In this document: one piece after another, positions 1 to 33,478 of the stretch
Numbering within the stretch: position 1 is the stretch's first letter
How the letters are laid out: each line of letters opens with the position of its first letter
Assembly (NCBI GenBank): GCA_945872815.1
Contig: CAMCAY010000022.1
Coordinates: forward strand, 1-33,478
From: Chitinophaga pinensis
GTDB lineage: Bacteria > Bacteroidota > Bacteroidia > Chitinophagales > Chitinophagaceae
Direction of reading: 5' to 3'
DNA: 33,478 nt
Position numbers and translations under genes: made by a program
Notes under the pieces: generated by a model
The model's input: only the letters and a program-made list of their open reading frames with translations
Databases searched by the model: none
Told to the model about the DNA's origin: nothing

Positions 1-124
1 CTATAATGGACATAATAAATTAAAATTCACTTGGTACTAAAGTTAAGAAAAAAGATTTTTTAAATATTAATACAATAAAAGCTAATATTTTTCAGTGTAA
101 CCATAGAAAAAATTGTCACAATAG

Positions 125-144
125 CCCACGGTTTAAACCGTGGG
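125..144. repeat. 20-bp perfect palindrome, REP-like
   Basis: CCCACGGTTTAAACCGTGGG is its own reverse complement over all 20 bases. It lies just beyond the tRNA-Lys terminator and is GC-rich within very AT-rich DNA. It has no T-run of its own, so it is not an obvious terminator. Short GC-rich palindromes of this type can be REP elements moved by IS200/IS605-like (RAYT) transposases. Only one copy is visible here, so that reading is inference. The rest of bases 1-170 holds no gene I can support. Confidence 0.5.
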
Positions 145-172
145 TAAAATATCATGCAAACAAAAATTGCAT

Positions 173-204
173 AAAAAAACTCAACGTTAAAGTCCGTTGA
201 GTTT
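173..204 (-). terminator. Rho-independent terminator of tRNA-Lys
   Basis: The arms at 177-186 and 195-204 (AAACTCAACG / CGTTGAGTTT) form a 10-bp stem with an 8-nt loop. Read on the minus strand the stem runs into seven T residues (173-179), directly downstream of the tRNA gene. Confidence 0.8.
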
Positions 205-209
205 CTTTG

Positions 210-282
210 TGATCTGGCTGGGACTCGAACCCAGGACCCATACATTAAAAGTGTATTGCTCTACCAACTGAGCTACCAAATC
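210..282 (-). tRNA. tRNA-Lys (anticodon UUU)
   Basis: On the minus strand a full cloverleaf can be read. The acceptor stem is GATTTGG paired with CCAGATC, the D arm is GCTC...GAGC, the anticodon stem is ATACA/TGTAT around the loop CTTTTAA (anticodon TTT), and the T arm is CTGGG-TTCGAGT-CCCAG. The discriminator is A. The 3' CCA is not encoded (the next bases are CAA), so it must be added after transcription, for which a CCA-adding enzyme is encoded at 21720-23165. The T loop carries the U55 that TruB, also encoded here, would modify. Confidence 0.97.
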
Positions 283-303
283 CCTTCCCCGTATTTGGGT
301 GTG

Positions 304-335
304 CAAAAATAGGATAAAACCCTATTTGTTTCAAA
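304..335 (-). promoter_or_regulatory. Bacteroidota-type promoter of tRNA-Lys
   Basis: On the minus strand TTTG (332-335), a 20-nt spacer and TATTTTTG (304-311) match the -33/-7 consensus TTTG...TAnnTTTG. The mature tRNA begins 21 nt downstream of the -7 box, leaving a 5' leader of about 17 nt for RNase P to remove. Confidence 0.8.
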
Positions 336-383
336 TTTTTTCTAAAAGATTTTCAATTTATTATTCACATTATGCAATATTTC

Positions 384-416
384 TTTGCAAATGCCCATAA
401 TACTCACTTATTTTTG
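384..416 (+). promoter_or_regulatory. Promoter of the SDR operon
   Basis: TTTG at 384-387, a 21-nt spacer and TATTTTTG at 409-416 fit the phylum consensus. The position decides the start of the next gene: the in-frame ATG at 385 lies inside the -33 element, so translation should begin at ATG 433, about 12 nt after the predicted +1. Confidence 0.75.
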
Positions 417-432
417 CCTAATTATAAAAAAA

Positions 433-1242
433 ATGAGTAATTACTTTCAAAATAAAGTCATAGCCATAACGGGAGGTAGCGATGGAATCGGTAAAGCACT
501 TATTGAAACCCTGCTTCCTTTAGGTGCTAAAATTGCCACTTGTGCAAGAAATCAGGATAAGCTGTATCAACTTCAGATAGCACATTCCAAAGAACCACTG
601 CATTGTGTAGTGGCAGATGTCAGCAATTACAATGATTGTAAAAATTTCATCGAATCCACAATTAAAGAATTTGGAGGAATCGATATTTTAATCAACAATG
701 CAGGAATTTCTATGCGGTCTTTGATGGTTGACGCTGATGTAGATGTTATTAAAAAAGTAATGGACATCAATTTCATGGGAGCTGTATATTGTACCAAATT
801 AGCATTGCCCTCTATTATTGAAAGAAAAGGTACCATTGTTGGGGTTTCTTCCATTGCCGGATACAGAGGTCTTCCAGGAAGAAGTGGTTATTCTGCCAGT
901 AAATTCGCTTTGAACGGATGGCTCGAAGCACTGAGAACTGAATTACTGAATGAAGGAGTAAACGTGATGTGGGTTTGCCCTGGTTTTACAAAGAGCAACA
1001 TCAGAAATGCAGCATTAAATGAAAAGGCGATGGCTCAGGGTGAAAGCCCTTTGGATGAAACTTCTTTAATGAGTGCAGAAAATTGCGCAAAAGAAATTCT
1101 GCAAGCTGTTGAAAGCAGAAAAAGAACATTGGTGTTGACCTTTAAAGGTAAGCAAACCGTTTTCATCAATAAATTTTTTCCTGCCTGGGCAGACAAACTG
1201 ACCAGGAATTTTTTTTACAAAAATGGAAAGCTGATTAAATGA
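433..1242 (+). CDS. SDR family NAD(P)-dependent oxidoreductase
   Basis: A classical short-chain dehydrogenase of 269 residues. The dinucleotide-binding loop TGGSDGIG is at 13-20, NNAG at 88-91, and the catalytic set N113, S140, Y153 and K157 (YSASK) is complete. The spacing of 13 residues between Ser and Tyr is the family norm. Substrate cannot be read from the sequence. The general shape (GYRGLPGRSGYSASK and a C-terminal tail after the Rossmann domain) resembles membrane-associated SDRs of the 3-ketosphinganine/11-beta-HSD-like group, but that is a weak guess. The start at 433 is chosen because the promoter covers the upstream ATG. It is first in a probable three-gene unit with the two following genes (gaps of 69 and 35 nt). 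The protein is cytoplasmic, with no signal peptide. Confidence 0.93.
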   Translation: MSNYFQNKVIAITGGSDGIGKALIETLLPLGAKIATCARNQDKLYQLQIAHSKEPLHCVVADVSNYNDCKNFIESTIKEFGGIDILINNAGISMRSLMVDADVDVIKKVMDINFMGAVYCTKLALPSIIERKGTIVGVSSIAGYRGLPGRSGYSASKFALNGWLEALRTELLNEGVNVMWVCPGFTKSNIRNAALNEKAMAQGESPLDETSLMSAENCAKEILQAVESRKRTLVLTFKGKQTVFINKFFPAWADKLTRNFFYKNGKLIK

Positions 1243-1311
1243 TAAATTAAATTTCAAAGGTTACTTGTTTGATGTAACTTTAAAAATTATTCTTACAATT
1301 ATTTTTTACGA

Positions 1312-2148
1312 ATGCCCTTACTGACCATAATAAGTGATATAGGTGAACAGGATTTTCTGACGGGAGCCATCAAAGGTCAGTTTCTTCGCTATCAGCAGGA
1401 TATCAATATCATCGATATCACTCATTCATTATCAGCCTTCAATTACCCACAAGCAGCGTACGTTTGTCGCAATGCCATAAAAAATTATCCAACGGGCACT
1501 TTTCATTTGATTCTGGTAAATATTTTTGATGAAAACCTCGACCACATGATTCTTGCAGAGCACAATGGACATTTTATTGGTTGTGCAGATAATGGATTAC
1601 TCACAATGATTCTGGAAGATATGCCACAAAAAGTGGTCAAATTAGAATTGGATAAAATTGCGCAAAAAAGTACGTTGTTTTGTACCAATGTGTTTGCAAA
1701 AGCTTTTTATGAACTCAACAGTGGTAAAACAATTGAGGAAGTTGGAGAAGCCGATGTTACCATTATTACAAAAAATCCATTGAGACCTCTCATAGGTCCT
1801 GATTTTATTGAAGGTCAGATTATTTTTATAGACAATTTTGAAAATGTCATTGTAAATATCAATAAAGTGGAGTTTGAGGAAAATAGAAAAGGCAGAAAGT
1901 TCTCAATAATTTTCAAGAGAGATGAGATGATTGATAAAATCAGTGAAGGTTATTCAGATGTGCCAGAAGGGGAGAAGTTGGCTTATTTCAACTCCGCAGG
2001 ATACCTGGAAATAGCCATCAATAAAGGGAATGCAGCCGGTTTGTTTGGATTGCAGGGATACTCTGAAAAGCAACAACAATCCATTCAACAACAATATTTA
2101 AACAGTCGGCTTTTTTATCAAACAGTCAAAGTTTTTTTTATTGACTAG
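1312..2148 (+). CDS. SAM hydroxide adenosyltransferase-family protein (DUF62), divergent
   Basis: The protein of 278 residues has the architecture of the SAM hydrolase/adenosyl-halide synthase family. It has an N-terminal substrate loop (ISDIGEQDF, 7-15, against the usual TDFGxxD), the conserved ADNGLL at 92-97, and a C-terminal beta domain containing FIDNFENVIVNI. Characterised hydroxide adenosyltransferases split SAM into adenosine and methionine using an Asp-Arg-His triad. Here the VVDPGVGxxR segment reads VNIFDENLDH (69-78) and the FHGRDVFAP segment reads FCTNVFAK (123-130). By my ungapped alignment Asp is N70, Arg is D77 or H78, and His is F123. The fold is therefore clear but the known chemistry is doubtful. 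It may bind SAM or adenosine without hydrolysing it, or use other residues. It lies between the SDR and fucose synthase genes. Confidence 0.85.
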   Translation: MPLLTIISDIGEQDFLTGAIKGQFLRYQQDINIIDITHSLSAFNYPQAAYVCRNAIKNYPTGTFHLILVNIFDENLDHMILAEHNGHFIGCADNGLLTMILEDMPQKVVKLELDKIAQKSTLFCTNVFAKAFYELNSGKTIEEVGEADVTIITKNPLRPLIGPDFIEGQIIFIDNFENVIVNINKVEFEENRKGRKFSIIFKRDEMIDKISEGYSDVPEGEKLAYFNSAGYLEIAINKGNAAGLFGLQGYSEKQQQSIQQQYLNSRLFYQTVKVFFID

Positions 2149-2183
2149 AAATTTCAGCGGAACAAAAACTATCTAATGCGGTA

Positions 2184-3137
2184 ATGGACAAATCATCCAA
2201 AATATTTGTAGCAGGACACAATGGAACAGTAGGGTCTGCTGTTGTACGAAACTTGTTGGCCAAAGGTTATGAGAAAATTACCGTAGTTTCTTCTGATGAA
2301 TTAGACCTGCGCAATCAGCAATCCGTAAATGATTTTTTCGAAAAATTTCAACCCGATTATGTAATTGATGCTGCTGCAAGAGTGGGGGGAATATTGGCCA
2401 ATGATCATTATCCGTATACTTTTATAATGGATAATCTTCAAATTCAAAACAACTTAATCAATGCTTCCTTTAAAAATGAAGTAAAGAAATTCATTTTCTT
2501 AGGAACATCCTGTGTGTATCCTAAAATGTGCAGCCAGCCAATCAGGGAAGAGTATCTGTTAAGTGCCGCATTGGAGCCAACCAATGAATGGTATGCCATT
2601 GCCAAGATTGCTGGTATAAAAGCCTGTGAAGCAATAAAAAAACAACACGGCAGAAATTTTATATCATTGATGCCAACCAATACCTATGGACCACACGATA
2701 ATTTTGATTTAGAGACAGCGCATGTGTTGCCCTCACTATTGAGGAAGTTTTATGAAGCTGTTGTAAATAATCATGCACCAGTTACTTTATGGGGTGATGG
2801 ATCTGCAATGCGTGAATTTATTTATGTTGACGATTTAGCTGACGCTATTGTATTTGTATTGGAAAACGAGTTCAATGAAAATATCTACAATATCGGTACA
2901 GGGGTTGATTTGTCTATTAAAGAGCTTGCCTTGTTGATACAAAAAATTTCCGGACATCAGGGAGAAATACATTGGGATTCTTCAAAGCCGAACGGTACGC
3001 CCCGAAAAGTATTGGATGTATCAAAACTTAACAGGATGGGTTGGTATGCCAAAACAAATTTGGAAGACGGACTATTGTCAACCTATCAATGGCTTCAGGA
3101 TAATTATCATCAATTGAGGGAAATGAAGTGCAAATAA
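2184..3137 (+). CDS. fcl: GDP-L-fucose synthase
   Basis: An extended SDR of 317 residues that converts GDP-4-keto-6-deoxymannose to GDP-L-fucose by 3,5-epimerisation and NADPH-dependent reduction, supplying fucose for surface polysaccharide and glycoprotein. Visible features are the NADP-binding GHNGTVG (11-17), FLGTSCVYPK (105-114) with S109 and C110, and the catalytic YAIAK with Y137 and K141. The E. coli enzyme is 321 residues, so the length is normal. GDP-mannose 4,6-dehydratase (gmd), its usual partner, is not in this window. The gene follows the DUF62-type gene by 35 nt and probably ends the operon. I see no terminator on the plus strand after it, and the hairpin at 3205-3231 is oriented for sucC. 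Confidence 0.95.
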   Translation: MDKSSKIFVAGHNGTVGSAVVRNLLAKGYEKITVVSSDELDLRNQQSVNDFFEKFQPDYVIDAAARVGGILANDHYPYTFIMDNLQIQNNLINASFKNEVKKFIFLGTSCVYPKMCSQPIREEYLLSAALEPTNEWYAIAKIAGIKACEAIKKQHGRNFISLMPTNTYGPHDNFDLETAHVLPSLLRKFYEAVVNNHAPVTLWGDGSAMREFIYVDDLADAIVFVLENEFNENIYNIGTGVDLSIKELALLIQKISGHQGEIHWDSSKPNGTPRKVLDVSKLNRMGWYAKTNLEDGLLSTYQWLQDNYHQLREMKCK

Positions 3138-3201
3138 TAATTTTCTTTCTTATTAAAGTTTCTCAAAGGATATCTCATTGTAAGATTCATTTCTTTACAA
3201 C

Positions 3202-3231
3202 AAAAAAGCTGTTCGTATTAAGAACAGCTTT
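3202..3231 (-). terminator. Rho-independent terminator of sucC
   Basis: AAAGCTGTTC (3205-3214) and GAACAGCTTT (3222-3231) form a 10-bp stem with a 7-nt loop. On the minus strand it is followed by a T-run (3202-3207), 22 nt after the sucC stop. Confidence 0.8.
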
Positions 3232-3253
3232 AGAAAATATTATTGATAAAAAT

Positions 3254-4465
3254 TTAAGCGACCGCTTTATTAACCAAAGCAGCAGCTTCACTCAATAGAA
3301 TAGCACTTTGAACTTTTAATCCGCTTTCATCAATCAATTTCTTTGCCACATCCGCATTAGTACCTTGTAAACGAACAATGATTGGAATTTCAATATTGCC
3401 AATGCTTTTATAAGCATCAATCACCCCTTGAGCCACACGGTCGCAACGTACAATTCCTCCAAAGATGTTGATGAGAATGGCTTTTACTTTTGGATCTTTC
3501 ATGATGATTCTGAATCCTGCTTCCACTGTTTGAGCATTGGCAGTTCCACCTACATCCAGGAAATTGGCAGGGTCTCCACCACTTAATTTAATCATATCCA
3601 TGGTAGCCATTGCCAATCCAGCACCATTAACCATACACCCAACATTACCATCTAACTTCACAAAATTCAAATTGAATTTTCCAGCTTCCACTTCAGTAGG
3701 ATCTTCTTCAGAAAAATCTCTTAACGCCGCTACATCCGCATGACGCATAAGAGCATTGTCATCAATATTCATCTTACAGTCAACGGCAATGATTTTATCA
3801 TCACTCGTTTTGAAAAGTGGATTTATTTCCAGCATACCACAATCCAAATCAACATAAGCATTGTAAAGGTTGGTAACGAATTTAACACAGTTCTTAAAAG
3901 ACTCTCCGCTGAGTCCTAAATTGAATGCAATTTTTCTCGCCTGAAATCCTTCCAACTTTCCGCCGGGATGAACAAATTCTTTGAATATTTTTTCAGGAGT
4001 ATCATGTGCAACATCTTCAATGTTCATACCACCTTCGGTACTGTACATGATCACATTCTTACAACTGCTTCTGTCTAATAAAACAGCTAGGTAAAATTCT
4101 TTAACGGGATTAGGGCCTTCATAATAAACATCCTGTGCCACCAAAACTTTATTAACCAATTTTCCTTCAGGACCAGTTTGAATAGTCACCAAAGTTCCAC
4201 CCAAAATATTGTCTGCAATTTTCACCACATCTTCCATGCTCTTTCCCACTGCAACGCCACGCTGGTCTTTACCTACAATGGTTCCTTTTCCGCGACCACC
4301 TGCATGAATTTGCGCTTTTACAACGGCAAACTTGCTGCCATATTGAGAATGAATTTGACGATAAGCTTCTTCAGCTTCTTTGGCACTTCCGCATGCAATT
4401 CCTTCCTGAACAGGAACATTAAACTTCTTTAGTAATTCTTTTGCCTGGTATTCGTGTAGGTTCAT
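3254..4465 (-). CDS. sucC: Succinate-CoA ligase (ADP-forming), beta subunit
   Basis: The protein of 403 residues starts with the hallmark MNLHEYQAKELL. It carries the ATP-grasp nucleotide loop KAQIHAGGRGKG (50-61), the metal-binding LEINPL segment near residue 216, and the C-terminal ligase domain (LDVGGTAN, NIFGGIVRCD). It works with SucD in the TCA cycle, converting succinyl-CoA to succinate while making ATP or GTP. E. coli SucC is 388 residues. sucD is not adjacent: the gene stands alone, flanked by its own terminator and divergent from punA. A -7 box lies 16 nt before the ATG. Orientation and start are secure. Confidence 0.97.
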   Translation of the reverse strand: MNLHEYQAKELLKKFNVPVQEGIACGSAKEAEEAYRQIHSQYGSKFAVVKAQIHAGGRGKGTIVGKDQRGVAVGKSMEDVVKIADNILGGTLVTIQTGPEGKLVNKVLVAQDVYYEGPNPVKEFYLAVLLDRSSCKNVIMYSTEGGMNIEDVAHDTPEKIFKEFVHPGGKLEGFQARKIAFNLGLSGESFKNCVKFVTNLYNAYVDLDCGMLEINPLFKTSDDKIIAVDCKMNIDDNALMRHADVAALRDFSEEDPTEVEAGKFNLNFVKLDGNVGCMVNGAGLAMATMDMIKLSGGDPANFLDVGGTANAQTVEAGFRIIMKDPKVKAILINIFGGIVRCDRVAQGVIDAYKSIGNIEIPIIVRLQGTNADVAKKLIDESGLKVQSAILLSEAAALVNKAVA

Positions 4466-4481
4466 TTATTTAAAATTTTTG

Positions 4482-4489
4482 CAAAGATA
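4482..4489 (-). promoter_or_regulatory. -7 element of sucC
   Basis: TATCTTTG on the minus strand matches TAnnTTTG exactly and sits 16 nt from the sucC start codon. I see no good -33 TTG at the usual spacing. Confidence 0.6.
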
Positions 4490-4613
4490 TGAGAATATAT
4501 CAATTTGAAGAATCTAAAATCGGAGGAATATTATCCGACTGTTTGAAAATAAATAGAATTTTATATAGTTATATTTTTCATTCGTAATGCAATACATTGT
4601 ATAATTGACATTG

Positions 4614-4649
4614 TTTTGTAATGTGCTATCGTAATTGGGCTTATATTTG
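4614..4649 (+). promoter_or_regulatory. Promoter of punA
   Basis: TTTTG at 4614-4618, a 23-nt spacer and TATATTTG at 4642-4649. The in-frame ATG at 4621 lies between the two boxes and would not be transcribed. This fixes the punA start at 4672, with a predicted leader of about 18 nt. Confidence 0.7.
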
Positions 4650-4671
4650 CCGATTATTCAAACAGATTCAG

Positions 4672-5484
4672 ATGATTAACAAGATTATTGAAGCGGTTGA
4701 TTTTATAAAAAATTCTTACAAGGAAGTTCCGGAGGTAGGCATCATACTTGGCAGCGGTTTGGGGAATTTTACACAGGAAATAAAAATTGAAAAAGAAATT
4801 CCTTACCAAGACATACCACATTTTCCGGTAAGTACGGTTGAAGGACACAGCGGTAAATTGATCATGGGAGAATTGAGTGGCAAAAAAGTGGTTGCTATGG
4901 CCGGAAGATTTCATAACTATGAAGGATACACGCCGCAGGAAATTGTTTTTCCGGTAAGAGTGATGAAGTATCTTGGAATCAAAACCTTGCTGATCAGCAA
5001 TGCTGCCGGTGGTGTAAATCCAACTTTCAAAGTAGGAGATTTGATGATTATCAACGATCATGTCAGTCAGTTTGTTCCTAATCCTTTAATTGGAAAAAAT
5101 GAACTTGAATTGGGGCCAAGATTTCCGGATATGACTGAGCCATATAAATCATCCATCATACTTACAGCCAAACAAATTGCAAAAGATGCTGCAATTGAAG
5201 TGAAGGAAGGTGTTTATATCTGTGTAACAGGCCCTACATTTGAGACAAAAGCTGAATATCGTATGATCAAGTCGATCGGTGGAGATGCAGTAGGAATGAG
5301 TACGGTGCAGGAAGTAATCGTTGCAGCACACATGGGCATTCCTTGTTTTGCAATAAGTGTTATTACAGATATGTGGATAGATGGTCACGAAGAAGTGATC
5401 TCGCATGAAGAGGTTTTAAAAGCTGCTAAACTTGCAGAACCTAAGTTAACTCTTATCTTCAAGGAGTTGGTTAAACAAATTTAA
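4672..5484 (+). CDS. punA: Purine nucleoside phosphorylase (trimeric type)
   Basis: The protein of 270 residues belongs to the trimeric PNP/MTAP family, which cleaves purine nucleosides with phosphate to the free base and (deoxy)ribose-1-phosphate in purine salvage. Motifs in order are the phosphate loop GSGLG (27-31), VEGHSGKL (56-63), AGRFHNYEGY (77-86, with H81), SNAAGGVN (109-116), GPTFETKAEYR (187-197, with E192) and GMSTVQEV (208-215). The purine-recognition residue that is Asn243 in human PNP is Asp here (D233 in SVITDMW), while the following His (human H257) is kept as H245. In human PNP an N243D change brings adenosine activity, so strict 6-oxopurine specificity should not be assumed. 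The porin gene follows after 18 nt, probably in the same transcript. Confidence 0.94.
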   Translation: MINKIIEAVDFIKNSYKEVPEVGIILGSGLGNFTQEIKIEKEIPYQDIPHFPVSTVEGHSGKLIMGELSGKKVVAMAGRFHNYEGYTPQEIVFPVRVMKYLGIKTLLISNAAGGVNPTFKVGDLMIINDHVSQFVPNPLIGKNELELGPRFPDMTEPYKSSIILTAKQIAKDAAIEVKEGVYICVTGPTFETKAEYRMIKSIGGDAVGMSTVQEVIVAAHMGIPCFAISVITDMWIDGHEEVISHEEVLKAAKLAEPKLTLIFKELVKQI

Positions 5485-5502
5485 TTTATCGAAGAGGTTA
5501 AA

Positions 5503-7548
5503 ATGAAAAAATTATCTGCTTTACTTTTTTTTTGCTTTGTAGCTACAGCAGCTTTTTCACAAATACCGAGAAAAAAGAAGGGCTTCACTTTAAGTGAAAA
5601 TAATTCTGAAAATCAGTTAAAAAGCAATACATCCAATCAAAATTCTGTTAATCCAGACTCAGGGCCTAGAAAAGACTCTCTTGGTTTTGAACACAGAGAT
5701 GATGCCAAAGATTCTATTGCTATCTATTATAAATGGTTAGATGCATCAAGACGATACTACATCGATTCTTCTATAAATGACTTTGATAAATACTTTTCTG
5801 TTCCTTCCGGGTATGTGTATCTTGGAAATAATGGTGCCGCTGCGCATTCACTGATTTTTCAACCCAATAATCGAATTGGCTTTGATCCAGGGTTTCATGC
5901 ATTTGATATATACAAATTTTCACTTGAAGGCACCAAGATGTACAAGACAACAAAGCCATTCACAAGCTTGAATTATCAGTTGGCATCCGGAAAGGAACAA
6001 ATGCTTACAACAGGCCACACTCAAAACCTACAACCTAATTTGAATATTGGATTTGATTATAAACTTATAACTGCACCCGGATTTTTTGTTACACAAAATA
6101 ACAACCACAACAGTTACAGAATTTTCAGCAATTATGAAGGCACTCGCAAACGCTATCATGCTGTAATGTCAATGTTTGGCAACAATATCAGGGCTTCAGA
6201 AAATGGAGGGATTCAAAATACATCCTATTTGTCTGATCCCAACAGAAAAGATCGATTTACGGTGCCTGTAAATTTAGGAAGCCAGGCAACTTTCAGTAAC
6301 AATCCATTTATCACAACGGTATTAACAGGAAATCATTACAGGGATTTTAATTTTTACCTAAGGCAAGGATACGATTTTGGCAAACATGACTCAATCGCAA
6401 TCAATGATTCAACAACCGAGTACCTGTTTTATCCCAAACTTCGAATACAATACACTTTTACAGGAAGTAAAAATAGCTTTAATTATGGGGATCTTTCTGC
6501 TGATTCATCCATTTATGCAAACTGGTATGGGCTTACTTTGAAAACGCCCAATGATACTATTTCATTCACTGAAAAATGGAATATCACACAGCATGATTTC
6601 AGCTTGGTACAATTTCCTGATACAAAAAATCTTGCTCAGTTTTTTTTGGCTGGCGTTTCATACCAAAAAATAGTAGGTGTTGCAAAAGCATCAAATCTTA
6701 ATTATGACAATCTTATTTTGCATGCTGAATATAGAAATCGAACCCGCAACAAACGATGGGACATGCTTGCAAAAGGGGAGTTCTACACAAGTGGATTGAA
6801 TCAGGGCGATTTTAATGTATACACTTCAATAGAAAGAGATTTTAATAAGAAATTTGGAAATGTAAATTTGTTTTTCAACGAAATAAGTCGAACGCCGTCT
6901 TTTATTTTTAATTCAAAATCTACTTTTAATTTTTCAAATACAACCATTGATAAAAAGGAAAACATTATTTCTTTTGGGGCAGTTTCTAATAATCCAATCA
7001 TTAATCTTGGATGTAGAAATCACCTGTTGATTAATTATTCTTATTTTAAAAATCATTATCAGTCAGAGCAGAACTCCACAGCAATAAATTTATTGCAGTT
7101 GTTTGCTGCCAAAAAAATAAAATTAAGTGATAGATGGTTTTGGCATGCTGAATGTACCTTTCAACAAACGGGAAAAAATTCTCAAATCAGGGTACCACTC
7201 ATAGTAACCAGAAACAGGTTTGCTTATGAAGGAGTTTTTTTTAAAAACCTGATTTTATCAACCGGAGTGGAAGCAAGGTATTATTCAGCTTATAAAGCAA
7301 ATGGCTATTCGCCGATGCTGGGTCAGTTTTTTGTACAAGACACCACCACCATTAAAAATCTACCAGACATCAGTTTGTTTGCTCATTTCAGAATTAAAGG
7401 TTTTGCAGGATTTTTAAGAGCAGAGAATTTGAATACCGCTCAAATTAAAAACGGACTCAATTGGATGAACAACAATTTCGCTGCGCCACTATATCCAACC
7501 CAGGGACTAATTATCAGATTTGGTGTTCAATGGTGGTTTGTAAATTAA
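5503..7548 (+). CDS. Putative outer-membrane porin (Porin_10 family)
   Basis: The protein of 681 residues has a signal peptide (about 1-19, ending AAFSQ) and an approximately 60-residue polar linker rich in Asn and Ser. It then has a long run of alternating aromatic/polar strands ending in WWFVN, a typical beta-barrel C-terminus. The segment starting DSLGFEHRDDAKDS (59-72), then YLGNNGAAAHSL and LEGTKMYKTTKPFTSL, is characteristic of the Bacteroidota putative porin family, about 650-700 residues long. Substrate is unknown. It probably shares punA's promoter, and a link to nucleoside uptake is tempting but unsupported beyond the neighbourhood. I see no convincing terminator in the 88 bases after it. 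Confidence 0.85.
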   Translation: MKKLSALLFFCFVATAAFSQIPRKKKGFTLSENNSENQLKSNTSNQNSVNPDSGPRKDSLGFEHRDDAKDSIAIYYKWLDASRRYYIDSSINDFDKYFSVPSGYVYLGNNGAAAHSLIFQPNNRIGFDPGFHAFDIYKFSLEGTKMYKTTKPFTSLNYQLASGKEQMLTTGHTQNLQPNLNIGFDYKLITAPGFFVTQNNNHNSYRIFSNYEGTRKRYHAVMSMFGNNIRASENGGIQNTSYLSDPNRKDRFTVPVNLGSQATFSNNPFITTVLTGNHYRDFNFYLRQGYDFGKHDSIAINDSTTEYLFYPKLRIQYTFTGSKNSFNYGDLSADSSIYANWYGLTLKTPNDTISFTEKWNITQHDFSLVQFPDTKNLAQFFLAGVSYQKIVGVAKASNLNYDNLILHAEYRNRTRNKRWDMLAKGEFYTSGLNQGDFNVYTSIERDFNKKFGNVNLFFNEISRTPSFIFNSKSTFNFSNTTIDKKENIISFGAVSNNPIINLGCRNHLLINYSYFKNHYQSEQNSTAINLLQLFAAKKIKLSDRWFWHAECTFQQTGKNSQIRVPLIVTRNRFAYEGVFFKNLILSTGVEARYYSAYKANGYSPMLGQFFVQDTTTIKNLPDISLFAHFRIKGFAGFLRAENLNTAQIKNGLNWMNNNFAAPLYPTQGLIIRFGVQWWFVN

Positions 7549-7603
7549 ACTCATATATTACTTATTGAATTTTAATCAACAAATAAGCCCATTTATATTA
7601 ACA

Positions 7604-7632
7604 TTGACCTTCATTGAAAATGCTTAATTTTG
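7604..7632 (+). promoter_or_regulatory. Promoter of the heavy-metal cluster
   Basis: TTG (7604-7606), an 18-nt spacer and TAATTTTG (7625-7632). With +1 calibrated on the SRP RNA (4 nt after the -7 box), transcription would begin exactly at the GTG start codon at 7637. Confidence 0.7.
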
Positions 7633-7636
7633 CTTT

Positions 7637-8026
7637 GTGAAAAAGGTATTACTTTCCATATTGACCTTTCTTTATTTATTGCTTTCTACGGGATTTTCCC
7701 TGGATATCCATTACTGCATGGGAAAGCAATCCGGCGTAGAATTTTATCAAACAAAATCTAATCAAAAATGCAAGCGTTGTGGAATGACCGAAAAAAAAGG
7801 AGGTTGTTGCAATGACGAGCATAGATTTTACAAAATCCAGGATTCACACAATAATAGTAGTAAACTGATTCATGAAATTAATTTTTCTGAAATCCTAGTT
7901 TCCAAAAGTTACTTTCAATTTATACCAAGAATCCTACTTGAAAAAGATTTATCAATAGAATCTAAAGTTTCTCCTAATATTACTTCGCACCCGATTTATA
8001 TTAAAAACTGCGTATTCAGACTTTAG
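7637..8026 (+). CDS. HYC_CC_PP family protein (exported Cys-rich, metal-linked)
   Basis: A GTG start gives 129 residues with a signal peptide (about 1-21). Next come HYCMGK (25-30), CKRCGM (45-50) and GCCNDE (56-61), which match the HYC and CC motifs after which this Bacteroidota family is named. The C-terminal HPIYIKNCVFRL lacks the second Pro of the usual PP motif. Seven Cys/His side chains in the first 60 residues suggest metal or thiol chemistry in the periplasm. Members are often found beside heavy-metal-associated proteins, as here, but no function is established. No in-frame ATG precedes the signal peptide, so GTG is the only sensible start. It heads a cluster with the next three genes. 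Confidence 0.85.
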   Translation: MKKVLLSILTFLYLLLSTGFSLDIHYCMGKQSGVEFYQTKSNQKCKRCGMTEKKGGCCNDEHRFYKIQDSHNNSSKLIHEINFSEILVSKSYFQFIPRILLEKDLSIESKVSPNITSHPIYIKNCVFRL

Positions 8027-8091
8027 AATACATTCTTCAGTAATTTATTTTCTTCGAATTTTTTATTTATAATTTAATAAACTTATCAACA

Positions 8092-8460
8092 ATGAAAAGA
8101 TTGTCATTAGTAGCTATCATGCTATGCACTATTTTATTTAGTCAACAATTATATGCTCAAACAGCTAAATCAGAAACCATTAAAGTGTGGGGAAACTGTG
8201 GTATGTGCAAGAAGAGAATTGAAAAATCCGCAAAATCAGCCGGTGCCATCACTGCTTCATGGGATGCTGAAAAACTTGAACTGCAAGTAACTTTTGATGA
8301 AAATCAAACAAGCAGTATAAGCATACAACAAGCCATTGCCAATGCTGGATATGATACACAGGATATTACAGCGGATGACAAAGCTTATAATAAATTGTCA
8401 GGATGCTGTAAATATGATCGTAAAGCGCCAATGCCTTCCATTATTAATTCAAACCATTGA
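8092..8460 (+). CDS. Exported heavy-metal-associated (HMA) domain protein
   Basis: The protein of 122 residues has a signal peptide (1-23, ending LYAQ) and one HMA fold. The metal site is GNCGMCKKRIE with C36 and C39 (CxxC), and IANAGYDT near 82-89 is the typical end of the domain. A short tail carries an adjacent Cys pair (GCCKYD, C105-C106). HMA domains bind Cu(I) and similar soft metals through the CxxC. An exported single-domain form suggests periplasmic metal binding or handover. It overlaps nothing, and its stop is 2 nt before the next ATG, implying coupled translation. Confidence 0.88.
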   Translation: MKRLSLVAIMLCTILFSQQLYAQTAKSETIKVWGNCGMCKKRIEKSAKSAGAITASWDAEKLELQVTFDENQTSSISIQQAIANAGYDTQDITADDKAYNKLSGCCKYDRKAPMPSIINSNH

Positions 8461-8462
8461 AG

Positions 8463-9008
8463 ATGAAGAAAATTATTATTGCCTTAATTATTTGTATTTC
8501 TTTTGCGTCACAAGCTCAAATAAAAACAGTTACTATTCAGGCAAGCGGACTTACCTGCAGTATGTGCAGTAACTCTATCAACAAGGCATTGAAGTCAATT
8601 CCTTACATTGATAATGTTGTTGCCAATATTAAAAATTCAACTTTTGAAATAAATTTCAAATCAACCAGTGATATCAGTTTTGATTTGCTTAAAAAGAAAG
8701 TAGAAGACGCGGGTTTTTTTGTTGCCAAAATGGAAGTGAATTTGCTTTTTGAGAATGTAAAAGTAGTCAATGATGAACATGTGGAACTAAACGGCACGAT
8801 GTATCATTTTCTGAATGTTCCTGAAAAAGTATTGAATGGTTATCGTACAGTTCGAATTTTAGATAAAGGATTTGTTTCTTCAAAAGAGTATAAAAAGAAT
8901 CAAAAATATACGGCCATGGATTGCTATCGAACAGGTGTTATGGGAGCTTGTTGCAATAAAAAACTAAAAACATCCGGAACAAGAATCTATCACGTAACTA
9001 TTTCCTAA
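8463..9008 (+). CDS. Exported HMA-domain protein with Cys-containing C-terminal region
   Basis: The protein of 181 residues has a signal peptide (1-19, SQAQ), an HMA domain (about 20-90) with the metal site GLTCSMCSNSI (C32, C35), and a second region of about 90 residues. That region ends in DCYRTGVMGACCNKK (C154, C163, C164) and matches nothing I recognise. I chose ATG 8463 over the in-frame TTG at 8457 because the latter lies inside the previous reading frame's last codons and adds only two residues. The shared CxxC domain plus C-terminal CC pair suggests it and its upstream neighbour are diverged duplicates acting on the same metal. A terminator follows. Confidence 0.87.
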   Translation: MKKIIIALIICISFASQAQIKTVTIQASGLTCSMCSNSINKALKSIPYIDNVVANIKNSTFEINFKSTSDISFDLLKKKVEDAGFFVAKMEVNLLFENVKVVNDEHVELNGTMYHFLNVPEKVLNGYRTVRILDKGFVSSKEYKKNQKYTAMDCYRTGVMGACCNKKLKTSGTRIYHVTIS

Positions 9009-9017
9009 TGATTCTTT

Positions 9018-9060
9018 AGATACAGGCTTGAAGATACTTTGGGCCTGTATCTTTTTATTT
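9018..9060 (+). terminator. Hairpin terminator inside the metal cluster
   Basis: AGATACAGGC (9018-9027) pairs with GCCTGTATCT (9043-9052), followed by TTTTTATTT. It lies between the second HMA gene and the barrel gene, only 8 nt before the latter's ATG, so the barrel protein may be expressed by read-through at a lower level. Confidence 0.75.
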
Positions 9061-9067
9061 TAATGCT

Positions 9068-9883
9068 ATGAAGAAACAAATGTTTTTTTTAATTTTTATT
9101 ATTTCATTTTCCTATCAGGCAAAAACACAGGAATTGTTTGTTTTTACTGAGCCTGCCAGCAATATGGCGAAGGGTAATATTGGATTCAGATTATCCAATT
9201 CATTCATGAAGGAAAAAAATACCGGAGATATTAATGTTCATATTTTTCCCGAAATCATGTTCGGTATTTCAAAAAAAATTATGATACATGGCGAGGCTTT
9301 TGTATCCAACAGAAATAAATCCATGGCAGCTGAAGGCGGTTCATTTTACATGAAATATCGTTTTTACAGTCATGATGAAGTGCACAGTCATTTCAGGATG
9401 GCACTATTTACCAGAATGGCTTGGAATAATAGTGAAATTCATCAGGACGCGATTGATTTAAACGGACTTAACTCAGGAGTGGAGCTGGGGACAATTGCAA
9501 CTAAATTGATTCATAAAGTGGCAGTTTCATCTTCAGTTTCTTCTCTCTTTGCTGCAGATAATATCAATCAAACATGGATGGATGGTGCTGAACCAGACAG
9601 AAATGCTATGAATTATACTTTATCTTTTGGAAAGTTGATGTTACCCAAGGAATACGTAAACTATAATCAAACCAATTTGAATGTAATGCTGGAATTGCTT
9701 GGGCAAATCAATTTAACAAGTGGTAAATCATTTTTGGATCTTGCGCCCTCTGTTCAATTTATTGTGAAAAGCAAATCAAGATTTGATGTTGGATATCGTT
9801 TCGCTGTGTCCAATGATTTAGAAAGAACTTCACCTAATGGTGGCTTTTTTAGATTTGAGTACAATATATTCAATGCGTTTTAA
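9068..9883 (+). CDS. Predicted outer-membrane beta-barrel protein of the metal cluster
   Basis: The protein of 271 residues has a signal peptide (1-21) and then alternating hydrophobic/polar segments throughout, such as GNIGFRLSNSF, SFYMKYRFYS and RFDVGYRFAVS. It ends FFRFEYNIFNAF, a C-terminal aromatic consistent with barrel assembly. Several His and Met residues lie in putative loops (HDEVHSHFRM, EIHQD). I do not recognise a named family. The position after the HYC_CC_PP and HMA genes suggests a role in metal handling or export across the outer membrane, which is inference. It converges with the next gene 37 nt away, with no clear terminator between. Confidence 0.75.
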   Translation: MKKQMFFLIFIISFSYQAKTQELFVFTEPASNMAKGNIGFRLSNSFMKEKNTGDINVHIFPEIMFGISKKIMIHGEAFVSNRNKSMAAEGGSFYMKYRFYSHDEVHSHFRMALFTRMAWNNSEIHQDAIDLNGLNSGVELGTIATKLIHKVAVSSSVSSLFAADNINQTWMDGAEPDRNAMNYTLSFGKLMLPKEYVNYNQTNLNVMLELLGQINLTSGKSFLDLAPSVQFIVKSKSRFDVGYRFAVSNDLERTSPNGGFFRFEYNIFNAF

Positions 9884-9920
9884 TGAATTCTAATGAATGG
9901 ACTATTAGTACCTAAAAAAA

Positions 9921-11105
9921 CTACTTTTCAAAATAAGCAATTGTTCCGCCCACCCAGGTTTGGTTTTGATTATATCTAGTTCCAATCATTTTTCCTTTGC
10001 TGAGTCTGGCAAGATTATGAACAGCAATGGGTCGTGGCCATCCTTTTTTTCTGAAATAAAACAATCTGATCTCTGCTTTTGCAGGCTCGTCGGGTGTATC
10101 AATGATAGAAGCATATTCCACTTTTCTCTGAAGAATCCAATTTTCAGGATCACTGATAGAATCAATTGAGTCTTGTGTAACGTCAATAATGACGCCCATT
10201 CCTGCATAGGAAAAAAGGGGCTTTAAAACAAATTCATCGAAATTTACCGGTTGTTTAAGTTCGTTCAAAAAATAAGTCTCAGGTATAAATGGATGTTGTA
10301 AATAGGGTAAAGTGTATTTGCTGATTCTGTAAAACCAGTTGGGATGAGGAATCCATTCAACTTGGTATTTTTTATTTACATCTATGTATTTTTTAAGTTG
10401 ATCTTGTTCCAGGTCATCGAAAATAATTCTATTGAATATTTTATCGATTTTTATTTTACTTCCATTCCGGTTGTAAAACAAAGAATCATTTTCTGCTATT
10501 ATTGAACTGATGCATACTGTCGGGATTCCTAAAATTGATTCCGTGCATTTGAAATCTATGAACGTTTTTTGTTTTTCCGGAAATGCTTCGAGTAGAATTA
10601 CATTTTCGGGATTGTTTTCTCCAATGATGATTTCTTTTAAAAGTTGCACATAAGTTTCCTTATTATAGCCGTTTAAATAAGAATCGAAATTGTCTGGGAT
10701 AGAAGCGTAATCAGTGGTTAAGCTGTTATTAAGTATTTGAAATCCGTACAACGAAGGGAAGCCCTGCATTTCAATCAGTTGAGGAACAATATTACCCTGG
10801 TCATCCTTGCAAACACCAAAATCAAACACCATCATTTCACAATCATTTTCATCATTTGAAATATGATATTTTGAAGGGATGCTTTGATTTGTCAGGGATA
10901 TGAAATCTTTGTCAAGGATAAAATCTATTATATGCTCACAGGTATCCAGCATATTTATTTTAAAATCTTTGGGAATAAAAATAGGTGTTTCTGCAATTCT
11001 GAATCCTGATTTGCAATTTGTTATTTCCTCAAATCGACGAATATAATCCTCGTATTTTTTTTCTGTAAAATTGCTATTGAATTTTTCCCTGATTGAGTGT
11101 ATCAT
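9921..11105 (-). CDS. Uncharacterised, probable circularly permuted ATP-grasp ligase
   Basis: The protein of 394 residues has no signal peptide, and I cannot name the family. ATP-grasp signatures are visible but in permuted order. A metal-site-like block comes first (VFDFG with D95, then LIEMQGFPSLYGFQ with E112 and Q114, resembling the Asp...ExN motif). Next is ENVILLEAFPEKQKTFIDF (167-185) and a Rossmann-like middle. Near the C-terminus are the nucleotide elements: KPLFSYAGMGV (295-305, Lys plus Gly-rich loop), WILQRKVEY (323-331) and EIRLFYF (345-351). In ordinary ATP-grasp enzymes the Lys/Gly loop precedes the metal motif; the order seen here is that of glutathionylspermidine synthetase and the PF14403/PF04174-type proteins. 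ExN is changed to ExQ. It starts 6 nt after its partner's stop, so the two are co-translated. Likely a carboxylate-amine or amide-forming ligase; the substrate is unknown. Confidence 0.7.
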   Translation of the reverse strand: MIHSIREKFNSNFTEKKYEDYIRRFEEITNCKSGFRIAETPIFIPKDFKINMLDTCEHIIDFILDKDFISLTNQSIPSKYHISNDENDCEMMVFDFGVCKDDQGNIVPQLIEMQGFPSLYGFQILNNSLTTDYASIPDNFDSYLNGYNKETYVQLLKEIIIGENNPENVILLEAFPEKQKTFIDFKCTESILGIPTVCISSIIAENDSLFYNRNGSKIKIDKIFNRIIFDDLEQDQLKKYIDVNKKYQVEWIPHPNWFYRISKYTLPYLQHPFIPETYFLNELKQPVNFDEFVLKPLFSYAGMGVIIDVTQDSIDSISDPENWILQRKVEYASIIDTPDEPAKAEIRLFYFRKKGWPRPIAVHNLARLSKGKMIGTRYNQNQTWVGGTIAYFEK

Positions 11106-11111
11106 AACATT

Positions 11112-11942
11112 TTACATTTCTTTATTTAAATTTTCATAGGTGGTTTGTAAAAATGCAGGAAGGATAGTCGCATAGGTTTGCATTATTTTGTCAGTGTCAT
11201 TTAACTGCCGAATCATTGATTCCCATTTTTCCCTGCCATGGTTTTCAATCACCATATTTTTCTTTTCATCAGAAAGCAAATATTGTATCATCCCGTGAGG
11301 ATCTGCTTCAGCATGGAATTGTGTCCCAACCATATAATCATTGAATTGAACTGCCATGATAGCTCTTTCATAAGGTACATGCGGTCTCTCTTTTTCAATT
11401 GCAATAATTTTTGCACCCATTTGATTCATCAATGCTTCATTTGGTTGAATTACTTGATAATCACGATGGTCAACAGCGTAAAAAGGATTACTAAGTCCTT
11501 CAAAAATAAATGGAGGTTTGTCGTTTACAAAATGAACCGGAAATACCCCGAACGATGTACTTTTTCTTTTATTGACATGCGCTATTTTAAAATACCTGCA
11601 TGCCAATTGAAAGGAATGGCATATAAAAAAAACAGATTTCTTTTTTACATTGTTTTTATTGTAATCAAGTAAATCAGTTATCCACTTAAAATAATTTTTT
11701 TCCCATGCTGTATCGGCACTATCAATCGGACTTCCGGGACCTCCGGAGGAAATATAAATGTCAAAGTCCAAAGAAGGGATGTTATTTGATAACCTTACTT
11801 CATATTCTTTGGTTTGAATAGCTATATTGTTCTTGAGAGAGAATTGTTGAATAATCTCTCTAAGGCAACGCATTCCCTGATTTTCAGTCCCTTCATAAAG
11901 GTCTAAAATGGCAATTCTGATTTCTGGATTGTACATACTCAT
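11112..11942 (-). CDS. Class I glutamine amidotransferase-like protein
   Basis: The protein of 276 residues carries a GATase1 core: oxyanion-strand SGGPGSP (66-72), nucleophile segment FFICHSFQLA (105-114) with C108, YAVDHRDYQVIQP (155-167), and the His/Glu pair in GTQFHAEADPHG (H210, E212). The Cys-His-Glu triad is therefore complete. The nucleophile elbow, normally GxCxG, has lost both glycines (F-I-C-H-S). An extension of about 60 residues after the triad (220-276) is not part of the minimal domain. Such proteins release ammonia from glutamine or cleave gamma-glutamyl bonds (GGP1/PuuD type). The co-transcribed ATP-grasp-like gene suggests a joint pathway. ATG 11942 is used; an ATG two codons downstream (11936) is equally possible. 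A weak -7-like TAAATTAG lies 7 nt upstream on the minus strand. Confidence 0.85.
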   Translation of the reverse strand: MSMYNPEIRIAILDLYEGTENQGMRCLREIIQQFSLKNNIAIQTKEYEVRLSNNIPSLDFDIYISSGGPGSPIDSADTAWEKNYFKWITDLLDYNKNNVKKKSVFFICHSFQLACRYFKIAHVNKRKSTSFGVFPVHFVNDKPPFIFEGLSNPFYAVDHRDYQVIQPNEALMNQMGAKIIAIEKERPHVPYERAIMAVQFNDYMVGTQFHAEADPHGMIQYLLSDEKKNMVIENHGREKWESMIRQLNDTDKIMQTYATILPAFLQTTYENLNKEM

Positions 11943-12007
11943 TAAGGCACTAATTTACCGATTTTAAACGAAGGAATGAATGAAAATTCAATCAGCCAAT
12001 TGTTTAT

Positions 12008-12015
12008 TATCTTCG
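12008..12015 (+). promoter_or_regulatory. -7-like element of rimO
   Basis: TATCTTCG differs from TAnnTTTG at one position. It ends 8 nt before ATG 12024 and lies downstream of the in-frame ATG at 11976, supporting the shorter RimO. Confidence 0.5.
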
Positions 12016-12023
12016 CCATTGAT

Positions 12024-13340
12024 ATGAAGACAAAAACCATTAAAAAAGACAAGGTCAATATTATAACACTAGGTTGCAGTAAGAACATGGTGGATAGTGA
12101 AGTACTGAGTGGTCAGTTGCTCGCCAACGATATTGAAACTGTACATGAAAATAATAAAAAAGACCACAATATTGTAATCATCAACACATGTGGTTTTATT
12201 GAGAAAGCAAAAGAAGAAAGTATCAACACTATTCTTGAAAATGTAAATCTCAAGAAGAAAGGAAAGTTGGATAAAGTTTTTGTTACAGGTTGTTTAAGCG
12301 AAAGATACAAAGCCAATCTGGAAGAAGAGATACCTGAAGTAGATGCCTATTTCGGTACAATGGAGTTGCCCTTGATTCTTAAAAAGTTTGAAGCCGACTA
12401 TAAAGGAGAATTGATAGGTGAACGATTGTTAAGTACGCCCCAGCATTATGCGTATATGAAAATCAGCGAAGGATGCAATCGTACTTGTTCATTTTGTGCG
12501 ATCCCATTGATGCGCGGTACTCATGTAAGCAGAACAATTGAATCATTGGTGAAAGAAGCCGAAAGTCTTGTAAAAAGAGGGGTTAAAGAAGTGATGCTGA
12601 TTGCGCAAGAACTGACTTATTATGGTTTGGATATTTACAAAAAAAGAGCTTTGCCTGATTTGTTGCATGCATTGGCTGACGTAAAAGAGCTGGAATGGAT
12701 CAGATTGCATTATGCATATCCATCTAAGTTTCCAATGGAAATTATTGATGTGATGAAAGAAAGAGATAACATTTGCAACTATCTTGATATTCCATTACAA
12801 CATGCTTCCAATAATATGCTTAAAGCGATGAAGCGTCAGATTACCAGAGAAGAAATGGAAGATTTGATAGCTGAGATAAGAAATAAAATTCCGGACATTT
12901 GTTTACGCACCACTTTGATTACCGGCTTTCCTGGAGAAACAAGAGAAGATGTGGAAGAACTGAAAACATTTTTACAAAAAATGCGTTTTGACAGAGTAGG
13001 TATATTTACGTACAGTCATGAAGAGCAAACAAGTGCGCATGAGTTAGAAGATAACATTTCTCCCGAGGAAAAAGAAGCCAGAGCCCAGGAAATTATGGAT
13101 GTTCAGCAAGATATCAGTCTAGAAAAAAATCAGGAAAAAATCGGAAAGACGCTGAAAGTAATAGTAGATAGAAAAGAAGCAGGCCGATACATCGGCAGAA
13201 CAGCATTTGATAGTGTGGAAGTGGATAACGAAGTAATTATAAATGCAGATAAAAAATTAACCATAGGCGATTTCGTATATGTAAACATTACCAAGGCATT
13301 TGATTATGACCTTGAGGGTGAGGTTGTCAATAAAAAATAA
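12024..13340 (+). CDS. rimO: Ribosomal protein S12 methylthiotransferase RimO
   Basis: The protein of 438 residues is a radical SAM methylthiotransferase that modifies an aspartate of ribosomal protein S12. The N-terminal UPF0004 domain holds three cluster cysteines, C18 (TLGCSKNMVDSEV), C56 (NTCGF) and C90 (TGC). The radical SAM CxxxCxxC is C151, C155 and C158 (GCNRTCSFCAIP). A C-terminal TRAM-like region contains VIVDRKEAGRYIGR. LGCSKNMVDSE separates RimO from the tRNA enzyme MiaB. The start is placed at 12024 because the upstream ATG (11976) adds 16 non-conserved residues and precedes the likely -7 box. bshC follows directly. Confidence 0.95.
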   Translation: MKTKTIKKDKVNIITLGCSKNMVDSEVLSGQLLANDIETVHENNKKDHNIVIINTCGFIEKAKEESINTILENVNLKKKGKLDKVFVTGCLSERYKANLEEEIPEVDAYFGTMELPLILKKFEADYKGELIGERLLSTPQHYAYMKISEGCNRTCSFCAIPLMRGTHVSRTIESLVKEAESLVKRGVKEVMLIAQELTYYGLDIYKKRALPDLLHALADVKELEWIRLHYAYPSKFPMEIIDVMKERDNICNYLDIPLQHASNNMLKAMKRQITREEMEDLIAEIRNKIPDICLRTTLITGFPGETREDVEELKTFLQKMRFDRVGIFTYSHEEQTSAHELEDNISPEEKEARAQEIMDVQQDISLEKNQEKIGKTLKVIVDRKEAGRYIGRTAFDSVEVDNEVIINADKKLTIGDFVYVNITKAFDYDLEGEVVNKK

Positions 13341-13362
13341 ATACTTAATTATTCCGAATCAG

Positions 13363-14964
13363 TTGAATGTCAAATCAACATATTGCTCTTATGCAGAAAC
13401 GCAGGCCTTTTCAGCATTGGTGAATGATTATATTAATGATAGCAATTCATTGAAACCTTTCTTTGCTTTCGATCCTTCATTCGGCGGAATAAAAGACAGT
13501 GTAGAGGCAAGAAAAAAAAATCAACCCAACAGGGGGTTGCTTGTTTCGTGTATACAGGACAGTTATGGGAAGGTAAATAGCTCAGAAAAAGTAAAGCAGA
13601 ATATACAATTGCTCAAAAGTGAAAACACTTTTACTGTATGTGCAGCACATCAGCCCAATATATTTACAGGTCATCTTTATTTTGTTTACAAGATTGTTCA
13701 TGCAATAAAGTTGGCCGATGAACTAAACAAACAAATGCCTGAATATCATTTCGTGCCTGTATATTTCATGGGTAGCGAGGATGCTGATTTGAATGAGTTG
13801 GGTGAAGTGAAAATAAAAGATAAAATCTACAAATGGGAAACCAATCAGAAAGGTGCGGTAGGCAGAATGACAATTGATGAAGGGTTTATTAAGCTTATCA
13901 ATGAAATTTCGATTGAGTTGTCATCTGAACCTTATGGAAAAGAGACAATTGCTTTGTTAGAAACTGTATATAAGAAAGGCTTGACTATAGAAAAAGCAAC
14001 ATTCTCATTGGTAAATGAATTATTCGGTAAATATGGTTTGCTGATTTTTTTGCCGGATAACAAAACTTACAAGAACGAGTTTGCAGATATAATAGAAAAA
14101 GAGTTGTTTACTTCTTTTTCAAATAAATTATTACAACAAACTATTGCTAAGTTTCCTTTGGAATACAAGGTTCAAACAGGTGGGAGAGACATTAACCTGT
14201 TTTATTTGAAAGATGGTATTAGAGAGAGAATAGAAAAAACAGCAAATGGCTATGTAGTTGTGAATACTTCAATTCATTTTACAGATGCAGATATTAAAAA
14301 TGAAACAAAAAATTTTCCGGAAAGATTCAGTCCCAATGTTATTTTGAGGCCTTTGTTTCAGGAGAAATTATTACCCAATATTGCCTTCATTGGCGGTGGA
14401 GGAGAATTGGCGTATTGGCTTGAATTAAAGAATATATTTGATGCGTCTTCCGTTCCTTATCCGGTTTTATTTTTGAGAAATTCATTTTTAATTATTTCTG
14501 AAAAATTTAAAAAAGAGCTCAATGGCCTCTCTGTTTCATTTTTGGAATTATTCAAAGATGATGATGCCTTATTAGAACAATTGGTTGCTAAATTGTCAAC
14601 TAAACAGATACTACTCGATCAAGAAAAAAATGAATTTGTTCAATTATATCAAAATATTTCAACTACTGCTTCTTCCGTAGATACTACATTGGAAAAACAT
14701 GTGGAATCCCTCAAAATAAAGGCACTTAAGAGAATATCAATATTAGAAAAGAAAATGTTTAGAGCCGAAAAGAAGCAATTTTCAAAAGAAATTCAACAGT
14801 TATTGAATGTTAAAAATGAATTGTTTCCAAATAATTATTTACAGGAAAGAGTAGATAATTTGTTTACCTTTTATGCTGTTTATGGCCCCGCATTTATAGA
14901 GCAAATTTTTCATCATTCCCTTACAACAGAGCAAAAGTTTTCTGTTTTGGAAATTGAAAAGTAA
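13363..14964 (+). CDS. bshC: Putative cysteine ligase BshC (bacillithiol synthesis)
   Basis: About 533 residues, close to B. subtilis BshC (539). BshC adds cysteine to glucosaminyl-malate in the last step of bacillithiol synthesis. Recognisable blocks are AAHQPNIFTGHLYFVYK (against the usual TGxQ...GPLYxxYK), HFVPVYFMGSEDADLNE (against FWxASEDHDxxE) and IAFIGGGGELAYWLELK, plus a coiled-coil stretch near the C-terminus. An open frame extends to ATG 13300 inside rimO, but those residues are not BshC-like. The TTG at 13363 (reading M-NVKSTYCSYAETQAFS) matches the usual N-terminus and lies 22 nt after the rimO stop. The start remains uncertain between 13300, 13306 and 13363. bshA and bshB are not in this window. 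The stop codon is formed inside a tandem repeat. Confidence 0.9.
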   Translation: MNVKSTYCSYAETQAFSALVNDYINDSNSLKPFFAFDPSFGGIKDSVEARKKNQPNRGLLVSCIQDSYGKVNSSEKVKQNIQLLKSENTFTVCAAHQPNIFTGHLYFVYKIVHAIKLADELNKQMPEYHFVPVYFMGSEDADLNELGEVKIKDKIYKWETNQKGAVGRMTIDEGFIKLINEISIELSSEPYGKETIALLETVYKKGLTIEKATFSLVNELFGKYGLLIFLPDNKTYKNEFADIIEKELFTSFSNKLLQQTIAKFPLEYKVQTGGRDINLFYLKDGIRERIEKTANGYVVVNTSIHFTDADIKNETKNFPERFSPNVILRPLFQEKLLPNIAFIGGGGELAYWLELKNIFDASSVPYPVLFLRNSFLIISEKFKKELNGLSVSFLELFKDDDALLEQLVAKLSTKQILLDQEKNEFVQLYQNISTTASSVDTTLEKHVESLKIKALKRISILEKKMFRAEKKQFSKEIQQLLNVKNELFPNNYLQERVDNLFTFYAVYGPAFIEQIFHHSLTTEQKFSVLEIEK

Positions 14965-15004
14965 AAAGTAAAAAGTAAAAAGTAAAAAGTGAAAAGTGAA
15001 AAGT
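14956..15004. repeat. 7-bp tandem repeat (RAAAAGT) x7 at the bshC stop
   Basis: Seven consecutive heptamers, GAAAAGT once, AAAAAGT four times, then GAAAAGT twice, followed by a degenerate eighth unit. The bshC stop TAA (14962-14964) straddles units 1 and 2. The rest of the 122-base gap before the next gene is A/T-rich, with short TTTTGAATTTT-like direct repeats and no gene. Confidence 0.9.
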
Positions 15005-15086
15005 GAAAAAATGGTTGTTCTTTTTTACAAGAGATATTTTTATAAGTTTTATAATGGTTTTGAATTTTAATTTTTGAATTTTGATT

Positions 15087-16100
15087 TTACATAACCATCA
15101 ACCCACATCCTCTAACATCACTGTTTTCCATTCTTCCGGTAATTTCAAAACTACCATCATGATATAACTTGCCATTATCATCGGTTGCGATAAAACTGCA
15201 GCTGTGAATGTTTACAAGGTCAATTATATTGACTACTCCTCTTTGGTATTTTTTTTCAGAAAAATCATTCTCTATTGTTTCTAGTGGATTGTCCTCGGCT
15301 CTCAATAATATCTTCATCCAGGGAGGGCAGTTGAATATGCCATTTCCTTTAGAATAGGCTTGTGACATAAGCTCAGTCATGCCATACTCTGAATGGATTT
15401 CATTTAATTCAAATTTTTCTTTTAAAATAGAGTGCATTAATTCTTTATTGATTTCTTCCCTTCTTCCTTTCATACCGCCGGTTTCCATAATGATGGTGTA
15501 TTTTAGTTGCATAGGAAATTGTTCCGCAAAATCAAGTAAAGCGTAGGAAACTCCAATCAATAATGTTTGTTGTTGATTTGATTCATTTTCCAGAATGGTT
15601 TCTTTCATTTTGCTGAATTCGTTCAGATAAAATCCACTTTTTGAATGGCCGCTTTTTTCTATTAATTGATTCACCATATAAACAAGTGAAGAGCCCTTTC
15701 TTTCCAAATAGGAGGGCAGTAAACCTAAAATGCAATAATCTTTAACATCCCCATAAAATTGTTCAAATGCAGCATTGAAACTTTTTTCATAAAGTGCAAG
15801 GTCTTTCACATAATGTTTGCTGGGAATTGTTCCAGTTGTTCCACTGCTCTCAAAGATGGCTTTTGGATTAAAATTATCCGATTTTATCTCCCTCGTTTTA
15901 AAAAACTGAATGGGTAAAAAAGGTATTTTTTGCAAGGAAGTTATCTTACCTGGTTCTATGTGTATAGCTTGACAATATTGTCGGTAGGTATCATTATGAT
16001 TGTATTGATAATGGAAAATATCAACGGCCAGTTGTTCAAAATTTTCTTTATTGCAGTTGAATATTTTGTCTGTTATCATATTGGAATTGAAATTCGTCAT
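15087..16100 (-). CDS. LuxE-family acyl-protein synthetase
   Basis: The protein of 337 residues belongs to the acyl-protein synthetase branch of adenylate-forming enzymes, which activate a carboxylic acid with ATP. It shows the P-loop-like FESSGTTGTIPSK (83-95), METGGMKGRREEI (a strand and turn before the A5 motif), and HSEYGMTELMSQAYS, the A5 motif that contacts adenine. In luminous bacteria LuxE passes fatty acyl groups to a reductase, but no luxC- or luxD-like gene is present here. The acyl substrate and acceptor are therefore unknown. The C-terminal DVRGCGLMVM ends close to the bshC repeat. An alternative start at 16079 (MITDKIF) is possible. A GCAAATTTGC palindrome lies just upstream. 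It diverges from the lipoprotein operon. Confidence 0.82.
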   Translation of the reverse strand: MTNFNSNMITDKIFNCNKENFEQLAVDIFHYQYNHNDTYRQYCQAIHIEPGKITSLQKIPFLPIQFFKTREIKSDNFNPKAIFESSGTTGTIPSKHYVKDLALYEKSFNAAFEQFYGDVKDYCILGLLPSYLERKGSSLVYMVNQLIEKSGHSKSGFYLNEFSKMKETILENESNQQQTLLIGVSYALLDFAEQFPMQLKYTIIMETGGMKGRREEINKELMHSILKEKFELNEIHSEYGMTELMSQAYSKGNGIFNCPPWMKILLRAEDNPLETIENDFSEKKYQRGVVNIIDLVNIHSCSFIATDDNGKLYHDGSFEITGRMENSDVRGCGLMVM

Positions 16101-16154
16101 TCTTTATGCAAATTTGCAACATTATTTTAAGATGGTAATATCGTTTTCGTTCTG

Positions 16155-16162
16155 TAATTTTG
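16155..16162 (+). promoter_or_regulatory. -7 element of the lipoprotein-M42 operon
   Basis: TAATTTTG matches the consensus. It ends 7 nt before ATG 16170 and 16 nt before ATG 16179. No clear -33 TTG is seen. Confidence 0.55.
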
Positions 16163-16169
16163 AAAACAA

Positions 16170-16646
16170 ATGAATTATATGAAGATCAATTGGTTTCTTT
16201 TATTGGTGACTTTATTTCTTTTTTCATGTAATAAAGATAAATTTACAACAACACCCCAAATTTCGTTCAGATCACTCACGCCTAATTTTTGGCTGAGCAG
16301 TAACTTCAATTATTTCAATGGTCCCGTACTTTCTATTCAATTAACTGATTTGGAAGGAGATTTTGGAATAAACCCTGGAAAAGACACATCCTTTGTTTAC
16401 GTTAAAAATATTACCGTACCGCCTTATGATCTCGATTCATTTAGATTCCCGGATTTAAGTGAGATCAGCAATAAAAAAAATCTCAATATTCAGGTTGATG
16501 CTATTATTAATCGTGTGAGATGTTCTGCCGGAACTATTTTCCCTTTGATAGATACTATTTTTTTTGAAGTATATGTGAAAGACTTTGCTAAAAATAAAAG
16601 CAATGTTATTCAGACTGGAACACCTCTTTATTTGTTGACACAATAA
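16170..16646 (+). CDS. Hypothetical lipoprotein
   Basis: The protein of 158 residues has a hydrophobic leader and the lipobox LFLFSC, with lipidated C20. The mature part of about 138 residues is rich in beta-type segments (VLSIQLTDLEGDFGINPGKD, DTIFFEVYVKDFAKN). LTDLEGDFG resembles strands of small Ig-like or cadherin-like domains in Bacteroidota lipoproteins, but I do not recognise a named family. An internal ATG at 16179 (MKINWFLLL) also gives a normal signal peptide. The stop TAA shares its last base with the ATG of the following membrane-protein gene, which implies coupled translation. Confidence 0.75.
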   Translation: MNYMKINWFLLLVTLFLFSCNKDKFTTTPQISFRSLTPNFWLSSNFNYFNGPVLSIQLTDLEGDFGINPGKDTSFVYVKNITVPPYDLDSFRFPDLSEISNKKNLNIQVDAIINRVRCSAGTIFPLIDTIFFEVYVKDFAKNKSNVIQTGTPLYLLTQ

Positions 16647-17473
16647 TGCGTTGGCTGAAATTTTTACTGAGTCATTCTCTTTTTGTTTCTCTTTGTGCTG
16701 CTGCACTTTCTTGTCAAACATCTATTCTTCTTCAAAAGCAGATTGATTGGTCTTTTTGTTCCTTGATTTTTTGGTTAACACTGGGAACCTATAATTTATA
16801 TTGGGGTTTGAGTAAATGGTCATTTGAAATAACATGTCCGAAAGTATTTTCTAACTACCTGATCAATATTATATTAATGGTTGTATCAACTGTGGCGTTG
16901 TTATTTTACCTGTCATTACTTTTTTCAATATGGCCATATTTAATCATTGCAAGCCTGTCAACTATTTTATATTGTCTGCCTTTAATTTACAAAGAATCAT
17001 TTGTCAAGTATAGAAAAATCGGTTTTATTAAAACGCTTTTACTGGCATTTACTTGGACTTTTGTAACCGTTGTTTTTCCAGCTCATTCTATTTTTGCAAC
17101 AAATTTCTTGGAGATATTTTTTGTATTTTCTTTTAGGTTTTTATTTTTATTGACCCTTTGTATCATTTTTGATTTACGAGATAGTAAAATTGACCTGTTT
17201 CATGGAATAAGAAGTTTGGCAACTGAATTAAGTAAACAGTCTGCTAATTTAATTATGGTGATAATATTTTTTCTTCAATTATTTGTGACTATTTTTTTTC
17301 TTAAATTTAAATTAGAAAACAGCCAATCGATCGTTCTTTTTACAACAGCAGTGTTATCAATAGGGTGTTATTTTTTATCTGCAATCAAAGAACGTAGCTA
17401 TTATTTTTACTATTTTTTGGTCGACGGCTTGATGTTGTTTTCAGCAATTGCAAGTTATATCGCAACTATTTAG
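16646..17473 (+). CDS. UbiA-like integral membrane protein, divergent
   Basis: The protein of 275 residues has seven to nine predicted membrane helices. The segment FDLRDSKIDLFHGIRSLAT (175-193) strongly resembles the second Asp-rich motif of UbiA prenyltransferases (DxRDxxxDxxxGxRTL), with D176, D179, D183, G187 and R189. At the place of the first motif (NDxxDxxxD) the protein reads TYNLYWGLSKW (48-58), which keeps only the Asn. Either the substrate differs or the prenyl-diphosphate chemistry is lost. The gene overlaps the upstream lipoprotein stop by 1 nt and precedes the M42 peptidase by 25 nt, so it sits in the middle of one transcript. The UbiA assignment is a motif-based judgement. Confidence 0.75.
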   Translation: MRWLKFLLSHSLFVSLCAAALSCQTSILLQKQIDWSFCSLIFWLTLGTYNLYWGLSKWSFEITCPKVFSNYLINIILMVVSTVALLFYLSLLFSIWPYLIIASLSTILYCLPLIYKESFVKYRKIGFIKTLLLAFTWTFVTVVFPAHSIFATNFLEIFFVFSFRFLFLLTLCIIFDLRDSKIDLFHGIRSLATELSKQSANLIMVIIFFLQLFVTIFFLKFKLENSQSIVLFTTAVLSIGCYFLSAIKERSYYFYYFLVDGLMLFSAIASYIATI

Positions 17474-17498
17474 TTAATTTGTCTATTAAATCAATTTT

Positions 17499-18608
17499 AT
17501 GGCAAAATCTGTAAAGAAAAAATCAATCATTGGTGATACATCTTATACCTTTTTAAAAGAGTACATCAACAATCCTTCCCCGGTTGGATTTGAAAGCAGT
17601 GGTCAGAAAATCTGGATGAAATATTTGAAACCTTATGTGGATGAAATGTTTACCGATCCTTATGGAACTGCAGTTGGTGTTATAAACCCAAAAGCGACTT
17701 TCAAAGTCGTTATTGAAGCGCATGCAGACGAGATTAGTTGGTTTGTGAATTATATTTCCTCTGAAGGATTGATTTATTTAAAAAGAAACGGAGGTGTTGA
17801 CCATCAGATAGCGCCATCTATGAGAGTATTGATTCATGGTAAGAAGGGCGCAGTGAAAGCAGTATTCGGTTGGCCTGCTATTCATACCAGACTCAGTAAC
17901 AATGACTCAAAAGAACCTCAGCCAAAAGTGGACAATTTGTTCCTGGATTGCGGAGCAAGAAATAAAAAAGAAGTTGAAGCCCTTGGTATACACATTGGCT
18001 CTGTTGTAACTTATGAAGAAGGATACGATGAACTTGCTAATGGATTTTTAATAGGAAGAGCTTTTGATAATCGAATAGGAGGGTTTATGATTGCTGAAGT
18101 TGCTAGATTATTAAGTCTCAACAAAAAGAAACTACCGTTCGCGTTATACATTGTAAATGCCGTTCAGGAAGAAATTGGTTTAAGGGGAGCGGAAATGATT
18201 GCACGCAGGATAAAGCCTGATGTGGCCATTATTACAGATGTTACACACGACAGCACCACACCTATGATCAATAAGATTATTGAGGGAGAATGCAAATGTG
18301 GACAAGGTCCTTCATTGTGTTATGGTCCAGCTGTTCATAATAAATTGCTTGATTTTGTTCAAAATGTAGGCAATAAAACAAAAATCCCGTTTCAATTAAG
18401 AGCTATCAGCAGAAGTACCGGTACCGATACAGACTCTTTTGCTTATGCTAATGATGGTTGTCCTTCTGTATTGATTTCTATTCCACTGAGATATATGCAT
18501 ACTACCGTAGAAATGTTGCATAAGGATGATATTGAAAATACGGTTAAGCTGATGTATGAATCCTTATTGGCATTAACACCCAAAACCAATCTAAGTTATT
18601 TCAATTAA
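17499..18608 (+). CDS. M42 family metallopeptidase (glutamyl aminopeptidase-like)
   Basis: The protein of 369 residues is a cytoplasmic, probably dodecameric, two-metal aminopeptidase. Visible metal and catalytic residues are H75 and D77 in EAHADEISW, bridging D190 in GRAFDNRIGG, the Glu pair in AVQEEIGLRGAE (E224, E225), D247 in ITDVTHDS and the late His of RYMHTTVEM. NPSPVGFES near 25-33 is the family's N-terminal signature. It shortens peptides left by proteases such as Lon, which is encoded next door on the opposite strand. The following small membrane-protein gene begins 8 nt later. Confidence 0.94.
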   Translation: MAKSVKKKSIIGDTSYTFLKEYINNPSPVGFESSGQKIWMKYLKPYVDEMFTDPYGTAVGVINPKATFKVVIEAHADEISWFVNYISSEGLIYLKRNGGVDHQIAPSMRVLIHGKKGAVKAVFGWPAIHTRLSNNDSKEPQPKVDNLFLDCGARNKKEVEALGIHIGSVVTYEEGYDELANGFLIGRAFDNRIGGFMIAEVARLLSLNKKKLPFALYIVNAVQEEIGLRGAEMIARRIKPDVAIITDVTHDSTTPMINKIIEGECKCGQGPSLCYGPAVHNKLLDFVQNVGNKTKIPFQLRAISRSTGTDTDSFAYANDGCPSVLISIPLRYMHTTVEMLHKDDIENTVKLMYESLLALTPKTNLSYFN

Positions 18609-18616
18609 TATTTTAA

Positions 18617-19093
18617 ATGGAAGATCAATTCAGTAAATACCTTCGTCTGTTTGGGAATATTTTATTCTCCTTTATTGGCTTTATTCTTCTGTCTGCATTA
18701 TTATTGTTAGGTCTTCGATTTTTGATGGGCGCATTGGATTACATGTCTTGGTTCAGTTATATTTATATGTGTTGTATGCTTTTACTTCCTGCCGGATTGT
18801 TTATCAGCGTTTACATGATTTTCTACAAACGAACCAAAAACCATCCAGTTAAAATTGTGCGACTATTATCAAATTTGCTTTTTGCAGTTGGAATTTTAAT
18901 ATGGATAGTTTTACTTGTAATTGACTTTGTCAATTTTTTCAAGAACGGATATCAGGACATTGGTAAATATTTTAGCTATCAATTGTTGCCACTGACTTCC
19001 AATGTAGCAGTGGTATTTTTAACGGGAGTCATGCAAGCGCTTACAACTGCTAAAGAAAAAGATTGGATGGAAAAACATGCCGACAATAAATAG
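18617..19093 (+). CDS. Small integral membrane protein, unknown function
   Basis: The protein of 158 residues has four clear hydrophobic segments (about 13-36, 43-68, 83-107 and 124-143) separated by short basic loops such as YKRTKNHPVK. There is no signal peptide or recognised domain. It follows the M42 gene by 8 nt and ends the four-gene transcript; its stop codon lies inside the loop of the terminator hairpin. A function cannot be assigned. Confidence 0.8.
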   Translation: MEDQFSKYLRLFGNILFSFIGFILLSALLLLGLRFLMGALDYMSWFSYIYMCCMLLLPAGLFISVYMIFYKRTKNHPVKIVRLLSNLLFAVGILIWIVLLVIDFVNFFKNGYQDIGKYFSYQLLPLTSNVAVVFLTGVMQALTTAKEKDWMEKHADNK

Positions 19094-19117
19094 AATTATC
19101 GGCATGTTTCGTGTTCT
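19071..19117. terminator. Bidirectional terminator shared by the M42 operon and lon
   Basis: AACATGCCGA (19074-19083) pairs with TCGGCATGTT (19099-19108). On the minus strand it runs into TTTTT (19071-19075) after lon, and on the plus strand into TTTCGTGTTCTTT. The 15-nt loop contains the stop of the upstream membrane-protein gene. Confidence 0.75.
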
Positions 19118-21514
19118 TTACATCAATGCGATGTCCAATACTTGAGTCATTGTTTTTACATAATGAAAATGAATGCCCGAAATAAATTTCGGATTGATTT
19201 CTTCCACATCTTTTTCATTTTGCCAGCACATAATGATTTCCTTTATACCTGAGCGCTTTGCTGCTAATACTTTTTCTTTTATTCCACCAACAGGAAGTAC
19301 TTGCCCGCGAAGGGTTATCTCACCTGTCATTGCAAGGAATGGCTTAATTTTTCTTCCGGTGAAAGCACTTGTCAATGCAGTCATCATGGTAATTCCTGCA
19401 CTGGGACCATCTTTTGGTACAGCTCCTTCCGGAACATGCACATGAACATTTTTAGATGTAAACAATGCAGGATCTATGCCTATTTTCTTTGCATTGGTTT
19501 GAACCCATGTTAAAGCGGTGCTGGCGCTTTCCTTCATTACATTACCCAGATTTCCGGTTAATTTTAATTCGCCTTTACCTTCACTTGTTTGAGCTTCTAT
19601 GAATAAGATGTCACCTCCTACATAAGTCCAGGCAAGTCCAACAGCCACGCCTGGCATATTGGCCATTTTATACAATTCATTGTTGAACTTTGATTTACCC
19701 AATATTTTTTCTATATCGGAAGTAGTAATCGTTGATTTTAGTTTTCCTTTTACTACCAGCTCTTTTGCCTGATAACGCATGATACTGGCAAGCAACCTGT
19801 CTAATTCACGAACGCCACTTTCTCTTGTATAATCTGCAATAATTTTTTCTATTACAGTATCATTCATTTTAAAGCTGTTCTCTTTCAAACCATGCATCAC
19901 TTTTTGTTTTGGTAGAAGATGCTGCTTGGCGATTTCAATTTTTTCTTCAATGGCATAACCGCTCAGGTCAATAATTTCCAAGCGGTCTCTTAATGCAGGT
20001 TGAATATTACTTAAATTATTGGCAGTAGCTATGAACAATACTTTGCTTAAATCATATTCCAATTCCAAATAATTATCATAGAAAGATTGATTTTGTTCTG
20101 GATCCAGTACTTCCAGTAAAGCAGAGGAAGGGTCGCCTCTATGATCACTTCCTACTTTATCAATCTCATCCAATATCATCACGGGATTGCCCGATTTTGT
20201 TTTACGGATTGATTGAATGATTCTTCCGGGCATAGCACCAATATAGGTTTTACGATGTCCTCGAATTTCACTTTCATCATGCAAACCACCCAAGCTAACC
20301 CTCACATATTTTCTGTTGATGGCTGTAGCAATGCTTTTACCTAAGCTGGTTTTACCGATACCGGGAGGGCCAATAAAACAAAGAATGGGACTTTTCATGT
20401 CGCCTTTTAATTTCAATACGGCCAAATATTCCAATATGCGTTCTTTGATTTTATCCATTCCGTAATGATCCTTATCCAATACTTTTTTTGCTTTTTTTAG
20501 GTCATAAGAATCTTCTGTGTATTCTTCCCATGGCAAATCAAGCAATAAATCGAGGTGATTGTAAATGACAGAATAATCGGGAGTGGATGGATGCATGCGT
20601 TCTAGTTTCTCAATACTTTTATTGAACATTTCTTTTGCCGCAGCCGTCCATTTTTTTGATTCTGCTTTTTTCATCATCTCTTTAACCTCAGCAGCATTTT
20701 CGCCACCTAATTCATCTTTGATAGCTTTCAACTGCTGTTGAAGAAAATAATCTCTTTGCTGTTTGTCTAATTCAGCCCTTGTTTTATTCGTTACTTTATT
20801 TTTTAATTCAGCATATTGTAATTCCGTGTGCATCAAACTCATTAATAGTTCTGCCCGCTCCTTTAAATTATTTATCTCAAGCAGTTGTTGTTTTTGTTTC
20901 AACTCACAGTTTAAATTACTGCTGACAAAATGTATCAGAAACGAAGGGTTTTCAATGTTCTTAAGTATGATGGCAGCTTCACTTGGAAGATTAGGAGATA
21001 GACTCACAATTTGTGAAGCAAGATCTTTAATACTGCTTATCATTGCATTAAAGTCTGGGTCGTCTTTTAAAGACTGCTCTTCAATTAATAATATCTTAGC
21101 CCTGAAATAAGGTTCTTCTGACGTGATTTGTTCAATTTTAAAGCGCTTTCTGCCTTGAATAATGATGGTAGTTCCTCCATCAGGCATTTTAATAAGCTTC
21201 ACAATTTTTGCTACCGTACCAATTGCTTCGAGATCAATTACAGCAGGTTCTTCAATACTGCTGTCTTTTTGTGTCACTACACCTATCAATTTGTCATGCT
21301 TGTATGCGTCGGTTGCAGCTTTGATACTTTTATCTCTTCCAACAGTTATTGGAATAACTACACCGGGAAACAAAACGGTATTTCGCAAAGGCAAAATGGG
21401 TAAATCACTCGGAATGGGCTCTGCATCTATACTTGCATCGTCTTCATTCAACGGAATTATCGGCATGAACTCCATTTCATCTTCACTACCTTGCATAAAT
21501 ATATTTTTATTCAT
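19118..21514 (-). CDS. lon: ATP-dependent protease Lon
   Basis: The protein of 798 residues is a LonA-type hexameric AAA+ serine protease for damaged and regulatory proteins. It has an N-terminal substrate domain (LPILPLRNTVLFPGVVIP), a coiled-coil linker, Walker A GPPGIGKTS and Walker B VMILDEIDK. The protease domain has catalytic S705 (PKDGPSAGI) and K748 (GGIKEKVLAAKR); numbers are counted back from the C-terminus. The length is normal for LonA. It is monocistronic: its own -7 element (21543-21550) lies 28 nt before ATG, and the terminator is shared with the convergent operon. No CIRCE or other heat-shock operator is visible upstream. Confidence 0.97.
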   Translation of the reverse strand: MNKNIFMQGSEDEMEFMPIIPLNEDDASIDAEPIPSDLPILPLRNTVLFPGVVIPITVGRDKSIKAATDAYKHDKLIGVVTQKDSSIEEPAVIDLEAIGTVAKIVKLIKMPDGGTTIIIQGRKRFKIEQITSEEPYFRAKILLIEEQSLKDDPDFNAMISSIKDLASQIVSLSPNLPSEAAIILKNIENPSFLIHFVSSNLNCELKQKQQLLEINNLKERAELLMSLMHTELQYAELKNKVTNKTRAELDKQQRDYFLQQQLKAIKDELGGENAAEVKEMMKKAESKKWTAAAKEMFNKSIEKLERMHPSTPDYSVIYNHLDLLLDLPWEEYTEDSYDLKKAKKVLDKDHYGMDKIKERILEYLAVLKLKGDMKSPILCFIGPPGIGKTSLGKSIATAINRKYVRVSLGGLHDESEIRGHRKTYIGAMPGRIIQSIRKTKSGNPVMILDEIDKVGSDHRGDPSSALLEVLDPEQNQSFYDNYLELEYDLSKVLFIATANNLSNIQPALRDRLEIIDLSGYAIEEKIEIAKQHLLPKQKVMHGLKENSFKMNDTVIEKIIADYTRESGVRELDRLLASIMRYQAKELVVKGKLKSTITTSDIEKILGKSKFNNELYKMANMPGVAVGLAWTYVGGDILFIEAQTSEGKGELKLTGNLGNVMKESASTALTWVQTNAKKIGIDPALFTSKNVHVHVPEGAVPKDGPSAGITMMTALTSAFTGRKIKPFLAMTGEITLRGQVLPVGGIKEKVLAAKRSGIKEIIMCWQNEKDVEEINPKFISGIHFHYVKTMTQVLDIALM

Positions 21515-21542
21515 AATCTATTGGATAAGTAAGTCAATTTGA

Positions 21543-21550
21543 CAAAATTA
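21543..21550 (-). promoter_or_regulatory. -7 element of lon
   Basis: TAATTTTG on the minus strand, 28 nt upstream of the start codon. No -33 TTG is seen at the usual distance. The remainder of the 205-nt lon-cca gap holds nothing else I can support. Confidence 0.55.
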
Positions 21551-21705
21551 ATTGGTTAAATTCAATTTTTTTCAGGAAGTTATATTAGTCAACTATAATG
21601 CCAATTTTGAATGAAAAATATAATTTACGTTCAACAGATTATAATAAATCAACCGACCAATATAACACTAAACTCATCATGGATATTTCTTTCCTTCATA
21701 AATAC

Positions 21706-21713
21706 TACTTTTG
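21706..21713 (+). promoter_or_regulatory. -7 element of cca
   Basis: TACTTTTG matches TAnnTTTG and ends 6 nt before ATG 21720. The in-frame TTG at 21711 is part of this box and so cannot be the start codon. The predicted leader is about 2 nt. Confidence 0.65.
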
Positions 21714-21719
21714 CCCACG

Positions 21720-23165
21720 ATGTACATTCAATTAAATGATTTTGAAAAACAGTTACTGGAAAAGATAGCATCAGCTGCAGGTAAACTAGGTGTGGAAACC
21801 TTTGTGGTTGGTGGCTTTGTTCGTGATAAAATACTAGGGAGAAAAACCAAGGATATTGATATTGTTTGTGTTGGAGATGGGATAGCATTGGCTGAAGAAG
21901 TTGCTTTGTTATTTACTCCCATTCCAACTGTAAATTTTTTTAAAAATTTTGGTACTGCACAAATTAAAATAAAAGATTCTGATTCTCAAGCTGAAGATGA
22001 AACTACAGCATCTTTTATTGAAATTGAATTTGTGGGTGCCCGAAAAGAAAGTTATGATTTCAACAGCAGAAACCCGGTAGTAGAAGCAGGTACTTTGTCA
22101 GATGATCAAAACAGAAGAGACTTTACCATTAATGCACTGGCGGTAAGTTTGAATAAAAATGACTTTGGTTGTTTATTGGATTCATTCGGTGGGGTGGAAG
22201 ATATAAAAAACAAAATTATTAAAACGCCTCTCACACCCGAAGAGACCTTTAATGACGACCCTTTGAGAATGATGAGAGCAATCCGTTTTGCTGCTCAATT
22301 GGATTTTTTCATTGAAGAAAATACGCTACAGGCAATCAGTAAAATAGCCAAAAGAATAAAAATCATCAGTGGAGAAAGAATTGCTGATGAACTCAATAAA
22401 ATATTACTTTCTGCAAAACCTTCTGTTGGATTTGATTTGCTTTACAAAACAGGTTTATTGCAACTTATTTTTCCTCAAATGACAGCATTGGCTGGAGCTG
22501 AATATATTGATGGTAAAGGTCACAAAGATAATTTCTATCATACCCTGCAAGTATTGGACAATATATCCCAAACAACCGATGATCTGTGGTTGAGATGGGC
22601 AGCGGTTCTGCATGATATTGCCAAACCCGCGACTAAAAAATTCGAAGAAGGCCATGGATGGACATTTCATGGACATGAAGTGGTAGGAGGTAGAATGGTT
22701 CCTAAGATATTTGTTCAATTGAAATTGCCTCAAAACGAAAAAATGAGATTCGTTCGTAAAATGGTGGAGCTTCATTTAAGACCCATCAGTCTCACAAAAG
22801 ATAATATAACGGATGCGGCTATACGAAGATTGATTTTTGATGCAGGAGAAGACCTTGAATCACTTTTTTTATTGTGTAAAGCAGACATCACTTCTAAAAA
22901 CAAGGAAAAAGTAAAGCGCTATCTTTCTAACTTTGAAATGGTGATGCAAAGATGTGCAGAAGTGGAAGAGAAGGATCATATCAGGAACTGGCAACCACCT
23001 GTAACAGGTGAAATGATAATGGAGTATTTTAAACTTCCTCCAAGCAGAAATGTGGGCATCATTAAAAATGCTATCAGGGAAGCCATTTTGGATGGAGTGA
23101 TACCAAATGAATACGATGCGGCTCACGCATTTATGGTAGAAAGTGGCAAAGCACTGGGACTCTAA
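21720..23165 (+). CDS. cca: CCA tRNA nucleotidyltransferase with HD domain
   Basis: The protein of 481 residues has a class II nucleotidyltransferase head (FVVGGFVRDKILGR at 28-41, metal ligands in DIDIVC at 45-50) and the RRDFTINALA motif. PLRMMRAIRFAAQL follows in the neck, and then an HD phosphohydrolase domain with the HD pair at 298-299 (AAVLHDIAKPA). It adds or repairs the 3' CCA of tRNAs. It has work to do in this genome: the tRNA-Lys gene at 210-282 does not encode CCA. Poly(A) polymerases share the head, but the HD-containing form is typical of Bacteroidota CCA enzymes. It heads a run of tRNA-related genes. Confidence 0.92.
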   Translation: MYIQLNDFEKQLLEKIASAAGKLGVETFVVGGFVRDKILGRKTKDIDIVCVGDGIALAEEVALLFTPIPTVNFFKNFGTAQIKIKDSDSQAEDETTASFIEIEFVGARKESYDFNSRNPVVEAGTLSDDQNRRDFTINALAVSLNKNDFGCLLDSFGGVEDIKNKIIKTPLTPEETFNDDPLRMMRAIRFAAQLDFFIEENTLQAISKIAKRIKIISGERIADELNKILLSAKPSVGFDLLYKTGLLQLIFPQMTALAGAEYIDGKGHKDNFYHTLQVLDNISQTTDDLWLRWAAVLHDIAKPATKKFEEGHGWTFHGHEVVGGRMVPKIFVQLKLPQNEKMRFVRKMVELHLRPISLTKDNITDAAIRRLIFDAGEDLESLFLLCKADITSKNKEKVKRYLSNFEMVMQRCAEVEEKDHIRNWQPPVTGEMIMEYFKLPPSRNVGIIKNAIREAILDGVIPNEYDAAHAFMVESGKALGL

Positions 23166-23244
23166 TTAATCAAATTTCTATTACATTAAGTATTTTCCAA
23201 GTTGTTAATTCGTTAATTCCTTTTCAAACAATCCTATTTTTTAT

Positions 23245-23252
23245 TATTTTTG
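23245..23252 (+). promoter_or_regulatory. -7 element of the PRiA4_ORF3-domain gene
   Basis: TATTTTTG ends 3 nt before ATG 23256, so the transcript should begin at or next to the start codon. An in-frame TTG at 23250 lies inside the box. Confidence 0.6.
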
Positions 23253-23255
23253 ATT

Positions 23256-23822
23256 ATGGCCATTTTAAAATTCAGAATCTACTGGGAAGAGGATGAAAGT
23301 GTTTACAGAGACATTGCTATCAAACATCAGCATACTTTTCTTGATTTACACCATGCTATTTTAAAAAGTTATGAATTTGACAGCAAGCATGCTGCTACAT
23401 TTTATAAAAGCAATGATTCCTGGCAAGAAGGAAAAGAAATTTCATTGGAAAAATATGATAAGTCATACAAGGTAGAACCTTTGATTATGAGCGAAGTCAA
23501 TATTGGTAGTCAGATAGCAGATCCTAATCAAAAATTTATTTACGAATATGATTTTGTGAAAAACTGGCGATACATGATTGAGCTAATACATGTAGAGAAA
23601 GAAGCCGACAAAAAAATGGAGTATCCCTGCTGTGTAAGAATAGAAGGATTGGGGCCATCTCAATATGGAACCAAAGGATTGATAGACAGCCGCCTGGCTG
23701 AAATGGAAGAAAAATATGATTTACATCCCGAAGCCATGAATGATGGATTTGGTGAAGAAGGTGACGAAGAATCCGAATCATCAGAGGAGTTTACATCCGA
23801 TGATGCCGGTGACGAATTTTAA
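23256..23822 (+). CDS. PRiA4_ORF3-domain protein with acidic tail
   Basis: The protein of 188 residues looks like the family named after plasmid pRiA4b ORF-3, also labelled IS1096 passenger TnpR-like. Supporting segments are LKFRIYWEEDESVYRDI (4-20), TFLDLHHAILKSYEFD, YEYDFVKNWRYMIEL and YPCCVRIEGLGPSQYG. The last 27 or so residues are almost entirely Asp, Glu, Ser and Gly (GEEGDEESESSEE), a disordered acidic tail. Despite the name there are no inverted repeats or transposase here. The function of the domain is unknown. Its place between cca and miaA suggests, without proving, a link to RNA metabolism. Confidence 0.82.
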   Translation: MAILKFRIYWEEDESVYRDIAIKHQHTFLDLHHAILKSYEFDSKHAATFYKSNDSWQEGKEISLEKYDKSYKVEPLIMSEVNIGSQIADPNQKFIYEYDFVKNWRYMIELIHVEKEADKKMEYPCCVRIEGLGPSQYGTKGLIDSRLAEMEEKYDLHPEAMNDGFGEEGDEESESSEEFTSDDAGDEF

Positions 23823-23876
23823 TTTTTTACTCAATTATTATATTGTTTGGAGTTCTTCACAAACTCACAAAACAAC

Positions 23877-24782
23877 ATGAAAAAAAAGACTTGTATAATA
23901 ATAGCCGGCCCCACGGCTGTTGGGAAAACCACTGCTGCCATTGAATTGGCAAATTATTACTCCACTGAAATTATTTCTGCAGATAGCCGACAGTGTTATA
24001 AAGAGCTTAATATTGGAGTAGCTAAACCTTCTCAAGATGAACTAATAAGTGTTCGGCATTATTTTATTGATTCTCATTCCATTCATGATTCTATTAATGC
24101 GGCTGATTTTGAAAAATATGCATTGGATGCTGTTGAAAAGATTTTTTCGAAATCAGATATTGCCGTCATGGTAGGAGGAACAGGCTTGTACATAAAAGCG
24201 TTCTGTGAGGGATTAGATCAAATTCCTGCAGTCAATCCAGATATTAGAAATTTCGTTGTTGCTCAATATAATCTCCTTGGAATGGAATGGCTGACAAAAG
24301 AACTGAAGGACAAGGACCCCATTTACTGCAAAGTGGGTGAAATGCAAAATCCTAGAAGAATGATGAGGGCATTGGAAGTAATGTTATCTTCCGGTCATTC
24401 CATTGTAAATTACCAATCACACCATTCTGTGAATAGGGATTTTAATATTGTCAAGATAGGTATAGAATTGCCAAGAGATATTTTATATGAACGCATTAAT
24501 AAACGGGTGGACGAAATGATTGATAAAGGCTTAGTGAGTGAAGCTGAAAAATTGCTTTCTTTCAAATACCTGAATGCATTACAAACAGTAGGATACAAGG
24601 AACTATTCGATTGTTTTGATGGCAAAATTACAGAAAAAAGGGCCATTGAATTAATCAAACAAAATACCAGGCATTATGCTAAAAGGCAAATGACCTGGTT
24701 TAAAAAAGATACTGCATTCAATTGGGTTCGGCCTGATGTTTCAAGCATTAAGACCTATATTGATCAATCAGTTCATTTTTAA
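23877..24782 (+). CDS. miaA: tRNA dimethylallyltransferase MiaA
   Basis: The protein of 301 residues transfers a dimethylallyl group to N6 of A37 in tRNAs reading UNN codons. Motifs are the P-loop GPTAVGKT (11-18), SADSRQCYKELNIGVAKPS (34-52) with catalytic D36, GGTGLYIKA, the NPRRMMRALEV helix, and GYKELFDCF near the C-terminus. The reading frame is open to a TTG at 23847, but ATG 23877 gives the conserved N-terminus (MKKKTCIIIAGPT). It is 54 nt after the PRiA4_ORF3 gene. A loose -7-like TATTGTTTG with one extra base (23841-23849) may provide separate transcription. Confidence 0.95.
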   Translation: MKKKTCIIIAGPTAVGKTTAAIELANYYSTEIISADSRQCYKELNIGVAKPSQDELISVRHYFIDSHSIHDSINAADFEKYALDAVEKIFSKSDIAVMVGGTGLYIKAFCEGLDQIPAVNPDIRNFVVAQYNLLGMEWLTKELKDKDPIYCKVGEMQNPRRMMRALEVMLSSGHSIVNYQSHHSVNRDFNIVKIGIELPRDILYERINKRVDEMIDKGLVSEAEKLLSFKYLNALQTVGYKELFDCFDGKITEKRAIELIKQNTRHYAKRQMTWFKKDTAFNWVRPDVSSIKTYIDQSVHF

Positions 24783-24840
24783 TATTGATTTTCTTTGGCT
24801 TATCTATGCGAACTATAAAAGAAATCTACCTCGAAGTAGT

Positions 24841-24848
24841 TACTTTTG
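24841..24848 (+). promoter_or_regulatory. -7 element of proS
   Basis: TACTTTTG matches the consensus, 45 nt before ATG 24894. No TTG is seen at -33. Confidence 0.5.
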
Positions 24849-24893
24849 CAGAGATTTTATTGATGTAATACTGAATTTGATAAAAATATAATT

Positions 24894-26372
24894 ATGAGTA
24901 AAGAATTAACTTCCAGGGCAACCGATTATTCGCAATGGTACAATGATTTGGTAATAAAGGGAGAATTGGCTGATTACTCGGCAGTAAGGGGTTGTATGGT
25001 CATTAAGCCGTATGGTTATGCACTTTGGGAGAATATGAGAGATCAATTGGATCGCATGTTTAAAGAAACAGGACATGTGAATGCTTATTTTCCCTTGTTT
25101 GTTCCTAAAAGTTTGTTTGAGGCCGAAGAAAAAAATGCAGAAGGCTTTGCAAAAGAATGCGCGGTAGTTACTCACTATCGTTTGAAAAATGATCCAGCTA
25201 ACCCAGGCAAATTGATTGTTGATCCGGAAGCAAAATTGGAAGAAGAGCTGGTTATAAGGCCTACGAGTGAAGCTATAATTTGGAATACTTATAAAGGTTG
25301 GATTCAATCATATCGCGATTTGCCTATTCTGGTAAACCAATGGGCCAATGTGGTTCGTTGGGAAATGAGAACCAGGTTGTTTTTAAGAACCGCTGAATTC
25401 CTATGGCAAGAAGGTCATACGGCTCATGCAACGAAAGAGGAAGCAATTGAAGAAACAAAAAAAATGCTGGAAGTATATGCAGACTTTGTTGAGCATTATA
25501 TGGCAGTACCTGTGATCAAAGGAGTTAAAACAGCTAATGAAAGATTTGCTGGTGCTGAAGACACTTATTGCATTGAAGCTTTGATGCAAGATGGTAAAGC
25601 ATTGCAGGCAGGAACTTCTCATTTTCTTGGACAAAATTTTGCCAAAGCATTTGATGTACAATACTTAACCAAGGAAAACAAACAAGAATACGTTTGGGCT
25701 ACCAGTTGGGGCGTTTCTACCAGATTGATTGGTGCATTGATCATGGCACATAGCGACGATCAAGGATTGATTATGCCTCCAAGAATCGCTCCTTTGCAAG
25801 TAGTGATTGTACCAATATTTAAAGGAGAAGAAAGCAAGCCGATAATTGACGCTAAGGTATCTATACTCATAAAAGAACTGAAGTCTTTAGGTATTTCCGT
25901 AAAATATGATGACAATGACAACGCACGTCCAGGTTGGAAATTTGCCGAATATGAACTAAAGGGTGTTCCTGTAAGGGTAGCGATGGGATTGAGAGATATT
26001 GAAAACAATGTGGTTGAACTGGCTAGAAGAGATACCAAGGAAAAATCAGTTGTTTCTTTTGACGGACTGGCTGCCTACATCAAAAATTTATTGGAAGAGA
26101 TACAGCATAATATTTTCAACAGGGCATTGGCATTCAGAAATGAAAATATCAGAGAAGCTAATTCTTGGGAAGAATTTATTCAGTTGTTGGATACCAAGGC
26201 AGGGTTTGTTTCAGCACATTGGGATGGCACAAGTGAAACAGAAGAAAAGATTAAGGAACAGACGAAAGCTACCATCAGATGTATTCCATTAAACAATAAA
26301 CAGGAAGAGGGGAAATGTGTATTGACGGGTAATCCAAGCACTCAAAGAGTTTTGTTTGCAAGAGCCTATTAA
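24894..26372 (+). CDS. proS: Prolyl-tRNA synthetase (archaeal/eukaryal type)
   Basis: The protein of 492 residues is a class II synthetase of the short form without the bacterial editing insertion. The N-terminus ([20 protein letters not shown], then [18 protein letters not shown]) is that of the archaeal/eukaryal-type ProRS common in Bacteroidota. Motif 2 is [20 protein letters not shown], and motif 3 is seen as [17 protein letters not shown]. An anticodon-binding domain ([15 protein letters not shown] onward) is followed by the C-terminal domain ending FARAY. It charges tRNA-Pro. truB follows 24 nt after the stop and is probably co-transcribed. Confidence 0.96.
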
Positions 26373-26396
26373 TTCATTTTAAAAAATGAAATCACT

Positions 26397-27161
26397 TTGA
26401 GTAATAAAGGAAGTTACAGACAAAAACACCTTGCAGCAACAGGAGAGCAAGACTCTTATCGTTCAATTGTTATCAGTCCTATAATTTCACCTGATAAAAA
26501 AGTATTGTTTGAGGAGGGGAAGGTGATATTAATTGATAAACCGCTGCATTGGACATCCTTTGATGTGGTAAGAAAAATAAGAGGAGCGATTCGCATAAAA
26601 AAAGTAGGTCATGCCGGAACATTAGATCCATTAGCTTCAGGACTATTAATCATCTGCACTGGAAAGTTTACCAAAAAAATAAATGAATACATGGCACAGG
26701 TAAAAGAATATACCGGTTCTTTTACACTCGGTGCAGTAACCCCAACCTATGACCTCGAAAGCCATCCGGAAAATTTTAAGGATATTTCACAGCTAACTGA
26801 AAAAAATATTTTTGATACAACAAAGAATTTTATTGGAGAAATAGATCAGATCCCACCCATATATTCCGCCATTAAAAAGAAAGGGACACCATTGTATGAA
26901 TTGGCAAGAAGAGGAGAGGAGGTGGAGCTTCAGCCAAGAAAAATCAACATTCATTCATTTGAAATCACTTCCATAAAACTTCCTGTAGTAGAATTTAAAA
27001 TTGTATGCTCAACGGGAACGTATATACGAAGTGTAGCCCATGATTTTGGTGCGGCCTTGGGTTGTGGTGCTTATTTAAGCAGTTTGCGCCGAACTGCAAT
27101 TGGTAACTTTAGAGAAGAAGGAGCTTTAACGGTAGATTCTTTTTTGGAATCTTTGAGCTAA
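26397..27161 (+). CDS. truB: tRNA pseudouridine(55) synthase TruB
   Basis: The enzyme isomerises U55 in the T loop of tRNAs. The core begins at FEEGKVILIDKPLHWTS (38-54) and continues with VGHAGTLDPLASGLL (70-84), where D77 is the catalytic Asp. Then come EYTGSFTLGAVTPTYD, PPIYSAIKKKGTPLYELAR and STGTYIRSVAHDFG. No ATG exists upstream of the core. TTG 26397 gives 254 residues with a 36-residue polar extension not usual in TruB; TTG 26505 would start exactly at the conserved core. The start is therefore undecided. The gene lies 24 nt after proS and converges with tamL across 36 bases without a visible terminator. Confidence 0.92.
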   Translation: MSNKGSYRQKHLAATGEQDSYRSIVISPIISPDKKVLFEEGKVILIDKPLHWTSFDVVRKIRGAIRIKKVGHAGTLDPLASGLLIICTGKFTKKINEYMAQVKEYTGSFTLGAVTPTYDLESHPENFKDISQLTEKNIFDTTKNFIGEIDQIPPIYSAIKKKGTPLYELARRGEEVELQPRKINIHSFEITSIKLPVVEFKIVCSTGTYIRSVAHDFGAALGCGAYLSSLRRTAIGNFREEGALTVDSFLESLS

Positions 27162-27197
27162 TTGCAATTAAAATATTGTAGGTTGAATAATTTTCGC

Positions 27198-29630
27198 TTA
27201 AAACGGATACCCAATTCCAATAGTAAAATTGAAATTTTCATACCTCCATCTTCTGTATTCGTCATTGGTTCCGCGAGTAAATATTTTTTTTAGGCAGTCA
27301 TCTAAATTGATATTCGGCAATTTCCATCCATCATTTTGATAAAACAATTCTGGTCGTTTAATTCTGAATCCCAAATCAAATCGTACAATAAAATAGTTGA
27401 AATCCAGCCTGAATCCTGTTCCTGCAGAAATGCCTGTTTGCTTGTAAATATTTTTAAACTGAAATTGTGATGTATCTGCAGATCCGTCGAGCTTTGAATT
27501 TCTAGTATTCCAAACATTACCAATGTCTGAAAATATGGCGCCTCTCAATGTTAGGGTATTGGGAATAATACGAGCAATATCATACCTGAATTCACTGTTG
27601 ATTTCAAGTTGAATGTCTCCTGTACGATCATTGAAATTGGTTCTGTCGGCAGAATAGGGTATCAATGCATTTCCTCCGGGACCAATACCCCTTACAGGCC
27701 AGGCCCTCATACTATTACTTCCTCCCCCAAAATATTGTTTGAATAAAGGAAGTGTTTTGTTTGGGTCTGTTCCAATTAATGGAATTCCAATTCCTGCAAA
27801 TCCTCTGAATGCCAATGCCGTTTTTGAGTAACGGATACTGTGTTTGATCTCAATATCTTCTTTGATGAATCTTCTTTTGTTTTTATTGAAAATAGGCAGT
27901 AAACCCCACGTTAATCCTGATTCTTCTGCATTAAATCGGATACTTAATTCTTTTGATTGACTATTGGGGTGCTTCAATCCGGATATCAATTTATAAAAGC
28001 TAATTCCCATGCCATTTACCAATGCAGTATTGTAGGATGATCGAAGAAATGGATTTTTGGTTAATATGGCCTCAAAACTATCTGTCTTGTTAATTAGATT
28101 GCTGTAACCGAAATTAAGCGAAGTCCAATTCCATTTCCATCCCTTTTTATTATAACCAGTCCAGCCAAAACTCAAATTGGTGGATTGAAGTTTGAATAAA
28201 TTCAGGCGGGTAATATAATTTGATTGTAACCCAATGTAGGTTTCTCCGTTATTATACTCATTTTTTTTATTGAAAAGATTAGGAATAAATGGAAAAAGCA
28301 ATCGTGGAAAAGATGTGGTATTACTGTAACTCAATTCATTTGAATTGATAATACTGCTGTTACTTCCTGTATTATTATTCAATTCAATTCCCGCACGAAT
28401 GTTCTGAACCATTCTAACAGACTCTTTGGCAACATTTCTATTTGTTAATGAAATATTTCCAGATAATCCGAATAGATTTCCACCCAAAACATTTGTACTG
28501 TTACTGGCTGAATAACTTACTTCCAGAGCAGTTTCAAATCCTAATTTATTGGCAGGGGCCAGCTGAATTATCAGATTCACCATGGAGTCATTTTCTTTGT
28601 CATCTTCAATTTGAATATTGATACTTTGCCATGCACCCGTTTTTGATAAATTGTAAATGGACTTATAGTATTCAGATTGCCTGAAAATATCTCCCTTTCT
28701 AAATGAAATCAATTTTTCGAATAAGGAGAAGTTGAATGATTTATGATGTTGTTTAAATAAGAAATAATTAGTTTGGATAGCGTTGATACTGCTGTCATTA
28801 GTATTTTTCTGAACAGGGAAATCTGGATAAATAATGATGTTGTTGATAAAATATTTTTTAAGCCTGGTATAATCATCTGGAGGATTGATGACTATACTGA
28901 CTTTTATTTTAGGAGAATCCCTCATTTCCTGAGCATGAGCAATAAATCGAAACTGCTCAAAAGGGTCATCTGATATGGAAGTTAGAGCTTCAATACTTGT
29001 GTCTCCATAAACTTTTAAATCAGCAGCAGTGAATTTATAATAACCATTGTTTCGGAAACTATCAACAATTCGATTTAATTCAGTAAGTACACCAATCTTT
29101 GTAATGGCTGTATTTTTTAATAAATAAGTGGACTGTTTTATTGAATTTCCTAACTCTTGTAATTCGGATGTTTTGAATTGGTAGGTCAAAGTGTCTATTA
29201 GTGTTGGGTTGCTGGTATTTACTTCATAGTGAACAATGATTTTCCTTTTAATGGTATCTGTTTTGGTCTTGACATAAGCATTGTAATAACCACTATGAAA
29301 CAAAGAAGCAATCATATTTTCAGCCGATACTCTTGTTGAGGAGCTGTCATAATCAAGGGGGTGTTTGATGATATTTACAAAAAACAGGTACTGGCTTATT
29401 TTGATTTTTGAACTATCATCTAGCTGTACATTGAGCTTTTGAATCAAATTGGTTTTTTCAGATTTGGAAAAATGGCCACCTTTGATTTCAATGCTATTTT
29501 TATAAAGGTAAAATTTATCTTTAGGTGCTTTTTTTACAAAGGGTCTTCCACATGATGCAATTGTAAGCACCAATAAAGGTAAGCTCCAGAAAAAACAACA
29601 TTTAATTCTATTAAAAAGTATATTTAACAT
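27198..29630 (-). CDS. tamL: TamL-type outer-membrane assembly lipoprotein (BamA/TamA superfamily)
   Basis: The protein of 810 residues has a lipoprotein signal peptide (LTIASC, lipidated C27). POTRA-like alpha/beta repeats follow over the first half (SIEIKGGHFS, NIIIYPDFPV, then FRKGDIFRQSEYYKS). The second half is an Omp85 barrel, with GGGSNSMRAWPVRGIGPGG in the position of the conserved VRGF/Y loop and a C-terminal FNFTIGIGYPF. TamL is the lipidated TamA variant of Bacteroidota, which works with TamB in the assembly or transport of outer-membrane components. tamB is not in this window. The start codon is only 12 bp from that of the divergent methyltransferase, so its promoter (TATATTTG, 29663-29670) lies inside the neighbour's coding region. 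Confidence 0.88.
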   Translation of the reverse strand: MLNILFNRIKCCFFWSLPLLVLTIASCGRPFVKKAPKDKFYLYKNSIEIKGGHFSKSEKTNLIQKLNVQLDDSSKIKISQYLFFVNIIKHPLDYDSSSTRVSAENMIASLFHSGYYNAYVKTKTDTIKRKIIVHYEVNTSNPTLIDTLTYQFKTSELQELGNSIKQSTYLLKNTAITKIGVLTELNRIVDSFRNNGYYKFTAADLKVYGDTSIEALTSISDDPFEQFRFIAHAQEMRDSPKIKVSIVINPPDDYTRLKKYFINNIIIYPDFPVQKNTNDSSINAIQTNYFLFKQHHKSFNFSLFEKLISFRKGDIFRQSEYYKSIYNLSKTGAWQSINIQIEDDKENDSMVNLIIQLAPANKLGFETALEVSYSASNSTNVLGGNLFGLSGNISLTNRNVAKESVRMVQNIRAGIELNNNTGSNSSIINSNELSYSNTTSFPRLLFPFIPNLFNKKNEYNNGETYIGLQSNYITRLNLFKLQSTNLSFGWTGYNKKGWKWNWTSLNFGYSNLINKTDSFEAILTKNPFLRSSYNTALVNGMGISFYKLISGLKHPNSQSKELSIRFNAEESGLTWGLLPIFNKNKRRFIKEDIEIKHSIRYSKTALAFRGFAGIGIPLIGTDPNKTLPLFKQYFGGGSNSMRAWPVRGIGPGGNALIPYSADRTNFNDRTGDIQLEINSEFRYDIARIIPNTLTLRGAIFSDIGNVWNTRNSKLDGSADTSQFQFKNIYKQTGISAGTGFRLDFNYFIVRFDLGFRIKRPELFYQNDGWKLPNINLDDCLKKIFTRGTNDEYRRWRYENFNFTIGIGYPF

Positions 29631-29642
29631 AAATAAGCGTCA

Positions 29643-30392
29643 ATGTTAAGCAAACAGACTGTCAAATATATTCAAAGTTTACAGCAGAAAAAATTCAGAG
29701 ATGAATTAGGTGAATTTATAGGTGAAGGACCCAAAGTGGTTAAGGAGCTTTTATTGAACGGTAAATTTGAGTGTTTGACTATTTTTACATTAGCTGCCTG
29801 GGTTCATTCACTTGAGAAGAAGTTATACCAATCATTGGAAAATAAAATCCAAATCATTGAAGAAAATGAGTTGTTGAAAATTGCTCATTATACAACCCCT
29901 AATAATGTTGTGGCTGTTTTTAAAAAAGCGGTACCTGAAACAAGGATAAATGTCAAAAAGAATATCACGTTGGTTTTGGATGGGATCCAGGATCCTGGAA
30001 ATCTGGGTACAATCATCCGTAATGCTGATTGGTTTGGTGTAAAAAATGTTATTTGTTCAAGAAATACCGTGGATATGTACAATAGTAAAGTTGTGCAAAG
30101 TTCGATGGCAAGTCTCTCGCGAGTAAATATTATTTATACTGATGTAAAGGAGTGGCTTTTGAAAAATCATGAAGTAAAAATATATGCAACCGTTTTGAAT
30201 GGCTCACCTTTAGATGAATGCAGTATGGATAAAGAATGTATTATTATGATAGGTAATGAGGCTAACGGATTGTCGGCAGAACTTATTGAAATAGCAGATC
30301 AAAAAATAACCATTCCAACTTTCGGATTGGCTGAATCGCTGAATGCCGGTGTAGCATCGGCATTGGTATTGTATGAATGTCGTCGTAACTAA
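29643..30392 (+). CDS. SpoU/TrmH-family RNA 2'-O-ribose methyltransferase
   Basis: A SPOUT methyltransferase of 249 residues. An N-terminal substrate-binding domain (FIGEGPKVVKELL at 25-37) precedes the knotted SAM domain with its three signature motifs. These are DGIQDPGNLGTIIRNADWFG (113-132, with N120 and R126), IGNEANGLS (203-211) and IPTFGLAESLNAGVASA (224-240). The target, 23S rRNA (RlmB-like) or a tRNA, cannot be told from the sequence. It diverges from tamL with 12 bp between start codons and converges with the LolC/E-like permease with 13 bp between stops. Confidence 0.92.
   Translation: MLSKQTVKYIQSLQQKKFRDELGEFIGEGPKVVKELLLNGKFECLTIFTLAAWVHSLEKKLYQSLENKIQIIEENELLKIAHYTTPNNVVAVFKKAVPETRINVKKNITLVLDGIQDPGNLGTIIRNADWFGVKNVICSRNTVDMYNSKVVQSSMASLSRVNIIYTDVKEWLLKNHEVKIYATVLNGSPLDECSMDKECIIMIGNEANGLSAELIEIADQKITIPTFGLAESLNAGVASALVLYECRRN
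29663..29670 (-). promoter_or_regulatory. -7 element of tamL inside the neighbouring gene
   Basis: TATATTTG on the minus strand, 32 nt before the tamL ATG and within codons 7-10 of the divergent methyltransferase gene. It is exact to consensus, but no -33 TTG is seen. Confidence 0.5.
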
Positions 30393-30405
30393 GTATTGAT
30401 CTCCA

Positions 30406-31635
30406 TCACCTGAACTGTATGGCTTTTACAGGCGATATTTTTCTTATAATGAGTGTTGGTATGATAAGTGTGATGAAGCAGAACAATAAAGTGATCAAAT
30501 CCACCAATACAATTTGCCACCATACAATATCTACGGCTGCTTTTGATATGAAATAAGCTTCTTCATTAAGTGTAATGAAACCGGTTTTGTCTTGAAGCCA
30601 ACAAAAAAATAATCCAATGATTGTGCCGATAATGATGCCTGTAAAAGCAATCAAAGTGGTGTTGTATAAAAAAATCTTTTGTACAAACCAATCACTTCCA
30701 CCCATGGCTTTTAGTGTTCCGGTCATGTAAGTTCTGTCTAAAACAAGTATAATAAGGCAAGTAATCAAATTCACTACTGCAATGACAATCATAATGGCTA
30801 TCAGTATATTTTTTAATTGACCCTGTAAATTTAACCAGTCAAATATATTGGGGTAAATTTCCTTTATACTTTTACTGTACCAGCCCTGCGGGAGTTCTTC
30901 ATAAATTTTATTTGAAATGGAATCTGTTTTTTTATAATCACGCAGAAATATCTCATACCCTCCAATCTGATTGATCTCCCAGTTATTCATTCTTCTAATC
31001 AGATTAAGATCGCATAATGCAAAGTTTTTATCATAATCTTCAATACCTGATTTAAAAAACCCTACGACTTTTAATTTTCTGGCGGTTTTACTTCCGTCTT
31101 CTCTGAAAAAGAAAACAAGCAGACTGTCGCCCATGCTTATGTTTAATTGGTTTGCAGTATAAGTGCTGACATTGATTTCTTTACTATAGCCACTGTCCTT
31201 AAATGAGATCCATTTACCTTCTTTTAAAAAAGAGTTCATTCTGGAAAAATTGAAAGACTGATCGATGCCTTTTAACAAGACACTTTCAATACCTGTTTCA
31301 AATTTTAAAATTCCCGACTTGGTTGCATATCTTTCAACAGATAAAGCATCTGGTAAGCTGTGTAGGTAATTTTCAATGGTATCATTTTCATATATAGGAT
31401 ATTCCTCGGCAATAGATACCTTGTTTTCTAAATTTTGAAGTACCCTTACATGCCCCCAAAAGCTGAATATTTTATTGCTGATCGTTTGTTGGAATCCATT
31501 TACAAAGCTTAAAGCCACAATCATCACCGCAACACTCAATGATGTAGCAGCAACTGCCAATTTTATGATGAAATTTGAAAAAGAGTGTTGATTTCTTTTT
31601 GCAATTTTTTTTGCTATGTAAAAGGCAAGATTCAA
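30406..31635 (-). CDS. LolC/E-type ABC transporter permease (FtsX/MacB domains)
   Basis: With a TTG start at 31635 the protein has 409 residues. A transmembrane helix lies at about 22-45 ([20 protein letters not shown]), followed by a periplasmic MacB_PCD-like domain of about 220 residues. Three C-terminal helices of the FtsX domain contain [26 protein letters not shown], the cytoplasmic loop typical of LolC/E permeases. Lol permeases extract lipoproteins from the inner membrane. The ATPase partner is not in this window. The frame is open to TTG 31659, but that codon is part of the -7 box (31657-31664). TTG 31635 yields [12 protein letters not shown], which fits the usual N-terminus of Bacteroidota homologues. 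Confidence 0.88.
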
Positions 31636-31649
31636 ACGATTTATTTTAC

Positions 31650-31664
31650 TATCTTTCAAAAGTA
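31650..31664. promoter_or_regulatory. Overlapping divergent -7 elements (permease / T9SS plug)
   Basis: On the minus strand TACTTTTG (31657-31664) serves the permease. On the plus strand TATCTTTC (31650-31657, one mismatch) lies 25 nt before the plug gene ATG. The two boxes share one base and form an imperfect palindrome. Confidence 0.5.
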
Positions 31665-31682
31665 AATTAATAAAATTATTAA

Positions 31683-32975
31683 ATGCATTTCAATTTTGGA
31701 CTCTCAAGATTATTTTTCCTTGCAATTATGTTTTTTGCTGATCACAGCAATGCACAAAATGTAGAGCGCATATTCAATAACAATATTCGAACGATACAGT
31801 TAAATGCTTATGGAAACCAACAGGGACTTCCTGTTTACTCTATTGAGGAAGGAAATAAAATTGAACTTAATTTTGATGATATGGATGGGGATTACAAAAA
31901 TTACTACTACACATTTGTTTTATGTGATTATAATTGGAAGCCGGTAAATTTGAGCGCATTTGATTATATAAAAGGGTTTACGCAAAACAGAATCAATACT
32001 TACAGGTATTCAAGTGTTGCCTTTACAAGGTATACTCACTATCAGGCTATGATTCCTGAACAGAACTCTATTCCGGTTAAATCCGGTAATTATTTATTGA
32101 AAGTATATTTGGATGGGGATACTTCAAAAACTGTATTTACAAAACAAATGCTGGTATTGGAAACGAAAGTATTGATAGATGCAGCAGTAGTTCAGCCATT
32201 TACTCCTCAATTTTTCACTACCCATCAAAGATTAAAATTCAATGCCAATATAAAAGACATCAATTCATTCAGTGCGGCACAACAAGTTAAAGTGGTCATA
32301 TTGCAGAACAACAGATGGGATAATTCGCAGCGAGACATTGCACCTACATTTGTAAGGGGTAATCGGTTGGAGTATAATACTGAAAATACGGGAATGTTTG
32401 CCGGAGGAAAAGAATGGCGCTGGCTTGATATGAGGAGTTTTAGATTATTGTCTGACAGAGTGGAAAATGGAATATACAATCAAGGAAAGCAGGAAATGTT
32501 ATTAAAAACAGATTTCAACAGAGAAGGGGAGCGATATGTTTATTTTTCGGATTACAATGGGATGTACAATATTGTTACTTATGAAAGTATCAATCCATTA
32601 TGGCAGGCAGATTATGCAACTATTCATTTTTCTTTTGCAAATAAAAACGGCAAACCATTTGACAATAAAGACCTATATATCATTGGACAGTTTACCGGGT
32701 ATCAAATAAATGATCGTTGGAAAATGAAGTTTTCTGAGGAAATGGGAAAATATCAATGCGACGCATTACTTAAACAAGGATATTATAATTATGCTTATGT
32801 TACTGTAGACAGATCCAATCCCTCTCAATTAGAATCATTGGAAGGCAATTACTGGGAAACAGAAAATTCCTACACTATTCTTGTTTATTATAAATCATTT
32901 ACCGACCGAAACGACCGATTAATAGGGGTTTCTAGTATCAATTCACGCAGGGATAAACCGGGATTTAGTTTTTAA
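31683..32975 (+). CDS. Type IX secretion system plug protein (DUF5103)
   Basis: The protein of 430 residues has a signal peptide (1-25, ending SNAQ). It matches the DUF5103/T9SS_plug family by length and by signature segments: [20 protein letters not shown] (29-48), [14 protein letters not shown] (74-87), [15 protein letters not shown] (108-122), [13 protein letters not shown] and GYYNYAYV. In Flavobacterium johnsoniae the Plug protein closes the periplasmic end of the giant SprA translocon when PorV and cargo are absent. The family is ubiquitous in bacteria with a T9SS, so this genome should encode the rest of the system (SprA, PorV, GldKLMN) elsewhere. None of those genes is in this window. 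Confidence 0.9.
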
Positions 32976-33008
32976 ATTCAATCATTTTTAAAGCACTGAA
33001 AAATTTCC

Positions 33009-33016
33009 TATATTTG
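33009..33016 (+). promoter_or_regulatory. -7 element of the SRP RNA gene
   Basis: TATATTTG ends 4 nt before the predicted 5' end of the RNA (33021). Because the RNA's end stem fixes +1, this gives an internal ruler for the promoter-to-start distance in this genome. Confidence 0.7.
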
Positions 33017-33020
33017 CATC

Positions 33021-33114
33021 GGCAAGTCTTATACGACCAGCTCCTGTTGAACTCCCCCAGGACCGGAAGGTAGCAAGGGTAAATGGTTGAGCGGTGCGAT
33101 GTAAGTAACTTGCC
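33021..33114 (+). ncRNA. ffs: Signal recognition particle RNA (4.5S type)
   Basis: The terminal stem is GGCAAGT...ACTTGCC. The interior contains the conserved Ffh-binding hairpin around CAGGACCGGAAGGTAGCAAGG (GGAA tetraloop and asymmetric loop AGCA). The size, about 94 nt, fits the small bacterial SRP RNA without an Alu domain. A T-run (33116-33120) directly follows the stem and should end transcription. Exact ends could shift by a few bases. Confidence 0.93.
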
Positions 33115-33156
33115 ATTTTTATTTTGCCTATGTCCCGAAATTTCTAAAATCTTTTA

Positions 33157-33186
33157 TTGAAAAAATAAAGCAGTCTAGTAACTTCG
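33157..33186 (+). promoter_or_regulatory. Probable promoter of the aldolase gene
   Basis: TTG (33157-33159), a 19-nt spacer and TAACTTCG (33179-33186, one mismatch to TAnnTTTG) lie 68 nt before ATG 33255. The leader contains A/T-rich simple sequence, including ACTTTTCACTTT, the complement of the heptamer seen after bshC. Confidence 0.5.
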
Positions 33187-33254
33187 TAGAATTAAAAATT
33201 AAAAATGATTTGTTTTTTACTTTTCACTTTAAAATTTTGATTTAATTAAATCTT

Positions 33255-33478
33255 ATGAAATTTTTTATTGACACAGCTAATCTGGCTCAAATCAAAGAAG
33301 CACACGAATTAGGTATTTTGGATGGTGTAACAACCAATCCGTCTTTAATGGCAAAGGAAGGGATAAAGGGAGAAGCCGCTGTAATGCAACATTATAAGAC
33401 TATTTGTGAAATGGTAGATGGAGACATCAGTGCGGAAGTAATTTCTACTGATTTTGACGGAATCATTGCAGAAGGAAA
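33255..33478 (+). CDS. fsa: Fructose-6-phosphate aldolase / transaldolase, 5' part
   Basis: Only the first 74 codons are in the window; the gene runs off the end. [16 protein letters not shown] (with D6), [17 protein letters not shown] (with N28) and ISAEVISTD are the N-terminal strands of the small (about 215-220 residue) FSA/TalC transaldolase subfamily, a TIM barrel. The Schiff-base lysine lies beyond the window edge, so aldolase and transaldolase activities cannot be told apart. It follows the SRP RNA gene on the same strand with its own likely promoter. Confidence 0.88.

Follow-up and report, generated by a model that had tools for sequence, protein, structure and literature searches.

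In ligases of the GCS2 and ATP-grasp types, a carboxylate is activated at the expense of ATP and then joined to an amine. The described systems closest to the locus analysed here are the YgiC/YjfC proteins and glutathionylspermidine synthetase (GspS; PF03738), the eukaryotic-type glutathione and homoglutathione synthetases together with the fungal ligase Cp1B, the gamma-glutamyl peptidase GGP1 and other hydrolases of the class-I GATase fold, the homoserine acyltransferase MetA, and YbdK-type ligases with a GATase-like thiol peptidase. E. coli YgiC is named 'peptide--spermidine ligase' in RefSeq, and YgiC itself is reported to lack GspS activity (PMC12506659). For Cp1B, R139 and N165 are given as catalytic residues (PMC12568646). 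For another carboxylate-amine ligase, an alternation of neighbours has been described, with a GATase-like thiol peptidase in proteobacteria and a gamma-glutamyl cyclotransferase in firmicutes (PMC2588565). This arrangement resembles ours in that a carboxylate-amine ligase stands beside a hydrolase that is replaced elsewhere by an unrelated enzyme, but it concerns another ligase family and its description names no ATP-grasp partner.

In the window, i.e. the whole 33,478-nucleotide stretch of Chitinophaga pinensis contig CAMCAY010000022.1, a first-pass annotation had recognized two minus-strand genes separated by 6 nt, and both open reading frames were recovered. The first gene (11112..11942, minus strand; 276 aa) encodes GAT, which is class-I amidotransferase/C26-like and has a Cys-His-Glu triad. 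It is followed, after the spacer at 11106..11111 on the minus strand, by the gene of a predicted permuted ATP-grasp carboxylate-amine ligase (GRASP; 9921..11105, minus strand; 394 aa). Both flanking genes, RimO (11976-13340) and a 271-aa ORF (9068-9883), lie on the plus strand and thus the pair is isolated within the window. The divergent starts of GAT and of the longest RimO ORF are separated by 33 nt (11943-11975), so that the promoter of the pair must fall within or across the RimO start.

For the alignments of GRASP (n = 198) and GAT (n = 171) we combined the best 120 database matches with ORFs of a set length range from the retrieved loci, and both sets contain repeats, of some genomes as well as of the proteins encoded in the window. 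At least 7999 candidates were scored and among the matches listed 7999 of 7999 had E ≤ 0.001, so that the observation is not due to chance. All ATP-grasp-like residues named in the first-pass annotation were there, and they proved to be family-wide: D95, E112 and Q114 of the metal-site motif (residues 95-114; 10764..10823, minus strand) as well as K295, G302 and G304 of the nucleotide loop V-L-K-P-L-F-S-Y-A-G-M-G-V (residues 293-305; 10191..10229, minus strand) were invariant in 198/198 sequences. The Asp, Glu and loop Lys that would serve metal and nucleotide binding (D95/E112/K295) are thus retained throughout, and on these sequence grounds we rejected the idea of a dead enzyme. One GRASP open frame (G125; L034, 4579 onward, plus strand) comprises 867 aa and stays open well upstream.

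When we searched with the window's GRASP sequence, we obtained no match in Pfam even at E ≤ 1 (GSP_synth PF03738 included), none in NCBIfam and only chance-level matches in the PDB, and 14 of 30 GRASP relatives matched PF03738 at E ≤ 1 (best 5.2e-5). The proposal of a GspS-type permuted ATP-grasp fold had been staked on structure prediction, and the single-chain AlphaFold2 model (mean pLDDT 82.5, pTM 0.86) has such a fold across the whole chain. With this model, 23 of the 23 Foldseek matches at E ≤ 0.001 were GspS-like, YgiC/YjfC, glutathione-synthetase-type or Cp1B; the nearest folds were YgiC, YjfC, GspS and glutathione synthetases, and the nucleotide loop aligned with that of YgiC. The R-x-D/E-x-N catalytic pattern of these relatives was compared by eye, without residue-level structure alignment in that region (YgiC R100/D102, E115/N117; Cp1B R139/D141, E163/N165), and in this comparison GRASP never carries Arg at position 93 (0/198) and has Gln in place of Asn in 198/198 sequences. 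The catalytic R139 and N165 of Cp1B are without equivalent in GRASP. Unlike GspS, GRASP has no fused amidase domain and is encoded with GAT and two further ligases (GCS2 and AG3, see below). GRASP is probably a ligase joining a small acid to an amine.

Linkage of the two genes was quantified in a sample of 296 Bacteroidota genomes, which are related among themselves. The thresholds for presence were 1e-5 for GRASP, 1e-15 and 1e-8 for GAT, 1e-30 for GCS2 and 1e-20 for both AG3 and CP10 (introduced below), absence meaning no match at these values. Here, we found GRASP in 92/296 and GAT in 70/296 genomes. A broader GAT profile (E ≤ 1e-8) returned the identical 70 genomes, and GAT genes missed through a narrow query were thereby ruled out. 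Both genes occurred together in 55 genomes; in 40 of these, which span 25 genera and 10 families, they were adjacent on one strand, with GAT first in every case (40/40). In a scan of genome contigs, from which the best 80 GRASP loci were taken, GAT was directly upstream in 65 of the 76 with at least 1 kb of upstream sequence, and four loci were too short. The pairing noted at first is thus real, and unlinked genes in related genomes, the finding that was to refute it, occur in a minority: the two were non-adjacent in 15/55 genomes, four of them from the window's own family.

The pair was not self-contained, as its description as a two-gene unit had implied, but in related bacteria belongs to a larger conserved gene set. 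A neighbourhood survey returned GCS2, AG3 and a PF00756-type esterase as recurrent neighbours; the clustered loci had been chosen for contrasts and contained some genomes twice, and rates were therefore taken from the genome-wide phylum and genus counts. GCS2 matched PF04107 (E 8.6e-62) and YbdK (1r8g, E 3.7e-66). For AG3 we obtained a profile match to D-Ala-D-Ala ligase (3r23, E 3.2e-4), and two members gave no match in Pfam. GCS2 was present in 103/296 and AG3 in 107/296 genomes. Their distribution follows that of GRASP: GCS2 occurred in 87/92 GRASP genomes versus 16/204 genomes without GRASP (Fisher 2e-51) and AG3 in 88/92 versus 19/204 (Fisher 1e-50), kinship being ignored in both tests, and 83/92 GRASP genomes carried both. 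In the 107 genomes having GRASP or CP10, the order AG3-GCS2-GAT-GRASP was uninterrupted in 29, AG3-GCS2-GRASP in 15 (nine with GAT elsewhere, six without GAT) and AG3-CP10-GAT in 14, and in 24 the genes AG3, GCS2 and GRASP lay at three separate places. Leaving aside one AG3 locus close to the end of its contig, we could check 29 loci for the esterase, and in 17 of them an esterase gene was located within 1.5 kb upstream of AG3. We found no description of the AG3-GCS2-GAT-GRASP set in the open literature; Iyer et al. 2009, said to be a survey of amidoligase gene neighbourhoods, may list it. The terms 'circularly permuted', 'GCS2', 'COOH-NH2' and 'glutamine amidotransferase' are all absent from PMC8939145, and PMC4431377 contains none of five terms looked for.

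Within the window's genus we analysed 30 genomes, 20 of them near-complete, with a threshold of 1e-20 for all four genes. GRASP was detected in 27, GAT in 26, GCS2 in 26 and AG3 in 20 genomes; the corresponding numbers for the near-complete genomes were 20, 20, 20 and 14. GAT and GRASP were adjacent in 25 of the 26 genomes having both, the remaining one carrying them on two contigs, and a chance neighbourhood was thus ruled out. AG3 and GCS2 were adjacent in 19/19 genomes, and in two genomes (G311, G323) all four genes formed a single run. The window's genome carries GAT and GRASP on one contig and GCS2 on another (G000:C11:10812-11888), and AG3 gave no match there, so that three of the four genes are present. 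Five other near-complete genomes likewise had GCS2 without AG3. The pair in the window would thus seem to represent the set in split form, and AG3 is missing from 6/20 near-complete genomes of the genus. Immediately upstream of GCS2, the window's genome has an ORF (L110 9660-10685, plus strand) that by eye resembles class A beta-lactamase-type serine hydrolases.

Both members of the pair can be exchanged. CP10 (approximately 450 aa) matched 3n6x, a putative glutathionylspermidine synthase (E 7.3e-7); it was present in 15/15 GAT genomes without GRASP and sat between AG3 and GAT in 14 of them. Every GAT genome (70/70) has either GRASP or CP10, never both and never neither. The only sampled genome with both ligases, G137, lacks GAT, and the CP10 match is weakest there. 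Comparison of the GRASP and CP10 profiles was non-significant (probability 2.9, E 0.016), and a common fold class would rest on separate links to 3n6x, by sequence for CP10 and by the predicted model for GRASP. GCS2 was absent from 8/15 genomes with CP10 and GAT, and thus the substrate of GAT need not derive from GCS2. Conversely, 37/92 GRASP genomes lacked GAT. In five of these 37 (G055, G093, G251, G255 and G271, from four families) an M29-peptidase-like gene lay between GCS2 and GRASP, and it was not found in the retrieved stretch of the other 32. Its product matched PF02073 (E 2.1e-17) and aminopeptidase AmpS (1zjc, E 3.7e-5), and the Glu, Glu, His and His-x-Asp positions, which we take to be metal ligands, looked intact by eye. 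Such exchanges are more suggestive of a hydrolase working next to a permuted ligase than of a subunit on which GRASP depends.

As claimed in the first-pass annotation, the Cys-His-Glu triad is complete: C108, H210 and E212 (the latter two within residues 206-212; 11307..11327, minus strand) were invariant in 171/171 sequences. Class-I glutamine amidotransferases share the nucleophile elbow motif G-x-C-x-G. The elbow of GAT (F-I-C-H-S-F-Q, residues 106-112; 11607..11627, minus strand) has lost both glycines, and since Ser110 was found in 171/171 sequences, with Phe, Leu, Ser or Met at position 106, this loss is a family trait; Q112 was also invariant (171/171). The GATase-type GGPG loop was kept in 171/171 sequences, and the protein scored 32.0 bits with PF00117 (curated cut-off 22.8 bits). 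The window's GAT sequence had no PDB match at E ≤ 1. By fold, GAT is near the gamma-glutamyl peptidase GGP1, and MetA is equally near. GGP1 and other hydrolases of the class-I GATase fold have C-x-G where GAT has C-H/Y-S, and the hydrolase activity of GAT is putative. GAT probably cuts amide-type bonds.

From the observed fold classes, conserved catalytic residues, gene set, gene order and swaps we infer the following enzymatic steps. GCS2, which is YbdK-like, would form a gamma-glutamyl or similar amide and AG3, where present, would extend this product. GRASP would use ATP to convert a carboxylate of this small acid or peptide to an acyl phosphate and couple it to an amine. GAT, acting through its triad, would hydrolyse a gamma-glutamyl or related amide, either to trim an intermediate or to recycle the product; it would not supply GRASP with ammonia. 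The parallel would be gamma-glutamylcysteine synthetase, glutathione synthetase, GspS and Gsp amidase. We consider the chances about even that the pair acts in an amide-ligase pathway resembling the route from glutathione to glutathionylspermidine. The hydrolase role is proposed for GAT because 37/92 GRASP genomes do without it, because the M29-like gene takes its slot in 5/37 and because CP10 is its partner in 15/15 GAT genomes without GRASP; the fold near that of GGP1 and the alternation described in PMC2588565 speak for it as well. Against the proposal stand the missing AG3 of the window's genome and of five other near-complete genomes of the genus, the 8/15 CP10 genomes that have GAT but lack GCS2, the 24/107 genomes with scattered genes, the 32/37 GAT-less GRASP genomes in which no M29-like gene was seen in the retrieved stretch, the lack in GRASP of the Arg and Asn that are catalytic in Cp1B, the reported lack of GspS activity in YgiC, the nearness of GAT to MetA in fold, and its GGPG loop, which would suit a glutaminase too.

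The first-pass annotation had left the choice between such a ligase/hydrolase pair and a glutamine-fed synthetase, in which GAT would split glutamine and pass ammonia to GRASP or CP10 for conversion of a carboxylate to an amide. The position of GAT directly upstream of GRASP (40/55 in the phylum, 25/26 in the genus), a permuted ATP-grasp protein in all 70 GAT genomes, and a triad and GGPG loop kept in 171/171 sequences with a PF00117 score above the cut-off would all fit the latter. However, GAT is absent from 37/92 GRASP genomes and located elsewhere in 15/55, the M29-like gene occupies its slot in five genomes, the elbow glycines are replaced family-wide, and the nearest folds of known chemistry (YgiC, glutathione synthetases) take amines or amino acids. 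The ligase/hydrolase alternative fits these data better, and we regard glutamine feeding as unlikely. It is still less probable that GAT works as a MetA-like (PF04204) acyltransferase, which would acylate a pathway intermediate, with the neighbouring esterase acting on that ester or acyl group too: GAT scored far under the NCBIfam MetA equivalog/exception cut-offs (26.2 vs 460.5 and 25.8 vs 495 bits), has GGPG where MetA (2vdj) has T-G-A-P, and has an M29-like gene in its place in some genomes, which points to hydrolysis. ATP-grasp protein ligases exist (RimK was among the fold matches), and further protein ligases of this fold are known besides RimK. Modification of proteins or peptides (tagging, polyamination) instead of a free metabolite, with GAT or the M29-like protein removing the tag, is nevertheless very improbable, since no recurrent small gene was found in the clustered loci among neighbours encoding 70 aa or more, and several ligases together fit small-molecule assembly too, although a relationship between GCS2 and the Pup ligase PafA has been described (PMC2588565).

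The glutathionylspermidine-like pathway can be extended, as a speculation that we hold to be clearly less likely than not to survive in full, to an undescribed conjugate pathway present across the phylum. A gamma-glutamyl-peptide amine, functionally analogous to glutathionylspermidine, would be made by GCS2, AG3 and a rebuilt ATP-grasp enzyme (Arg lost, Asn replaced by Gln). A GATase-derived amidase would cleave it, and the ligase (GRASP or CP10) and the hydrolase (GAT, M29-like or neither) would be exchangeable modules. Should an amine conjugate be the product, it would represent a novel type of small molecule or tag in bacteria. GRASP is carried by 92/296 sampled genomes, 83 of them with GCS2 and AG3, and yet the window's GRASP matched neither Pfam nor NCBIfam. 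The swaps hint at which enzyme performs which step and make the step order testable. From the rebuilt active site one would learn how much change a GspS-type ATP-grasp enzyme tolerates while remaining strictly conserved.

Three further observations were made in the window. BshC, the bacillithiol-forming enzyme, is encoded at 13300-14964 on the plus strand (TIGR03998, 390.4 bits); judged by this gene, the host bacterium probably makes bacillithiol, and the pathway product is not necessarily its principal thiol. A LuxE-like acyl-protein synthetase is encoded at 15087-16100 on the minus strand (PF04443, E 1.9e-12), its score being far under the NCBIfam LuxE cut-off (55.1 vs 550 bits). Finally, two consecutive ORFs at 8092-9008 on the plus strand carry, by eye, heavy-metal-associated-like C-x-x-C motifs (CGMC and CSMC).
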